From Pseudanabaena sp. M085S1SP2A07QC (GTDB lineage: Bacteria; Cyanobacteriota; Cyanobacteriia; Pseudanabaenales; Pseudanabaenaceae): a stretch of 64,000 bases of DNA. Each line of letters starts with the position of its first letter. Position 1 is the first letter of the stretch. Below the pieces are notes generated by a model that saw only the letters and a program-made list of their open reading frames with translations, was not told where the DNA came from and searched no databases. The position numbers were made by a program, and so were the translations under genes. The stretch lies in assembly GCA_020404895.1 (NCBI GenBank), contig JADBWK010000064.1, positions 1-64,000 of the forward strand, written 5' to 3'. Positions 1-64,000 of this stretch are shown in pieces.

Positions 1-131
1 CCCTGAGAAGGGGAGGGCTAGGGTGGGGTTACTTACACTTTCAATAAACCCCCTCTAACTCCCCCTTAGCAGGGGGAGAACCAGAAATCTTGTTCCCTCC
101 CCTGAGAAGGGGAGGGCTAGGGTGGGGTAGG
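1..131. repeat. C/G-rich dispersed repeat, two near-identical units
   Basis: The unit CCCTGAGAAGGGGAGGGCTA followed by GGGTGGGGT appears at the very start and again at about 96-128. A related palindromic stretch (CCCCCTCTAACTCCCCCTT with AGGGGGAG) lies between them. The same C/G-rich family recurs in hsdR (about 3364), at about 5333, at 7334-7433 and inside the glycosyltransferase at 35572. It fills the region upstream of the DUF559 gene; no promoter is evident in it. Confidence 0.8.
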
Positions 132-154
132 ATTCTTTTTAAAGACACAGCACA

Positions 155-538
155 ATGAACCATATTTTTAATAAAGCCGAATACAAACCACGCCGCCAAG
201 CACTCCGCAGCAACATGACCGAACCCGAAGAAAAGCTATGGCAAATCTTGCGTGGCAAACAAATGGGCGTAAAATTCCGCAGACAGCATGGCATCGGGCA
301 TTACATCGCTGATTTTTATTGCCCTGAATTAAAGCTAGTCATCGAGGTTGATGGTGACAGTCATAGGTCAGCCGATGCACAAGCCTATGACACAGTACGG
401 CATGATTTTATGGTTTCATTAGGCATCATCACCTTACGGTTCACCAATGATGAAGTGATGCACAATATCGAAGGCATTCATCAGCATCTGACGCAATACC
501 TTAACACCGTGGAGAAATCGGATAATGAAAAAACATAA
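155..538 (+). CDS. DUF559 endonuclease-like protein
   Basis: A 127-residue DUF559 protein, a Vsr-like member of the PD-(D/E)XK nuclease superfamily by family knowledge. The visible core is [14 protein letters not shown], then the strand [20 protein letters not shown], which holds the D and E-V-D acidic positions, and the [12 protein letters not shown] segment typical of the family. DUF559 genes often sit beside type I restriction subunits, and an hsdR lies 1.1 kb downstream. The 3' end overlaps the HigA-like ORF by 14 nt, suggesting translational coupling. Function in this locus is unknown; an accessory nuclease is inference. Confidence 0.8.
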
Positions 539-832
539 ATTAGATAAATTGACACCTGTACATCCTGGCGAAGTCCTTTTAGAAGAATTTCTCAAGCCAA
601 TGAATCTGAGCCAAAATCAGGTTGCTCTAGCCTTACGTGTACCTGCACGTCGAATTAATGAAATTATTCACGTAAACGTAGAATTACGGCGGATACAGCG
701 CTACGTTTAGCCTATTATTTCAACATGTCCGCCAAGTTTTGGTTGGGCTTGCAAATGGATTATGATCTGGACATAGCTGAAGATGCACTAGGAGAACAAT
801 TAAAAGTGGAGGTTTGTTCCGTGCAAGGCTAG
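525..832 (+). pseudogene. HigA-type HTH antitoxin, frameshifted
   Basis: The frame beginning [20 protein letters not shown] with [20 protein letters not shown] is an XRE-family HigA/VapI helix-turn-helix. After the codons for EIIH (position 671) the frame is lost and ends at 710. The other frame continues [20 protein letters not shown] and AKFWLGLQMDYDLDIAEDAL, which is the rest of the same protein, to a stop at 830-832. Restoring one G after the CAC codon would recreate the family sequence [16 protein letters not shown], so a one-base deletion is the simplest cause. No HigB toxin gene lies next to it. Broken gene or sequencing error. Confidence 0.8.
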
Positions 833-863
833 GCGGAGCAGAAGTTTTTAGAGGACAAAAAAA

Positions 864-986
864 ATGACCAACTACAACGCGATCGCCGAATCCAATAACT
901 TTATCGTGCTGGAGCGAATCAATGAGGCTATACTAAAAATCAGATTTTACTGTCACAGGTGGGATAAAGATGAAAACTATGATTAG
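864..986 (+). pseudogene. Remnant copy of the hsdR 5' end
   Basis: A 40-codon frame starts [17 protein letters not shown], almost the same as the real hsdR start [17 protein letters not shown] at 1662. The DNA match covers about 50 nt with several third-base changes, then stops abruptly in unrelated sequence and runs into the start of vapB. It shows that the hsdR start once existed, or was copied, on the far side of the vapBC module. Confidence 0.8.
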
Positions 987-1218
987 TCAATATCAAGTTC
1001 GTTTATTTCATAATGGACGCAATCAAACTTTAAATATTCCTCATGCTTTTGAAATATCTAGTAATGATGTAGTAATTCGGAAAGAAGGTGAGAAATTGAT
1101 TATTGAGCCATTTAAGAAAAAATCTTTATTGGAATTGTTGGCAACTCTTCCAGATATTGATGAGGATTTTCCAGATATTGATGAAGGGTTAATGCCACTT
1201 GATGATATTCGATTTTAG
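970..1218 (+). CDS. vapB: VapB-type antitoxin
   Basis: An 82-residue protein with an N-terminal swapped-hairpin (AbrB/MazE-like) DNA-binding region, QVRLFHNGRNQTLNIPHAFE and VVIRKEGEKLIIEP. It has an acidic C-terminal tail (LPDIDEDFPDIDEGLMPLDD) that in this family wraps the toxin. It lies 2 nt upstream of a PIN-domain toxin, so the pair is co-transcribed. It should neutralise VapC and repress its own promoter (family knowledge). The tail carries a short internal repeat, PDIDEDF / PDIDEGL. Confidence 0.85.
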   Translation: MKTMISQYQVRLFHNGRNQTLNIPHAFEISSNDVVIRKEGEKLIIEPFKKKSLLELLATLPDIDEDFPDIDEGLMPLDDIRF

Positions 1219-1220
1219 TT

Positions 1221-1622
1221 ATGACTTATCTCTATCTGTTGGATACAAATATTGTTTCAGATTTGGTGAAGCATCCATCTGGAAAAATTGCTCAACGCAT
1301 TACTGAAGTTGGAGAGGCGAGGATATGCACAAGTATTGTTGTTGCTGCGGAGTTAAGGTTTGGGGCAGAAAAGAATGAGTCACTACGTTTAAAGCATCAA
1401 GTAAATCAAATTCTTGAGGTAATTACAGTGTTGCCACTTGAGTCACCAATTGAGTTTCACTATGCTGAGATTCGGGCATATTTAGAAAGGGAGGGAATAC
1501 CAATTGGTGCAAATGATTTGCTGATTGCGGCACATGGTTTAGCTTTGAATTTAACAGTTGTTACAGCGAATGTGCGTGAGTTTTCGCGTGTGCCAAATTT
1601 GGTTGTGGAAAATTGGCTATGA
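1221..1622 (+). CDS. vapC: VapC-type PIN-domain ribonuclease toxin
   Basis: A 133-residue PIN-domain protein. The catalytic acidic residues are visible: LLDTNIVSDL (first Asp), AAELRFGAEKN (Glu), IGANDLLIAAHG (Asp) and TANVREFSRVPNLVVENW near the end. Length and layout are those of complete VapC toxins such as those cutting initiator tRNA; the actual target cannot be read from sequence. It directly follows vapB and ends 39 nt before hsdR. The module separates hsdR from a remnant copy of its own start. Confidence 0.9.
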   Translation: MTYLYLLDTNIVSDLVKHPSGKIAQRITEVGEARICTSIVVAAELRFGAEKNESLRLKHQVNQILEVITVLPLESPIEFHYAEIRAYLEREGIPIGANDLLIAAHGLALNLTVVTANVREFSRVPNLVVENWL

Positions 1623-1661
1623 AAAACTCAAACGAAATTTTATCTAAAAAGAAACCGAATC

Positions 1662-4600
1662 ATGACCGACTACAATGCGATCGCTGAATCCAATAACTTC
1701 ATCATTCTGGAACAATACAGCAAGCAATCAAGAGTTAAGGAAAGCTACCAAAGCGAATACGACTTAGAGGGTGAGTTTATTCAGGATTTAGTTAATCAAG
1801 GCTATCAATACCTGCCCAGCATAACCAACCCCCAAGCCATGCTAGCCAACGTGCGGGAGCAGTTGCAGACGCTGAATAATGTGCAGTTTTCCGAAGGCGA
1901 ATGGCAGCGCTTTGTAGAAACCTTTTTAGATAAACCTAGCGACAGCATTATCGATAAAACCCGCAAAATCCATGACGACTATATCCATGATTTTACATTT
2001 GATGATGGTCGCATTCAAAACATCTATCTCCTCGACAAAAAGAACCTTGCCCGTAATAAAGTCCAAGTCATCAAGCAATTTGAACAAAAGGGTAAACAAG
2101 CCAACCGCTACGATGTCACCATCTTGGTAAACGGCTTACCCCTCGTACAAATAGAACTAAAAAAACGCGGCGTAGCAATTCGGGAAGCCTTTAACCAAGT
2201 GCATCGCTACAGCAAAGAAAGCTTTAACGCCGAACATTCCCTATATAAATATTTGCAACTATTTGTTATTTCCAACGGAACCAATACCCGCTACTTTGCC
2301 AACACCACCCAGCGCAATAAAAATAGCTTTGACTTCACCATGAATTGGGCGAAAGCCGATAACAACCTGATCAAAGACCTGAAAGACTTTACCGCCACCT
2401 TTTTCCAGAAAAATACCCTGCTCAGTGTCCTGTTGCAGTATTCAGTCTTTGATACGAGTAACACCTTACTGGTGATGCGCCCCTACCAGATTGCCGCCAC
2501 CGAGCGCATCCTATGGAAAATCAACAGCGCCTACCAAGCCAAACAATGGAGCAAAATTGAGGGCGGCGGCTACATCTGGCATACCACAGGCTCAGGCAAA
2601 ACCCTAACCAGCTTTAAAGCGGCGCGGCTGGCGACGGAGCTAGATTTTATCGACAAAGTGTTTTTTGTGGTCGATCGCAAAGACCTCGACTTCCAAACCA
2701 TGAAAGAATACCAGCGCTTTTCGCCCGATAGCGTCAATGGATCCGACAGCACTGCGAAGCTGAAGCTTAATCTGGATAAAGACGATAACAAAATCATCGT
2801 CACCACGATCCAGAAGCTGAATAACCTGATGAAAACCGAAAGCGACCTAGCCATCTACAACAAGCAGGTCGTGTTTATTTTTGATGAATGCCATCGCAGC
2901 CAGTTTGGTGAGGCTCAGAAGAACTTACGGAAAAAATTCAAGAAGTTTTATCAGTTTGGATTCACTGGCACGCCCATTTTTCCGCAAAACGCCCTAGGCG
3001 CAGACACCACCGCCAGCGTGTTTGGTCGTGAGCTACATTCCTATGTGATCACCGACGCAATCCGTGATGAAAAAGTACTGAAGTTCAAGGTCGATTACAA
3101 CGATGTGCGCCCAAAATTCAAAGCCATTGAAACCGAGCAGGACGAGCAGAAGCTAAACGCCGCCGAAAACAAACAAGCCCTATTACACCCCAATCGTATC
3201 CGCGAGATTGCTCAATACATCTTAAATAATTTCCATCAGAAAACCCACCGCTTACAAGGCAGCGCTTATCAAGCCAGTAAGGGCTTTAATGCCCTGTTTG
3301 CCGTGAGCAGTGTGGATGCTGCCAAGCTGTATTACGAAACATTTAAGCAATTACAATCTCAAGAACCCCCTCTAACTCCCCCTTTGAAAGGGGGAGAACC
3401 AGACTCAGTAAGCATCCCCCCTGTTAAGGGGGGACTGAGGGGGGTACAAAAACCCCTAAAAATCGCCACCATTTTCTCCTTTGCCGCCAATGAAGAACAG
3501 GGTGCAGTGGGAGAGATATCGGATGAAGGCTTTGATGTATCAGCCATGAACAGCAGCGCCAAAGAATTTTTAAGTGTGGCGATCGCTGACTATAACGCCC
3601 TGTTTACAACCAACTTCAGCGTCGATAACAACGGTTTCCAAAACTACTACCGCGATCTTGCCAAGCAAGTAAAAGCCAAAGAAATTGACCTGCTGATCGT
3701 GGTGGGTATGTTCCTGACTGGTTTTGATGCGCCTACACTCAACACCCTATTTGTGGACAAAAACCTACGCTATCACGGATTGCTGCAAGCCTATTCCCGC
3801 ACCAACCGCATTTATGATGCCACCAAAACCTTTGGCAATATCGTCACCTTCCGCGATTTAGAACAAGCCACCATCGATGCCATTACACTGTTTGGCGATA
3901 AAAACACCAAAAACGTGGTGCTAGAAAAAAGCTACAGGGAATACATGGGCGGCTTTACCGATGTGGTGACGGGTGAAGCTCGGCGCGGCTTTGTGGAAGT
4001 AGTCACGGAATTAGAGCAGCGTTTCCCCAACCCCGACGAGATTGTTTTAGAAAAAGACAAAAAAGACTTTACGAAACTATTTGGTGAATATTTGCGCGTG
4101 GAAAATGTGCTGCAAAACTACGATGAATTTGCCAGCCTGAGAGCCTTGCAATATGTCGATCTGAATGACCCGACGGCGGTTGAAGCCTTTAAAGCGGCAC
4201 ATTATTTAAGTGATGAAGCCCTGACGACATTGCAAACAATCAAGGTTCCGAGCGATCGCACCATTCAAGATTACCGCTCCACTTACAACGATATCCGCGA
4301 CTGGTTGCGCCGTGAAAAAAGGGAAGGTGAAAAAGAAAAATCGGCGATCGATTGGGATGATGTGGTGTTTGAAGTGGATTTGCTGAAATCCCAAGAGATC
4401 AATCTGGATTACATTCTTGAGCTGATTTTTGAGCAGAATAAAAAGAATAAAAGTAAAAGTGAATTGATCGAAGAAGTGCGCCGCTTGATTCGAGCCAGTC
4501 TGGGTAATCGAGCCAAAGAAAGCCTGATTGTGGATTTCATTAATCAAACCAATCTCGATGAGATGGCAGATAAAGCCAGTATCATTGATACCTTCTATAA

Positions 4601-4853
4601 ATTTGCCCAAGCCGAGCAAACCCGCGAAGCAGATGAGTTGATTCGTTCAGAAGGCTTGAAGGTCGAAGAAGCCAAGCGTTATATCAGTGCCTCCCTGAAG
4701 CGCGAGTTCGCCAGCGAGAATGGGACTGAGTTAAATTCAACCCTGCCGAAAATGAGTCCGCTTAATCCACAGTACAAATCCAAGAAGCAGAGCGTTTTCC
4801 AAAAAATCGCGGCGTTTGTTGAGAAGTTTAAAGGCGTAGGCGGGCAGATTTAA
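1662..4853 (+). CDS. hsdR: Type I restriction endonuclease, HsdR subunit
   Basis: A 1063-residue motor and nuclease subunit of a type I restriction-modification complex, which translocates DNA and cuts it far from the recognition site. An N-terminal PD-(D/E)XK nuclease region (around residues 146-170, [12 protein letters not shown]) precedes the SF2 translocase. Motifs seen are Walker A HTTGSGKT (about 305), the DECH box [13 protein letters not shown] (about 406), and GFTGTPIF (about 432). [18 protein letters not shown] belongs to the second RecA lobe, and a helical C-terminal region would dock to HsdM. Odd feature: residues about 568-597 ([16 protein letters not shown] and following) are encoded by a C/G-rich dispersed repeat inserted in frame. 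No hsdM or hsdS is visible; they would have to lie upstream of the window or be absent. Confidence 0.93.
3364..3450. repeat. C/G-rich dispersed repeat inserted in frame in hsdR
   Basis: CCCCCTCTAACTCCCCCTTT with GAAAGGGGGAGAACCAGA, followed by CCCCCCTGTTAAGGGGGGAC, matches the intergenic family at 46-83 and 5333-5412. Here it is read through without a stop, adding about 30 Pro/Gly-rich residues between two conserved helicase segments. Confidence 0.85.
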
Positions 4854-4976
4854 GAATGCCTATGCGTGAAAAAACGGAAAGCAAACCGTTATACCAAAAC
4901 GAAAGACCCGACAAAGCTGGGGCGGTGCAAATAAAGCATCAATTCTGGTTTTATACTTAGTATTTTACTTATTTGC

Positions 4977-5330
4977 TTGTCCCTTTGCAAAATGGTAATG
5001 ACCATTCACCAATCTTGTCGAAGAATTAGCCCCACTCGCCCTAGCAGCCTAAATCGCGAACTCAAAACTGAAATACGCATATTTGTTATGGGCAATGAGT
5101 CTCAGCCATATCGACTATTCTCTAATCTCATCGCCAAGGCGATCGCTAATAGGCATCGCGGGAATATTCAAGTAATACCAAAGCACAAAATGGCTACGCC
5201 ATTTTGTGCTTTTAAAACCCTTACAGGCCGTAGTTTTTAATTCACAGAAGTGTTGTCACACTTTTGTGAATTAAAAACTAGCGAATTAGGAAAAGGTAGC
5301 GAATTTATTGTTTGTTTTAAGTCAGTTTAA
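4977..5330 (+). pseudogene. Histidine kinase C-terminal relic split by a repeat
   Basis: The frame from 4977 contains MGNESQPYRLFSNLIAKAIA and RHRGNIQV, resembling the N box of a HATPase domain (GNESQLYRLxSNLIxNAI). The match ends at about 5172, where a double-hairpin repeat (5181-5280) begins. Directly after the repeat comes ELGKGSEFIVCFKSV and a stop at 5328-5330, which looks like the usual histidine-kinase end (GxGSEFxVxLP). The receiver, PAS and His-box parts are missing. The reading is by eye; the two fragments could come from different kinases. Confidence 0.6.
5181..5280. repeat. Double-hairpin dispersed repeat, copy A
   Basis: The first hairpin is AAGCACAAAATGGC / GCCATTTTGTGCTT. A linker with CCTTACAGG leads to the second hairpin, TAGTTTTTAATTCACA with a TTGTGAATTAAAAACTA partner. 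Copies B (14653-14745) and C (55891-55986) share the layout and the TTCACAGAA-TTGTTGTCACAC core while their stem arms differ in a compensating way. This copy interrupts a histidine-kinase relic. Confidence 0.85.
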
Positions 5331-5412
5331 CAAGCCCCCTAAATCCCCCAATTCTGGGGGACTTTGAAAAATTTCTATTTTCTTGTCCCCCCAGAATTAG
5401 GGGCTAGGGGGC
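5331..5412. repeat. C/G-rich inverted repeat
   Basis: AAGCCCCCTAAATCCCCCAA and AATTCTGGGGG pair with CCCCCCAGAATTAGGGGCTA and GGGGGC across an AT-rich centre. It is a member of the same C/G-rich repeat group as positions 1-131. It lies between the kinase relic and the 3' end of cysK; it could act as a terminator for cysK on the minus strand, which is inference. Confidence 0.75.
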
Positions 5413-5476
5413 GATTGATTGTTGATTTGACTAGTTTTTATGACTACACCACAGCCTTTATCTAGACAAGACAGGA

Positions 5477-6433
5477 TTATGAACTCAGCGCCATCAATTC
5501 AGGATCTTGGAATAGAGGCGTACTCAAATAACGTTCGCCAAAACTAGGCTGAATCATCACCACCATTTTGCCTGCATTCTCAGGACGCTTCGCGATCTGC
5601 ACGGCAGCATAGAGCGCCGCCCCACTGGAAATTCCTGAGAGCAGTCCTTCTTCACGCGCTAATCTGCGACCATATGCGATCGCTTGATCATCAGTCACAG
5701 GAATAATCTCATCAATCAGTTCTGTTTTGAGAACTTCAGGGATAAATCCCGCGCCGATGCCTTGGATTTTGTGGGGACCTGGGCGACTGCCTGCCAAGAC
5801 TTGACTGTTGGCTGGCTCAACTGCGATCGCCTTAAACGAAGGCTTACGCGATTTAATCACTTCAGCAATCCCTGTAATCGTTCCACCAGTGCCAACGCCC
5901 GAAATCAGGAAGTCAATCTCTCCGTCGGTATCTGCCCAAATCTCTTCAGCAGTGGTCTTGCGATGAATCGCAGGATTAGAAGGATTGCGGAACTGCTGCA
6001 ACATATAAGCATCAGGAGTGCTTTCACTAATTTCTTTAGCGCGACGAATTGCGCCGCCCATGCCTTCAGTGCCAGGGGTAAGTTCGAGGGTAGCTCCATA
6101 GGCGCGTAGCATTGATCGACGTTCCATACTCATGGTTTCGGGCATGGTCAGAATTAATTTATAACCCTTCGCGGCTGCTACCATCGCCAGTGCAATCCCT
6201 GTATTACCCGATGTTGGCTCGACCAAAATCGTCTTATTGGGCGAAATCAAGCCCTGTTCTTCAGCTTCTTGGATCATGTTCACCCCGATCCGATCCTTAA
6301 CTGAGGCGGCGGGATTCATGCCCTCTAGCTTAACAATAATTCGTGCCACGCAGCCCTCAGCTTTGGGGATACGCTGCAATTCGACTAGTGGGGTACGTCC
6401 GACTAATTCGGTTATGTTATTAGCGATTTTCAT
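5477..6433 (-). CDS. cysK: Cysteine synthase A (O-acetylserine sulfhydrylase)
   Basis: A PLP enzyme that makes L-cysteine from O-acetyl-L-serine and sulfide, the last step of sulfur assimilation. The PLP lysine is K46 in [11 protein letters not shown]. The phosphate- and substrate-binding loops are [11 protein letters not shown] and [10 protein letters not shown], and GISSGAAL is near the C terminus. The track ORF opens at 6553, but the first 40 residues have no family character, so the ATG at 6433 ([19 protein letters not shown]) is chosen, giving 318 residues, the usual length. Single gene, divergent from the small protein at 6654. Confidence 0.95.
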
Positions 6434-6653
6434 AGATAAATGCTTAAAGGATGACGGGTAAATGAGCTTGTAGTCAACTTTAGAACATTTTGCAGACTTC
6501 AAATTTTGAGATAAATTAAGCAGATCGCCGCTTTTATCTCCCAAAGGCTGCACAGACTAACCCTTTTCGGCTTTAATATGGTTATCGCGATCGCAAAAAA
6601 ATTTCACAACATCATCACAAACTTATTAATTAATTAATATTAAATAAACTCCT

Positions 6654-7061
6654 ATGGCTGCTACTTTAAAAGATTTTTTAGAAGAATGTCACACCCTCGG
6701 CTTAGTCCGCCTCATCGTCACCAGTGATGCGGGCGTGTTGGAAGCTAGGGTAAATATCGAGAAGCTTTTTTACGCAGAACTCCCCAAGGGCAAGTATGCA
6801 AATATGCATTCTGAGCATATCGAGTTTCATCTAAACATGGACAAAATCACCGATGTCCGCTTTGAAACCGCTGAAGCCAAACGCGGCAATTTCACCACCT
6901 ATGCTGTCCGTTTCCTCGATGCTGACGATAAGGCGCAGATGAGTGCTTTCCTGCAATGGGGTAAACCAGGGGAATATGCCGCAGGTCAAATCGAAGCATG
7001 GGATGCTCTCAGAAACAAGTACGGTGAAACATGGAAGCCTGCGCCTGTAGAGAGTGTATAG
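6654..7061 (+). CDS. ChuX/HutX-like small cytosolic protein
   Basis: A complete 135-residue soluble protein starting MAATLKDFLEECHTLGLVRL. Segments AELPKGKYANMHSEHIEFHL and AEAKRGNFTTYAVRFLD are recalled as highly conserved in a cyanobacterial protein annotated in the heme-utilisation ChuX/HutX family. In proteobacteria that family binds or carries heme in the cytosol. No heme transporter or oxygenase gene is nearby, so a heme role here is inference. Transcribed divergently from cysK with about 220 bp between starts. Confidence 0.55.
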   Translation: MAATLKDFLEECHTLGLVRLIVTSDAGVLEARVNIEKLFYAELPKGKYANMHSEHIEFHLNMDKITDVRFETAEAKRGNFTTYAVRFLDADDKAQMSAFLQWGKPGEYAAGQIEAWDALRNKYGETWKPAPVESV

Positions 7062-7140
7062 GTCATAATTGTTGTTATTGTTTTCGGTGATTCTTTTTGG
7101 TTCTCATGCAAGAAGAGAGGCAACTCCTGAATCAGATATT

Positions 7141-7233
7141 TAGGACTTACGCAAAAGAACTGGCCGTAGGGGCAATTCATGAATTGACCCTACGGCAAAA
7201 TGAGGCTTTCAGGGCATTTTTGCGTAAGTCCTA
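7141..7233. mobile_element. TA-bounded MITE, copy 1
   Basis: A 93-bp element with terminal inverted repeats TAGGACTTACGCAAAA and TTTTTGCGTAAGTCCTA, and an internal palindrome GGGGCAATTCATGAATTGAC. Copies 2 and 3 are at 38835-38926 and 47954-48047. TA at both ends fits an IS630/Tc1-type transposase acting in trans (inference). No ORF inside. Confidence 0.85.
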
Positions 7234-7307
7234 TTTATTTTTTATACTTTAACCTCATCTGGACTCTTTCCTCGAAAGACTCTTCTGTTATGCCTTTCAA
7301 AGATTTA

Positions 7308-7458
7308 CTGATGTTACGTGGAAGTTGCTAAAACCCTCACCCCTAGCCCCTCTCCCAAAGGGAGAGGGGGACAAGAGTTTTCTGGATTTTGCTCCCCCTC
7401 TCCTCTCTGGGAGAGGGGGCTGGGGGGTGAGGGCAATCTTCATTCCACGTAACATCAG
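7308..7458. mobile_element. 151-bp inverted-repeat element with C/G-rich core
   Basis: A perfect 15-bp terminal inverted repeat, CTGATGTTACGTGGA at 7308-7322 and TCCACGTAACATCAG at 7444-7458. It encloses two C/G-rich hairpins of the CCCCTCTCCCAAAGGGAGAG type. The right terminus recurs exactly at 42016-42030. A non-autonomous mobile element is the likely reading. Confidence 0.75.
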
Positions 7459-7633
7459 GATTTAGTCTCAGCCGTCCGCAATGGTGTTCTATAGTAATTT
7501 TCATCGGGGTAAAGTTACTACCCAAAACAACCCTTAACAGACTAAATATATTGTCTTATTGACACTAGAATACGCCTTCAGGAGTTGATCGCGACTCCCA
7601 AAAGCATTACTTGTTATAGATTCTCCAGCCTAT

Positions 7634-7706
7634 GAACGCAAATGGACTCGAACCATCGACCCCCACGATGTCAACGTGGTGCTCTAACCAACTGAGCTAT
7701 GCGTTC
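7634..7706 (-). tRNA. tRNA-Val (GAC)
   Basis: Minus-strand cloverleaf of 73 nt. The acceptor stem GAACGCA pairs with TGCGTTC, the D stem GCTC pairs with GAGC, and the anticodon stem CCACG pairs with CGTGG around the loop TTGACAT. The T arm is GATGG-TTCGAGT-CCATT. The anticodon GAC reads valine GUC (and GUU). CCA is not encoded. A zone of transposase relics starts about 170 bp away. Confidence 0.95.
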
Positions 7707-7874
7707 TGATGGATTATTAACATAACACAATGGAACGTGATGTGCAACTCAGAAATAGCAAAAAATAGGGCAACCGCACATGATTCTTAACAATCAAGGA
7801 GACTTAGACAGTGACTAGTAGAGTGTCAACAACAAACTAACAGATAATAATTGGGAGATCTAATAGTTAAAAAT

Positions 7875-8288
7875 ATGCCAGCCAAGAAGTATATAGTAGC
7901 ACTGACAAAAGAAGAACAAAAAAGCTTAGAAGATCTGCCAAAAACAGGAAAAGCTGCCGCCGCCAAAATAAATCATGCCAAAATCCTGCTCAAAGCGGAT
8001 TTAAACCGAGACGAAGGAGGATGGAAAGATCAGGCGATAAGTATAGCGCTTGACACCAGTATCAGCACCATCGAACAAGTGAGGCAAAGCTTTGTCGAAG
8101 AAGGATTAGAGGCAGCATTAAATCCCCGTCCACGCACGGCAACCCCCAAAAAGTTGGATAGAGAAATAGAAGCGCATTTAATCGCTATGGCTTGTTCAGA
8201 ATCACTTGAAGGAAGCAAGTCGTTGGACATTACGCTTGTTAGCAGACAAGATAGTGTCATTAGTCTATGTAAACAGTATTTCCCGTAA
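7875..8288 (+). pseudogene. IS630-family transposase, N-terminal relic
   Basis: MPAKKYIVALTKEEQKSLED, then KINHAKILLKADLNRDEGGW and VRQSFVEEGLEAALNPRPR form the two helix-turn-helix units that open IS630-family transposases. The match is lost after HLIAMACSESLEG. The catalytic DDE half is absent and replaced by unrelated codons ending at 8288. The ATG at 7875 is preferred over the TTG at 7851 because the family begins with MPAKKY. Confidence 0.8.
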
Positions 8289-8301
8289 AAGTATCGGATA
8301 A

Positions 8302-8544
8302 GTGTCAAAAAAAACGAACTTAAGCCTTGGTTATTTTGCTTGTGTTGCTGACGCGATCGCTGCCGCCGAGAAATTATCAACCAAGATGAAATGGCATCAA
8401 CTCGACCATATTCAGGCAATTGAAAAGCCACTTTATGCAAAACGGGGTAAGCCAAAGCCTGATGCTATACCCACCAGCATTAGTTATCGGATTACCGCGA
8501 CGGTGTTTCCTATGGACTCAGAAATCTTGGCTCAGAGACAATGA
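8302..8544 (+). pseudogene. IS1634-family transposase fragment
   Basis: The fragment AAEKLSTKMKWHQLDHIQAI followed by EKPLYAKRGKPKPDAIPTSI and SYRITATVF resembles an internal part of IS1634-type transposases (YHQLxxIQxIEKxxYxxxGRPxKD..P...Y.I.A). It opens with GTG, has no start context, and both halves of the enzyme are missing. It abuts the IS630 relic, so two different insertion sequences decayed side by side. Confidence 0.65.
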
Positions 8545-8926
8545 AACCACTCTCAATTCTTTTCGCTGCAATTGCTTATCTTGTAGTTTTGCTAATGGGA
8601 TATATGGCTGGGGGGTATATACTTTCTGCTTACAATGTAAATCATTTTATTTTGATCGGCAACTACTTAGTTACCTTGAGATTAGCCCAAACAGGATCAC
8701 CATCAATTAGTTTAGCGATCGCTTGGATTTCCCTGTGGATTTGGGGTGCTTCATTTGGCGAAAACAAGATAGAAGACATGAAGTTAAAGGCTTTGCAAAA
8801 TTTGCTAACGTCGTGGCTGCGATATTATTGATTATTGCGATGAGTCTACTTATTAGTGCAGTTACAATCTTAATTCTCTATCTTCTTAAGTCCGCTTTAG
8901 GCATTGATTTTTTAAAGGTCATATAA
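8541..8926 (+). pseudogene. Small membrane protein, split by a frameshift
   Basis: The first frame (from 8541) encodes MKPLSILFAAIAYLVVLLMG and MAGGYILSAYNVNHFILIG, then LAIAWISLWIWGASFG, and stops at 8831. A second frame continues KGFAKFANVVAAILLIIAMS and LLISAVTILILYLLKSALG to 8926. Adding one A to the run at 8761-8764 joins them into a protein of about 128 residues with four hydrophobic segments. No function is recognised. The single-base lesion in a homopolymer may also be a sequencing error. Confidence 0.6.
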
Positions 8927-8953
8927 CTGAATTTCTATTCAAAAAATAAAAGC

Positions 8954-9751
8954 TCATAGCTTAGTGCCGCATACCTTACAGAATTCTGCATCCATGTCAT
9001 GTAAGGACAGTTCACAGCCAGAACAGATAGACTCTTTCATCACATCATTTTCGCGATCGCTTTGGTTGGCAGTTTGCACCAATCGCTTAAATAACTCACC
9101 TAGCTGAACTGGGATCAGCGCAATACCAGTGAGAACCATGATCACTGTCGTCAGTTTACCCGCGTCGGACTTAGGCATGACGTCGCTATAGCCCACAGTA
9201 GTCATCGTAAAAATTGAAAAATAGAAAGCATCAAGAAAGGTATGAAACTTGGGATTGCTAGGATGTTCGATTTGGTAGACCAAACCTGAAAAGACAAACA
9301 CGATCGCTAATAATGTGAAGAGTATCCTAAATAAAATGGCAATATCTTCAGTCTTATGGGCAAATAGCGTTCGCGACTCCACCAACCGAATCAAGCGCAA
9401 AATCCGAAACCAGCGCAATAGCCGAATAAACGTCACATCGATCGCTCCCAAAAAGAATGGCAAAATCGCGACTAGATCGATAATTGCATAGAGGCTAAAT
9501 AGATGTTTGAGTTTCTCTTCGGCACAAATCAACCTCAAAAAATATTCAAAGACAAACACACCAAGAATGATGTCATCTAGCAAATTGAGACGGTGGCGTG
9601 TAACATCGGATATTTCGTAGGTTTGAGCGACAAAACTGATCGCAGAGGCAAGCACAAGGATGGCGATCGCGATATTGATTAGTTTGCCAACGGGTGTAGC
9701 AAGATCATCAAGATAAAAGTTAATCTTCTGGCTGATTTTCTGTCTTAACAT
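8954..9751 (-). CDS. Voltage-gated K+ channel-like protein with C-terminal zinc ribbon
   Basis: A 265-residue six-TM ion channel subunit that would tetramerise in the membrane. The S4 sensor is arginine-rich (LLRWFRILRLIRLVESR), the pore helix and filter read YFSIFTMTTVGYSDVMP with the K+ signature TVGY, and S6 follows (VIMVLTGIALIPVQLGELF). After a short linker the chain ends in CSGCELSLHDMDAEFCKVCG, a four-cysteine zinc-ribbon-like module. The ribbon might be a cytosolic regulatory or assembly domain (inference). Single gene, convergent with the frameshifted membrane protein. Confidence 0.9.
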   Translation of the reverse strand: MLRQKISQKINFYLDDLATPVGKLINIAIAILVLASAISFVAQTYEISDVTRHRLNLLDDIILGVFVFEYFLRLICAEEKLKHLFSLYAIIDLVAILPFFLGAIDVTFIRLLRWFRILRLIRLVESRTLFAHKTEDIAILFRILFTLLAIVFVFSGLVYQIEHPSNPKFHTFLDAFYFSIFTMTTVGYSDVMPKSDAGKLTTVIMVLTGIALIPVQLGELFKRLVQTANQSDRENDVMKESICSGCELSLHDMDAEFCKVCGTKL

Positions 9752-9790
9752 AACGAATTAAATAATACCAAATTGCAGATTCCAAAAAAA

Positions 9791-9845
9791 CAAAGCCCAA
9801 AAATTAAAGGTGGCGCTCCGCAACACCTTTAATTTTCGGGCTTTG
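9791..9845. repeat. GC-apex hairpin upstream of rlmD
   Basis: The arms CAAAGCCCAAAAATTAAAGG and CCTTTAATTTTCGGGCTTTG form a long, nearly perfect stem around GTGGCGCTCCGCAACAC. It lies between two divergent genes (channel and rlmD), so it is not an ordinary terminator. Confidence 0.8.
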
Positions 9846-9894
9846 CGACAAGCTATAATCAAATATCTCCAGCCACAGATTAATTTAGGAAACC

Positions 9895-11259
9895 ATGCTA
9901 CTACAGGGACAAAAAATCACGCTTACCATCGACGATCTAGCTGATAGCGGCGATGGGGTGGGACGTTATGAAAATATCGCCATCTTTGTTCCCAATAGTG
10001 TTCCTGGCGATCGCATTACCGCAAAATTAGAATTTGTGAAAAAGAACTTTGCTCACGCCAGCATCGAGAAAATTCTTTCACCTTCAAGCGATCGCGTCTA
10101 TCCTAAATGCATCGTTGCCGATAAATGTGGCGGTTGTCAATGGCAAACTGTGGGCTATCCTGCACAGTTGCGAACTAAGCAAAATATTGTCTTACAAGCT
10201 TTACAACGCATCGGTGGTTTTGATGCTGAGATGTTAGAAGCACTCATTTCACCGATTGTGGGCGCGAAGGAAAGTTTACACTATCGCAACAAAGTTACCT
10301 ATCCTTTGGCAACTGGACGCGATGGTAATATCAGGGCGGGATATTATCAAAAGGGAACCCATAAAATTGTCAATCTCAATCAATGCCCAGCCCAAGATAT
10401 CCGACTCGATCCGATGTTGGAAGAAATTAAGCGCGATATTCATAACCAATGTTGGGAAATCTACGATGAGAAAACGCACACGGGGCTATTGCGTCATCTA
10501 GGGCTACGCATTGGTCGCAATACAGGTGAAGTCTTGATTACTCTAGTGACAAGAGATTGGGATGTCCCGAACTTGAATGTATTTGCCCAAACTTGGTTAG
10601 ATCGCTATCCTAAAGTTATGGGTGTAATTCTCAATTGCAATCCTGATAGAACCAATGCAATTATGGGACGAGAGAGCCGTTGCATCGTAGGGAAGGATTA
10701 TCTCTTAGAGAAATTTGCGGGTTTAACTTTCCGTTTGCGAGGCGATACCTTCTTTCAGGTCTATACTGAGCAAGCAGAAAAGATGCTAAAAATTATTGAA
10801 GCAGAACTTGATCTAAAAGGAACCGAAATCCTCTTAGATGCCTATGCAGGAATTGGCACGATCGCATTACCTTTGGCGGAGCAAGTCAAACAGGCGATCG
10901 CGATCGAAATCCAGCCACAGGCTACTGCACAGGGCAAACTCAATGCTGAACTCAATGGCATTGACAATGTCGTTTTTCATACTGGCAAAGTCGAAGAATT
11001 AATCAGTACACTCAATCTGCAACCTGACATCGTGATCCTCGATCCACCACGCAAAGGTTGCGAACCTAATGTAATTGATTATCTCCGCGAAAATCCTCCC
11101 GATCGCCTTGTCTATGTCAGTTGCAATCCCGCCACCCAAGCGCGAGATTTAAAATTATTATGCGATGGCGATCGCTATCAAATCACCCGCATTCAACCCA
11201 TAGACTTTTTCCCCCAAACCTCTCACGTTGAGGCGATCGCCTTTCTTGAAAAGTCGTAA
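9895..11259 (+). CDS. rlmD: 23S rRNA (uracil-C5)-methyltransferase, RlmD/RumA type
   Basis: A 454-residue SAM-dependent enzyme that makes 5-methyluridine in 23S rRNA. It has an N-terminal TRAM domain (KITLTIDDLADSGDGVGRYE), Fe-S ligand cysteines in CIVADKCGGCQWQ, the SAM fold (LLDAYAGIGTIALPLAEQ), and the catalytic motifs ILDPPRKGCE and VYVSCNPATQARDLK with the nucleophilic cysteine. It could act on U747 and/or U1939; family position cannot be settled by eye. Its last 96 nt are repeated, diverged, at 13253-13348 beyond a two-gene insertion. Confidence 0.93.
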   Translation: MLLQGQKITLTIDDLADSGDGVGRYENIAIFVPNSVPGDRITAKLEFVKKNFAHASIEKILSPSSDRVYPKCIVADKCGGCQWQTVGYPAQLRTKQNIVLQALQRIGGFDAEMLEALISPIVGAKESLHYRNKVTYPLATGRDGNIRAGYYQKGTHKIVNLNQCPAQDIRLDPMLEEIKRDIHNQCWEIYDEKTHTGLLRHLGLRIGRNTGEVLITLVTRDWDVPNLNVFAQTWLDRYPKVMGVILNCNPDRTNAIMGRESRCIVGKDYLLEKFAGLTFRLRGDTFFQVYTEQAEKMLKIIEAELDLKGTEILLDAYAGIGTIALPLAEQVKQAIAIEIQPQATAQGKLNAELNGIDNVVFHTGKVEELISTLNLQPDIVILDPPRKGCEPNVIDYLRENPPDRLVYVSCNPATQARDLKLLCDGDRYQITRIQPIDFFPQTSHVEAIAFLEKS

Positions 11260-11292
11260 ATCAAAAAATCCTTGTTGCGCTAGAATAAGCCA

Positions 11293-12459
11293 ATGACTAC
11301 TAGAAATCTAGAAAACATCACAATTCATCAATTCCGAGGTCTAAAAGAACTTGAGCTAAAAGACCTCGGACAAATTAATTTGCTTGTTGGTGTTAATAAT
11401 TCAGGTAAAACTAGCGTACTTGAAGCTTTATCAATTTACTGCAATTCCCTAGATTTACGGAATTGGATAATTACTGCGACAGCAAGAGAAGGAAATCCAC
11501 TTACTACTTCTCCAACTCCAATTCTCACTTCACTACGATGGCTATTTGCGCAAGAGAAACACCAAACAGGCATTATTTTTATATCGGGAGATGGTCAATT
11601 TGCTGTCAAGAAGATCAAAGTAACATATGAAGAAATTGAAGGTATGTTTTCTCAAAAGCAATCAGCACGATTTAATAGTTTAGAAAAGCTTGCAGAACTA
11701 ATCGGAACAGAATATAAGTTAACTAATGAAGAAGATGTTTTACAGTTAAAGAAAGGATTAAGTTTAAAAATCGAATTAAATGATGATCAATCCAAGTTGT
11801 TAGATGATAAATCTTCTCATTTTATTAAAACCTACCAAATCTGGGAAAATGATTTTCTTTTATCTTCTGATGAAATTATAGACGAATACATATTACTAAA
11901 ATCTATTATTACAACGACTTCACATTGTTCAAATATTGGTCAAATTAAGTTATTGTCAGATGCTAGTTTTCACAATTTCAAAGCTGATGTATTAGATTTA
12001 TTAAGTCAGATGGATTCAAATATTTCTGATGTAGAAATTCTTGCTGACCCAAAGTCAACAGATTTTTATGCAGGTATTTATATTCAACATAAAAGGCTTG
12101 GGTTGGTTCCTTTAAGTTCATTTGGTGATGGTGTGCGGCGATTACTTCATATTGCCTTAAAGCTAGCAAGTGTGAAAGGTGGAATTTTATTAATTGATGA
12201 ACTAGAAGCAACAATTCATACAGAAGCCTTACAAAATTCTTTTCAATGGTTAGCGAAATGGAGCAAGGAAATGAATGTACAAATCTTTGCGACTACCCAT
12301 AGCCTTGAAGCTGTTGATGCTTTATTAGCAGTAAATGAAAGCGCATCAGATTTAGTGCTTTACAGACTTGAGCCAAAAGAAAATCTAACAAAAGTAATTA
12401 GACACGATTGGAGTCGATTAAAGCGCCTACGAGAAAATTTGGGTATGGAGGTTCGTTGA
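11293..12459 (+). CDS. OLD-like AAA15 ATPase, first gene of a two-gene cassette
   Basis: A 388-residue ABC/SMC-type ATPase. The N terminus ITIHQFRGLKELELKDLG leads into the Walker A LLVGVNNSGKTSVLEAL. A signature-like FGDGVRRLLHIALKLA, Walker B GILLIDELEATIHTEAL and the His switch QIFATTHSLEAVDALL follow. OLD-family ATPases sense phage or nucleic-acid cues and drive a TOPRIM nuclease. Here the TOPRIM part is a separate gene that overlaps by one base, as in PARIS or AbiL. An anti-phage role is inference. The cassette is AT-rich and starts 33 bp after rlmD. Confidence 0.85.
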   Translation: MTTRNLENITIHQFRGLKELELKDLGQINLLVGVNNSGKTSVLEALSIYCNSLDLRNWIITATAREGNPLTTSPTPILTSLRWLFAQEKHQTGIIFISGDGQFAVKKIKVTYEEIEGMFSQKQSARFNSLEKLAELIGTEYKLTNEEDVLQLKKGLSLKIELNDDQSKLLDDKSSHFIKTYQIWENDFLLSSDEIIDEYILLKSIITTTSHCSNIGQIKLLSDASFHNFKADVLDLLSQMDSNISDVEILADPKSTDFYAGIYIQHKRLGLVPLSSFGDGVRRLLHIALKLASVKGGILLIDELEATIHTEALQNSFQWLAKWSKEMNVQIFATTHSLEAVDALLAVNESASDLVLYRLEPKENLTKVIRHDWSRLKRLRENLGMEVR

Positions 12460-13241
12460 TGGATCGGCGCTGTGTGTTGATAATCGTTGAAGGTAACCAT
12501 GACCAAGCCTTTGTAGCAAAAGTTTTTCGCAAATTACTAGATTTTTCTTCTTGGAATCAGGAAACAGAATCACTAGAACCCTTATGGCAAGCACTTGTTC
12601 CTTCTTACAATCCTAAAAAGACAAAAAAGTATTACACAAGGCTGAATATGCCAACCATTGTGAATACCAATTATTTGTCAATAGCTATCTATGTTGGGGA
12701 AGGGAGTAATTTGCTAGAAAACTTGATTGGAGAAAACACTAGCGTTCTTCAGAATATCAGTGATGCTTTATCTAATCTCAATCCTGATGCTTTTTCAGGT
12801 TTTGGAATAATTCTTGATGCCGATAAAAAGACTCCTGATGAAATAGCTAAAAAATATTGCAAGAAATTAAAAGAATATTTTCCAAACTTTCCCAATCAGC
12901 CTGGCACTGTAGTGAAAGGTTCACCGAATTTAGGAATATACATACTGCCAAATAATTCAGATCAGGGGGTATTAGATACGTTGCTTTGTGAGTGTGGCGA
13001 GATTGCCTATCCAATTCATATGCAAAGAGCTAAGGACTATATTAATCAGTTCTCTGAGATAAAGTGGAAGAGATTTGACAAAGATAAGGCAACTATAGCA
13101 ACAGTAGCAAGTGTTCTTAAACCTGGTAAAACCAATAACACAAGTATTTCTGATAATGAGTGGGTTAGTAATGATACTGCTCAGCAGATTCCTGCGATCC
13201 AATCTTTAGTAGATTTTTTAAGAAATTTGATAGAAATTTAG
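12459..13241 (+). CDS. DUF3226-like TOPRIM protein, second gene of the cassette
   Basis: A 260-residue partner of the ATPase. The ATG at 12459 overlaps the upstream TGA (TGATG), so the track start at 12408 is rejected. TOPRIM acidic motifs are visible: CVLIIVEGNHDQAFVAKVF gives the catalytic Glu and FGIILDADKKTPDEIAKKY gives the DxD. The layout resembles DUF3226/OLD TOPRIM proteins. VVKGSPNLGIYILPNNSDQG is a glycine/asparagine-rich core segment of the kind seen after the DxD motif. It likely cuts or nicks nucleic acid when activated by the ATPase; that activity is inference. Confidence 0.75.
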   Translation: MDRRCVLIIVEGNHDQAFVAKVFRKLLDFSSWNQETESLEPLWQALVPSYNPKKTKKYYTRLNMPTIVNTNYLSIAIYVGEGSNLLENLIGENTSVLQNISDALSNLNPDAFSGFGIILDADKKTPDEIAKKYCKKLKEYFPNFPNQPGTVVKGSPNLGIYILPNNSDQGVLDTLLCECGEIAYPIHMQRAKDYINQFSEIKWKRFDKDKATIATVASVLKPGKTNNTSISDNEWVSNDTAQQIPAIQSLVDFLRNLIEI

Positions 13242-13252
13242 GTGTACAAGTT

Positions 13253-13348
13253 GATGGTGATCGCTATCAACTTATGAGCATTCAACCTATCAATTTCTTC
13301 CCGCAAACTTCCCATGTCGAAGCGATCGCTTTTCTTACAAAGTATTAA
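13253..13348 (+). pseudogene. Duplicate rlmD 3' end beyond the ATPase/TOPRIM pair
   Basis: The frame DGDRYQLMSIQPINFFPQTS then HVEAIAFLTKY and a stop matches the rlmD end DGDRYQITRIQPIDFFPQTS then HVEAIAFLEKS. Both copies span exactly 96 nt (11164-11259 and 13253-13348) without gaps and differ at about 22 positions by eye. It is not an ORF on its own. It marks the far border of the two-gene insertion. Confidence 0.92.
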
Positions 13349-13366
13349 CAGCAATTCCTGAGCAGA

Positions 13367-13450
13367 CCAAGACAAGAGATTTTTTTAAAGTGTTGCTTTG
13401 CAACACTTTAAAAAAATCTCTTGTCTTGGATTTGAGCGCAAAGCGCTGTA
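13367..13450. repeat. 30-bp perfect hairpin plus GTTTGAGCGCAAAGCGCTG module
   Basis: The left arm CCAAGACAAGAGATTTTTTT continues AAAGTGTTGC (13367-13396), the loop is TTT, and the right arm at 13400-13429 is its perfect complement. It is followed by GATTTGAGCGCAAAGCGCTGTA. The same composite occurs at 14839-14925, 52225-52291 and 62122-62198. Confidence 0.9.
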
Positions 13451-13513
13451 AATGGCGGTTATCGAACTCAGGTAATGTTATGTTAGAAAACCTGTCTTTA
13501 AGTATTTTTTGTA

Positions 13514-14596
13514 ATGTCTAAAAACTATAAAATCACCCTTCTCCCTGGGGACGGGATTGGTCCCGAAATTATGAAGGTAGCGGTGGCAGTGCTACAGGCG
13601 ATCGCACCCAAATTTGGGATTACCTTTGCTTTCGAGACATCTCTAGTTGGCGGTGCAGCGATCGATGCAACGGGACATCCTTTGCCTGAAGAAACCTTAC
13701 AGCTTTGCAAAAATAGTGATGCAGTTTTACTAGCCGCAGTTGGTGGCGAAAAGTGGGACACGATGCCATCAAATTTGCGCCCTGAACAAGCTTTACTAGG
13801 CTTGCGTGGTGGCATGGGCTTATTTGCCAATTTGCGCCCTGCTCAGATTTTGCCCCAGTTAATTGATGCATCGACCTTGAAACGTGAAGTGGTTGAAGGC
13901 GTAGATATTCTAGTAGTACGAGAACTTACAGGCGGCATTTATTTTGGCAAACCCAAGGGGATCGTCACCGATGAAAATGGTGTACGTCGTGGTTTTAATA
14001 CGATGGTTTATACCGAGCCAGAAATTGATCGCATTGCCAGAGTTGCCTTTGAGGCTGCTCAAAAACGTCGTGGTTCTGTCTGTTCAGTTGATAAATCCAA
14101 TGTCTTGGAAGTGTCGCAGCTATGGCGCGATCGCGTGACTAGTATTTCTAGCGAATATCCTGATGTGAAATTGTCCCACATGTATGTGGATAATGCCGCT
14201 ATGCAGATCATTCGCAATCCCAAACAGTTTGATGTAATCCTAACTAGCAATCTATTTGGCGATATTCTCTCCGATGCGGCAGCAATGTTAACAGGTAGCA
14301 TTGGCATGTTGCCATCAGCTAGCCTCGGTGAAACAGGGAAACCTGGAGTATATGAGCCTGTGCATGGTTCTGCTCCTGATATTGCTGGTAAAGATTTGGC
14401 AAATCCTTTAGCTCAAGTTTTAAGTGCGGCAATGATGTTGCGCTATGCCTTTAATGAAGGAGAGGCTGCCGATGCGATCGAGTTGGCGGTGAATAAGGTT
14501 CTCGATTCTGGCAAACGTACAGGCGACATCATGGCGGATGGTTGCGAAAGATTAGGCTGTATCGCTATGGGAGAGGCGTTGCTAGCCGCGCTGTAA
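13514..14596 (+). CDS. leuB: 3-isopropylmalate dehydrogenase
   Basis: A 360-residue NAD-dependent enzyme that oxidises and decarboxylates 3-isopropylmalate in leucine biosynthesis. The N terminus [16 protein letters not shown], the substrate loop [17 protein letters not shown], the metal-site [16 protein letters not shown] / [18 protein letters not shown] and the cofactor loop [18 protein letters not shown] are all present. Length is standard. The stop codon lies inside the left arm of a 24-bp perfect hairpin. No other leu genes adjoin, which is common in cyanobacteria. Confidence 0.97.
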
Positions 14597-14638
14597 AAAG
14601 AGAGGTGTCGCGATGCGACACCTCTCTTTTTACAGCGC
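14588..14638. terminator. 24-bp perfect hairpin containing the leuB stop
   Basis: The arms GCGCTGTAAAAAGAGAGGTG+TCGC (14588-14611) and its exact complement (14615-14638) enclose the loop GAT. The last leuB codon and the TAA (14594-14596) are inside the left arm, so the right arm holds an inverted copy of the gene end. It probably terminates leuB. Confidence 0.85.
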
Positions 14639-14652
14639 TTTGCAATCAAACC

Positions 14653-14745
14653 AAAACAGAAAATGGCTACGCCATTTTCTGTTTTTAAATCCCTTACAGG
14701 GTTTGGCTTTTAATTCACAGAAGTGTTGTCACACTTTTGTGAATT
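14653..14745. repeat. Double-hairpin dispersed repeat, copy B
   Basis: AACAGAAAATGGCTACGCCA followed by TTTTCTGTT forms the first stem. The linker CCCTTACAGGG and the second hairpin AATTCACAGAAGTGTTGTCA / CACTTTTGTGAATT follow. Compared with copy A the outer arm pairs have changed together (AGCAC/GTGCT versus AACAG/CTGTT). Confidence 0.85.
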
Positions 14746-14838
14746 GGTATAACTGCTGTCCTCACTCAACTACAGCACAGATTTTGCAGGCTTAATAGTG
14801 TTGTGCCTACAATACTTAAGCCTGCAATTACCAATCAA

Positions 14839-14925
14839 CCAAACCAAGAAAAATTTTAAAAGCATTGCCTTGCAATGCTTTTAAAATTTTTCTTGGTTTG
14901 GGTTTGAGAGTAAAGCGCTGTGGGT
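14839..14925. repeat. 30-bp perfect hairpin containing the NACHT gene end, plus module
   Basis: The left arm 14839-14868 (CCAAACCAAGAAAAATTTTA, then AAAGCATTGC), the loop CTT and the right arm 14872-14901 are exactly complementary. The right arm covers the minus-strand stop (14881-14883) and the last six codons of the NACHT gene. TTTGAGAGTAAAGCGCTGTG follows, matching the module at 13430-13450. Confidence 0.9.
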
Positions 14926-17220
14926 TATTGGTAATAGCAAACTTTGCTCGATCGCTTGTCTGACAGGTTGACGCACATAGCAATCACTTTCAAGGCATTC
15001 GACTAAAAGACGATTAGCATTACAGTATTGACGTAAATGCTCAAGTTGATGGGGAGTGAGATTCCAAATTTGACCAATATTACGATTGTTGATCGTCTGT
15101 TGACGCAGGTTATTAGCCCAATCCTCCCATTTGATCTCGCTATCAGCATCTTCAGGACAAGCTTCAATTAGTTCTGTTAAAGCATCTGCCAATTGCGAAT
15201 CGACAGCTTCTTGGGCATATTCCAGAGCAAGACTAAGATCTAGTTCTAAATCAAGTCCCAGATCTTCCCCATCTTTAGTTTCTAAGGCTCTTGCCAGATC
15301 AAAAGCGAGATCAACATTGAGATTACGATTTTGACAAAGATCAAGATCAAGTACTAGGCTCCGCGCTAAGACATTAGCCAAGTTGTGAGGAGAACTCTGG
15401 GCGATCGCACGTCCAAGAGTTAGATAGAAAGCCCGTACTGATTGAATACGATCGGTCACTTGAACAGATTCTGCTTTTTGGTTAACCCATTGCAACAAAC
15501 TTTGTAATTGAGGATCACTAGCTAACAGGCGATCACAATACTCTTTCATCAATATTAGCAACTCGTCGGCTGATCGCATCATACCGACGGCAAGGCGCAA
15601 AATATCATGCCAACGTTGATCAGTAATTTTAGTCGCTAGCAATGTCAATGTATCTTGGCTGCCATTATAAACAAACTCTCTCGCTGCTAAATATTCATGA
15701 AAAGTTAAATGCGAAAAAGAATAAATTCCCTTAGCTCGTTCTACAAACAACCCATGCTGTGATTCAATCGCCCTGATAATTGCTGCACTATCGAGTTGCA
15801 AAGCATCCTCATCGGTATTTGCTTTTGGTAAATTACGAATATATTCAGTAATATAGCTTTCCAGATCGACTTGCCGAAAAAAGTAATCTCCTTGATAAAA
15901 TGTTGTGCAAGCAACTTGGGCTAACAAATCTTCTTTACGTTGCATCGACAAATTTTTATAAATTTGATGCCGTTCAATATTGCGTTTGGCATCCCATTTT
16001 TTAAGCAGTACGTCCAACCCTTCTCGATAGAGCTCTGAACGGTTAGTAGGGAAATCACCAAATTCATCGAACACTAAACACAATAGAGTCAGCAGTAACG
16101 GATTAGTAGCCAATTCTTGAATAGGGCGATTGTCTTCTACTTTTCGCAAAAAAATCTCAATATGTCGGGAATTATTAAGAAACCAACGCTGGGCAAATTG
16201 CGAAATTTGCAATGGTTGGAAGTTCGCAACTTCGACTTCAGTGAACTTCTCAAATATATATTCCTGCGATCCCAAGCGACTGGTAATCACAAAACGATTG
16301 GTATAGAATTGCTCCGAAAAACTCCGTAAATCTTCAAGCACACGATGCAAATCATTTTCGCGAACTTCATCCAGTCCATCTAAAAATAGAATCGCTCGAC
16401 CTTGTTGTAGAAGCTGTTTAACATTTGCCTCATTACTAATGTTATAAGCGCATAAGTCTTGAGAGATATAATCTAATAACAGTGGCTGAGATTCTGCGCC
16501 TGCATACTGACGCAATGTCACAAAAATTGGAACCAAATCACTAAAGATATCGCCTTGCGAACATTTCAGGGCTGTATATTTTAATAGCGTCGTTTTCCCT
16601 GCACCTGGTTTACCTAGCAGCATCAGTTTACTGTAGCGATTTAGAGCTTCCATACTAGAAATACGATCTTCATTGATGAGTCCCATCTCAATGCGATCGC
16701 GTCCATGATAAGTAGCCAAAAAATCAGCAATTCCCAAACGACGGCGGCTGGTAATTTTTTCTAAAACATCTGTACCTGTATAAATATTTTCCAGATCAAT
16801 CGGATGCGACATATCCAACACTCGCATGGTAGCACAGCGCTCTTGGATTAGTTGACGACTGCGATGGCGTAGTTGCTGCACCAGTTCTTCAATGTTGATG
16901 TCCGAGGCTACACCTTGACTAGATATAGATTGGGTCGCAAGAAATAGGTTTTGCTCATTTTGTGAACTGGTTTCTGCGTCTAAAAAATTTTGCAAAATAT
17001 GTAAGAGACGATTATTTTTGCCAGGTCCCTTACCACTAATGTCAAATTTTCGATAAATTTCTCCCATCCGCTTGCGATAGGCTTCTTCAGAAATGCCTAA
17101 AAAGCTAGCAACTTCACGATCTTCACGATCTTCCCCAAATCGCAATAGGAAAACACTTTCCTGATCAGCAGAAAGCTGATGGGTTTGCGCCATTCGCATC
17201 AGAAATTTTTGGGGAAACAT
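14881..17220 (-). CDS. NACHT-domain NTPase with N-terminal HTH
   Basis: A 779-residue STAND NTPase of the bacterial NACHT group. An N-terminal helix-turn-helix-like region (LSADQESVFLLRFGEDREDR, then EVASFLGISEEAYRKRM) precedes a linker. The NACHT core follows, with Walker A LMLLGKPGAGKTTLLKYTAL (about residue 200) and Walker B AILFLDGLDEVRE (about 275). Downstream are the winged-helix and superstructure helices (SFSHLTFHEYLAAREFVYNG). An Asp/Leu-rich stretch (LDLDLCQNRNLNVDLAFDLA) comes before a conserved C-terminal domain. Related bacterial NACHT proteins protect against phages; a role here is inference. It lies 46 bp downstream of the alpha/beta hydrolase on the same strand. Confidence 0.88.
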   Translation of the reverse strand: MFPQKFLMRMAQTHQLSADQESVFLLRFGEDREDREVASFLGISEEAYRKRMGEIYRKFDISGKGPGKNNRLLHILQNFLDAETSSQNEQNLFLATQSISSQGVASDINIEELVQQLRHRSRQLIQERCATMRVLDMSHPIDLENIYTGTDVLEKITSRRRLGIADFLATYHGRDRIEMGLINEDRISSMEALNRYSKLMLLGKPGAGKTTLLKYTALKCSQGDIFSDLVPIFVTLRQYAGAESQPLLLDYISQDLCAYNISNEANVKQLLQQGRAILFLDGLDEVRENDLHRVLEDLRSFSEQFYTNRFVITSRLGSQEYIFEKFTEVEVANFQPLQISQFAQRWFLNNSRHIEIFLRKVEDNRPIQELATNPLLLTLLCLVFDEFGDFPTNRSELYREGLDVLLKKWDAKRNIERHQIYKNLSMQRKEDLLAQVACTTFYQGDYFFRQVDLESYITEYIRNLPKANTDEDALQLDSAAIIRAIESQHGLFVERAKGIYSFSHLTFHEYLAAREFVYNGSQDTLTLLATKITDQRWHDILRLAVGMMRSADELLILMKEYCDRLLASDPQLQSLLQWVNQKAESVQVTDRIQSVRAFYLTLGRAIAQSSPHNLANVLARSLVLDLDLCQNRNLNVDLAFDLARALETKDGEDLGLDLELDLSLALEYAQEAVDSQLADALTELIEACPEDADSEIKWEDWANNLRQQTINNRNIGQIWNLTPHQLEHLRQYCNANRLLVECLESDCYVRQPVRQAIEQSLLLPITHSALLSNPNQEKF

Positions 17221-17266
17221 AAGTTTATTATCTTAAGGGAAATAGCCTTTAGGGGCGCTTTCTTTA

Positions 17267-18148
17267 TCATAAATGCCGATCGCACCATGCATCAATATCC
17301 GCTAGTAAGCGATCGCCTATTTCCCAAGGCAATAAATGGGCGGTATTTGGGTAAGAGATAAATTCACAATTAGGCAATAATTTTGCAGTTTCTAATGTTG
17401 ATGCTGCTGTGATATGGCGATCTTGCTCTGCGGCGATCACAAGGCAGGGGATTTGGATTTTAGCTAAATCACCAGTACGATCATATCCCAGCCTTAGTGC
17501 TTGCGTTAATGCTTGTTGAGCATAGCGCGAAGTTTGTAAATAGGCTTTTGCACCCGTATGAGAAATCTGATCGTAGGCTCCTTGAGTATGCTGCTGAATT
17601 AAATATTTAATCAGCGATCGCTTACCAAACCACTCAATAGGCCCGCGCTGCTTTGGCGCAATCCAATGCCAAGCAACGGCAATTACTAAATTTACATATT
17701 CCCACCAAGCAACTTTTGGTAAACTGCTACGCGGTTTGGCAGCTGTGGCAACTAAAATCAAGCCTGCTATTTTCGGAGCAGTTTTTTTGGGAATAGGAGT
17801 GAATTGGTTTTGAGATAAATTCTGCTGCTCAGCAGCTCGCAACGCCAACTCTAACGCCAAGATCCCACCTAAAGACCATCCTAAAATCAGATATTCCGTT
17901 TCTAGATGCTCATTCAATAAGTCTTGCTGCTCAGATTGGAGATCTCTTTTCAAAAGATCCCAGAGATCTTGTATGTGATCTAACATTGTGAAGCTCATAG
18001 TTGCCTTACAATTTCCATAACCACGCAAGTCAGGCGAGATCGCCCTAATACCTTGAGCATGAAAGTATTGAGCGAAGATCTGCATTGCTTCGCTATTTCC
18101 AGGATGTCCGTGTAGGCATAAAACTTTTAATCTGTGATCGCTAATCAT
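17267..18148 (-). CDS. Alpha/beta hydrolase
   Basis: A 293-residue hydrolase of the alpha/beta fold. The oxyanion HG motif is VLCLHGHPGNSEAM, a lid-side segment is ISPDLRGYGNCKA, the nucleophile elbow is LILGWSLGGILALELAL (GWSLGG), the acid is near LVIAAEQDRHITAAS, and the catalytic His is in SYPNTAHLLPWEIG. The substrate is unknown. It lies just upstream of the NACHT gene and could be co-transcribed; no functional link can be shown. Confidence 0.88.
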   Translation of the reverse strand: MISDHRLKVLCLHGHPGNSEAMQIFAQYFHAQGIRAISPDLRGYGNCKATMSFTMLDHIQDLWDLLKRDLQSEQQDLLNEHLETEYLILGWSLGGILALELALRAAEQQNLSQNQFTPIPKKTAPKIAGLILVATAAKPRSSLPKVAWWEYVNLVIAVAWHWIAPKQRGPIEWFGKRSLIKYLIQQHTQGAYDQISHTGAKAYLQTSRYAQQALTQALRLGYDRTGDLAKIQIPCLVIAAEQDRHITAASTLETAKLLPNCEFISYPNTAHLLPWEIGDRLLADIDAWCDRHL

Positions 18149-18341
18149 CCGAAATACATTTGAAATAAATCAAGTCTTACTTACCTTAACTTGGCAATGA
18201 CGCAGACTTCACAGGATCTCGACGCTTTCAATCTCCCAAAAGAAAAAAGCGTCAGTCAAATAATTACCAAACCCATCAATATTATTTCAGTTTATGAAAT
18301 AATCCCTGACTTGACTTATGCGAGTCTTATAGCAATATCAA

Positions 18342-18542
18342 ATGGTGCAACTACTAGATTCTGAATGTGGAATCGCCAAAGTTCCACTGTTTAATCAAGT
18401 TACAAACAGGAAATGTCGAATTAGTGAAATTGCCGATTGGTTTCAGCAACATATTATTCGGGCTGCACTCAAACTCGATAAGTTAACTGAAAATCATACT
18501 AGCGATCGCGAAGCACTGGGTTTATTGGGTGCGTTACGCTGA
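18342..18542 (+). pseudogene. Fragment of a PatA/PixG-type regulator
   Basis: The frame MVQLLDSECGIAKVPLFNQV then RKCRISEIADWFQQHIIRAA and LKLDKL aligns with the middle of the regulator just downstream (LVQLIDAANLLARVGNDNFP, YRICAIADTFKQPIYRTALL). Only about 50 codons remain. There is no receiver domain and no N terminus. It is most likely the scar of a tandem duplication or the relic of a lost paralogue. Confidence 0.7.
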
Positions 18543-18754
18543 CGCTAAAACACCCTACTTCACTGAATGTTAAGATAAAACTAAGTAGAATTGCTTAGAC
18601 GCAGTATAGCAATAACCCGAATACAATTTGGGATAATGTATCTAAGGAAACCAATCGAATTTGGCTGTAGTTGCTACGATCTATAACTATGCGATCCGTT
18701 TTTTTGTAATAATTATAGTATTTTCCCCATCCAAGTGCCTCCCAGTCAAAAAAC

Positions 18755-19969
18755 ATGATTGCTATGACAGGTTCCTTGCCTAACTCAGACCTTGTGTCTA
18801 ACAACTTGACGGACGGACAAGTAGTGAGGAATGCCACATTACATATCCTTTTAGCTGCTATGCGCGTCATGAGTCGTTCTACGGGAGTGATCCGCGTAGA
18901 GACAAAATATCATCGGTGGAAATTATTACTTACGGGTGGAGGACTAGTATTAGCAGAAGAAGAAGGGCAAGTCATGCCCACATTGGTTCGCAAATACAAC
19001 AGCAAAGGCATTAATTTTTCGCGTATTCCTGAATGGGAGCAGCGTCAAAATAATCGACCTTACTGTTATCCTTTTGTGAGCAATGTTTACAAAAAACATC
19101 CCGAAATTACTAAGGAAGTTTTAAAAGAAGTTATCTTAGAAAATTTGTTGTCTTTGCATTTAGAGGATGGATTCTCTTTTGTATGGAAGCCCGCCGAAGA
19201 GCTGCAAATTAATCTACCTGTTTGGCAGTTATCGGTAATCGAAAATAGTATCGCCAATGAAGTAAGGCAATGGCAAAAATTTGATTGTGTAAAACATCCT
19301 TACCAATTAGTGCAACTTATTGATGCGGCTAATTTACTGGCAAGAGTGGGCAACGATAATTTCCCGCTCTTTGCTAAGGTGACCACGGGGCAATATCGAA
19401 TCTGTGCGATCGCCGATACTTTTAAACAGCCGATTTATCGCACAGCCTTATTGCTAGACAAGTTAGCACAAAAAAATATTGTGTCAATTGTGCCACTGGA
19501 AGAGCGGAAGTCTGACAGTAATATTGGCGTTCGGCAAAATGTATCTGCACCAAAAAATGTCAAAGATGAACCTAGGGTTTTTATCGTTGATGACTCACCT
19601 GTTTTATTGCAACAAATGCAAAGACTGTTAATTAGTTGGGGTTATCAAGTTGATTTTACTGATGATGCTGAAGCAGCTACTGACAGAATCTTAGAATACA
19701 AGCCGACTATTGTTTTTATTGATATAAATATGCCAAGTCTAAATGGCTTTGATTTGATCAAACAAATTCGTCGTCAACGGGAATTAGCTTCGTTATCTTT
19801 GGTATTAGTTACTGCTGAGAACAGTATGACTAATAACTTTAGGGCAAGATGGGCAAATTGTCGTTTCCTAGCCAAGCCAAGATCATCATCTGACACTCCA
19901 AAATTTCGCGACGAATTACGTAACTTATTAAGGGAGCTTGCGCCTTTGTCAACAGACACCCTAGTCTAG
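18755..19969 (+). CDS. PatA/PixG-type response regulator (PATAN-like region + REC)
   Basis: A 404-residue regulator. The N-terminal about 270 residues form a PATAN/DUF4388-like region (HILLAAMRVMSRSTGVIRVE, KLLLTGGGLVLAEEEG), followed by a CheY-type receiver. The receiver has acidic pocket FIVDDSPVLL, phospho-acceptor Asp in TIVFIDINMPSLNGFDL, the Thr/Ser position LVLVTAEN and the conserved Lys in RFLAKPR. PixG/TaxP1/PilG proteins of Synechocystis control type IV pilus phototaxis. It is the first gene of a taxis cluster (REC, CheW, receptor follow), 244 bp upstream of the next gene. Confidence 0.88.
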   Translation: MIAMTGSLPNSDLVSNNLTDGQVVRNATLHILLAAMRVMSRSTGVIRVETKYHRWKLLLTGGGLVLAEEEGQVMPTLVRKYNSKGINFSRIPEWEQRQNNRPYCYPFVSNVYKKHPEITKEVLKEVILENLLSLHLEDGFSFVWKPAEELQINLPVWQLSVIENSIANEVRQWQKFDCVKHPYQLVQLIDAANLLARVGNDNFPLFAKVTTGQYRICAIADTFKQPIYRTALLLDKLAQKNIVSIVPLEERKSDSNIGVRQNVSAPKNVKDEPRVFIVDDSPVLLQQMQRLLISWGYQVDFTDDAEAATDRILEYKPTIVFIDINMPSLNGFDLIKQIRRQRELASLSLVLVTAENSMTNNFRARWANCRFLAKPRSSSDTPKFRDELRNLLRELAPLSTDTLV

Positions 19970-20213
19970 GAAATAGTTATATCAGTACTATGATGCTTGT
20001 TTCATAAGCTATAAAGCAACCAAGAACATTTTGGTTTAAATCCATTAATTTGTACAAGTACTGACAGTTTTTTTACGTATCCTCAAGATATTAGAAAAGC
20101 TAAGTTAAGGACAGATAAAAGTAATTGTCAGATAATTGTCAGATTCACATTTATCCTAAATTAATCGTAAGTAACCGCATTTATTTAACAATATACAATT
20201 CAAGGCAAGAATT

Positions 20214-20591
20214 ATGAGCGAGCATTTTTTAATAATTGATGATTCCGCAATTCAGAGGCATTTGTTAAGTTCTTTCTTAAAAGATTTTGGGCATACAGTA
20301 GATTTCTGTGAATCGACTATTGGCGCTTTAGATAAAATCATCAACAATTCCTATACAGCTATTTTCTTAGACATTGTATTGCCAGATCAAGATGGTTATA
20401 AGTTTTTGCGAGAACTGCGATCGCAACATCAACTTGCCGATCAGTACGTGATTTTGTGCTCAACCAAAAGTACCAAACTCGAGATTGACTATGGACTAAA
20501 ACGTGCTAAAGCTAATGACTATTTGCCCAAACCAGTTAGTCGAGAGTCATTGTCTGAAGTTTTGAATAAGTTGCCCCAACGAGTGAAATGA
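20214..20591 (+). CDS. CheY-like response regulator (PixH/PilH type)
   Basis: A stand-alone 125-residue receiver. Acidic pocket FLIIDDSAIQR, phospho-acceptor D53 in AIFLDIVLPDQDGYKF, Ser/Thr position LCSTKST and the invariant Lys in NDYLPKPVSRESL are all present. There is no output domain, so it would signal by protein contact, as PixH/PilH do. The stop overlaps the start of the CheW gene by 4 nt (ATGA), showing tight coupling. Its partner kinase (CheA/PixL) is not in this window. Confidence 0.92.
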   Translation: MSEHFLIIDDSAIQRHLLSSFLKDFGHTVDFCESTIGALDKIINNSYTAIFLDIVLPDQDGYKFLRELRSQHQLADQYVILCSTKSTKLEIDYGLKRAKANDYLPKPVSRESLSEVLNKLPQRVK

Positions 20592-21172
20592 GCATTTCTG
20601 AGATGAGCCAAGCCAGCGCAGCTGAGCCACTACTTGATCAGCTATTCGCACCGAGTAACCGATATATTGTGGCAAAAGTTGGCGATCGCACAGTTAATTT
20701 TCCCGACAAATTAGTTTCGGAAATTATTATTATTGATCGCAATGCAATTGTTGCTTTACCCTTTTATGAAACTGCAATCATTGGGGTAATGCATCATCAA
20801 GCAAATGTAATGCCTTTACTGTTATTACGATTGCTAATGGGGGAACAACGCACTTTAATCACGGAATCTTTGACGGTGGTGAGACTGAGTAAACTTGCCG
20901 ACAATTTGGGCAACAAAAATCTGGGTGGGGTTGGGGTAATTGTAGATCGGGTAATCGGTAGCCTTACTATTGATGAGCATCAAGATCAGCTTCAGCAATC
21001 TTCAGATGTAGATCAGCTAACGTTTTCATCGATCACCGATGCTAAATATGCAAAAAAAATAAGTCAAACAGTAGCGAATATTAAGGAGACCGAGTATACT
21101 CCCATTGAAATTATCCTATCAAGTATTCCTAGTCATATTTGGCAACCTCAACGCTGGCAGATATCTAAGTAG
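20588..21172 (+). CDS. CheW-like adaptor (PixI/PilI type)
   Basis: A 194-residue CheW-domain protein that would link the receptor to a CheA kinase. Typical segments are RYIVAKVGDRTVNFPDKLVS (strand 1), IIGVMHHQANVMPLLLLRLL (the GxxxxxGxxxPVxDL region) and VGVIVDRVIGSLTIDEHQ. It lies between the CheY-like gene (4-nt overlap) and the large receptor gene. The C-terminal about 20 residues extend past the domain. Confidence 0.9.
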   Translation: MSISEMSQASAAEPLLDQLFAPSNRYIVAKVGDRTVNFPDKLVSEIIIIDRNAIVALPFYETAIIGVMHHQANVMPLLLLRLLMGEQRTLITESLTVVRLSKLADNLGNKNLGGVGVIVDRVIGSLTIDEHQDQLQQSSDVDQLTFSSITDAKYAKKISQTVANIKETEYTPIEIILSSIPSHIWQPQRWQISK

Positions 21173-21288
21173 TACTTGCACTGATATGTACCGTAGTTTG
21201 AAACTTCATACTATTTGGCTACATGATTAGGGCGAGTATAGTGTAGGATGATTTTCACAAAAATGCTACGATCCTTTCCCTATAGCGA

Positions 21289-24200
21289 ATGCATATGGCA
21301 AGCACATCTAAAAGAACCCCAGCGACTTCTTCAGGCAAGAGCAATCAGGCATCTTCAAAGCGATCGCCTAAATCGCCAAACGCCCCCAAACCTAATAAGT
21401 CAAGAGGCTCAATGGGACTGGGATTGCTGCTGATTGCGATCGGCACATCGCTAATAGGCTTAGGTGGCCTAGGATATTGGTTTTATCAAGAATTACTAAG
21501 TAGTGCTCGACGAGAAGTTGATACATCGGCTGAAGCGCAGGCTCGTCAAATCGACGCTAGGCTCTCAGATGTTAAGACGACAGTTGATGAAGTTGCAGGT
21601 GGGGCAAAGATCCTATCCCAGCAACCTTCAAAGCCCAAAGGCTATGAACCATATCAACGTCTGATTGTCGATGGATTACAAAACAAGAAATCCATCGCAG
21701 GTATGGGGGTTGCCTCAAATGACAACTTACTATTTGCTCCAGCTAAGCCTCTTGTCCCCTATGTATGGAGGGAACAGTCAGGCTTAAAGACTGAAACGGC
21801 TGGTCAAAAGCTGGTAGCCCCAAATGATAAATTTTTGTCTGGAGATCGCCCTGATATTCAAAAAGCGTCATTTTATCAAGACACTCTTAAGGGCCAGTCC
21901 GCTTGGTCACAGCCCTATACCGCATTGGGTAAGACATTAATCACTTACAGTGCTCCCATCAGCGATGGACAGAAAGTAGTGGGGATTGTCAATGCCGATG
22001 CGATCGCTAGTGAGCTTTTGTCATTAGTAGATACTGCTTCATATCAAGATACTAGCAATGAAAGCAAGATTGGCTTTGTCGTGGCTAATAGCAGTGGCAA
22101 AGTAGTTACGGCTTCCTATAAGTTTCAGGCAACGCAAACCCAAAACCCAGCGATCGCTGAGGCTCTCACGAGCCTCGTTCAACAAGCTAAAGCTAAACCG
22201 TCAGGAATTGTCCAAACTGGTGGAAATCTCTGGGCATACCGCAAAATCGAAGGCAGCGATTTGCTATTTGCAGCCCAGTTGCCCGAATCAGAAATCACCA
22301 ATAAGCTAATGCTTCCAGTCGGTGTTGCGGCTGTTAGTATCAGTGCGATTTTGGCGATCGCCATATTATTATTCGTCAACAGGCTCAAAAATCGACTTAA
22401 GCCCCTTACCGAAGAATGCGATCGCTACTTGAGTCAGCTAGGAAATTCAGGTGTAAATATTGCACCAGGTAAAGATGAAATTGATCATCTTGGAATCTCG
22501 CTTAAGAATACCTTCCAACAGGTAAAAAACAATGAAATTAGTTTGCGTAACGGATTGAACCAAACATTATCATCATCGAATGATGATATATCGGCAGTAG
22601 AACAGCTCCAGCAAAATTTCGTAGAAACGGAGTTGATGGAGGCTGAAGTGGGCAACCTATTAGATGTTGTCTCATCTATGGAAGAGGGTGATCTCACAAT
22701 TGAGGCTCAAGTAAGTGATCGCGCTACAGGACTGGTCGCCGACACCCTTAACCGTCTTTGCGAAAAACTCGTAGAGATCATCTCCAGTGTCTTAGGTACA
22801 GCCAAACAGGTAGTCCAAGGTGCAGCCGATCTTGAAGAATTAGCCAAAACTGTCGTGTTAAACACCGCCGAACAAGCACAGTCAGTTGCGCAAGGACAAG
22901 CTCTAACGGAACAAGTTGCTGCTATCGCTGAGAGATCTTCAGCACAGGTAAACGATGCGAACCAATCACTTCAGGAAGTACGCGACACAGTAGCGTCTGG
23001 ACAAATGGCGATCATTGCCCTGACTGACAGTATTAGCGTCTTACAAACGGGTTCAGCCCAAATCGTCCAACGCATGAAAACATTGGGCGAATTCGTGGGT
23101 CTTGCAGAGCAATTTGTCCAAGATCAAGGTCAAATCGCTTCTTTGACTCAAGTTCTGGCGCTCAATGCTACCCTTGTCGCCGCTCGTGCTGCTGAACAAA
23201 AAGATCCTAAGCAATTTGCTGGTGTAGCTCGTGAATTTGAGTCGATCGCAGGGCAAGTTAATGATTTGGCAACTCAAACCAATGATGGCTTGACGGTGCT
23301 GCAACAGCGTACATCTCAAATCCAAACCGTAGTAACTGCGATCGATGCTGAAGTTCAGAATTTAAGTGGACTTGTTGCTGGTTTTACATCAGGAGTAGAG
23401 TCATCGCAATCTGCGTTCAATAGTATTCAAATAGCTACAGAAGAAGTTGTCCAAATTGGACAAGCTATTACTGAATCTAGTACCGAAATTGCTGAAGCAG
23501 CAGGCTCTACAGCTAGCTATATGAGTGAAATTGCTCAGTTAGCTGATCGCACAGCCGACCTGACTCGATCGGCTCGACAACAAGCTGAAACGATGGGAAA
23601 TCAAGCCCAGCGACTATTGCAAGGCATTCAGTTCTTCCGTCTGCCCGAATCATCTGGAGGGCTAACCCATAAGACATCTGTCAATAGTTTGTTGGATGTC
23701 TCAACAGAGTCAAGCAATACCGAGACTAATAATTTGGGTGTAGTTGTACCTGCGATCGCGGCAGCAACAGCGGTAACAGCAGTCAGCTTTTCTCCATCAG
23801 AATCATCTTTAGCAAATACATATGAAGCTGAGGAAGATAACACAGCCACCGATAATAAATATCTTGAAAATCTACTTGATGACGGTGTTAGCAGCGATCT
23901 GATCGATGATAATGCTGTTGAATCTCTGAAAGAACAAAGCTTTGATTCTATTTCAGAAAATTTCATGTCTGGAGGTATTACAGACAAGCAAAATCCAGAT
24001 TCAGCGACCTATCCTAACCTCACAGATATCTCTCTAATCGAAGAATCTCTCCTTGCGGATCTTAAACATGAAGTCTATGACGACGATAGTTCGTTTGACG
24101 AATTTTCTCCCCTTGACGATACTGAGGCAACTCTAAAAAATCAGCTAGATGGAGTGAATGAATCTTCGATCATTGAAGCTTCAAGTGATCATCTGATTGT

Positions 24201-26787
24201 TTCTGCTACATCTTCATTTTCAGAAAATATAGCTGGTGGCACTGTGTCACCACTTGCTGAAGATGCAAATCTGAACTTACCAACTTTTGTTGATTTTTCA
24301 ATTCCAGATATGGATGATGACTTCATCATCCCCAAAATGAATATAGAATCTACCCTAGACAATTCCAATTCATTTTTTGATAGCGATAATTCAATACTAG
24401 CTCCTGAAGTTAATCAAGCAGATTTTGATCCACTTGCTATGGATACTCAAACAGCAGAGGATGCCGATGAAGCTGCGATCGCAAATAGTGACAATGTATT
24501 TGAGTTAACTGAATCACAAGATTACGATCAATTCACAACCAACAACGTGATTAATGAGTCATTAGAAGAATCTGTAGAAAGTTCTTCCAATGAAGTTTTT
24601 GGCGATTCTTTTGAGATGCCTTTTGATGAGTCATTATTTGATGAAGACTTGGATGAAGCTGTTAATGATTCGGTGCATCACCAATTTGCTGTTGCTGAAG
24701 ATATTGAGGAGCCGATCCCAGAGCCCGTAAATAATGAATTAAATTATGAACTATCTGACCAAGATGTCAACAATTCATTTGATTTTGGACAACCAGTAGA
24801 TATTTATTCAAATAATCTTGAGAATCAAGGCGAATTATCTGAATTTCCTGCTCAAATCCCCGATATTTATCTTGAGGATTCTTCAGATGATGAATTTTCA
24901 GAAGTGTTTAATTTTGAAATCGGTGATGACCCAATAACAAAAGATTTATCTGAGCAGCCATCTACAGAGTTCACCTTTGAAATTGATGAAAGCTTATCGA
25001 CGGAATCATCTGATTTAGGGGCTGATTCAAAACCATTTGATTTTTCTACAGATCTTCAAGAAGCTTCTTTTGCTCCAGAAATAGCGATCGCATCAGAAAC
25101 AGATATACAATTATCGCCAGTGCTAGATCTATACGATCAGCAGTTAGGATATATTTCTGATGAACTGTCTGAAGATTTCTCTTTTGAGATAGAAGAGGAT
25201 CTGTCAACTGACCAAATGGACTTAGGTAATGACGACTTTGATTCAGCATTTACAATGTCACAACCTGAAATCGAGGACATTAGCTTATCATCCTTTCCAG
25301 AAAGTGAATCAGAGCTAGCTTTTCCTTCATTGATTGATGAAATTGAAAATCCAGAAGCTCAGTCTTCGGAAGCAATCTGGGAAACAGACGATATCGCCTC
25401 AGTTTTTGGCAAAATCCCGAACTTTCAGGAAGATTTGGCTGAAGATTCTTCATTTATAATTGATAATCTTAATACAACTTTTGTCCTACCAGACTTGTCG
25501 AGTGTGGCAGAGACTAGTGATGCATTGATGGGTGAAGAATTTAACTTTGACATAACTGATGACGATTCCAACTTTAATATTTTCACAAATCCTTTGGAAA
25601 GAGTTGTCGAGTATTTAGTGAGTGACTCAGGGCTTAATAACAGTGAAGATCCCCCCGACTCTGTCTCTGATGCAATCTCGCAAACTGACTTGATCGCACC
25701 AGATTTAGAAGAGATTGGAGTCCTTGAAGAAAATTTGGCTGAAAGTCAGCCTTCTTCTGTGGCTGACAGCTTTAGTTCGGTCTTTGCTCTGCCAGACTTA
25801 TCGCTGATGGAAGAATCTGACGAAGCATTAATGGATGAAGCCTTTGACTTTGGCATGTCTGATGACCATGATAATGCGGATAATTTTGGCGTTTCAATAA
25901 ATTCATTGGAGGAAGAACCTGCTATAGCTTCTGATGAAGATTTGCTGAATGAATCAGGCGTAGATTTATCCTCAGTATTTAATGACAATTTAGAGCAAGG
26001 TGCAGAATTAAGCTATCAAGAATTTATCAATAATTCTGAATCCAATTTTGATATTGATGATAATACCTCAACCTTCGCAGAGCTAACTGGAGGCTTGGAA
26101 TCGGAGGACGAATCGATCAAGTTTAGTGAAATCATGGATGCAGGAAACTTCACAGACGACGCTTTAGAAGAGTCAGTTATATTTGAGGCGATCGCAGATG
26201 AAACAAACGATCTAGATTTAGAATCTTCAGCAGATTCTCTAGACTTGGGTATTTCTCAGACTAGTAACTTGGGGTTAGACTCGGAATTTATGGAGTCCTT
26301 TCCCGATCTTTCTCTGGATTTTTCAGATAATTGGCTTGATAAGGTGGATGAAGATAGTGATCTAAGTAGTGCAAAATTTGCTGACTCAGATGACGATATA
26401 TCTATTGGATATCCATCTGAAGATGAAGTTAAGACTATGCCAGATGGCGAAATCTATGGGTTTGCTGACAATCTGCTGGACAGTCTCATGGATGAAGCTG
26501 ATGAAGAGTTTGCAAGTCTATCGATGGATTTACCAGACTTGCAAACATTACCTTACTTGTCTAACTTTAACGAACATTCTGTAGAGACTGAAGATAGCAA
26601 TAGTGAATTAGAAAGTGATATTGAATTTGATTTCTCTGCATTTGATTTGCCGATAGAAGATTCGATTAATTCAGCTAGAGCCGAAATCGAAGATTTTCTG
26701 TCAGGTAGTTTAGACATTGAGGAAGATAGAATTCAGAAAAAGAATCCTCCTAAGCTAGTTGAAACAGACAACTCAGGCTCAGTCTAA
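21289..26787 (+). CDS. Methyl-accepting chemotaxis protein (PixJ/PilJ type) with a giant acidic tail
   Basis: An 1832-residue receptor. A basic Ser/Pro/Lys-rich N terminus is followed by TM1 (LGLLLIAIGTSLIGLGGLGY), a periplasmic Cache-like sensor, TM2 (VGVAAVSISAILAIAILLFV, about 345-365), two HAMP-like segments (LDVVSSMEEGDLTIEAQVSD) and a methyl-accepting coiled coil with tip LNATLVAARAAEQKDPKQFA / GVAREFESIAGQVNDLA. All that ends near residue 790. The remaining about 1040 residues are almost free of basic residues and rich in Asp, Glu, Ser and Phe, with loose repeats such as FNFEIGDDP, FTFEIDESLST, FSFEIEEDLST and FDFGMSDDHD. Normal PilJ-type receptors lack such a tail. The stop lies in a 27-bp hairpin shared with the PstS-like gene. 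Confidence 0.92.
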   Translation: MHMASTSKRTPATSSGKSNQASSKRSPKSPNAPKPNKSRGSMGLGLLLIAIGTSLIGLGGLGYWFYQELLSSARREVDTSAEAQARQIDARLSDVKTTVDEVAGGAKILSQQPSKPKGYEPYQRLIVDGLQNKKSIAGMGVASNDNLLFAPAKPLVPYVWREQSGLKTETAGQKLVAPNDKFLSGDRPDIQKASFYQDTLKGQSAWSQPYTALGKTLITYSAPISDGQKVVGIVNADAIASELLSLVDTASYQDTSNESKIGFVVANSSGKVVTASYKFQATQTQNPAIAEALTSLVQQAKAKPSGIVQTGGNLWAYRKIEGSDLLFAAQLPESEITNKLMLPVGVAAVSISAILAIAILLFVNRLKNRLKPLTEECDRYLSQLGNSGVNIAPGKDEIDHLGISLKNTFQQVKNNEISLRNGLNQTLSSSNDDISAVEQLQQNFVETELMEAEVGNLLDVVSSMEEGDLTIEAQVSDRATGLVADTLNRLCEKLVEIISSVLGTAKQVVQGAADLEELAKTVVLNTAEQAQSVAQGQALTEQVAAIAERSSAQVNDANQSLQEVRDTVASGQMAIIALTDSISVLQTGSAQIVQRMKTLGEFVGLAEQFVQDQGQIASLTQVLALNATLVAARAAEQKDPKQFAGVAREFESIAGQVNDLATQTNDGLTVLQQRTSQIQTVVTAIDAEVQNLSGLVAGFTSGVESSQSAFNSIQIATEEVVQIGQAITESSTEIAEAAGSTASYMSEIAQLADRTADLTRSARQQAETMGNQAQRLLQGIQFFRLPESSGGLTHKTSVNSLLDVSTESSNTETNNLGVVVPAIAAATAVTAVSFSPSESSLANTYEAEEDNTATDNKYLENLLDDGVSSDLIDDNAVESLKEQSFDSISENFMSGGITDKQNPDSATYPNLTDISLIEESLLADLKHEVYDDDSSFDEFSPLDDTEATLKNQLDGVNESSIIEASSDHLIVSATSSFSENIAGGTVSPLAEDANLNLPTFVDFSIPDMDDDFIIPKMNIESTLDNSNSFFDSDNSILAPEVNQADFDPLAMDTQTAEDADEAAIANSDNVFELTESQDYDQFTTNNVINESLEESVESSSNEVFGDSFEMPFDESLFDEDLDEAVNDSVHHQFAVAEDIEEPIPEPVNNELNYELSDQDVNNSFDFGQPVDIYSNNLENQGELSEFPAQIPDIYLEDSSDDEFSEVFNFEIGDDPITKDLSEQPSTEFTFEIDESLSTESSDLGADSKPFDFSTDLQEASFAPEIAIASETDIQLSPVLDLYDQQLGYISDELSEDFSFEIEEDLSTDQMDLGNDDFDSAFTMSQPEIEDISLSSFPESESELAFPSLIDEIENPEAQSSEAIWETDDIASVFGKIPNFQEDLAEDSSFIIDNLNTTFVLPDLSSVAETSDALMGEEFNFDITDDDSNFNIFTNPLERVVEYLVSDSGLNNSEDPPDSVSDAISQTDLIAPDLEEIGVLEENLAESQPSSVADSFSSVFALPDLSLMEESDEALMDEAFDFGMSDDHDNADNFGVSINSLEEEPAIASDEDLLNESGVDLSSVFNDNLEQGAELSYQEFINNSESNFDIDDNTSTFAELTGGLESEDESIKFSEIMDAGNFTDDALEESVIFEAIADETNDLDLESSADSLDLGISQTSNLGLDSEFMESFPDLSLDFSDNWLDKVDEDSDLSSAKFADSDDDISIGYPSEDEVKTMPDGEIYGFADNLLDSLMDEADEEFASLSMDLPDLQTLPYLSNFNEHSVETEDSNSELESDIEFDFSAFDLPIEDSINSARAEIEDFLSGSLDIEEDRIQKKNPPKLVETDNSGSV

Positions 26788-26838
26788 CTAAAAGTAAGAG
26801 AACGCGAAAAGCGCGTTCTCTTACTTTTAGTTAGACTG
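26780..26838. terminator. 27-bp perfect hairpin holding both convergent stop codons
   Basis: The left arm CAGTCTAACTAAAAGTAAGA+GAACGCG (26780-26806), the loop AAAAG and the right arm 26812-26838 are exact complements. The receptor stop (26785-26787) is in the left arm and the pstS-like stop (26827-26829) in the right arm, read in different frames. It should act as a bidirectional terminator. Confidence 0.9.
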
Positions 26839-27798
26839 TATAGAAACAAATCCTAGTCTTTGAACAATCTGCTGCCCTTGAGTCGAAAGTGCAAACTCAA
26901 TAAATTGCTTAGAGACAGGACTAGTGGTCTTTTTTACACCTAAAAACAGACTGCGGTTAATTGGATATTTACCAGCTTTAACTGCATTAGTATCTGTAGG
27001 CAGAACTCCATCGATCGCAATAATTCTCACAATTTCTTGCTTCTCTACCTGTGAAACTGTGGCATAACTGATCCCGTTATCACCTAGATCTCGGAGAATT
27101 GCTGTTGTTTCGTCTTGTTTCCATGTAATAAAGTTAGGGCTATCTGGCGCGAAACTTTGACCGAGTAAAACTATATCTTGAAAAGCTTCTCTAGTTCCGC
27201 TTGTGGTAGCGCGATTAATCACTCTAATTGGTTGATTTGCCCCGCCAACCTGTGACCAGTTAGTAATTTTACCCAGATAGATATCTCGTACTTGATCCTT
27301 TGTCAAATTACCCTTAAATGGATTATTTATACCAACTACTAATGCGATCGAATCTTTAGCGATCGGCACTAATTGTATACCTGCTTGGGCTTCGGCAGCT
27401 TTGAGCGGACGAGAAGTCGCTGCGATCGCGATGCTACCATCAATGAGATTTTTCAATCCCTGATTTGAACCAGTTGGATTACCATCAGGAACTCCATAGG
27501 CGCTCGGTATGTTTGGATTAACTTGGCTAAAGTCATTACGCAGGGCTTTAATCAGAGCAACCATTGCCGTACTGCCATCTATTCCCAAAATACTAGGATT
27601 GGGCAGAGATGTATCAAGGTTTAAGTTTGTTGATGTTATTACGGGCGGGGTTGGTTGTGCTGATGAATCTGGTGTTGCCGTGGTAGCTGGTACTACTGTT
27701 GATTTTTGTTGTGAAAAAAACCAGTAGCCTCCGCCAGCAATCCCTGCTGTGACTAGCATCGACAATACTAAAACTGTAGTTTCTTTACCCTGTGACAT
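26827..27798 (-). CDS. PstS-like phosphate-binding protein
   Basis: A 323-residue substrate-binding protein with one N-terminal membrane anchor (VLVLSMLVTAGIAGGGYWFF) and a Thr/Pro-rich linker. The PBP-like domain begins LGIDGSTAMVALIKALRNDF. Phosphate-site loops include GSIAIAATSRPLKAAEAQ and NRATTSGTREAFQDIV, the TSGTRE motif typical of PstS/SphX. No pstCAB genes are adjacent, so it may serve a remote transporter or act in sensing. Expression under phosphate limitation is expected of the family but no PHO box was identified. Confidence 0.85.
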   Translation of the reverse strand: MSQGKETTVLVLSMLVTAGIAGGGYWFFSQQKSTVVPATTATPDSSAQPTPPVITSTNLNLDTSLPNPSILGIDGSTAMVALIKALRNDFSQVNPNIPSAYGVPDGNPTGSNQGLKNLIDGSIAIAATSRPLKAAEAQAGIQLVPIAKDSIALVVGINNPFKGNLTKDQVRDIYLGKITNWSQVGGANQPIRVINRATTSGTREAFQDIVLLGQSFAPDSPNFITWKQDETTAILRDLGDNGISYATVSQVEKQEIVRIIAIDGVLPTDTNAVKAGKYPINRSLFLGVKKTTSPVSKQFIEFALSTQGQQIVQRLGFVSIQSN

Positions 27799-27903
27799 AG
27801 ATCTAAATCTCTAAAACATCTGGCACAACTGTAGCGTAAATTCTGATTGAAGTTTAAAAAGAGGAAAAATAGCATAAAGTAAAACCTTTTAGATTTTTCA
27901 ACA

Positions 27904-29148
27904 CTATGCACTATTTTGTTCAATACTATTTAATAAATCAATTAGGCTTTGTCCAATAGCATAGGCTAGATTAACAGGAACAGCATTACCAATTTGTTTG
28001 TATTGACTTGTCAATGCTCCAGCAAATTCCCATTCATCAGGAAAAGTTTGAATTCTCGCATATTCCCTTACAGTCAGAGGTCGTGTCTCTTCGGGATGAC
28101 ATCTTTCTGTTTGTTTTTGTGCGGGAGAACAGGTCAGAGTTAAACTTGGTTGATCCCAAGCCAGTCTTCTTGCAATTCCTGTTTTACCACCCCCCAAAAA
28201 ATAACTTTTTTGCATGTATTCTCTTTGCAAATCATCTGGTAAATCCCGCCAATAACCACCTTGAGGTATAAGGTCTAATATTTCCTTTTTCTTTTTGGCG
28301 TAAGTTTGACCTTGGGAAATTGGTACATCTGTTGGATACAATTCACCAGCTTTGAGAGCATCTCTAAGCACCATAATTTTTGTGTAAGGTGTGGGCCATT
28401 TAAAATCAGCAAACTCAACTAAATCATTTCTAATGCCAATTAAAAATAAACGTTCTCTCTTTTGAGGAACTCGATAAAAGATAGCTTTTAAAACTTGTGG
28501 TTCAATCAGTGTATAACCTAGTTCATGAATAATAGATTTCATTGCGGCTAAAGTTCGACCATCATCATGCTTTAATAATCCGCGTACATTTTCACCTAAA
28601 AATACTTTGGGTTGTAATTCTTTAATAGCTCTAGCAAATTCAAAAAATAATGTGCCTCTCGCATCTTCAAATCCCAGTTTATTTCCTGCATAAGAAAATG
28701 CTTGACAAGGAAATCCGCCTGCTAGCAAATCTACATTAGCAAATTCTTTGAAATCTACATTTTTAACATCACCTTCAATTACATGCCAATTTGGACGATT
28801 AATGCGTAAAGTGTTACAAGCATTTTTATCGAATTCATTCAAAGCAATCGCATTAAAACCTGCACATTCTAGCCCGACAGCAAGTCCACCAGCACCAGCA
28901 AAAAGCTCTATTGAATTAAAAGTTCTAATAGATTTAAAAATGGTTGTGTTGCCTTCTAGATTTTGAGAAAAGATATTTCTAATTTCTTCAAAATGAAGTA
29001 ACTCAGACACTTTATATTCTTTTTTCTTAGTAATTGAATTGAATACAGGTATTATTTTTTGATTTTTCTCCCATTTCAATAATGTCGATTTTGAAACCGA
29101 TGTGATATCTGCCAAGAGTTCTGCTGGAATAAATTGCGTATCAAACAT
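27904..29148 (-). CDS. DNA (cytosine-5) methyltransferase of a type II R-M system
   Basis: A 414-residue C5-cytosine methyltransferase. Motif I SIELFAGAGGLAVGLECAGF, motif IV GGFPCQAFSYAGNKLGFED with the catalytic Cys, motif VI FLGENVRGLLKHDDG, motif VIII QKRERLFLIGIR and motifs IX-X (REYARIQTFPDEW, QIGNAVPVNLAYAIG) are present. The first about 60 residues are an extra MerR-like HTH (ELLADITSVSKSTLLKWEKN), which may autoregulate the operon. Its start overlaps the stop of the upstream endonuclease by 8 nt. Strongly AT-rich relative to neighbours, pointing to recent transfer. Confidence 0.92.
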   Translation of the reverse strand: MFDTQFIPAELLADITSVSKSTLLKWEKNQKIIPVFNSITKKKEYKVSELLHFEEIRNIFSQNLEGNTTIFKSIRTFNSIELFAGAGGLAVGLECAGFNAIALNEFDKNACNTLRINRPNWHVIEGDVKNVDFKEFANVDLLAGGFPCQAFSYAGNKLGFEDARGTLFFEFARAIKELQPKVFLGENVRGLLKHDDGRTLAAMKSIIHELGYTLIEPQVLKAIFYRVPQKRERLFLIGIRNDLVEFADFKWPTPYTKIMVLRDALKAGELYPTDVPISQGQTYAKKKKEILDLIPQGGYWRDLPDDLQREYMQKSYFLGGGKTGIARRLAWDQPSLTLTCSPAQKQTERCHPEETRPLTVREYARIQTFPDEWEFAGALTSQYKQIGNAVPVNLAYAIGQSLIDLLNSIEQNSA

Positions 29149-29884
29149 GAAAGCTGTCGAAACCTGCGTATTTTTTAAAAGATAGTAAAAATAGACTTTT
29201 TAATAAATTGTTGTCAATTGCTTTGAGTTCTTGAATAACACAATTGGATTCTTTCTCAAAATCACTACTGTTTACAATATCATCAATCACTAGCGGTAAA
29301 TTTTCGCATAATTTTTTAAAAGCTGTGCGATCACCTGTGACTAGCTCATAAAATTTATCGATAGAAACTCGACGAATTCGTTGATCCGACATGGGAACAC
29401 CGTCTAAGCTAATTTGCCAAGCTATATCTTGACTCTTCGTTGCGATCACCTCTACCAAAATACACTTAGCTCTTTCATTAGATAATAGAGTCTTCATCAT
29501 CCTCATATATGTTTTCTGTGAGGATGATGAATTCATGGTATTGTGCTTGTTTTTCATTTCTACATAACAGCAAGTCTCTTCATTAACTATGTCATATCCT
29601 GAAATTGGTATATGCCATCCACTACCGATATAGCGAAATATATTTTGATGAAAATATCCGATATGATTTGTATTCGATTTGTCTACTTGTCTGACAACTT
29701 CATATTCGATTACATCATCAATACTTTTACCATAAACTTTAGAATCAAATGTCAACTTAATGGGATCTATTAAATTTTTATTAAACTCCAATAAGTTAAC
29801 TTTAAACCTATATTTATCAACAGTTTCTTTGACATGATTATAAAAGTCCTCATTGTTAATAAAACCAAGATTATAATCTCTCAT
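29141..29884 (-). CDS. Eco47II-family restriction endonuclease
   Basis: A 247-residue type II nuclease. The N terminus MRDYNLGFINNEDFYNHVKE, the segment LIDPIKLTFDSKVYGKSIDD, and the core GYDIVNEETCCYVEMKNKHN with TMNSSSSQKTYMRM are recalled from Eco47II/Sau96I-type enzymes. D plus E-x-K form the PD-(D/E)XK site. Enzymes of this family recognise GGNCC; the same or a related site here is inference. It is the first gene of the operon with its methyltransferase, so control must delay nuclease expression, perhaps through the methyltransferase HTH. Confidence 0.82.
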   Translation of the reverse strand: MRDYNLGFINNEDFYNHVKETVDKYRFKVNLLEFNKNLIDPIKLTFDSKVYGKSIDDVIEYEVVRQVDKSNTNHIGYFHQNIFRYIGSGWHIPISGYDIVNEETCCYVEMKNKHNTMNSSSSQKTYMRMMKTLLSNERAKCILVEVIATKSQDIAWQISLDGVPMSDQRIRRVSIDKFYELVTGDRTAFKKLCENLPLVIDDIVNSSDFEKESNCVIQELKAIDNNLLKSLFLLSFKKYAGFDSFHV

Positions 29885-30026
29885 TTTTTTAATTCTAAAG
29901 AAATTTGGTGATCCGGCTCTTAATTCTAAGCTATTTTGAAATAATGCTACTCTGAACTTTTCTTTGGGAAATTCAAAACCTCTATGAGCTAAGATCTATA
30001 CTAGCAGTAGTAACCATAGACGTGAC

Positions 30027-31379
30027 GTGTTTCAAAAAATCCGATTCCAAGCGAACCAAATTTGGCGACATCAAGTGGTGGCGCTCCTTGCCAATCTCAA
30101 AGTCGCGATCGCCCTTTTATTATGCATAGCCCTATTTAGCATCCTCGGCACGGTGATCGAGCAGGGACAAACTATTGACTTTTATCGTGAAAATTATCCC
30201 GAACATCCAGCCCTATTTGGATTTTTGTCGTATAAGGTGATTTTGGCGTTCGGATTAGAACATGTCTATGGAAGCTGGTGGTTTCTCTCACTGTTAATTT
30301 TATTTGGTACAAGCCTCACTGCTTGCACCTTCAATCGTCAATTGCCAATTCTCAAAGCCTCTAAGCGTTGGTTTTATTACACCAAGCCACAAAGTTTTGC
30401 CAAACTTCCACTTGCCACCGAAATTATTGGCGGCAATCTTAATAATTTAGCGAGATCGCTACAAAGCAAAAATTACAAGGTTTATCAAACTGATGATCGT
30501 CTGTATGCGCGTAAAGGGCTGATTGGGAGAGTTGGACCAATTATTGTCCATGCAAGTATGTTATTAGTTTTAATCGGTTCAATTTGGGGGGCATTAACTG
30601 GGTTCACCGCCCAAGAAATGGTTCCCAGTGGGGAAACATTTCAAGTTAAGAATATTACCGAGGCAGGGGCTTGGTCAGCCAAGCGAGTTCCTAAAGATTG
30701 GTCAGTGCGGGTCAATCGTTTTTGGATTGATTACACCCCCAAGGGAAGTATTGATCAGTTCTATTCAGACTTGTCAGTTCTTGATAATGACGGTAAAGAA
30801 GTCGATCGCCAAACTATCCATGTGAATAAACCACTTAAATACAAGGGTGTTACCTTCTATCAAGCAAATTGGGATATTCACGCGGTCAAATTTACGTTTA
30901 ACAATAGCCCAATCCTACAATTACCCGTTAGGAAGTTAGAATCTCAAAATGGCGGTCATCAAGTTTGGGGAACATGGATTCCTACCAAACCCGATCTCAG
31001 TGCTGGGATTACGCTCATTACTCCCGATTTACAAGGTACTTTCCTAATCTATGACGAGAAGGGAAATCTCCTGACTACGGTTCGTACCAATGGCAGTGCC
31101 GAAGTTAATGGGGTAACTTTTACTTTAAAAGAAGCGATCGGTAGTACAGGTTTACAAATTAAAGCTGATCCAGGGATTCCCATCGTTTATGCAGGATTTG
31201 GATTGTTGATGCTAGGGGTGATAATGAGCTACGTTAGTCACTCGCAGGTATGGGCTTTGCAAGTTGGCGATCGCCTTTATGTTGGGGGCAAAACTAATCG
31301 CGCTCAAGTTAGCTTTGAGTCAGAACTAATTGATGTTACGAACGTAGCTGATCAGGGTGCGAGTGTGAGTTTTGCTTAG
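30027..31379 (+). CDS. ccs1: Cytochrome c biogenesis protein Ccs1/ResB
   Basis: A 450-residue thylakoid membrane protein of system II cytochrome c maturation, which with CcsA delivers heme to apocytochromes. TM segments seen are [60 protein letters not shown] and [21 protein letters not shown] large lumenal domain includes [20 protein letters not shown], typical of ResB. The conserved His in IIVHAS is present. No ccsA nearby. The start ATG at 30027 is a GTG-preceded frame that fits the family N terminus ([16 protein letters not shown]). Confidence 0.93.
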
Positions 31380-31383
31380 TACC

Positions 31384-31418
31384 AAGTAAGTGGCGGTGCA
31401 AAGCGCCACCACTTACTT
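31384..31418. terminator. Hairpin after ccs1
   Basis: AAGTAAGTGG pairs with CCACTTACTT around CGGTGCAAAGCGCCA. It sits between two convergent genes and has the GC-AAA-GC apex of the family. The inner stem is imperfect. Confidence 0.7.
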
Positions 31419-31467
31419 ATCTTTTGGATTTAGATTTGACATAGCCATACTCTTGCATTGCTATAAA

Positions 31468-33060
31468 TTAACGGACAGGTAAACAGATTGTATTTGTGAT
31501 CGTACAATTAATACCTTGAAATTCCTTGCAGACTTGTTTAGCGGTATTTTCAGCTACAGTTATATCTTCTGACCAGCCTGAGCCAGCCGCTCCATTAGAA
31601 CTCTCCGCAAGAGATATACAGGCATTTTTTGCCGAGATTAACACTTGACAATCGCCTGAAGTGGATGAGCTTTCACATTCACTTAAAGCCCTCGTTTCAG
31701 CTGCTTTTCGGGAAGCATAATTCCAAGAGTATCCTTTAGATTGAGTCGAAGGAGAACGCGCGATCGCACCAAAACTTGGAATAGCGGGATTGGTAGTTGC
31801 AACTACAGGCGGGGGCTCTGGAGCCAATATTGCTGTTTCTGTAGGTTCTGGGCTGGGCGGAGTAGTCGATGAAGCAATAGGAGAACTTGTTGCCGCTTTT
31901 GTGACTTCAGTTTGAGGATTATTATCAGGAGGGCGATTAGTTAGTTTTGGAATTAGAATTGCTGTGGCGATCGCCGCTGAAACTGATATCACGGCAGTTA
32001 AGGCGATCCATAGAAATGGCTGGAATTTTGAGAAGGCTGGATTAGGAGCGGAGACTGTAACATGGGGAGTTGTAACAGGAGATTGCGGCGTTGTGGGGAT
32101 GAATTGGGGTGTGGCAGGAGCAGATACAGGAACAGTAACTTTGTTTGTATTGGAAATTATTGTTGGTGATGAGTCAGTTGTAGAGGATGGATAAGCGATC
32201 ACTTCAGTTGGTGCAATATTATTAATATTAGTGGCTCCAAGAGATTGCATCGCATGTAAAGCCTCGATCGCAGATTTATAGCGCTGACTAAAATGGTAAA
32301 ACACCATATTTTGTAATATCTCAGCAAAAGCATCGCTAACTTGTACGCGATCGCGCCACAAAATCTCGCCTGTATTAGCATCTTCTTGCAAACTATCAGG
32401 AGCAATTCCTGTAAGCACTTGAATACCAATCATCCCGACAGCATAAACATCGCTACTAAGTCGAGGTTTTCCCCTTGCTTGTTCGCTAGGCATATATCCT
32501 GGGGAGCCAATACTTACCGTAACATCAGTATTACCTTGTGAGTCAGTGCCTAGAGCGGTGATGTCTTTAACTGCGCCAAAGTCAATGAGGACAATTTTGC
32601 CATCCTGTTTGCGGCGCATGAGGTTCGCAAGTTTAATATCGCGATGAATGACATTATTTTGATGGACAAATGATAGAACTTCTAAAATCTCCAGTAATAA
32701 AGTAATCGTGGCACTTTCTGATAAACGCTGCCCAATGGGAATTTCGTCGGCGAGGCTAGACCCTTCCACAAATTCTTGTACTAAAAAGAATTCATTGTTT
32801 TCTTCAAAGTGAGCAAATAGCTTAGGGATCTGTGGATGAGCATTTCCTAATTTATAAAGATACTCCGCTTCGCGTTCAAACAGGCTTTTGGCGATCGGCA
32901 GAATATTTGGGCTAGTATCCTTGGGTTTGAGTTGTTTAACAACACAGGTGGGATGACCTGGTAAATCTGTGTCTTGAGACAGATAAGTGTCGCCAAATCC
33001 TCCACTTCCCAGAACTTTGAGGATTTTGTAGCGATTCCTTAATGTTTTACCTACTAACAT
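31468..33060 (-). CDS. Serine/threonine protein kinase with C-terminal DUF4189
   Basis: A 530-residue membrane-anchored Hanks-type kinase. The glycine loop is LGSGGFGDTYL, the catalytic loop VIHRDIKLANLMRR, the metal loop LIDFGAVKD and the P+1 region GSPGYMPSEQARGKP. A Pro/Thr/Ser-rich linker leads to one TM helix (FLWIALTAVISVSAAIATAI). A Cys-containing DUF4189 domain follows (FGAIARSPSTQSKGYSWNYA, ALSECESSSTSGDCQV). The extracytoplasmic DUF4189 may be a sensor (inference). The HRD is intact but the DFG is the DFGAV variant common in cyanobacterial SpkB-like kinases. Confidence 0.9.
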   Translation of the reverse strand: MLVGKTLRNRYKILKVLGSGGFGDTYLSQDTDLPGHPTCVVKQLKPKDTSPNILPIAKSLFEREAEYLYKLGNAHPQIPKLFAHFEENNEFFLVQEFVEGSSLADEIPIGQRLSESATITLLLEILEVLSFVHQNNVIHRDIKLANLMRRKQDGKIVLIDFGAVKDITALGTDSQGNTDVTVSIGSPGYMPSEQARGKPRLSSDVYAVGMIGIQVLTGIAPDSLQEDANTGEILWRDRVQVSDAFAEILQNMVFYHFSQRYKSAIEALHAMQSLGATNINNIAPTEVIAYPSSTTDSSPTIISNTNKVTVPVSAPATPQFIPTTPQSPVTTPHVTVSAPNPAFSKFQPFLWIALTAVISVSAAIATAILIPKLTNRPPDNNPQTEVTKAATSSPIASSTTPPSPEPTETAILAPEPPPVVATTNPAIPSFGAIARSPSTQSKGYSWNYASRKAAETRALSECESSSTSGDCQVLISAKNACISLAESSNGAAGSGWSEDITVAENTAKQVCKEFQGINCTITNTICLPVR

Positions 33061-33215
33061 AGTTACCTTCCAAGTTACATAGCTATTGGACAGAAGCCTT
33101 CGTAGATCAATATGAGCAATTCATATATTGCTCATATCTCCACAATCAAATAGGATTGCTTTAGATTTAAGCTTAACAAACAGAGTTATGATTGCACTAT
33201 AGCTTTAGCCATTCT

Positions 33216-33270
33216 TAAAACCAAAATATGAGAGGCGGCGCAATGCGCCGCCTCTCATATTTTGGTTTTA
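33216..33270. repeat. 26-bp perfect hairpin between divergent genes
   Basis: The left arm TAAAACCAAAATATGAGAGG+CGGCGC (33216-33241), the loop AAT and the right arm 33245-33270 are exact complements. It lies 44 bp upstream of ubiX and 155 bp upstream of the kinase start, so it is in a promoter/leader region and not behind a gene. Confidence 0.9.
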
Positions 33271-33313
33271 GAAGCTATACTGTGCTGAGTTAAAAGCTGA
33301 ATTTAGATATTGA

Positions 33314-33973
33314 ATGCAAAATAACAAAGAGATTAAAAAAGCGATTGTATTAGGGGTTTCTGGGGCATCTGGCATGATTTATGCTGTGCGATCGCTCAAA
33401 TTTTTATTAAATAATCATTACAACGTCGATCTGGTGGCTTCTAAGGCGGCGATGATGGTTTGGCAATCGGAAAATAATGTTGCCATGCCAAGTAATTTGC
33501 GATCGCAAGAACAGTTTTGGCGCGATCGCAGTGAAACTCATGATGGCAAGTTAGTTTGCCATCAATTTGCCGATGTGGGAGCGACGATCGCTAGTGGTTC
33601 ATTTCGGACATTGGGAATGCTGGTAATTCCTTGCAGTATGGCAACGGTGGCGAAGATTGCTCATGGATTAAGTTCTGATTTGTTAGAGCGGGCTGCGGAT
33701 GTCCATCTCAAAGAAGGACGAAGATTGGTAATCGTACCGCGTGAAACCCCCTTAAGCTTGATCCATTTGCGAAATCTTACCGCTTTAGCGGAAGCAGGTG
33801 CGAGAATTGTCCCAGCGATTCCTGCTTGGTATCACAACCCTCAGTCGATCAATGATTTGGTAGATTTTGTGATTGCTAGAGCGCTCGATCAACTAGATAT
33901 TGACGCAGATTTAATCCAGCGCTGGCAGGGTAGAATGCCTTCTAATATGGTCACAGGAGATGCTGAACTATGA
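33314..33973 (+). CDS. ubiX: Flavin prenyltransferase UbiX
   Basis: A 219-residue enzyme that attaches dimethylallyl to FMN, making the prenyl-FMN cofactor for UbiD-type decarboxylases. Signature pieces are VLGVSGASGMIYAVRSLKFL, VIPCSMATVAKIAHGLSSDL and HLKEGRRLVIVPRETPLSLI. Length is near the usual 190-210. Its last codons overlap the next gene by 4 nt (ATGA). Its leader contains a 26-bp hairpin. Confidence 0.93.
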   Translation: MQNNKEIKKAIVLGVSGASGMIYAVRSLKFLLNNHYNVDLVASKAAMMVWQSENNVAMPSNLRSQEQFWRDRSETHDGKLVCHQFADVGATIASGSFRTLGMLVIPCSMATVAKIAHGLSSDLLERAADVHLKEGRRLVIVPRETPLSLIHLRNLTALAEAGARIVPAIPAWYHNPQSINDLVDFVIARALDQLDIDADLIQRWQGRMPSNMVTGDAEL

Positions 33974-34503
33974 CGAGATCGCATTTTTCTCAAATCGCAA
34001 ATGCTGTTAACAAGAAATCTTCAGGTGCGATCACCATCACGCAACTTGTGATTTTAGGGATTGTGATCACCTTACTTGCAGCTATCTTTGTCCAAAATTT
34101 ACAGCCTCTGGTACAGATTTTCTTTTTAGGTCAAAAGACGATCGCTATTCCTCTGAGTGTTGCCATGTTAGCTGCATTTGTTGTTGGTGGATTTCTATCA
34201 TTTGTGATTAATGCGATCGCTTCTTGGCGGCATAATCTCTTAATTCGTCGCGCTGTGATTGCCTCTGGAGCTGGTCAAGAGAAGCAAGAACAGGTCAAAG
34301 CCAATCCATCTCAGTACAAAGAAGAATTTGTTGAGGAAGAAGAAGAATTTGATGAAGAGGAAGAAGAGTATGATGAAGAGGAAGAATACGAAGATGATGA
34401 TCCTGATACCGTTCCCTATGGCGATCGCCCAAATATGAAATCTAAAAATTCACATCAAGTTAAACGCGATCGTCCTCCCCTTGACGCAAAATTTATCAAG
34501 TAA
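33970..34503 (+). CDS. LapA/DUF1049-like membrane protein with acidic tail
   Basis: A 177-residue protein with two TM helices (ITQLVILGIVITLLAAIFVQ and IPLSVAMLAAFVVGGFLSFV) separated by LQPLVQIFFLGQK, the pattern of the LapA/DUF1049 family. The C-terminal half is cytosolic with an almost uninterrupted Glu/Asp/Tyr run (EEFVEEEEEFDEEEEEYDEE), then a basic end. Coupled to ubiX by a 4-nt overlap. In proteobacteria LapA works in lipopolysaccharide assembly; the role here is unknown. Confidence 0.75.
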   Translation: MTRSHFSQIANAVNKKSSGAITITQLVILGIVITLLAAIFVQNLQPLVQIFFLGQKTIAIPLSVAMLAAFVVGGFLSFVINAIASWRHNLLIRRAVIASGAGQEKQEQVKANPSQYKEEFVEEEEEFDEEEEEYDEEEEYEDDDPDTVPYGDRPNMKSKNSHQVKRDRPPLDAKFIK

Positions 34504-34618
34504 GTTGGTGAGTAAACAAGCGCAATTAGCAGGTAGCCAGCACAAACTATCCTTGCTCGCACAAAAAAAGTCGGAGATCTAAACCTATCAGTTATCAAAG
34601 TAAAGCTGCTAAAGACTA

Positions 34619-36100
34619 ATGAGTTCTTATCTATCTATATTTTTGTTGTTATTGATAGTATTACGATACATCTTTTGGCTATTTGCCCCACCAAATCCTG
34701 ATGAAGCTTACTATTGGCTATGGGGGCAGCATTTAGACTTTTCCTACTACGATCATCCACCATTGCAAGCATGGTTACAGGGATGGATAACTGCATGGTT
34801 TGGCAAATCTCTCCTCACCTTGCGATCGCTAAATCTCGTTACTAGCAGCGTCTTCTTTTATACCTATTACTGCATTCTCCAATATCTTTATCAAGAAAGA
34901 GCCAATCGTTATATTTGGTGGGTGATTCTCGCAGTCATGGCTTCACCGTTATATAACATGATGCTTTCCTTGGCATGGCATGACCATTTAGCGATCGCTC
35001 TTAGTCTTGTTGGTGCATATCTATGCATTCGCTTTCTCGATGAATATTTAAGCAATGGCAAAGGAGCAAATTGGCGACTATATGGCAGCGCGATCGCCCT
35101 CTCCCTAGCCCATATCACTAAATATAATTCGCTGTTTATGACATTGGGCTTATTAGCTGCGATCGCCTCAGATTCACAATTAAGAAGATTATTTAAAGAT
35201 ATCCGATTGTGGTTAAGTGTTGGTATTAGTGCGATCGCTTTTTTACCCGTATTTTATTGGAACTACAGCAATAATTTTGTATCCTTCCGTTTCTATGCAA
35301 ATCGTAGTGTCGATAGTGGCTCCCTAATCATGCGATTGTTAGAACCACTGGGCTTTATTGGTATTTCCCTATTAATGCTTTCGCCATTTTTAGCATGGTT
35401 GCTCTGGCGAGGTTTTTGCAAGGCAAATGGACTATACAAAAGAGTAGCGTTTTGGACATTTATCACTTCTACAGGTTTATTGATGGTAGTGTCGATATTT
35501 TCTACAGCGCTCTATTATTGGAATATTCATGCTTATTTATTGCTATTTCCATTATTGCCATTAGCATATTTCCCTCACCCCCCAGCCACCTCTTCCTCTG
35601 GGAGAGGTGGAGAAAATCTGCAAATTTTTTATGGAGCAGAAGTCTTTGGAATATTATTCGCAATTTTATTTGTGTGGAATTCCTGTATGTTCCCAGTGAG
35701 TGCCATATTTGGGAAGGATGGCGATCAAGATGGTAGGATGATCTACGGATGGCATGAGGTGGCTACTGAAGTACAGAAAGTCAGCAATACTTTGCCAGAA
35801 AAGCCTTTGTTAATTACTTCTGATTATCGTTCGGCAGCAGCACTTGCCTATGAGATGGGAAATCCTGATGTGACTGCTATATCTAAGCGGATTAGTCAAT
35901 TTACAATTTGGAACCTAGAGAATGCAGCACAACAGAATGGTAAAAATGCCATCTTAATTTCTGACCAATGGTATCCCCTTCCCGATGAAGCGATCGCTCA
36001 TTTTGATCAGGTCATTCCGATTAGTAATGTACAGATTCATCGATTTGGTTTGCATTTGAAGACCTATGAAATTGCGATCGGGCAAAATTACAAACTATAA
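34619..36100 (+). CDS. GT39-type membrane glycosyltransferase (ArnT-like)
   Basis: A 493-residue polytopic membrane enzyme. The catalytic loop NPDEAYYWLWGQHLDFSYYD with the DE pair and DHPPLQAWLQGW is typical of PMT_2/GT39 dolichyl- or undecaprenyl-phosphate-sugar transferases. About ten hydrophobic helices follow (for example LVTSSVFFYTYYCILQYLY). Residues around YFPHPPATSSSGRGGENL are encoded by a C/G-rich dispersed repeat inserted in frame at 35572. The acceptor is unknown. Single gene. Confidence 0.88.
   Translation: MSSYLSIFLLLLIVLRYIFWLFAPPNPDEAYYWLWGQHLDFSYYDHPPLQAWLQGWITAWFGKSLLTLRSLNLVTSSVFFYTYYCILQYLYQERANRYIWWVILAVMASPLYNMMLSLAWHDHLAIALSLVGAYLCIRFLDEYLSNGKGANWRLYGSAIALSLAHITKYNSLFMTLGLLAAIASDSQLRRLFKDIRLWLSVGISAIAFLPVFYWNYSNNFVSFRFYANRSVDSGSLIMRLLEPLGFIGISLLMLSPFLAWLLWRGFCKANGLYKRVAFWTFITSTGLLMVVSIFSTALYYWNIHAYLLLFPLLPLAYFPHPPATSSSGRGGENLQIFYGAEVFGILFAILFVWNSCMFPVSAIFGKDGDQDGRMIYGWHEVATEVQKVSNTLPEKPLLITSDYRSAAALAYEMGNPDVTAISKRISQFTIWNLENAAQQNGKNAILISDQWYPLPDEAIAHFDQVIPISNVQIHRFGLHLKTYEIAIGQNYKL
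35572..35616. repeat. C/G-rich repeat inserted in frame in the GT39 gene
   Basis: CCCTCACCCCCCAGCCACCT and CTTCCTCTGGGAGAGGTGGA match the hairpin at 7334-7433 (CCCTCACCCCTAGCCCCTCT / GGGAGAGGGG). It is read without a stop and codes for about 15 Pro/Ser/Gly-rich residues in a loop between membrane segments. Confidence 0.8.
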
Positions 36101-36175
36101 AATGTGTGTATTGCCTTGAAACATATACATTAGATCGGTTATGGTTATTTTTGTCCTAATGCTATCAATAAACAT

Positions 36176-37447
36176 ATGGCTCACATTGGTCTAATCTGCG
36201 TCCCTGCCACAGGACATCTCAACCCAATGATAACTCTTGGATATGAACTAAAGAAAAGAGGTCATCAAGTAACTGTAATTAACGTTTTGGATGCTAAGGA
36301 AAAAGCAAAAAATGCAGGATTAGATTTTAAAGTTTATGCTGAACATACTTGTCCACTAGGATTTACGCCAGACTCTTTAGTCAAAATGGGTGAACTAAGT
36401 GGAATGGATGCATTTCGCTACACAATTGAGTTGTTTCAGCAAGGTGCAATTAGGATGATGAAAGAAGGGATTGATGCAGTTCGTAATGCTCATGTTGACT
36501 TGCTTTTGATTGACCAAGCCTCTTTTGGGGCTTCCAGTGTTGCAGAATATTTAGAGATTCCCTTCATTAGTGTCAGTTGCGCCCTTATGTTAAATCGTGA
36601 CGAATTCGTTCCGCCTCTTAATTTCGGATGGATTTATTCAGATAGTCTTTGGGCTAGACTGCGTAACCAAATTGGCTATAAATTGCTAGATCGCCTAGTC
36701 AAACCAATTGTAGAAACTATTAACGAGTATAGGCGGTCATGGAATCTCTCTCCTTTTATCCACGCTAATGATGCCTATTCTAAATTAGCTCAAATTTGTC
36801 AGCAGCCTGTAGAATTTGAGTTTCCTAGGCAGCAGTTACCAGATTGCTTCCATTTCACAGGCTCTTTTCATAATCCCTTAAGTCGAGCGACTGTTGATTT
36901 CCCTTACGAAAAATTGAATGGAAAACCATTAATCTATGCTTCAATGGGAACTATTCAAAATCGATTGCTCAGTATTTTTAACCAAATCGCAGAAGCCTGC
37001 CAAGACTTGGATGCTCAACTAATTATTTCGTTGGGAGGGTCGGCTGAGCCTGACAGTTTACCTAACTTTGCTGGAGATCCGATTGTAGTCAAATATGCTC
37101 CGCAGCTAGAGATTCTTCAAAAAGCTCAGCTTACTATTACTCATGCTGGACTAAATACAGTATTAGAATCGTTGAGTTGTGGTGTACCGATGGTTGCCAT
37201 TCCGATCGCCAATGATCAACCAGGCGTAGCATCTCGAATAGCTTGGACGGAGACAGGTGTAGTTATTCCTGTGAAGAAATTAACCGTTCCTAAATTACGA
37301 AATGCTGTTCAAACAGTGTTGACACAACCAAAATATCGAGATAACGCTAAAAAGATGCAATTGGCTATGCGAAAAGCTGGTGGAGTCAATCTAGCTGCTG
37401 ATATTGTTGAAAAAGTGATTGCCACGGGTAAACCTGTAGCGCGAATT

Positions 37448-37453
<6 letters not shown>
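36176..37453 (+). CDS. UDP-glycosyltransferase (MGT/CrtX-like, GT1)
   Basis: A 425-residue GT-B fold enzyme. The N terminus IGLICVPATGHLNPMITLGY and the C-terminal nucleotide-sugar motif THAGLNTVLESLSCGVPMVA / IPIANDQPGVASRIAWTETG are classic for macrolide and zeaxanthin glucosyltransferases. The catalytic His is in ATGHLNP. The acceptor could be a carotenoid or other lipid; no crt genes adjoin. The stop codon lies in a 23-bp hairpin shared with the HIT gene. Confidence 0.88.
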
Positions 37454-37859
<406 letters not shown>

Positions 37860-37891
37860 TCACTTTGTGCTCAAACCCAAGCCAAGAAATT

Positions 37892-37945
37892 TTTTGAAAG
37901 TGTTGCAAAGCAACACTTTCAAAATTGTGACGCAAAGCGTCACAA
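37892..37945. repeat. Two adjacent GC-AAA-GC hairpins after dapF
   Basis: TTTTGAAAGTGTTGC / GCAACACTTTCAAAA (loop AAA) is followed at once by TTGTGACGC / GCGTCACAA (loop AAA). On its left is an inverted copy of the module (GCTCAAACCCAAGCCAAG). It could terminate dapF on the minus strand. Confidence 0.8.
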
Positions 37946-37959
37946 TAGCCGCAGCTAAT

Positions 37960-38805
37960 TTACAATTCGTTCTTTGCTGAACCTGTAAACACAAGAGTTG
38001 CGGGGCCAGTCATCAAGATGCGATCGCTTTCTTCTGACCACTGGATTTTAAGATCGCCTCCAGGAAGATTTACCGTACAGGTGCGATCGCAAAGATCATT
38101 TAAAACGCCAGCTACAACTGTCGCGCAAGCACCCGTCCCACAAGCCAGAGTTGCTCCTGCGCCGCGTTCCCATACACGCATTTTCACATAGCTGCGATTA
38201 ACGACTTCCACAAATTCGGTATTTGTACGTTTTGGGAAAACAGGATGATGTTCAAAGAGAACGCCAATTTCTGCTAGAGGAATTGTATCAACATCATCAA
38301 CAAAGGTCATACAGTGGGGATTACCCATGCTCACCGTTGTGACATTCCAAGTCTTGCCACCAACTTCAAGTGGAACATTGATAACCTTGTGATCGCTGTC
38401 TCTTAAAGTCGTCGGAATCTCGGTCGCGGTCAAAAATGGCTTGCCCATGTCCACAGTTACCTGTCCATCCGCATCCATTTGTGGCACAATCAAACCTGCC
38501 CCAGTTTGAATCTGATACTTGCTGTCAGTAGTTGGAATATTCAAGTCCTGCATAAATTTAGCTAAGCAGCGAATTCCATTGCCGCACATCTCTGGCTCAG
38601 AACCATCGGAATTAAAAATCCGCATCCGATGCTCTCCATTAGCTTCAGCTAACAGAAAAATGACTCCATCTGCGCCAATACCAAAATTGCGATCGCACCA
38701 TTTGACAGCCTGCTCAGAGGTGAGAATTGGTTCGGCACTGTGACGGTTATCGATCAGGATAAAATCGTTACCTAAGCCGTGATATTTACTAAATGCGATC
38801 GACAT
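37960..38805 (-). CDS. dapF: Diaminopimelate epimerase
   Basis: A 281-residue PLP-independent epimerase converting LL- to meso-diaminopimelate for lysine and peptidoglycan. The two catalytic cysteines are in [13 protein letters not shown] and [13 protein letters not shown]. The N terminus [20 protein letters not shown] and [15 protein letters not shown] are standard. Full length. Single gene between a hairpin pair (3') and a TA-bounded MITE (5'). Confidence 0.96.
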
Positions 38806-38834
38806 GGATTAATTTAATATATTTTTGAATATTA

Positions 38835-38926
38835 TAGGACTTACGCAAAAATGCTTGAAACCTGCATTTTATCGTAGGGGCAATTCATGAATTGCCCCTA
38901 CATTTCGTCCTTTTGCGTAAGTCCTA
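38835..38926. mobile_element. TA-bounded MITE, copy 2
   Basis: TAGGACTTACGCAAAA and TTTTGCGTAAGTCCTA are the ends. The centre GTAGGGGCAATTCATGAATT+GCCCCTAC is a perfect palindrome. 92 bp, no ORF. It lies about 30 bp upstream of dapF and may carry or disturb its promoter. Confidence 0.88.
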
Positions 38927-39132
38927 TATTATATCGATCTGCGCCGCAAATCTCTTGCTATAGCCACTTGTTTATTGGAAATGACTGCACTACGCACCGC
39001 CATCTACTTTTTACAGTTTTCAGTTTGCCATGAACTGAATCAACGTAACTGATAATGTTACAAGAAGATTGTAGTGCTGATTTTTATCTCCAAGCATAGG
39101 CATTTTGTACCGATATTACACAGAAAAACATT

Positions 39133-39579
39133 ATGACAGTTGAATTTCCATCCTTTACCCATACTTTATTAGCTGCCAAAAAATCTAAAGGCTTAAGCTT
39201 TGCTGACCTCGAAAAGTTAATTGGACATGATGAAGTTTGGATTGCTTCTCTTTTTTATGGTCAAAATAGCACTAGTGTTGAAGAAGCAACCACAATCGCT
39301 GATGCACTAGGTCTGGGTGAGGATATCGTCGCCGCTTTGAGTTCCTATCCTAGCAAAGGCTTAGGGCCAGTCGTGCCAACCGATCCATTGATCTACCGCT
39401 TCTATGAAATCATGCAGGTCTATGGCTATCCGATCAAAGAAATCATCCATGAGAAGTTTGGCGATGGCATCATGAGCGCTATTGATTTCACGCTGGACAT
39501 TGAAAAAGTAGAAGATCCTAAAGGCGATCGCGTCAAAGTAACGATGAACGGCAAGTTCCTTCCTTATAAAAAGTGGTAA
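39133..39579 (+). CDS. cynS: Cyanate hydratase (cyanase)
   Basis: A 148-residue enzyme that converts cyanate and bicarbonate to carbamate, then ammonia and CO2. It has an N-terminal HTH-like domain ([20 protein letters not shown]) and a C-terminal catalytic domain. The Arg and Glu are in [16 protein letters not shown] and the Ser in [14 protein letters not shown]. Standard length. The ATG at 39133 is preceded by an AT-rich leader. No cyanate transporter genes adjoin. Confidence 0.96.
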
Positions 39580-39581
39580 AG

Positions 39582-39616
39582 AATAAAGAAGGCGGGCAAA
39601 GCCCGCCTTCTTTATT
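39582..39616. terminator. 16-bp perfect hairpin between cynS and VOC gene
   Basis: AATAAAGAAGGCGGGC, loop AAA, GCCCGCCTTCTTTATT. The VOC-gene stop (39612-39614) is inside the right arm; the cynS stop is 3 nt outside the left arm. Confidence 0.88.
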
Positions 39617-39998
39617 GCATTAATTCGATCAGTAATCCATCAGGATCAGCAATAAAAGCAACTTGATAGGTGCGATCGCCTATAGTTTGTTCTCTCGGAG
39701 GCAATAATAATTTGATCTTCCCTAATTTATTAACAAGGGATTGCAAAAAAGCTTCCAAATTTTCCACATGAAACGATAGGTGATAGTAACCCACATAATG
39801 CTCATCACCAAAAGCATTAGAGACATTCTTTGGCTCAGGCACTTGCATTAGTTCGAGATTAGTTCCAGCACCATGCATCCAACAAGCCAGCGTAATCCCC
39901 GCCGTAAAGCGCTCAGTCACCTCAAAGCCTAATGCTTCATAAAAGGCGATCGCTCGAAAAATATCCGCAGTTTTAATCGAGGTATGGTGATGTTGCAT
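39612..39998 (-). CDS. VOC/glyoxalase-like protein
   Basis: A 128-residue vicinal-oxygen-chelate protein. The metal-ligand-type positions are the first His pair (MQHHHTSIKTADIFRAIAFY), Glu in NLELMQVPEP, His in YYHLSFHVENLEAF and the final Glu in FIADPDGLLIELMQ. The spacing fits lactoylglutathione lyase (GloA)-like proteins, but the N terminus is shorter than classic GloA and a different substrate is possible. Follows the WecG-like gene on the same strand by 10 bp. Confidence 0.85.
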   Translation of the reverse strand: MQHHHTSIKTADIFRAIAFYEALGFEVTERFTAGITLACWMHGAGTNLELMQVPEPKNVSNAFGDEHYVGYYHLSFHVENLEAFLQSLVNKLGKIKLLLPPREQTIGDRTYQVAFIADPDGLLIELMQ

Positions 39999-40008
39999 AG
40001 TAATCTAG

Positions 40009-40755
40009 CTAAGCTTTTTTGGGTTTGAACAAAGAATCTTTAGTGACACACCAAACGAAATGAGGCAGTGAGAGCATTCGCTTCCATCTCCAAGGCTCTT
40101 GGTAGAGACGATATAGCCACTCTAGATTGTTGTTGCTAAACCACTCAGGAGCACGAGTTTTTGTGCCAGCCCAGACATCAAAACTACCACCTACACCAAT
40201 CCACACAGCACTGGGACTAAGATGGCGATATTTCTGAATCCATAGCTCTTGGCGCGGTACACCTAAACCGACAAGAATCAGCTCTGGTTGAGAGCTTTGC
40301 AACTGCTCACAGACTTGCTGCTCCAGTACTTCATCAAAATAACCATGATGGGTTCCCGCGATCGCAATATCAGCCCATTTTTGTTGCCAAATATCGACAA
40401 CATTATCGACAACATTAGGAGCACCACCAAGCAAAAAGATCCGCCATTGTTTCTTAGCTGCAATCTCCACAACTTGCTCGGATAGTTCGATGCCTGGGCA
40501 ACGATTAATTTTTTCACCTTGCGATCGCAGGTATAGCACAATGCCAGCTCCATCTGGTACAACTAACTCAGCTTGTTGAATGACTTTAGCCAAATCAGAG
40601 TTTTTACGAGCCTGCATTGTCATTTCAGCATTCAGCGTCACAACATGAGCACCTTGATTGGCTTGTAATTTTTGGACAAGCCAATCTCTATAGTTTTCAT
40701 GGATATGAACGGGCATCTCAAGGACAGCAAACTGACGCAAAATAACTTTCTCCAA
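40009..40755 (-). CDS. WecG/TagA/CpsF-family glycosyltransferase
   Basis: A 248-residue GT26 enzyme that adds a sugar to a polyprenyl-linked precursor in surface polysaccharide synthesis. Motifs are HVVTLNAEMTMQARKNSDLA, ELVVPDGAGIVLYLRSQGE (the catalytic-Asp region), RIFLLGGAPNVV, LILVGLGVPRQELWIQKY and AVWIGVGGSFDVWAGTKTRA / PEWFSNNNLEWLYRLYQEPW. Complete. It is 10 bp upstream of the VOC gene on the same strand. Confidence 0.92.
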   Translation of the reverse strand: MEKVILRQFAVLEMPVHIHENYRDWLVQKLQANQGAHVVTLNAEMTMQARKNSDLAKVIQQAELVVPDGAGIVLYLRSQGEKINRCPGIELSEQVVEIAAKKQWRIFLLGGAPNVVDNVVDIWQQKWADIAIAGTHHGYFDEVLEQQVCEQLQSSQPELILVGLGVPRQELWIQKYRHLSPSAVWIGVGGSFDVWAGTKTRAPEWFSNNNLEWLYRLYQEPWRWKRMLSLPHFVWCVTKDSLFKPKKA

Positions 40756-40838
40756 ATACTGCGTAATTATCAGTTTATCATTTTATAATGACCGAAGGTA
40801 TATTGAACGCAAAGCGCTGTAGGTTCATTTGAAAACCG

Positions 40839-41753
40839 CTACGTTGTTTTGCGCTTGAAGAGAATATTCTCACTGACTATCTGACAGTAGGAATTTAGCC
40901 ATAAGAGGGAGATTTGAGATATCTGTCCAGATTCTAAACTGACAATAGAGAAGTTACGATATTCTCCGTCATTATTTTTGACAATTCTCGGTGCACAAGC
41001 AGCATTTAGAAAAGTCGTCCCCATGTCGTTAGTCGCAATCACCTCACGAGTTCGGTGGGAATTGAGGCGTAAACTATGATGCATATGTCCAAAGGTAGCC
41101 AAAGGAACTGTTTTTCTCATTTGATAGGATTGGGAGAGTGCCTCTGCAAAATCAGGATCACCATAGTCACCGCCGCCGATTTTCCAATCTTTGCCGCAAA
41201 TAGAATGCTCCTCACTACCCAATCCATAGGGACCATTGTGACCTAAAAATATTATGTTTTCGTAAGCCGCGTTGGTAACAGATTCAGTAATGCGTTGAGT
41301 TGATTCCATAAAGTTTTTAATGTTATAGCGATCGCGATAAAAAGCTTCTTTTTTCCATTTAGAGCTTCCCCAACTAAAGGGACGTGCCCCAACTACTGAG
41401 AGCTTTAATTCAGGAAAGTCTAGCCAACTGTAGCCGACATGCATTCCGCCTAAAATATCTAATTGCTGCTGCACACGATCTTCCTTAGTGCGATCGTAGG
41501 GACAGTTGTTTTTTTTAGAGTTTTTGTTATTATCTGAGGTACTGTACCAAGCGTCATGATTGCCTAAAATAACTGCTTTCGGCATATCGAGATTGGCGAT
41601 CGCTCTGACAACTTCTACTGACTCATTACCAAAGTCACCAACAAATAGAACTAAGTCAATTCCCAAAGACTGAAGAGCTAAGCGATCTTCAACAGGCTGC
41701 CATAAATCATGAACATCCCCAACAACAGCTATTTTAATTGACGAATCCGACAT
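40839..41753 (-). CDS. Calcineurin-like metallophosphoesterase
   Basis: A 304-residue phosphoesterase. Metal-binding motifs are IAVVGDVHDLWQ (D-x-H), LVLFVGDFGNES (GD), AVILGNHDAWYS (GNH), IIFLGHNGPYG (H) and PLATFGHMHHSLR (GHxH). It matches a family recalled as restricted to cyanobacteria and plants, with no known substrate. Upstream of it lies an inverted-repeat region (41901-42030). Confidence 0.85.
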   Translation of the reverse strand: MSDSSIKIAVVGDVHDLWQPVEDRLALQSLGIDLVLFVGDFGNESVEVVRAIANLDMPKAVILGNHDAWYSTSDNNKNSKKNNCPYDRTKEDRVQQQLDILGGMHVGYSWLDFPELKLSVVGARPFSWGSSKWKKEAFYRDRYNIKNFMESTQRITESVTNAAYENIIFLGHNGPYGLGSEEHSICGKDWKIGGGDYGDPDFAEALSQSYQMRKTVPLATFGHMHHSLRLNSHRTREVIATNDMGTTFLNAACAPRIVKNNDGEYRNFSIVSLESGQISQISLLWLNSYCQIVSENILFKRKTT

Positions 41754-41900
41754 GACCTAATTGCTAAAAAAGGATGTTACCTCACTATCATAAATAAAAA
41801 ATGTATTTAGCAGCCTGTTGGGGAAACCTATTTTCTTCATTTGGGAATGCTTTGCCCAAAATTTCACAACGCAGGGTCAAGTTGTCTGTAAAAGCATAGA

Positions 41901-42030
41901 GGGCTTAGCATTTGCGGATCGATTTTTTTGTGATGGATTTTGTGGCGCAAATGCTAAGCCCCTACGAGCGTACTGTGGTAAATCACGACGCGAATAAATT
42001 GTGACATTAACAAATTCCACGTAACATCAG
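41901..42030. repeat. Inverted repeat and isolated element terminus
   Basis: GGGCTTAGCATTTGCG (41901-41916) pairs with CGCAAATGCTAAGCCC (41946-41961). The string TCCACGTAACATCAG at 42016-42030 is identical to the right terminus of the element at 7308-7458. A short GATGTTAC at about 41771 may be what is left of the left terminus. The rest of this 340-bp gap shows no gene. Confidence 0.7.
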
Positions 42031-42099
42031 GTAATAAAAGCAGTGCTTTTTTTCCCTGCTTTTTTCCTGATTCATTAAAATCCAAGAACTATTAAGAGA

Positions 42100-43035
42100 A
42101 TGCCGAAAAAAGTCTTTATAACAGGTGCTAGTGGTTGTGTTGGTCATTATTTGATCGAGATGCTTTTAGCCAAAACTGATTACGAGCTATATCTGCTAGT
42201 GCGCGATCGCAGCAAATTGCAAATTGATATTAGCGATCTCCCTAACGTGCATGTCATCGAAGATCCGATGCAGAATATCGGTAATCACAAAGACTTACTT
42301 CGCACGATGGAATTTGTTGTCAGTACCGCTGCTGCTTGGGGGGGAGAAGAAGCTTTTGTGGTTAATCGTGATAAAACCATTGAGCTGTTTTCGATGCTCG
42401 ACCCGCAGGTGTGCGAACGTGCTATCTATTTCTCCACAGCCAGTATTCTGGATTCCCATAATCAGATTATTCCTGAGGCAGGGCAAATTGGCACACCATA
42501 TATTGCCTCGAAACATGCTTGTCTTGAAGCTGTAGAAAATTCAATAATTCGCGATCGCTTGATTACCATTTTCCCTACTCTAGTTTTTGGTGGTGCTCCT
42601 GACAAACCCTATTCCCATCTTTCCAAAGGACTGAAGGATATTCTTAAATATGTACCCTATGCAAGATTCTTAAAGGCTGATGGTAGTTTCCATTTTGTCC
42701 ATGCGATCGATATTGCACAAGTGGTTACTCATCTCCTGACTGCGCCTTCAGTGCCATCGTCTCCTGCTCGTCTAGTTTTAGGAATGCAGAAATTGACTGC
42801 TGAAGGCCTAGTTGCTCAATTCTGTGAATATTTGAATTTAAAGGTTGGCTGGCAATTGAGTTTAAATCCATTCCTAATCGATGCCGTGATCAAATTATTC
42901 CGTATCGAAGTCGCCGCATGGGATCGCTTTTGTATTGCCCAACGCCATTTCACCTATGACATCGTTGCTCCAGAAACCTTCGGTTTGACGTCAAAATATC
43001 CCCGCCTAGCAAATTTACTTGCAGAAGTTAAATAA
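42100..43035 (+). CDS. NAD(P)-dependent epimerase/dehydratase (extended SDR)
   Basis: A 311-residue Rossmann protein. The dinucleotide-binding loop is VFITGASGCVGHYLIEMLL. The active-site region is AIYFSTASILDSHN with the Ser, and a YxxxK-type pair is found in TPYIASKHACLEAVE. HFVHAIDIAQVVTHLL is typical of the family. The substrate is unknown. Its stop is in the left arm of a 24-bp hairpin shared with the NB-ARC gene. Confidence 0.85.
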   Translation: MPKKVFITGASGCVGHYLIEMLLAKTDYELYLLVRDRSKLQIDISDLPNVHVIEDPMQNIGNHKDLLRTMEFVVSTAAAWGGEEAFVVNRDKTIELFSMLDPQVCERAIYFSTASILDSHNQIIPEAGQIGTPYIASKHACLEAVENSIIRDRLITIFPTLVFGGAPDKPYSHLSKGLKDILKYVPYARFLKADGSFHFVHAIDIAQVVTHLLTAPSVPSSPARLVLGMQKLTAEGLVAQFCEYLNLKVGWQLSLNPFLIDAVIKLFRIEVAAWDRFCIAQRHFTYDIVAPETFGLTSKYPRLANLLAEVK

Positions 43036-43077
43036 ATAAAAAAGCTTCCCTTTGGGAAGCTTTTTTATTTATTTAAC
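43027..43077. terminator. 24-bp perfect hairpin holding both convergent stops
   Basis: GTTAAATAAATAAAAAAGCT+TCCC (43027-43050), the loop TTT and its exact complement (43054-43077). The epimerase stop is 43033-43035 and the NB-ARC stop 43073-43075. The apex is CC-TTT-GG here instead of GC-NNN-GC. Confidence 0.9.
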
Positions 43078-45196
43078 CAAGCTTTTTAGAACGATTGGCT
43101 CGCAAATCTTGCTTTCTCTTTCTGGCTTGGGCGCGGCGATCTCTTGGAGTTGGTAGATTAGCGGGTGGCTCGACAATCTTTACCTCATTAATAAAGACCA
43201 AGCGGGCATCAACAGGTTGATTGAGAGTATCTGTGATTTTTACAGCTTCAAAATCAGCATCGATCGCTGCAAATTCAGTCTCGTTCAGCCAAGCATGATA
43301 CTTCTTACGGAATTTAGGTTGTTGCTTCAGTTCCTGTTGCAACTGTTCGAGGGAGCCTTCTGTCCATTGATAGTAAAGATTTTTACTACGGATTTGGGTT
43401 TTTGTCTCGGAAGTTTGTTGAGCAAGAGGATTATTTGCCCAAGGAATCCGATGATCCCATGTGGCAAGCCCACCTGCGCGATCGCTTTCTAGCAATCTCT
43501 CTAAAATTTGCAGATCAGAATGCTCAGTCACCCGTTCTGGGAAACGGCAAAAGCTCTTAGTGAGGTCAGTTTGAGATGCTTTCAGGAGATTCATAATATT
43601 GCCTTGAGCATAGCCGATCGCAGTTTGCCGATCGCGTAAAGTCTCCAGCAAGCTATGCAATTCGCGCTGCAAAGTATCGACAGTGCCATAGTAAGCCAAG
43701 AGGCGATTGGTAAGTGGTTGCAAAATATGACGAATCTGGGTTTCGCGAATGTAGTCTTCGGCGCGATGTTGGACGAGAGCATAACTCATTAAGAATTCAG
43801 GACTACGCTCAATTGCCGCATTGTAAGCCATATCGACCAAGCGATCGGTCATATATTCCATAACTACAGGCTGCTGCGTGAAGCTGTTGGCATTCTTCTC
43901 AATCAGCGATCGCCAGCGCAAAGAAATTACTGATTCCAAAATTTGTGATTTAGAAATCATTGGCACAATATCTTGACGCAGATTGTCAGTAGTAATCGGT
44001 TCACGCTCGATTGCTAGCCAATACATCACCTGTTGCTCACGTTCTGAAAGGCGGCCATACTGTTGATCAAGCAGATAACGGATATCCCCAAACACATTCG
44101 CCTCTTGGTCGAGAAATTCTTGAATGTCACCATCGAACATGCTGTTGATCGAACGTGACACTACTGTCAATGCGAGGGGATTGCCACAATAGAAGTCGAT
44201 CAATTTCCGAGTTGCCGAAGCGCTCGCCAAATCTGGTTGAAACATTTGTCTCGCTTCTTCTTTTAAGCCAGTCAATTGCAAAGAACGTACCATGCGATCG
44301 CTGCTGTCGGGAGGCAACACATCATGGGGTTTTTCGCGGCTGGTCAGAATCAAGCAACTTTGATGACGCACTTCCCCAACTTGACGAAATAACTCGCCAT
44401 AGCCTTCATAGCCTTCGTTATACTGTCCCGTAATTTCGCCACTGCGAAGGATTGACTCAACATTGTCCAACACAATCAAGCAGCGTGATTGCTTCAGTAC
44501 AGGAATGAATAGTCCCAAGAGACTGTTTAGATCTTGAGGCAAAGTAGAGATCGCTTGATTTGTCAAAAAGCAGACCAATTCTGCAAGCAGCGTTTCTACA
44601 GTTGGCGCATTACGTAGGGATTTCCAAGCGATCAGCGTAAATTCAGATTGCACTTGTTCCGCAAGCTTGGTGGCAAAGGCAGTTTTCCCGATCCCGCCCA
44701 TACCGAATACTCCTAAAAGACGGCAGCGATCGCTAGTTATCCAATTTTTGCCCGTAGCAAGTTCTTGGGTACGACCATAAAAAATTGATGTATCGATCGC
44801 ATTGCCCCAATCACAGCGCTTAGCATTCATATCGATGATTGGTTCCGCATTGTGAGGATTAACAAGACTCAATGGATTGTGAGGATTGTGAGCGATCGTC
44901 TGGGTTGATTCCTGTGGAGTATCTGGAGTTTGAAAATTTTTGGATTGAGTCCTTACCACGACTTGCAGATTGTGCTTTGTAACCCTCTCCTCAAAAGCAT
45001 CTGACAAGATCTTCCACAGACGATAACCAACATCACGAATATATGAGGAGTCATATCCGCAAACCTCAGCAATCTCAGAATAAGTCCTGCCATCCCATGT
45101 TTGGCGAAATACTTGCTCCTGAATATTACTCAAGCGCTTGTTTTGTAAGGCTTTATCAACAATTGCGATCGCGTCTTCAATAGTCATCGTGGTCAT
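43073..45196 (-). CDS. NB-ARC STAND NTPase with vMAP-type N-terminal HTH
   Basis: A 707-residue AP-ATPase. The N terminus MTTMTIEDAIAIVDKALQNK with LSNIQEQVFRQTWDGRTYSE is the HTH module common to cyanobacterial vWA-MoxR-associated and NB-ARC proteins. The P-loop is LLGVFGMGGIGKTAFATKLA, Walker B SRCLIVLDNVESIL, the sensor LILTSREKP and the GLPL-like GNPLALTVV. A winged helix and helices follow, then a very basic end (RRAQARKRKQDLRANRSKKL). The ATG at 45196 is preferred over the track start 45214 because GAGGAG lies just upstream. There are no C-terminal WD40 or TPR repeats, which is unusual for this group. Confidence 0.88.
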   Translation of the reverse strand: MTTMTIEDAIAIVDKALQNKRLSNIQEQVFRQTWDGRTYSEIAEVCGYDSSYIRDVGYRLWKILSDAFEERVTKHNLQVVVRTQSKNFQTPDTPQESTQTIAHNPHNPLSLVNPHNAEPIIDMNAKRCDWGNAIDTSIFYGRTQELATGKNWITSDRCRLLGVFGMGGIGKTAFATKLAEQVQSEFTLIAWKSLRNAPTVETLLAELVCFLTNQAISTLPQDLNSLLGLFIPVLKQSRCLIVLDNVESILRSGEITGQYNEGYEGYGELFRQVGEVRHQSCLILTSREKPHDVLPPDSSDRMVRSLQLTGLKEEARQMFQPDLASASATRKLIDFYCGNPLALTVVSRSINSMFDGDIQEFLDQEANVFGDIRYLLDQQYGRLSEREQQVMYWLAIEREPITTDNLRQDIVPMISKSQILESVISLRWRSLIEKNANSFTQQPVVMEYMTDRLVDMAYNAAIERSPEFLMSYALVQHRAEDYIRETQIRHILQPLTNRLLAYYGTVDTLQRELHSLLETLRDRQTAIGYAQGNIMNLLKASQTDLTKSFCRFPERVTEHSDLQILERLLESDRAGGLATWDHRIPWANNPLAQQTSETKTQIRSKNLYYQWTEGSLEQLQQELKQQPKFRKKYHAWLNETEFAAIDADFEAVKITDTLNQPVDARLVFINEVKIVEPPANLPTPRDRRAQARKRKQDLRANRSKKLG

Positions 45197-45214
45197 GCTC
45201 GTAACTCCTCTCAA

Positions 45215-46092
45215 TTAATGTCTCAGTGAATGTCTCGATATCGGATTAGTAATGGCGAAAGCAGGACTGAATTTTAAAATTCAAATTTTAGAACTCAAAC
45301 AAACAATCTAAGTTAATGATTACTTGTTTGAAATTGTCTTAATACCTGACGTTATCTAGTAATTAAATTAGCTATCTATAGATGATGACTAATCACAGCA
45401 ATTACAGATGAATTAATAAACATATTCTTGTTTTTTCACGCTAGATAAATAACATATTTTCTTGTATTTGCAATGGATTTTCCTAACTTTTTGTTAGATC
45501 CTGATTTAGTCTGACATTGGTTAATGGATGTAGCAATTTTTTCTTGTCTTTTCTGATGTATCTACATAAACAAGGCTTTACAGATGCCAAACAAGCAGAA
45601 AATACAGCCAATCTAACCATAAATTATTGTTTTTGCTAACAAAATATTTAATTATCTTGTTTTGATTTTCTACAGAATAACAGCGACTGAGACAGGATTT
45701 TTTAAATGAAAAATATTTTTGAATTAATGCAATTGCAGTTTATAAATTAGTAAATAAATAGTGAGCTATTTTTCACTTTATATAGGTGCAAAATTTTAAC
45801 CATATTCCTAATCAGTCTTTGTGATTTTATTCATGTATTTACTGACAAAAAATACTATTTTTTCTGGTGTCCAAATTGAAATTTGGATTGTATGCTGTTT
45901 GCCAACAAAGGTTATGTAGTTGATTTATACAGCTTCAATCCCTTTGCAACATTCGTCAAACTCACTTACCCTCACATAAAGAAATATTTAACTCTTGTAC
46001 CACTGGTAAGTATATATAGCAATAGGAAATTCTTGTTTTCCGACAAAAAACGACTTTTCCTCATATAACCTCACAAGTAGAGGCATTGAAAC
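45215..46092. other. AT-rich intergenic region without a recognised gene
   Basis: An 880-bp gap between the divergent NB-ARC gene and the small protein at 46093. It has AT runs and no strong palindromes, HIP1 sites or repeats of the families seen elsewhere. A 61-residue ORF (45883-46068) has no start context or family likeness. It probably holds both promoters; an untranslated RNA cannot be excluded. Confidence 0.5.
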
Positions 46093-46488
46093 ATGAGCGC
46101 CCCCCATCATTTGCCCCAACGTCACCTTAATTTAATATCGAGTTATCCTCGCCAAACATCAAAATTTGGCGTTCGACCCAGTATTGCCGATCTCTTTTCG
46201 CAATTACTATCTGACATCGAGTCATTTTTATTGGCTTGCACCCATGAGGAGATGTGTAGCTTTTGGAATGCGATCGCCAATCTTCGCCAATACTTACAGA
46301 AAAACACTAATTCTTCAGAAGTTCCGCACTTTCTAAATGGTAGAAAGCAGCAGCGAGACTTTTGCCGCATTTTAGAGGTGTTAGCAGATTTACCCTATCC
46401 GCAATTGCACCTATCGTCGCAATTGCCTGAACGCACAGGCGATCATCGCCAGCATTATGTTTATCCTCACTTAGTAACACAGCGATAA
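46093..46488 (+). CDS. Small protein of unknown family, paralogue 1
   Basis: A 131-residue soluble protein not recognised. The central segment IADLFSQLLSDIESFLLACT and HEEMCSFWNAIANLRQYLQK resembles the corresponding part of the next gene, so the two are probably tandem duplicates. The ends differ (Pro/Gln/His-rich). It lies 10 bp upstream of paralogue 2 and is likely co-transcribed with it. Confidence 0.65.
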   Translation: MSAPHHLPQRHLNLISSYPRQTSKFGVRPSIADLFSQLLSDIESFLLACTHEEMCSFWNAIANLRQYLQKNTNSSEVPHFLNGRKQQRDFCRILEVLADLPYPQLHLSSQLPERTGDHRQHYVYPHLVTQR

Positions 46489-46498
46489 GGGAGGATAT

Positions 46499-46885
46499 AT
46501 GCAAAGTGATGCTTTCCCTACACCACCGATCTATGTACATCAGTTTCAACCTCGGTTGGTAAAAAATGATTTCGAGCCTCAACAAGAAGGCGATAGTGAT
46601 CATCTACGCAATCTACTAGATGAGATTGAGATCCTGATGTCAGACTGCTCCACCGAAGAATCTCGATCTTTCTGGTCAGCAACTGATCGGATCAAGATCA
46701 AACATCGGGTCATTGCATCAATGCAAATGATTGAAAGCTTGTTTCTTGACTTAGCCATAGCTTCAACACAAGATCCAGAGATGATTTCCGCTGTTTCAGC
46801 AAGCCTTCGCTACACTAGCACTTCTCAATTCGGTCATTCAGAGCAGCTTGCAATCCCAGACTTTCTCAAGCAACGAGCTTGTTGA
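46499..46885 (+). CDS. Small protein of unknown family, paralogue 2
   Basis: A 128-residue soluble protein. HLRNLLDEIEILMSDCSTEE with SRSFWSATDRIKIKHRVI aligns with the core of paralogue 1: acidic helix, Cys-Thr/Ser-x-Glu-Glu, then SFWxA. A good ribosome site (GGGAGGATAT) precedes the ATG. Helical throughout by composition. No function is known; the operon position before two exported proteins is the only clue. Confidence 0.65.
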   Translation: MQSDAFPTPPIYVHQFQPRLVKNDFEPQQEGDSDHLRNLLDEIEILMSDCSTEESRSFWSATDRIKIKHRVIASMQMIESLFLDLAIASTQDPEMISAVSASLRYTSTSQFGHSEQLAIPDFLKQRAC

Positions 46886-47026
46886 GTTTTTGCAGTATTG
46901 ATGCCGATTTAATTTGGCTAAATAGCTTAAAAAAGCATAAAATCAGTTAAAAACCATTTTTATTACTTATAAATATCTGTAGCCCGAAAAAACTGGTTTA
47001 AATCATTTATAAAAAAGGTAAACATC

Positions 47027-47209
47027 ATGAAATTATTGTTTTCTGTTCTTTCAGCCTCCGTTTTGCTATTCCAATTTACGTATAGTGCATCTGCATATTC
47101 CCAAGACCCTCGCAGTTGTAGTGACCCTCGCACCCAATATCCGTCAAATCCCCCTTGTCAAAAACAGCAAAACTTACTTAACGTTTATTACAACAGAGTT
47201 AACTATTAA
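47027..47209 (+). CDS. Small secreted peptide
   Basis: 60 residues with an N-terminal Sec signal (MKLLFSVLSASVLLFQFTYS, probable cut after ASA). A mature part of about 36 residues is rich in Ser, Pro, Gln and contains two Cys (SQDPRSCSDPRTQYPSNPPC). It is only 20 bp upstream of the Tat-exported protein, so probably co-transcribed. Function unknown. Confidence 0.6.
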   Translation: MKLLFSVLSASVLLFQFTYSASAYSQDPRSCSDPRTQYPSNPPCQKQQNLLNVYYNRVNY

Positions 47210-47229
47210 TCAGACAGAGCAAAACAGTT

Positions 47230-47880
47230 ATGAGAAGGAAGCAGTTTCTTCAATTTGGAGCTGGCGCGATCGCGATGTTCTCATTGGATCGCCTCGGTAG
47301 AAATGCTGCTCAAGCTCAAGATTTTGCTGATTTTGCTAAAATGTCTAATCGCCAAAAATTATGTTCTCCTGTCCTCTCGGGAAGCATTGATCGGATCATG
47401 GGGGATGGGAATACTTCTGAAGTCCAACTCTTACGACTCTTACGCCTAAATAAAGCCCCTTTAAATCTTTATGGGGATATACCAACGATCTATCGGGAAG
47501 AAGCGACGATCGAGGGTGTTAACTATGACATCGCTTTTTGTCAGATGTGCTTAGAAACGGGATTTCTGCAATTTGACGGTGATGTTCAACCCGAACAGAA
47601 TAATTTTGGTGGTATTGGCGCGATCGGCAATGGAGCTAGGGGTGATAGCTTTAGCGATCGGCGCATTGGTATCAGAGCCCAGATCCAACATCTCAAGGCA
47701 TACGCCACTACCAAGCCTTTGGTACAGCCACTAGTTGATCCAAGGTTTGGTTTAGTGAAGCGAGGTACTGCGCCTTTGGTGGGGCAGCTTGCAGGACGAT
47801 GGGCTGAGGATACCAACTATGACAAAAAAATTATGTCAATTCTCCGTCGGCTCTACGAGTTGGCTGGTTTTTTTGCCTAA
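47230..47880 (+). CDS. Tat-exported glucosaminidase-like cell-wall hydrolase
   Basis: A 216-residue exported protein. The N terminus MRRKQFLQFGAGAIAMFSLD has the twin-arginine start and hydrophobic core, followed by AAQAQ as cleavage site. The mature domain resembles glucosaminidase (PF01832) proteins: YDIAFCQMCLETGFLQFDGD with the catalytic Glu, and NNFGGIGAIGNGARGDSFSD, then the QIQHLKAYA motif. It would cut peptidoglycan glycan strands. The stop is inside the left arm of a 33-bp hairpin. Confidence 0.82.
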   Translation: MRRKQFLQFGAGAIAMFSLDRLGRNAAQAQDFADFAKMSNRQKLCSPVLSGSIDRIMGDGNTSEVQLLRLLRLNKAPLNLYGDIPTIYREEATIEGVNYDIAFCQMCLETGFLQFDGDVQPEQNNFGGIGAIGNGARGDSFSDRRIGIRAQIQHLKAYATTKPLVQPLVDPRFGLVKRGTAPLVGQLAGRWAEDTNYDKKIMSILRRLYELAGFFA

Positions 47881-47940
47881 AACCCCAAAAGGATGAGGTG
47901 GCGCTTTGCGCCGCCTCATCCTTTTGGGGTTTTAGGCAAA
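47872..47940. terminator. 33-bp hairpin containing the stop of the hydrolase gene
   Basis: TTTGCCTAAAACCCCAAAAG+GATGAGGTGGCGC (47872-47904), the loop TTT and the right arm 47908-47940 match, with a single T:G wobble. The stop (47878-47880) and the last two codons are in the left arm. It is the longest stem of the family in this window. Confidence 0.9.
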
Positions 47941-47953
47941 TCGTTAACAATAG

Positions 47954-48047
47954 TAGGACTTACGCAACAATACTCTGAAACCCGCATTTCATAGTAGGGG
48001 CAATTCATGAATTGCCCCTACTATGAAATGATTTTGCGTAAGTCCTA
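47954..48047. mobile_element. TA-bounded MITE, copy 3
   Basis: Ends TAGGACTTACGCAA and TTGCGTAAGTCCTA. The inner palindrome TTTCATAGTAGGGGCAATTC+ATGAATTGCCCCTACTATGA is longer than in copies 1 and 2. 94 bp, no ORF. Confidence 0.88.
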
Positions 48048-48151
48048 AATAGAATTGAGATATCAAATTTGAAATGCTGAGCATTAAGCATTTATTGATT
48101 CCTCCGCTAAAATCTGTTCGACACCTCCACTATAAAACTTTTATTTTTAGC

Positions 48152-48772
48152 ATGGAAAAACACGAACAAATCACGATCGCAGAATATCAACTTACCGCAG
48201 AGTCATATCGTGTTGGCACATGGGATCACGATGTATCGCAAAATCGTGAGGCTCTAATCACAGCAATGCCTAGAGTGCCAGGTAAGATTTTGGATCTGGG
48301 TTGTGGTCCTGGACGAGATCTAGTTGCATTTCAGGCTATGGGGCACGAAGTAACGGGACTAGATGCCACTCCCTCATTTGTGGAAATGGCAAAACAGTCG
48401 GCTGGTTGTACAGTCTGGGAGCAGAGTTTTTTAAGTCTAGATCTACCCAGTAATTACTTTGATGGAATCTTTGCCAATGCTTCACTAATCCATGTACCTA
48501 GAGCAGACATGCTGCGGGTGTTAAAGAATTTACATAATGCTTTGTGCGATCGCGGAATCTTAGTGATGTCGATGGTGCGGGGAAATTACGAAGGTTTTTC
48601 CGAAAGACCTACGGGTTATCGCTATGTAAGTGGCTGGGAATATGAAACATTAGCGCCAAAACTTGTAGAAGCCCAATTTCAAATTCTGACGCATTATTAC
48701 CGACCTACTGGAGTTGCGATCGAAAATCAATCATGGTTAGTCCTCGTTGCCAAAAAAGCGATCGTCCAATAA
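48152..48772 (+). CDS. Class I SAM-dependent methyltransferase
   Basis: 206 residues from the ATG at 48152 (MEKHEQITIAEYQLTAESYR). The longer track start at 48074 adds a hydrophobic stretch unlike the family. Motif I is ILDLGCGPGRDLVAFQAMGH, motif II EVTGLDATPSFVEMA and the post-I strand YFDGIFANASLIHVP. The substrate is unknown. Convergent with cobS. Confidence 0.85.
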   Translation: MEKHEQITIAEYQLTAESYRVGTWDHDVSQNREALITAMPRVPGKILDLGCGPGRDLVAFQAMGHEVTGLDATPSFVEMAKQSAGCTVWEQSFLSLDLPSNYFDGIFANASLIHVPRADMLRVLKNLHNALCDRGILVMSMVRGNYEGFSERPTGYRYVSGWEYETLAPKLVEAQFQILTHYYRPTGVAIENQSWLVLVAKKAIVQ

Positions 48773-48868
48773 GCGAATGGGTTAGTGTCATGAATCATTC
48801 GCATCATCCAAAAGAAAAAAGCGTTGAAGAATACAGCAGTTATAGGAAATACATCGGAATTAGAAGTT

Positions 48869-49621
48869 TTACAAATAAGCGATCGCACATAAACTCAGCG
48901 CCTCAGTCCACTCCACGATCGCACCATAGGTATCGCCAGTATGTCCACCGAGTTGACGATTAAACCATGCACCGATTAGCCAAGTAAAGCTAAAGCCAAT
49001 TACCGTTAAACCAATCCCTAAATAAAATGAGTTGTAAAAATAAGCGATCGCAAAATTACCAGTCGTTAATAAAATCGCGACTAGCCACACTTGCCAATGG
49101 TGCAAATCCTCTTGATGAAATTTGCCCTTGCCGATCGCTTTGATGTAGGGATAAGCCATAATCGCGCGAAGCTGTCCCCATCTTGCCCAAGCCCAAATGC
49201 TTGTTAAAATCCAAAATCGCCGATCCTTAATTGCGGCGAGAGCAACAACTTTTAATAACAAAATCGTAATTCCTGCGATCGCGCCAAACGCACCCGTATT
49301 ACTATCCGACATCACCTCAAGGCGACGATTAGGATCGGTGACGGCAAGTCCATCGGCTGTATCCATTGCGCCATCGAGATGTAAACCGCCTGTGATTAAT
49401 AATCCTAATAAAATCGTGAGTAGCGATCGCAGATATATAAATTCTGGTGCGGGTTTAATTATTCCTAAACCAAAGTCGAGAGAGGCGATCGCGCTGCCGA
49501 TCAAAATGCCGATCAGTGGCGCATAGAGAGCAATTCCTCGAAAATCTAGCGTTCCTTGCGGACGTAAAGGCAAACAAGTATAAAAAATTAGCGCCGCTTG
49601 AAATTTTCGCCAATGCTGCAT
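48869..49621 (-). CDS. cobS: Cobalamin synthase (adenosylcobinamide-GDP ribazoletransferase)
   Basis: A 250-residue integral membrane enzyme joining adenosylcobinamide-GDP to alpha-ribazole, a last step of (pseudo)cobalamin synthesis. FYTCLPLRPQGTLDFRGIAL, LLITGGLHLDGAMDTADGLA (catalytic acidic motif) and VMSDSNTGAFGAIAGITILL are hallmarks. The C terminus is hydrophobic with several TM helices and HTGDTYGAIVEWTEALSL. Full length. No other cob genes nearby. Confidence 0.93.
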   Translation of the reverse strand: MQHWRKFQAALIFYTCLPLRPQGTLDFRGIALYAPLIGILIGSAIASLDFGLGIIKPAPEFIYLRSLLTILLGLLITGGLHLDGAMDTADGLAVTDPNRRLEVMSDSNTGAFGAIAGITILLLKVVALAAIKDRRFWILTSIWAWARWGQLRAIMAYPYIKAIGKGKFHQEDLHHWQVWLVAILLTTGNFAIAYFYNSFYLGIGLTVIGFSFTWLIGAWFNRQLGGHTGDTYGAIVEWTEALSLCAIAYL

Positions 49622-49781
49622 TTTAGAAAACCCATAAACTTAGAGGGAGCATAAAGCGCCATTTCTAATTTATGGGTTTTCTGTATCTTAGGTACGAAAA
49701 AATGGGAAATTTACCTTGAAGAAAGCTAGATTAGTTAGGATAGAGAAAATATTTTTATATAAAAAAGTTTGCATAGACAGC

Positions 49782-51053
49782 ATGATAAAACAGCGTCGTA
49801 TTTGGTCTTGGCTCGTAATTAGTTTGGTAGCGATCGCAGTGCAGTTTTTCTGGATGGGTGGCGCAAATGCTGCGGTGACAGACTATTTGCAAGAACAAAA
49901 ATTTCTGACTAATGTCTGGCAAATCGTTAATCGTTCTTACGTGGACGCTGATTTTAATCATCAAAACTGGTACAAAGTGCGCCGCCAGTTTATCAACCGT
50001 AAATTTAACAGTCGAGAAGATACCTATACGGCGATTAGGGAAATGTTAGCAACCTTGGATGACCCTTTCACAAGGTTTCTGGAGCCTGACAAGTTTAAAA
50101 GTATGCAAACCAGCACATCAGGCGAGCTAACAGGTGTGGGTTTACAAATCTCTGTCGATGAGCCTGATAACAATGTGACCGTAATTTCGCCAATCGAAGG
50201 TTCGCCTGCGGATGTGGCGGGTGTGCGATCGCGCGATCGCATTGTTGCCATTGACAACATTCCGACTAAGGGTTTGAGTCTTGATGAATGTGCGACCAGA
50301 ATGCGTGGCAAGATTGGTTCTGAGGTCAAGCTGAGTCTCGAACGCACTCTGGCTGATGGTAAGGGCTTAGAAAAACTGGATGTGGTAATTAAACGCGATC
50401 GCATTGCAGTTACGCCCATCATCGCCAAGCTCAACCAAGAAGCAAACCATAAGGTTGGCTATATCCGCTTAAATCAGTTCAATGGCAATGCCTCAGCAGA
50501 TATGGAAAAGATGCTGAAGAAGTTTGAAGTTGAAGGTGCGGATCGTTATGTTCTCGATTTGCGCGGTAACCCTGGTGGTCTATTTGATGCAGGTTTACAG
50601 ATTGCGCGGATGTGGATTCCTGAAGGAACTGTAGTTTATACCGTTGATCGGCATGGAGTACAGGAGAGTTTTGAAGCTAAAGGCGATGCGATTACGACAG
50701 ACCCTCTAGCGGTGCTGACTGACGGCGGTAGCGCTAGTGCTAGTGAGATTCTGGCTGGTGCTTTGCAGGAAAATGATCGCGCTCAACTAGTTGGGACAAA
50801 GACCTATGGTAAGGGCTTAATTCAATCTCTATATGAATTGGAGGATGGCGCAGGTTTGGCGGTGACGATCGCTAAATATGAGACTCCATTGCACCACAAT
50901 ATCCATAAGCGTGGCATTATTCCGAATGTGGAAGTTGCACTGACGGAGCCAATTACTCGTAAACAGCTTGGCACAAGTGAAGATCCACAATATGTAGCAG
51001 CTTTATCAGTTCTGGATGGAACTTATAAAAATGTAATTGCGAAGTCTGAATAA
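49782..51053 (+). CDS. Carboxyl-terminal processing protease (CtpA-like, S41)
   Basis: 423 residues from the ATG at 49782, chosen because it gives a clean Sec signal (IWSWLVISLVAIAVQFFWMG, cut after ANA); the track start at 49716 adds 22 unrelated residues. A PDZ domain (TGVGLQISVDEPDNNVTVIS) and the protease core with YVLDLRGNPGGLFDAGLQIA are seen. The Ser-Lys dyad is in LTDGGSASASEILAGAL and VGTKTYGKGLIQS. CtpA matures photosystem II D1 in cyanobacteria; this may be CtpA, B or C. Confidence 0.92.
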   Translation: MIKQRRIWSWLVISLVAIAVQFFWMGGANAAVTDYLQEQKFLTNVWQIVNRSYVDADFNHQNWYKVRRQFINRKFNSREDTYTAIREMLATLDDPFTRFLEPDKFKSMQTSTSGELTGVGLQISVDEPDNNVTVISPIEGSPADVAGVRSRDRIVAIDNIPTKGLSLDECATRMRGKIGSEVKLSLERTLADGKGLEKLDVVIKRDRIAVTPIIAKLNQEANHKVGYIRLNQFNGNASADMEKMLKKFEVEGADRYVLDLRGNPGGLFDAGLQIARMWIPEGTVVYTVDRHGVQESFEAKGDAITTDPLAVLTDGGSASASEILAGALQENDRAQLVGTKTYGKGLIQSLYELEDGAGLAVTIAKYETPLHHNIHKRGIIPNVEVALTEPITRKQLGTSEDPQYVAALSVLDGTYKNVIAKSE

Positions 51054-51067
51054 TCTCCCTAGTGACA

Positions 51068-51109
51068 AAAAAATGTAGGGGCAATTCATGAATTGCCCCT
51101 ACATTTTTT
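51068..51109. terminator. Palindrome equal to the MITE core
   Basis: AAAAATGTAGGGGCAATTCA+TGAATTGCCCCTACATTTTT is a perfect palindrome. It matches the internal part of the TA-bounded MITEs but lacks their TAGGACTTACGC ends. It lies between the convergent ctp and thiO genes and probably terminates both. Confidence 0.85.
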
Positions 51110-51116
51110 GTGTTTT

Positions 51117-52151
51117 CTACACATCGTTAAAAACCTCTAGGCTTATGCCATCCACGATAAAATCTGTAATCAGCTTAGCTGTAATCGGTGCAAAGAGAAT
51201 CCCATTACGATAGTGACCAGTCGCTAAAACTAGATTTTCATAATCACTTGCTCCTAAAAGTGGAATCTCATGGGGAGCATGAGGACGAAATCCCCACCAT
51301 GTCTCGATGATCGACATATCGGCGATCGCAGGATATACAGCAATGGCTCCATTTAATAACTGGGCGATCCCTGCGGCAGTATTGCCCTGCGAGAAGCCAT
51401 TATCTTCAACCGTTGCACCGATCACAATCGTTCCATCTTGTCGCGGCACAATGTAGCAACTTGGCGCATAAATTACCTTTTGTAATTTGCGATCGCTATC
51501 AAATACCGAAAGCATTTGCCCTTTAATGGGCTTAATCGGCAAAGGCATTAGCGATCGCGTCCACGCACCTGTTGCGAGAACATAGCGATCGCCTTGCAAT
51601 TTACCAGCGCTAGTATCGAGATGTGTCACGCGATTGCGATCTTGCCCAATTTGATAAACCGTGGTTCCTTCCAAAATCTTGATCGATAGAGATCGAGCTG
51701 CCGCTAGTAATGCTTGTGTGAGTTTGCGATTATTTACTTGTCCATCTTCAGGCAACCAGAGAGAGCCTAAAACAGATTTTCCCAGCCCAGATTGGCGCTT
51801 AAGAGATTCTTCACGGCTGATATATTGAGGATGTTTAGAGATAACTTGGCGATCGCTTTCTTCTAAAACTGGCGCAATTATTCCACAACACCAATATCCA
51901 CAGTCTTGCCCTGATAATCGCATCAAGTTCGCAATCCATTGTGGATACATTTCTCGGCTACGAATACCAAAATCTAAGAGATTACCTTCTAGGCGTTCTG
52001 CTTCGGGGGCTAGCATTCCTGCTGCTGCCCATGTTGCCCCAATTCCGCATAGATCGCGCTCAACTATAGTGACATTTGCGCCTTTTTGAGAAAGGGCGAT
52101 CGCTATTGATAAGCCGATAATGCCACCACCAATTACTAAAACATCAGACAT
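51117..52151 (-). CDS. thiO: Glycine oxidase ThiO
   Basis: A 344-residue FAD enzyme that oxidises glycine to iminoglycine for the thiazole ring of thiamine. It has the FAD loop VLVIGGGIIGLSIAIALSQK, the GATWAAAGMLAPEAE motif typical of ThiO, and PIKGQMLSVFDSDR. The C terminus NLVLATGHYRNGILFAPITA is also standard. In many cyanobacteria ThiO is fused to ThiG; here it is a separate gene with no thi neighbours. Confidence 0.92.
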   Translation of the reverse strand: MSDVLVIGGGIIGLSIAIALSQKGANVTIVERDLCGIGATWAAAGMLAPEAERLEGNLLDFGIRSREMYPQWIANLMRLSGQDCGYWCCGIIAPVLEESDRQVISKHPQYISREESLKRQSGLGKSVLGSLWLPEDGQVNNRKLTQALLAAARSLSIKILEGTTVYQIGQDRNRVTHLDTSAGKLQGDRYVLATGAWTRSLMPLPIKPIKGQMLSVFDSDRKLQKVIYAPSCYIVPRQDGTIVIGATVEDNGFSQGNTAAGIAQLLNGAIAVYPAIADMSIIETWWGFRPHAPHEIPLLGASDYENLVLATGHYRNGILFAPITAKLITDFIVDGISLEVFNDV

Positions 52152-52224
52152 TCCATTTCGCTCAATTCAGAATAATTAATTCAGCAATGCTGCGGTGGGC
52201 GTAGCTCTTTGCAACATTTTTGGA

Positions 52225-52291
52225 TTTTTTTAAAAGTATTGCGAAGCAATACTTTTAAAAAAATTTGGGTTTTACTACAGCGCATAGCGCT
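52225..52291. repeat. GC-GAA-GC hairpin plus short module
   Basis: TTTTTTTAAAAGTATTGC, loop GAA, GCAATACTTTTAAAAAAA (52225-52263), then GGGTTTTACTACAGCGCATA+GCGCT. It belongs with the composites at 13367 and 14839. It may terminate the downstream methyltransferase gene on the minus strand; its last base pair reaches the stop codon at 52290-52292. Confidence 0.8.
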
Positions 52292-52943
52292 ATATTTCAC
52301 AACGAGTTGCCACTACAGCATAAAACGGATCGCTACTTGCCATGCCAAACATCGCTAAAAAGGGAGAACTAGGTGGCACATTTGCGACTAGTTCAGGCCG
52401 GGTAAAGCCTTGTGGAACCGAGGCAAAATACTTGAATACTAACTTAGTGCGATCGCTTGCTTCAGCATCACGCCATGCTTGAATTGCCTTCTGATAAAAC
52501 ATCCGATTTGAGAAGCTAATAATCGCAATACCACCAACTTTTAGAATACGATGAATTTCCGCAAATATAGCTTCTGGATATTGTAAATACTGCACTGAGA
52601 CTGTGTTCAATACTGCATCAAAAGATTGATCATCAAAGGGTAATAATTGCTGTTTATTGAGGTTTTGGACAAAGTAATGATTCAGCCGAGGGTTTCTAGC
52701 CAACTCTTCAGCATTCAGTCCATGTCCTTCTATATGAGCAAATTTCATTTCGCAGGGCAGATGCGAAACCCAGCTACTCATCAGATCGAGAACGCGTGTA
52801 TTTGGCTGTAAGCGTTGACGATAAAGCTCTGTAAGTTGCTGAATAAAGCAATCGTCTACATGGGTGACAAAGCGCGGATAGTCATAGAACAGCGCATCAT
52901 CGGAGTTATCAAGTTTTGTACGTTGTTCTGAAGCGAGTTGCAT
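52290..52943 (-). CDS. SAM-dependent methyltransferase
   Basis: A 217-residue class I methyltransferase of a cyanobacterial/plant type. Motif I reads RVLDLMSSWVSHLPCEMKFA (L-M-S in place of G-x-G), motif II AHIEGHGLNAEELARNPRLN and the post-motif AVLNTVSVQYLQYPEAIFAE. The changed glycine loop (LDLMSSW) is known from this family. Its substrate is unknown. Start at 52943. Confidence 0.82.
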   Translation of the reverse strand: MQLASEQRTKLDNSDDALFYDYPRFVTHVDDCFIQQLTELYRQRLQPNTRVLDLMSSWVSHLPCEMKFAHIEGHGLNAEELARNPRLNHYFVQNLNKQQLLPFDDQSFDAVLNTVSVQYLQYPEAIFAEIHRILKVGGIAIISFSNRMFYQKAIQAWRDAEASDRTKLVFKYFASVPQGFTRPELVANVPPSSPFLAMFGMASSDPFYAVVATRCEI

Positions 52944-52980
52944 AGGTAGTTATAGCCAGAGATACCAATCCAATCATACT

Positions 52981-53435
52981 CAAATTTTAGGTGACGCTAA
53001 AGAGGTAGTGATAAAAAATCAGCTTTGGTTATTAGTCATAGAACTAAGTACAGGACAAAAAGCTTGAAACGCTCTCCCAGCAAGGACTTGAGTTAATAGA
53101 CTCAAAAGCCTTGCCTAGTAACGGTTTCAGGGGATTTTGGCGTTCTATTTTTGATTTTTTGTCCTGTACTTAGGTCATAGAATCAAAACGAAGCGATACG
53201 AAGCAATTTTGCTGTAACAAGAGCGATTCCACAAGCTTTAGCTCATATGTTGAGTAATTCGGAAACCGTGCAATCAACATTTGGCATGATTACCAATGGG
53301 AATGAATTTTTATTTTTGAAAACTGCACAAAATGAGTATGCCAATTCACGGTTATTCTCTTTAGTAAACCCAAATAATGAGCTTTATGAAGTATTACAAA
53401 TACTAAAACAGCTAGCCTCAAAAATATGTGTGTGA
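52981..53435 (+). pseudogene. HSDR_N-type protein relic, interrupted by a MITE
   Basis: With the 130-bp MITE and one 9-bp duplicate removed, the DNA reads KNQLWLLVIESKRS, then (after a 10-bp tandem duplication ACGAAGC(G/A)AT at 53188-53207) FAVTRAIPQALAHMLSNSET, then FGMITNGNEFLFLK and RLFSLVNPNNELYEVLQILK to the stop at 53435. This matches the second half of cyanobacterial type I restriction N-terminal-domain proteins (about 200 residues), in which LWxLVIESKR holds the nuclease E-x-K. The N-terminal half is missing. Confidence 0.75.
53044..53173. mobile_element. 130-bp MITE with 18-bp terminal repeats and 9-bp target duplication
   Basis: CTAAGTACAGGACAAAAA (53044-53061) and TTTTTGTCCTGTACTTAG (53156-53173) are perfect inverted repeats. 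The 9-bp GTCATAGAA stands directly on both sides (53035-53043 and 53174-53182). There is no ORF. The 9-bp duplication fits IS4-type transposases (inference). It is inserted in the HSDR_N relic. Confidence 0.95.
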
Positions 53436-53518
53436 GCTCTACGATCGTATGTTTTTTGGGTTCAGTTGCTCGAAAACTGTTGTAAATGTGATAGAGCTGT
53501 AGTATAGACAAGGACTAT

Positions 53519-54742
53519 ATGCGATCGCCAAAGCGAATGAATCGTAAATTTTGGATTATTGCCCTCATTTCTTTTATTAACTCCCTGAGTTTTACGATTC
53601 TGATCCCTGTGTTGTACCAGTATGGTAGACAGTTCAAATTAGATGATTTTCAGACTAGCTTACTATTTGCGATTTATGCGATCGCCCAATTTTTTGCTAC
53701 TCCAATTATCGGGAAACTATCTGATCGCTTTGGACGCAAACCACTATTAATCATCAGTTTGGCGGGGACAGTAGTTGCAAATCTGATGGCTGGAACAGCA
53801 GCAAGTGCTGCCGTCTTATTTTTCGCAAGATTTCTTGATGGCATCACAGGCGGTAACGCCTCAGTTGCTCAAGCTGTAATTTCTGATGTTACTACTCCTG
53901 AGAACCGTGCTAAAGCCTTTGGCATTAATGGAGCAGCCTTTGGTTTAGGTTTTATTCTTGGACCTGCAATCAGTTTACTTGCCCAGAAAGTTGCGCTGAA
54001 TACTCCTATAGGCAAATCCTTTGGAGCATCTTTTTTGGTGTCGGGAACAATCGCAGCGATCGCTTTACTTCTGACAATATTTCTTCTGCCAGAAACTCTC
54101 AAAACTAAGGCAAAAAAAGCACAAAACATCTTCGATCTTGGCTTAGAGAGACTGATCACAGGCTTGTTTATGCCCAAAATCGGGATTTTATTGATTATTA
54201 ATTTTCTAACGGGTATGACATTTACGCTGTTTACATTCGCATTTCAGCCCTATTTTCTGACAGTTCTCAAACAGAATAGCGATGGTTTAGCTTTAATGTT
54301 TTTGCTGTTTGGGGTTCTAGGTGTACTTATGCAGACTTTAGGCATTTCTCAAATGACAAAACATCTGCAACTAGTTCAGATTCTCTTTTTAGGATTATTC
54401 ATCCGTAGTCTTTCCTTCGTTTTGATGCCAATTTGGGAAGATGTACATTATTTTGTCACCGTTTGCGTTCTTTTCTCATTACTAAACTCAGTTGTGCAAC
54501 CGATGATCAGTGCGTTGATTTCCCTCCATACTAGCCCTGAAGAACAGGGCACAATTTTAGGGATAAACTCATCCTATCTGAGTATATCCAATGCTTTTGG
54601 ACCCATAATTGCAGGATTAGTTGTTAATCAAAACTATCCTTCTTCCTATGGCTACCCACTATATTTAGCAGGAATTTGCACTTTTCTAGTCCTAATTTTT
54701 GCAATTATAAAACGTAAAAGCTATGCAGTAAAGGCAATTTAA
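53519..54742 (+). CDS. MFS transporter (tetracycline-resistance-like DHA1 type)
   Basis: A 407-residue major facilitator with 12 predicted TM helices. The N terminus KFWIIALISFINSLSFTILI leads to the loop 2-3 motif GKLSDRFGRKPLLIISL (G-x-L-x-D-R-x-G-R-K), and motif C-like GAAFGLGFILGPAISLL is in helix 5. The second half repeats the fold with GSILGINSSYLSISNAFGPI-like packing. It probably exports a drug or metabolite; the substrate is unknown. Two start candidates (53519, 53537). Confidence 0.88.
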   Translation: MRSPKRMNRKFWIIALISFINSLSFTILIPVLYQYGRQFKLDDFQTSLLFAIYAIAQFFATPIIGKLSDRFGRKPLLIISLAGTVVANLMAGTAASAAVLFFARFLDGITGGNASVAQAVISDVTTPENRAKAFGINGAAFGLGFILGPAISLLAQKVALNTPIGKSFGASFLVSGTIAAIALLLTIFLLPETLKTKAKKAQNIFDLGLERLITGLFMPKIGILLIINFLTGMTFTLFTFAFQPYFLTVLKQNSDGLALMFLLFGVLGVLMQTLGISQMTKHLQLVQILFLGLFIRSLSFVLMPIWEDVHYFVTVCVLFSLLNSVVQPMISALISLHTSPEEQGTILGINSSYLSISNAFGPIIAGLVVNQNYPSSYGYPLYLAGICTFLVLIFAIIKRKSYAVKAI

Positions 54743-54791
54743 CTTTGCAGGTATAGAGGTAATTGCCTCTACACCTACAAACAAAGCTCTA

Positions 54792-55751
54792 CTATGCTAG
54801 TGACAACTCGCCAATAGCTTCTAATCGGCTATATTTACCAGTAGAAAGAAATGATTCTTCTAAACTTTGAGCAACTGTAGGATTAATCCATCCTAATTGT
54901 TTTAACAAATGGATAGAAACCGCATTTTTTGCTCTTTTAGAGCCATCCATCACTTTGATCGCTAGCCCTAATCCTTGTCCAATTCGTCCAATACATTGCA
55001 CTCCTTCTGCACCAGATTTGCTGATAATTTCACCATTACTGAGGCGCATGAGTTCCGTGTCGAATTGACCATTTCCAGACACCATATCAGGATGTCTGGT
55101 CATCGCACGGGTAATACGTTCCAGGTGTAATTGATCATGAGTGGATAGTAGAGCATAGAGTCGGGCAAGTTGACCAATTTCTAATAGATAAGTGGGAACT
55201 CCACAATCGTCATGGGCGCAGATAAATTCGGCAGCAGGCATATGCAAGAGCTCAGCCATTGTATTGAGTACAAGTTGCTGTACTGGATGATGGCGATCCA
55301 TATAGGAGGAAATCTGCCATCCTTGCTGTTTACATATAGCGATCATGCCTGCGTGCTTGCCAGAGCAATTATGCTGAAGAGGACTTTTTTGGCATTCTGG
55401 TACTGGACATTGCAATGCGCTTGGCTCCACATCGCATCGCCAAAGAATGCTAAAAACTTGTCTGGCTTGAGCGATCGTCCCTTGGTGTGAACCACAAATA
55501 ATCGCAAGATCAGTTTCTGAGAGGTTAAATCGCTCCTGTGCACCAGTAATAGAGACTGGTAGAGCCTGAATTGGCTTGAGGCAAGAACGGGCAAAGGTGG
55601 TCGTCTGAGGATCTCCTGCTGCCGAGAGAATTCGACCTCTTGTATCAACGACGGCCGCTTGGCAAGAGTGTACAGACTCAACTATGCCTTCGCGTAGCAA
55701 TTGGACGGTAATTTTGTTAGCAGAGAAACGATTGCGCTTGCCAAGGTTCAT
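54792..55751 (-). CDS. L-asparaginase II family protein
   Basis: A 319-residue protein of the PF06089 asparaginase family. RSCLKPIQALPVSITGAQER, AIICGSHQGTIAQARQVFSI, LQHNCSGKHAGMIAICKQQG, and CGVPTYLLEIGQLARLYALL are characteristic. The C terminus holds SKSGAEGVQCIGRIGQGLGL. Such enzymes deamidate asparagine; this family is unrelated to the AnsA/B fold. Its 5' side opens onto a 500-bp gap with four palindromic repeats. Confidence 0.88.
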   Translation of the reverse strand: MNLGKRNRFSANKITVQLLREGIVESVHSCQAAVVDTRGRILSAAGDPQTTTFARSCLKPIQALPVSITGAQERFNLSETDLAIICGSHQGTIAQARQVFSILWRCDVEPSALQCPVPECQKSPLQHNCSGKHAGMIAICKQQGWQISSYMDRHHPVQQLVLNTMAELLHMPAAEFICAHDDCGVPTYLLEIGQLARLYALLSTHDQLHLERITRAMTRHPDMVSGNGQFDTELMRLSNGEIISKSGAEGVQCIGRIGQGLGLAIKVMDGSKRAKNAVSIHLLKQLGWINPTVAQSLEESFLSTGKYSRLEAIGELSLA

Positions 55752-55794
55752 ATATTAATGCTTTAGGATCGCCATTAACATCTTACGGTAATTC

Positions 55795-55847
55795 AAAAAG
55801 CAAAAACAAAAGGCGGCGCTTAGTACCGCCTTTTGTTTTTGCTTTTT
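55795..55847. repeat. Long hairpin in a divergent intergenic region
   Basis: AAAAAGCAAAAACAAAAGGC+GG pairs with CCGCCTTTTGTTTTTGCTTT+TT around CGCTTAGTA. It lies 44 bp upstream of the asparaginase start, so it is in a leader or promoter region. Confidence 0.85.
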
Positions 55848-55890
55848 TACTGAAAGAGTTGCTTTGGGTTTGAGCGCTCTGGAATTGCTG

Positions 55891-55986
55891 TAACCCCAAA
55901 ACACAAAATGGTGTTGCCATTTTGTGTTTTGGGGTTACAGGGTTTGGTTTTTAATTCACAGAATTGTTGTCACACTTTTGTGAATT
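55891..55986. repeat. Double-hairpin dispersed repeat, copy C
   Basis: CCCCAAAACACAAAATGG / CCATTTTGTGTTTTGGGG, then TTACAGGGTTTGG and AATTCACAGAATTGTTGTCA+CACTTTTGTGAATT. The stem is longer than in copies A and B, again with paired changes. Preceded by GGGTTTGAGCGCTCTGGAAT, a variant of the module. Confidence 0.85.
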
Positions 55987-56017
55987 ATAGCAACGTAAGA
56001 GATAGATAGGACAATTC

Positions 56018-56064
56018 AAAACCCAAAAGATGGCAGAGCTTCGCTCTGCCATCTTTTGGGTTTT
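56018..56064. repeat. 22-bp perfect hairpin (GC-TTC-GC apex)
   Basis: AAAACCCAAAAGATGGCAGA+GC, loop TTC, exact complement on the right. Intergenic between divergent genes. Confidence 0.88.
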
Positions 56065-56104
56065 ATGTCCTAAGCAAAGCTTACATTGCTATAGTATAAG
56101 TAAT

Positions 56105-56147
56105 CAATATTAGAGAGGTGACGCTTCGCGTCACCTCTCTAATATTG
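56105..56147. repeat. 20-bp perfect hairpin (GC-TTC-GC apex)
   Basis: CAATATTAGAGAGGTGACGC, loop TTC, GCGTCACCTCTCTAATATTG. It lies 100 bp upstream of mlaF. Confidence 0.88.
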
Positions 56148-56247
56148 GTCTTTAGATAATGCAAATTGCTGGTTTTGAGTTATTTTTTAGGAAAAGCATC
56201 TGAAAAAATGTTAGTTTTTTGTAGAGCGATTTTTAAATCTGAAATAA

Positions 56248-57087
56248 ATGTCGATGGAGCCAGTCCGATCTCTGATCAAAAATAGTAGCAATGTGGTTAC
56301 GCCTTTGCTAGAACTGCGTGATGTTCACAAAAGTTTTGGTTCCAATGCTGTACTAAATGGGGTCGATCTCACTGTGTATTCAGGGGAAGCGATCGCCATC
56401 ATTGGCCCCTCTGGTACTGGTAAATCGACAATCTTAAGGATTATTTGCGGTCTCCTTGCCCCTGAGCAAGGTGAACTCTACATCAATGGCAACCTAGTAT
56501 CTTCTGAAGAGGATATCCAAGAAGGGGGCTATGGATTAAACATTGGTATGGTGTTTCAAAACGCTGCACTATTTGACTCGCTTACAGTTGCAGAAAATGT
56601 GGGCTTTTCACTATTTGAACATTCTCGTTTGTCACGTCGTGAAATTTATCGACTGGTCGAACATAAACTTGCACTCGTGGGTTTAGAGAATATTAGTGAT
56701 CGCTATCCTAGCCAACTATCAGGCGGGATGCGAAAACGTGTTAGTTTTGCTCGCGCCATTATGGATGACCCCACTGCGAAAACACAAACCAAAAAAGTAC
56801 TGCTCTATGATGAACCCACCGCAGGACTTGATCCTGTGTCTTCGACAATTATCGAAGACTTGATGCGATCGCTACGAGAGCAACAGGTCTGTGATAGTTA
56901 TATTGTCGTCACTCACCAAGACAGCACGATCCGTCGTACTGCCAATCGCTTGATCGTTCTTTACCGTGGATTGGTTCGCTACGCAGGAAACGTGAGTACA
57001 ATTGATACTGCTGACAATCCATATGTCAGGCAATTTTTTAGCGGTAGTACCGAAGGTCCAATTCAACTTTTGACTAGGGAGGTGTAA
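56248..57087 (+). CDS. ABC transporter ATPase, MlaF-like
   Basis: A 279-residue ATP-binding subunit of an MCE lipid transporter (MlaF/TGD3 type). Walker A AIIGPSGTGKSTILRIICGL, Q-loop IGMVFQNAALFDSLTV, signature LSGGMRKRVSFARAI, Walker B LLYDEPTAGLDPVSS and switch His VTHQD are intact. Followed after 5 bp by the MCE-domain gene. The permease (MlaE/TGD1) is not in the window. Confidence 0.92.
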   Translation: MSMEPVRSLIKNSSNVVTPLLELRDVHKSFGSNAVLNGVDLTVYSGEAIAIIGPSGTGKSTILRIICGLLAPEQGELYINGNLVSSEEDIQEGGYGLNIGMVFQNAALFDSLTVAENVGFSLFEHSRLSRREIYRLVEHKLALVGLENISDRYPSQLSGGMRKRVSFARAIMDDPTAKTQTKKVLLYDEPTAGLDPVSSTIIEDLMRSLREQQVCDSYIVVTHQDSTIRRTANRLIVLYRGLVRYAGNVSTIDTADNPYVRQFFSGSTEGPIQLLTREV

Positions 57088-57092
57088 GACTT

Positions 57093-58421
57093 GTGCAGCG
57101 AAAAACATTACGCGACGGTGCGCTTGGCTTATTTATCATCGGTGGAGTAGTTGCCTTTGGTGGCGCTTTATTATGGTTGCGCGGGTTGCAACTAAGTAGC
57201 TCTAAGTTTACATTTACGATCAAAATAGCTGATGCAAGTGGTCTAAATAATGGCTCAGTTGTCAGATTTCGTGGTGTGGAAGTAGGTCGGGTTACAGCGT
57301 TGACTGCCCAAACAGAGGGTGTTGATGTCCAAGTGAGTATTGAAAACTCTGGATTAATTATTCCGAAGAACTCGATCGCCGAAACTAATCAAAGTGGTTT
57401 TCTGGGGAATACTAATATTGATATTTTTCCGCCTCAAGATAAATTAGCAATTGATCCCAAGATGAATCCGATCGCTAAGGATTGCAATGCCGATCTGATT
57501 ATTTGCCAAGGTGGAGAGATTGAAGGAATTCGCGGCGTAAGCTTCATCGCATTGCTCAAAGATTCGAGTGCTACATTACGCAAAATCAACGATCAAAATT
57601 TAGTCGATAACCTCAATGAAACTCTAGTTGCAGCCAAAGCTACTGCAAAAAGCATCCAAAAATTGACGGATTCTGCGAGTAAAGTGATCGGTACATTTGA
57701 GGGGCAAATCGTTAAATTTGGCGATACAGCGGACGCAATTAGTGGAGCAGCCACTAAGGTTGGCAATGTCGCAAATAGTGCCCAAGATTTAATCGAGGTC
57801 AATCGCGAAAAACTAGCGCAAACCCTTGATGGCATTGCCGCTACTTCCAATGAAGCGAGAGCTTTACTGGCTAGTGCCAAGCCTTTATTGAGTGATGGTA
57901 AGATCATCGCAAATTTACAGCAACTAGCCGAAAATGCTGCTGAAACATCAGCAAACCTTCGGAAAGTATCTGGTGAGTTAAACAATCCTGCCACGATGTC
58001 GGCATTGCGTGAAACCCTCGATTCAGCAAGGGCAACTTTTGCCAACGCCAAGAAGATTACCGCCGATCTTGATGAACTAACGGGAGATCCCAAGCTGCGC
58101 AGCAATATTCGTAATTTGATCAATGGTTTAGGTGGACTACTTTCCAATGCTCCAAATCTGGACACCATAGCACCAACGGCGACTAATGCACGTCCTAGCG
58201 AACCTGCTACAAGCGATCGCCCTAAATCACCAGCAACCGTAGAAGTTGCTCGAAATAAAGTAATTAAATCTACTACAGAGGATGATCGCTTCAAACGAGA
58301 AAAATCCCTTGACTCTAAAAAAGTGAAGATCAACAGTCCCAAACCTAGCAGCACAATTGTGAAGTCAGAATCATTTCCTACGACAGATTTACCCAATTCC
58401 GATAAATCAAGCAATCCATGA
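57093..58421 (+). CDS. MCE/MlaD-family lipid-binding protein
   Basis: 442 residues beginning at GTG. One N-terminal TM helix (LGLFIIGGVVAFGGALLWLR) is followed by an MCE domain (ASGLNNGSVVRFRGVEVGRV, QSGFLGNTNIDIFPP), then a long alpha-helical region with repeats of Ala/Asn/Ser (TAKSIQKLTDSASKVIGTFE). A disordered basic Ser/Pro-rich tail ends the protein. In plants and cyanobacteria TGD2/MlaD anchors a lipid-shuttling hexamer between membranes. It overlaps the NfeD-like gene by 4 nt. Confidence 0.9.
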   Translation: MQRKTLRDGALGLFIIGGVVAFGGALLWLRGLQLSSSKFTFTIKIADASGLNNGSVVRFRGVEVGRVTALTAQTEGVDVQVSIENSGLIIPKNSIAETNQSGFLGNTNIDIFPPQDKLAIDPKMNPIAKDCNADLIICQGGEIEGIRGVSFIALLKDSSATLRKINDQNLVDNLNETLVAAKATAKSIQKLTDSASKVIGTFEGQIVKFGDTADAISGAATKVGNVANSAQDLIEVNREKLAQTLDGIAATSNEARALLASAKPLLSDGKIIANLQQLAENAAETSANLRKVSGELNNPATMSALRETLDSARATFANAKKITADLDELTGDPKLRSNIRNLINGLGGLLSNAPNLDTIAPTATNARPSEPATSDRPKSPATVEVARNKVIKSTTEDDRFKREKSLDSKKVKINSPKPSSTIVKSESFPTTDLPNSDKSSNP

Positions 58422-58852
58422 ACTTACTACCTAGTCAAGTCTGGCTGTTGATTGGTATAGCTCTTTGTGTTGTTGAGCTACTAGTTCCATTGCCAACTTT
58501 TCTAATTGCAGGGGCTATGGGGATAGCTGCGTTGTTAGTAGCCGCGATCTCGTTGCTATTACCTATTCCTGCGTTGCAAATCTTGGCTTGGATGATGATC
58601 TCAGCAATGTTAGCTGTGGTTTCTAGGCGATTCATTCCTAAGGATTCACATCAACTGAAAGAGGCTAGTGAGGGGATTACGCTCACAGAAATACCCGCAG
58701 GAGAAACTGGACGAGTCAAGTATGAGGGTGGTTCATGGAAAGCAAGATGTGATAATCCGCAAATTGCGATCGCTGCCAATCAAACAGTAATCGTGCTAAG
58801 GCGAAAAGGTACAACATTGATAGTTGTTCCTGAAAATTGGCTGAGCAATTAA
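58418..58852 (+). CDS. NfeD-like membrane protein
   Basis: A 144-residue short NfeD protein: hydrophobic helices (VWLLIGIALCVVELLVPLPT, MGIAALLVAAISLLLPIPAL) and a C-terminal OB-like domain (GETGRVKYEGGSWKARCDNP, VIVLRRKGTTLIVVPENW). NfeD proteins pair with stomatins/SPFH proteins to organise membranes; no SPFH gene is adjacent. It overlaps mlaD (ATGA) and is third in the lipid-transport operon. Confidence 0.9.
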   Translation: MNLLPSQVWLLIGIALCVVELLVPLPTFLIAGAMGIAALLVAAISLLLPIPALQILAWMMISAMLAVVSRRFIPKDSHQLKEASEGITLTEIPAGETGRVKYEGGSWKARCDNPQIAIAANQTVIVLRRKGTTLIVVPENWLSN

Positions 58853-58864
58853 GTAAAAGAAATT

Positions 58865-58917
58865 ACATAAACAGAGAAGGTTACGCCCCAATGGGGTGCA
58901 ACCTTCTCTGTTTATGT
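58865..58917. terminator. Hairpin after nfeD
   Basis: ACATAAACAGAGAAGGTT and AACCTTCTCTGTTTATGT enclose an inner GCCCC-AAT-GGGG stem with small mismatches. It follows the mlaF-mlaD-nfeD operon by 12 bp and likely terminates it. Confidence 0.8.
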
Positions 58918-59009
58918 TTGTAATTGTCGTTTTTTGCTTGTGTAGAGATTGCCATAAACATGCGACAAATATTAAGAAAAAAATAATTTTCAACTTAAAC
59001 ACCCAAAAG

Positions 59010-59072
59010 TTTTCCACAGACTTTTCCACAGATATTGTGGCTTTATCCACAGATAACTATTAGTTTTCCACA
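59010..59072 (+). other. Cluster of four DnaA boxes (candidate oriC)
   Basis: TTTTCCACA at 59010-59018, 59022-59030 and 59064-59072, and the perfect consensus TTATCCACA at 59043-59051, are all on the same strand, spaced 12, 21 and 21 bp start to start. An AT-rich stretch (AAGAAAAAAATAATTTTCAA) lies just upstream. TTTTCCACA is the usual cyanobacterial DnaA box. The surrounding gap of 500 bp has no gene. Origin function is inference; a DnaA-titration or regulatory site is the alternative. Confidence 0.65.
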
Positions 59073-59355
59073 GGTGTTTTTATAAGTATGGATACTTGTG
59101 CCTTACTGATTAAGGATTCGTTAATAGAATGAACACTTCACTTGGGAAAACTTTTTAAACTCACTTATTATAAATAAATGTAAATTAAAATACCTCAAAA
59201 CACTGATTCTATCAAAACAATTTCAGTATTTTGTCATCACCACTTAATATTCCGTTACGTTGACAAGATCCATAGATACACGCACAATTAAAGCCCGACC
59301 GCTGAAAATGGTTGCGTCATTTCTATCAAACTTGTTTAAAAGTTGAGGTTTCAGC

Positions 59356-59592
59356 ATGAGTACGACCGTCAGTATATTGGCAGAAATTCCTGAAGAATTA
59401 CACGAAACCCTCAAAAACTACTTAGAGTCACATCCCGACTGGGATCAAGATCGCGTATTTGCCGCAGCATTATCTTTATTTCTATTGCAAAATGGCGGGA
59501 ATGATCGCCATGGCTTATCCCATAATGCATCCCATAGTTATCGCAGCACCGCCAAAGTTTATCTAAATGCTTTATTTCAGCACTCAGTATAA
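59356..59592 (+). CDS. DUF2811 family protein
   Basis: A 78-residue cyanobacterial protein of the DUF2811 type. VSILAEIPEELHETLKNYLE, SHPDWDQDRVFAAALSLFLL and the C-terminal YRSTAKVYLNALFQ are typical; the family is recalled as present in most cyanobacteria with unknown function. The ribosome site region GTTGAGGTTT precedes ATG. It follows the DnaA-box gap. A short inverted repeat CCAATTGTG / CACAATTGG lies after the stop. Confidence 0.85.
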   Translation: MSTTVSILAEIPEELHETLKNYLESHPDWDQDRVFAAALSLFLLQNGGNDRHGLSHNASHSYRSTAKVYLNALFQHSV

Positions 59593-59749
59593 AAGCGGCT
59601 TTCCTCAGAAGAGCCAATTGTGCGTCTTGTAGCACCTCAGTCGCTAAATACACACAATTGGTTTATTGACTTTCAAAGCTTGTACTAAACTATAAGAGCT
59701 TAGTTGTACTAGACTAAAAATTGCTCAATTGATCAAAGCGCTCTAAGCT

Positions 59750-61189
59750 ATGTCCCTCAAGCCATCCTCCGAAGCTAATCCCCCTTTAGATGTCCTTGTC
59801 GTTGGGGCAGGAATATCAGGATTAACGATCGCTCATGAACTAGCGATCGCTAAACAATATCGTGTCTTGGTTGCGGAAGCTCAGGATCGTGTGGGTGGGG
59901 CAATAACAAGTGCTAAAAATAACGAAGGCTATCAATGGGAAGAAGGACCAAATAGTTTTCAGCCTGCTCCTGAACTATTACGTTTAGCCGTACAAGTTGG
60001 ACTCAAGGATGAATTGGTACTAGCCGATGGCAAATTACCCCGTTTCGTTTTTCTAAATGGCAAGTTAAACGCCTTACCCATGAGTCCACCTAGTGCGATC
60101 GCCTCCAATATTTTGACTTGGGGAGGAAAAACTCGGCTAGCTATTGGTGCGCTTGGCTTTGCCCGTCCAGCTATGGCTGGAGAAGAATCTGTCGATCAAT
60201 TCTTTTCTCGTCTATTAGGTAAACAAGCTGTTGAAAGATTAGTTGCACCGTTTATATCAGGGGTATACGCAGGAGATCCAAAGAAACTAAGTGCTAGTGC
60301 GGCTTTCTCGAAGATTTTTCGTTTAGAAAATAACTATAACGGGCTGCTAGCAGGAGCAATTCTTTCTGCTAAAGAACGTAAAGCCCAGAAGCTTTCTGAT
60401 CCGAATCTTCCCAAAGTTAAAACTGGTGAACTGGGATCATTTCGTGAAGGCATTAAGATGTTGCCTGAAGCAATCGCCACTAAGCTAAGAGAAAAAGGTG
60501 CGGTCGTCAAACAGCAATGGACTTTGCGATCGCTGGAAAAGCAAGGCGAAGTCTATATTTCTAAGTTCAATACACCAACGGGTGAAGAAACTTTGGCATC
60601 GCGATCGGTAGTTCTCAGTACCCCTGCTTATATCACCGCAAAACTTTTACAGGATTATTTACCAGCAGCTAGCCAAGCTTTAAATGAGATTTTCTATCCG
60701 ACTGTTGCTTGCGTGGTACTTGCCTACCCTAAGAGCGAATTTGCCTATGATATGAAAGGCTTTGGTAATCTGATCCCCCGCACTCAAGGGGTAAGAACTT
60801 TAGGCACGATCTGGTCTTCGAGCCTATTTGCTGGACGTGCTCCAGAAGGTTGGCAACTATTACTAAACTTTATCGGCGGGACGCTTGATCCTGCGCTAGC
60901 CAAACTTTCAGAATCAGAAATCATTGCCGCCGTGCACCAAGATTTGAAAAAGACTATTCTCAGACCTAATACGAAAGTAGAACCGAAAGCGATCGCAGTT
61001 CATGTCTGGGATAAAGCGATCCCCCAATACGAAATCGGACATTTAGAACGAATCGCTATTGTGGAAGCCGAATTACAGAAATCTCAAGGACTTTATGTTA
61101 GTGCCAATTTTATTGGCGGTGTGGCTCTCGGCGACTGCATCAAGCGGAGTTTGCTAGAAGCCAATAAAATTGATGCATATCTAAAGTAA
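59750..61189 (+). CDS. hemY: Protoporphyrinogen oxidase (HemY/PPOX type)
   Basis: A 479-residue FAD enzyme that oxidises protoporphyrinogen IX to protoporphyrin IX for heme and chlorophyll. The FAD loop is VLVVGAGISGLTIAHELAIA, followed by VAEAQDRVGGAITS, the substrate-side region QWEEGPNSFQPAPELLRLAV, AFVSGVYAGDP-like FISGVYAGDPKKLSASAAFS, and the C-terminal GLYVSANFIGGVALGDCIKR. Length is that of plant-type PPOX. Single gene. Confidence 0.94.
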   Translation: MSLKPSSEANPPLDVLVVGAGISGLTIAHELAIAKQYRVLVAEAQDRVGGAITSAKNNEGYQWEEGPNSFQPAPELLRLAVQVGLKDELVLADGKLPRFVFLNGKLNALPMSPPSAIASNILTWGGKTRLAIGALGFARPAMAGEESVDQFFSRLLGKQAVERLVAPFISGVYAGDPKKLSASAAFSKIFRLENNYNGLLAGAILSAKERKAQKLSDPNLPKVKTGELGSFREGIKMLPEAIATKLREKGAVVKQQWTLRSLEKQGEVYISKFNTPTGEETLASRSVVLSTPAYITAKLLQDYLPAASQALNEIFYPTVACVVLAYPKSEFAYDMKGFGNLIPRTQGVRTLGTIWSSSLFAGRAPEGWQLLLNFIGGTLDPALAKLSESEIIAAVHQDLKKTILRPNTKVEPKAIAVHVWDKAIPQYEIGHLERIAIVEAELQKSQGLYVSANFIGGVALGDCIKRSLLEANKIDAYLK

Positions 61190-61218
61190 AGTTAGTCCGA
61201 CGCTATCTTCCTATTAGG

Positions 61219-61271
61219 TATAGCCAAAAAGTAAAAGCCTCGCGCAGCGAGGCTTTTACTTTTTGGCTATA
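61219..61271. terminator. 25-bp perfect hairpin after hemY
   Basis: TATAGCCAAAAAGTAAAAGC+CTCGC (61219-61243), loop GCA, exact complement (61247-61271). It lies between the convergent hemY and STAS genes, about 30 bp from each stop. Confidence 0.9.
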
Positions 61272-61308
61272 GGAGAAAGAACATAGGAAGTTCACTTTTG
61301 AATTGATT

Positions 61309-61734
61309 CTAGGCAGCTAAAAGATATTCAGAACCTTGATTTTGGGCATCAAAGTGATTTATGAAATTGCTAACACTAGGGAACACAGCAAACAATTGAT
61401 CAATTCTTGTAATCTCAAATACAAGACGAACTGAAGGTTGTTGAGAACAGAGTAACAAATTACTCTTGTGGGATTGCATTAGCCTTAAACATGCTAAGAG
61501 TTTTTGTAAACCTTGACTATCAATAAATTCTACATTTTCCATGTCAACAATCAGAACAGGAACTTCTTTATTGTTCATCATGACATTAGCTGAAACCCAA
61601 GACTCAACTTTAACAAGAAGTTCAGATCCTGCTAGGCTATCGAAATTGCTATTGGTAAGTTTAATTGTAAAAGCGGATTCGCTATTTTGACCTTGGGCGA
61701 AGGATAGCTGACTAACTTTAGTGATTGTATCCAT
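61309..61734 (-). CDS. STAS-domain protein (anti-sigma factor antagonist-like)
   Basis: 141 residues from the ATG at 61734, which has a good ribosome site (AAGGAAGAACA just before it). The track start at 61863 adds 43 residues that look non-conserved, though it cannot be excluded. The STAS core has VLIVDMENVEFIDSQGLQKL; the Ser in DSQGL is the phosphorylation position of SpoIIAA-type antagonists. Partner kinases or phosphatases are not adjacent. A similar layout is seen in cyanobacterial sigma regulation. Confidence 0.85.
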   Translation of the reverse strand: MDTITKVSQLSFAQGQNSESAFTIKLTNSNFDSLAGSELLVKVESWVSANVMMNNKEVPVLIVDMENVEFIDSQGLQKLLACLRLMQSHKSNLLLCSQQPSVRLVFEITRIDQLFAVFPSVSNFINHFDAQNQGSEYLLAA

Positions 61735-62121
61735 TGTTCTTCCTTTTAGCTTGTTTAAGAGGGTGATAGTTTGAATTTTAATGCCGAGCATCTGATTTAG
61801 AAGTGAATCTAGATTGCTTGACATCGCAGACTTATTTCTTTCTTCTTGAGTTCTATTATTCACGCTTTTCTATTTTGAGAAACCATTAATAGATATATAA
61901 AGGTTAGTAAAAAGAAGTTAAAAAGTTATATAAAAGTTACTTTCCTCGTCTTGATATAAATTTCCTGAAAACCATGTGTCTATATATACCAAAACAAGGC
62001 TGTAATCCTTAAGACGAAACTCTCTCCCGTTAAACCAAGAAGTCTACTACGCCCATTTCAAGTATTACTCAGGCTTCTAGTTTTTTATTGTTTACAACAA
62101 CTATCGATCAAACTAACTACG

Positions 62122-62198
62122 AGAAATTTTGTAAAAGTGTTGTTTCGCAACACTTTTACAAAATTTCTGAGTTTGGGTTTGAGCGCAAAATGTTGTAG
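62122..62198. repeat. 21-bp hairpin plus GTTTGAGCGCAAA module
   Basis: AGAAATTTTGTAAAAGTGTT+G pairs with CAACACTTTTACAAAATTTC+T around TTTCG. It is followed by GTTTGGGTTTGAGCGCAAAA+TGTTGTAG, as at 13367 and 14839. It is next to the rimO stop and may terminate rimO. Confidence 0.85.
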
Positions 62199-62205
62199 GT
62201 ACTTC

Positions 62206-63585
62206 CTAGACAATTTCACCAAATAGATCGTAATGATCGGCAGCAGTAACTTTGACAGGAAACATTGAGCCTAGAGTTGCTTTGCCAAGAGGATCGCGGA
62301 CATAGACCACACCATCAACATCAGGAGCAAATCTTGCTGATCGCCCAATGAGTTCACCTGTGCCTGGATTTTCCTGCTCGATCAACACATCAACGGTTTT
62401 ACCGATCTCTAACTGGTTATTCTTGAAAGAAATTTCCTGTTGAGCTGCCATGATGTGATCGCGGCGGTCTTGTTTGACTTCTTCGGGTAATTGGTTTGGC
62501 AAATCAAAGGCAGGTGTACCTTCTTCAGCCGAGAACGTAAATACACCGACATGATCAAATTCATGACGCTTCACAAATTCTAGTAAATGCTCAAACTGAT
62601 CCTCAGTTTCCCCAGGGAATCCAACAATGAAGGTAGTACGAGTAACAGCATTGGGAAGTGCTGCTTTGAGTTGCTCCATGATCTTGTCATTGATCCGCCC
62701 TTGCCAAGGACGATTCATGGCTCTTAGTACATCAGGATGTGAATGTTGCAAAGGTAAATCTAGATAAGGAACCACGTTATGAGTGGACTTCATCGCATTG
62801 ATTACTTTTGGAGTAAGTCCTGTGGGATAGGCGTAATGCATTCTGATCCAAGGCACATCTACTTGCCCAAGAGCGGTTAAAAGTTCGGCAAGTCGGGGCT
62901 GACCATAAATATCTAAACCATAATTAGTAGTAATTTGTGAAATCAAAATAATTTCTTTTACACCTTCACTGGCTAAGCGATCGCATTCAGTCACAATCGA
63001 CTCAATTGATCGCGATCGCTGATCGCCGCGTAAATGGGGAATGATGCAAAATGCACAACGATAGTCACAACCTTCAGCTACGCGGACATAGGCAACAGCT
63101 TCATTGGTGGTGCGATATCGCGGTACGGTGTCATCAGCGATATAGGTAGGGACTTGAGTAACTTCTTTGACTCGTTCGCCTTTCTCGGCACGTTCAATTA
63201 CATCAACAATTTTTTGATAGTCGCCAGTACCAACAAGGGCAACTGCTTCAGGAATTTCATCAAGTAGTTCTTGCTGAAAGTGTTGCGCCATACAGCCAGC
63301 GATGACGATACGCTTGCCCATATCGGCTAGCTCAACCAATGTCCTCACGGATTCTCGCCGCGCATCTTCGATAAAGCTACAGGTATTAACAATCACATAA
63401 TCGGCTAGTTCTTCGTTGCTATCGACTTGATAGCCTGCTTGAACTAGTAATCCCAGCATGTGTTCAGTATCGACGCGGTTCTTTTCACAACCCAAGTGAG
63501 AGAAAGCGATTGTGGGTTTGACGGGTTGAACCAGATTGACCATATTTGTATTAACGCAATTTTTGGCGCACAAAATTTCAGACAT
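62206..63585 (-). CDS. rimO: Ribosomal protein S12 methylthiotransferase RimO
   Basis: A 459-residue radical-SAM enzyme with two Fe-S clusters that adds a methylthio group to an Asp of S12. The N-terminal UPF0004 domain opens with [20 protein letters not shown], whose Cys ligands also include [14 protein letters not shown] and VIAGCMAQ. The radical-SAM CxxxCxxC is [20 protein letters not shown], and a C-terminal TRAM domain ends near [11 protein letters not shown]. An internal start at Met14 (63546) is possible. Confidence 0.95.
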
Positions 63586-63641
63586 CCTAGCTTAACAAAA
63601 CTTAAGCACCATGCGATCGCAATGATTAAAACTTCAGCAAT

Positions 63642-64000
63642 TTAAAACTCAGAATTTTCGATCATGGGCTTTGCATTGCTTTTAACTCTCTCAGCGCAGC
63701 TTGTGGAAGTAGCTTGAACTAGTTTTGCCGTGGGTCCTAAAGTAACATCTTGATAAAGGCGATCAAATTCCCTTTGAAAATGCGCTGCTACAATCTCATT
63801 TTGAATGACAATTAAAACTTCATCGTTCGTATGATTTGCGGCTTTTGTCCAGTTGTGTGAACCTGTAAGAATTAAATTGCGATCAAGAATCGCAAACTTA
63901 TGATGCAAAGTATCTCCAGATACAAGATTGGGAATACCAACTGTTTTGATGGGTTGCTTCCATGCACTGCTTTTGCCTTTTTTACAATCTTGGGTGGATT
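63642..64000 (-). CDS. PLD-superfamily protein, partial (5' end outside the window)
   Basis: The frame is open past the track start to the window edge, giving KTVGIPNLVSGDTLHHKFAI then LDRNLILTGSHNWTKAANHT and NDEVLIVIQNE. HHKFAILD with the following TGSHNWT and NDE forms an HKD-like (HxKxxxxD) phospholipase D active site. Such proteins include nucleases (Nuc) and membrane-lipid enzymes. The C terminus is short. Only the last about 119 residues are present. Confidence 0.8.
   Translation of the reverse strand, partial: STQDCKKGKSSAWKQPIKTVGIPNLVSGDTLHHKFAILDRNLILTGSHNWTKAANHTNDEVLIVIQNEIVAAHFQREFDRLYQDVTLGPTAKLVQATSTSCAERVKSNAKPMIENSEF

Follow-up and report, generated by a model that had tools for sequence, protein, structure and literature searches.

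Chemoreceptors are taken to act via CheA and CheW, and in Pseudomonas aeruginosa the Pil-Chp system (PilJ, ChpA, PilG, PilH) exerts a chemotaxis-like control of type IV pili. In this bacterium FimL, bound to the hub FimV, holds PilG at the pole (PMC10519157). FimV and HubP combine a periplasmic domain, a membrane helix and a mostly unstructured, about 25% acidic cytoplasmic region with short helices; they are poorly conserved, vary in size between species (the repeats also vary in HubP) and organise the poles by diffusion and capture (PMC12918733). In cyanobacteria, the pilGHIJ locus of Synechocystis sp. PCC 6803 (slr1041-slr1044) encodes in this order a PatA-like regulator, a CheY-like protein, a CheW and an MCP; the latter, PilJ, is also known as Ctr1 or Slr1044, and CheA is encoded elsewhere (slr0073/slr0322) (PMC7076178). 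No relevant paper on PilJ in Pseudanabaena, or on acidic tails of MCPs, was found in our search of the literature.

The same gene order was recovered in the window, i.e., the whole stretch of 64,000 nucleotides from Pseudanabaena sp. M085S1SP2A07QC analysed here, in which the receptor gene closes the four-gene set pilG-pilH-pilI-pilJ as a single 1832-codon ORF with no internal stop. The features of this locus are the following:

18755..19969, plus strand: pilG-like response regulator, 404 aa, with a C-terminal REC domain (Pfam)
20214..20591, plus strand: pilH-like stand-alone receiver, 125 aa (Pfam Response_reg)
20588..21172, plus strand: pilI-like CheW, 194 aa (Pfam CheW)
21289..26787, plus strand: pilJ-like chemoreceptor with acidic tail, 1832 aa (single ORF)
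21655..21999, plus strand: periplasmic PDC sensor domain, residues 123-237 (PF22673, E 2e-9)
22606..23652, plus strand: signalling region, residues 440-788 (PF00015; region identities and relative rates)
23671..26784, plus strand: acidic tail, predicted to be disordered, residues 795-1832, starting from about 789 (composition, AlphaFold2, dN/dS)

The receptor is a PilJ-type MCP chemoreceptor, as it has a PDC sensor, an MCP signalling domain (residues 590-751; PF00015 scored above the cut-off in the genome search and slightly under it for the whole protein) and the pilG-pilH-pilI-pilJ order. Hydrophobic stretches read from the sequence at about residues 45-65 and 345-365 form the membrane helices flanking the sensor. 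The N-terminal part of the pilG-like protein may be of the PatA/PATAN type, by analogy with Synechocystis Slr1041. In many Pseudanabaena genomes, pilG is immediately preceded by another pilG-like gene of about 400 aa (41-46% identical); in the window, this place is occupied by a hydrolase gene. Further upstream of the operon, positions 14881-17220 (minus strand) encode a NACHT-type NTPase-like protein, the C-terminal part of which contains a stretch rich in Leu/Asp. On the other side, a PstS-like phosphate-binding protein gene (26827-27798, minus strand) is convergent with pilJ, and the long, perfect-looking inverted repeat between them (26787-26835) resembles a shared bidirectional terminator. 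Positions 27904-29884 (minus strand) carry a cytosine-5 DNA methyltransferase-like gene adjoining a 247-aa gene, a possible restriction partner.

As in Synechocystis sp. PCC 6803 (PMC7076178), CheA is not encoded next to pilGHIJ. The window genome encodes a CheA homologue (PilL) of 891 aa with Hpt, HATPase, CheW and REC domains on contig G000:C103, where it adjoins a second MCP of 541 aa (minus strand; second MCP at L082:4467-6092, CheA at 1761-4436). The genes for this second MCP (MCP2) and CheA lie directly 3' of pilJ in five other genomes (G004, G015, G017, G022 and G025), and the operon is thus split in the window genome, with these two genes moved apart from pilJ onto another contig. The earlier note had proposed that the tail could replace a missing CheA docking. 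This is not supported: since a CheA homologue is present in the same genome, the tail is no substitute for it, and genomes devoid of CheA, CheW and PilG keep the tail (see below).

Asp+Glu make up 26% of the 1038 tail residues, Phe 6.5% and Lys+Arg 1.9%; the net charge is about -252. The description of an acidic and repetitive extension of a taxis receptor in the earlier note was therefore accurate, and this extension is not the product of a frameshift, a gene fusion or an erroneous assembly join, since the same continuous ORF is present in 24 other genomes from separate assemblies (in the 26th genome of the genus, G023, the receptor gene is split across two contigs, and in G021 it lacks its 5' end). 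No Pfam, NCBIfam or PDB profile matched the protein after residue 790. We found tail profile matches in 26 of 26 Pseudanabaena genomes, including P. biceps PCC 7429, P. mucicola FACHB-723 and Pseudanabaena sp. UWO311, and in none of 12 genomes from the other genera of the family. The tail ranges from 848 to 1299 residues within the genus, with 24-30% Asp+Glu, 0.8-2.4% Lys+Arg and a net charge of -233 to -340. In the window genome, the receptor gene was the sole profile match, i.e., the tail has no paralogue elsewhere.

Among 386 cyanobacteria, only four members of the genus and one marginal match responded to the profile, and nothing convincing was recovered from the 382 others, in agreement with the unusual character first attributed to this tail; the match in G301, a distant cyanobacterium (E 6e-4), resembles low-complexity similarity. 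When the receptor core was searched for across the phylum, only two candidates were scored in each genome, so that the negatives of this search are weak. Whereas the present receptor bears a tail of about 1040 residues, most receptors of the sister genera, encoded in the same operon, stop 8-55 residues past the signalling domain (this comparison was made with members of the family). Three PilJ homologues from two other genera (G033, G034 and G035) also carry acidic tails, of 248-342 residues. The latter gave no profile match and no detectable similarity with the tail of Pseudanabaena, and may be early forms of it or, possibly, independent gains. We also considered a basic N-terminus specific to tailed receptors as an internal partner of the acidic tail, and ruled it out because the N-termini of tailless relatives are basic too.

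What is conserved genus-wide in the tail is its composition, its size class and six to eight short motifs, with blocks such as IEESLLADLKxEVY, SATSSF...VDFxIPD, SDNWLD, FADNLLDSL and ARAEIxDFLSG. Over 25 tails, 24 columns are invariant and cluster at predicted helices and at the VDFxIPD block. The conserved elements and the two near-duplicates, as they occur in the window, are:

24028..24078, plus strand: conserved predicted helix IEESLLADLKHEVYD, residues 914-930 (invariant E, L, L, E; AlphaFold2 helix at tail positions 120-136)
24148..24378, plus strand: most conserved block of the tail, residues 954-1030 (SATSSF and VDFxIPD motifs)
25480..25539, plus strand: near-duplicate 1, FVLPDLSSVAETSDALMGEE, residues 1398-1417 (sequence comparison)
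25783..25842, plus strand: near-duplicate 2, FALPDLSLMEESDEALMDEA, residues 1499-1518 (sequence comparison)
26302..26349, plus strand: conserved motif SLDFSDNWLDK, residues 1672-1687 (invariant Trp)
26443..26514, plus strand: conserved predicted helix YGFADNLLDSLMDE, residues 1719-1742 (conservation and AlphaFold2)
26659..26724, plus strand: conserved C-terminal predicted helix SARAEIEDFLSG, residues 1791-1812 (A, E, I, F and L invariant in 25 of 25 tails; tail helix 998-1010)

AlphaFold2 run on the 25 aligned tails, a shallow alignment, gave a mean pLDDT of 37.7 with helices at the conserved blocks only; the tail is thus predicted to be intrinsically disordered, with short helices at the conserved motifs. 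The two longer near-duplicates reported earlier are real. The recurring F-[NTS]-F-[ED]-I unit reported with them is present in the window above the shuffled expectation, with four occurrences of F[NTS]F[ED][IVL] (mean 0.1 and maximum 1 over 300 shuffles) and three of the full 8-residue unit F-[NTS]-F-[ED]-I-x-[DE]-[DE], but it is not conserved genus-wide: a substantial share of the 25 tails lacks the F-x-F-E-I unit, among them those of several genomes with an intact pathway. Self-comparison of the protein revealed no internal repeat, and tandem repeats were detected at the DNA level; in-frame tandem duplications specific to each tail are present in many of them, with periods that are all multiples of three.

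The substitution rates indicate that the tail is under purifying selection across the genus. Its dN/dS was 0.23-0.35 in nine of ten close pairs, in which the signalling domain and the sensor gave 0-0.05 and 0.10-0.20, respectively; the tenth pair, G006-G007, was too alike for this estimate. Higher values, about 0.4-0.5, were obtained in several pairs for the middle part of the tail, and the rate counts in the tail are weakened by its gappy alignments.

Three genomes that are 99% complete, the near-identical G006 and G007 and that of P. mucicola FACHB-723 (G018), have no intact orthologue of PilG, PilI, MCP2 or PilL; the proteins that best match PilL belong to other kinases, with an identity of about 30% at most. 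PilH is absent at the pilJ locus, the only place where it was looked for. In the three of them, the hydrolase gene found before pilG in the window is directly followed by pilJ, with a pilI relic in between (in G007, 77% nucleotide identity and 44 gaps). The sensor, the membrane helices and the tail, with its invariant residues, are nevertheless retained beside this relic, in receptor ORFs open over 1873 (G007) and 1496 (G018) codons. A tail evolving neutrally over 0.1 substitutions per site would escape stop codons with a probability of about 1e-6 (G007) or 7e-5 (G018). As G006 and G007 are near-identical, these genomes represent two independent cases, not three. In the CcsB tree, G006 and G007 nest with G015, G022 and G025, in which the pathway is present, and G018 sits apart; the AU test against a single loss was borderline (p 0.0496), so that the pathway appears to have been lost twice independently, at borderline significance. 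P. mucicola often occurs together with colonies of Microcystis (PMC6829522). Taxis may have become dispensable for this reason, although we offer this as a suggestion only.

The signalling domain had a different fate in the two lineages. In G018 it was deleted in frame: the part with the sensor and membrane helices, which shares 50% identity with residues 3-466, leads straight into a tail matched at both ends. This deletion was observed in one assembly, within a 141-kb contig and with the frame intact; the gene lies at L069:4208-8698, and a tandem repeat of 54 bp is peculiar to its tail. The signalling domain of G007 shares 70% identity with that of the window, as against 84-92% in genomes with similar sensor divergence, and it accumulated 50-54 changes versus 0-2 in the sister G025. 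The sensor and the tail were far less skewed between these two genomes, and with three outgroups the signalling domain differed significantly from the sensor as well as from the tail (p 0.012 or lower). The long G006/G007 branch was likewise recovered in the signalling-domain tree. The tail skew of the G007 lineage was no different from that of the sensor. Its first conserved third underwent 38-51 changes versus 11-17, not significantly above the sensor, and this part of the tail may have served the lost partners.

Since the sensor, the membrane anchor and the tail outlast the chemotaxis partners, the tail has a role that is not exerted through CheA; its independence from CheA is well supported, and it probably has a job of its own. 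We infer that a scaffold or partner-binding role is the best explanation. At or before the base of the genus, a PilJ-type receptor would have gained an acidic, disordered cytoplasmic tail of 850-1300 residues, in which short conserved helical or hydrophobic motifs embedded in the acidic matrix would capture cytoplasmic clients. The most likely clients would be components of the type IV pilus apparatus or of its positioning at the pole or septum; the PilB- and PilT-class ATPases are retained in the pathway-loss genomes, so that the type IV pilus is available as a client. The PDC domain and the membrane helices would position or gate the tail from outside, and the scaffold would run in parallel to CheA signalling without needing CheA. 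After loss of the partners, the sensor, membrane helices and tail would be kept, while the signalling domain decays or is deleted. We give about even chances to this explanation as a whole, a membrane-tethered multivalent scaffold made of a disordered acidic tail and parallel to CheA signalling.

The small acceleration in the first conserved tail block after pathway loss, together with the position of the tail on a receptor of a chemosensory operon, could suggest that it is an accessory of CheA signalling, docking CheA, CheW or PilG or tuning the packing of arrays. However, the tail and its invariant residues persist in G006, G007 and G018, from which PilG, PilI, MCP2 and PilL have gone, and most members of the sister genera use the same operon with hardly any extension past the signalling domain. 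As the sole role of the tail, this function is largely refuted, and we consider the accessory reading improbable. It could also be argued that the receptor of the pathway-loss genomes is just decaying after a recent loss and that its tail is uninformative on function. The visibly relaxed or missing signalling domain and some acceleration elsewhere on the G007 lineage would fit such a decay, but the neighbouring pilI is already a gapped relic while both receptor ORFs remain open, and dN/dS in the G007-G025 pair is ordinary for the sensor (0.13) and 0.46 for the tail. We regard this as the least probable of the readings considered.

A less improbable alternative, though still an unlikely one, is that the tail is a passive acidic bristle, a spacer or a solubility element, of which only the composition matters and which has no specific clients. 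Such a tail would likewise look like acidic disorder, and the fast evolution of the middle part, the in-frame tandem duplications and the fixed overall charge are what one would expect from it. In contrast, the clustering of the 24 invariant columns at predicted helices and at the VDFxIPD block speaks against this reading, and the tail of G018 was retained though the signalling domain to be spaced is gone. Evolution appears to have run the deletion experiment twice here, keeping a sensor and a huge tail, predicted to be disordered, without CheA and CheW. If the tail is indeed a scaffold, this would provide a case of a receptor whose output changed from kinase control to scaffolding, and a testable route to pilus positioning in cyanobacteria.

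The closest functional likeness of this receptor could be with FimV/HubP of gammaproteobacteria, with which it has in common a periplasmic domain, a membrane anchor and a long, acidic, mostly unstructured cytoplasmic region (26% acidic, with disorder predicted from the low pLDDT) that bears short predicted helices and varies in size. It does not belong to that family: we found no match to the periplasmic LysM domain, whose place is taken by the PDC domain, nor to the C-terminal FimV (TPR) domain in NCBIfam or Pfam at E 0.01. The present receptor differs from FimV/HubP by its PDC sensor and, usually, its MCP signalling domain, and no sequence relationship was detected between them. We know of no FimV/HubP hub in cyanobacteria. 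Our tentative proposal, for which we would put the chances somewhat below even, is that a chemoreceptor was turned into a CheA-independent transmembrane hub, in which a sensor and an acidic disordered tail joined in a single protein would organise the cell pole or the machinery of the type IV pilus, and that its chemotaxis half was discarded in some lineages. Whereas the hub and the receptor are separate proteins in the Pil-Chp system of P. aeruginosa, which likewise controls type IV pili, they may be one and the same protein in Pseudanabaena.
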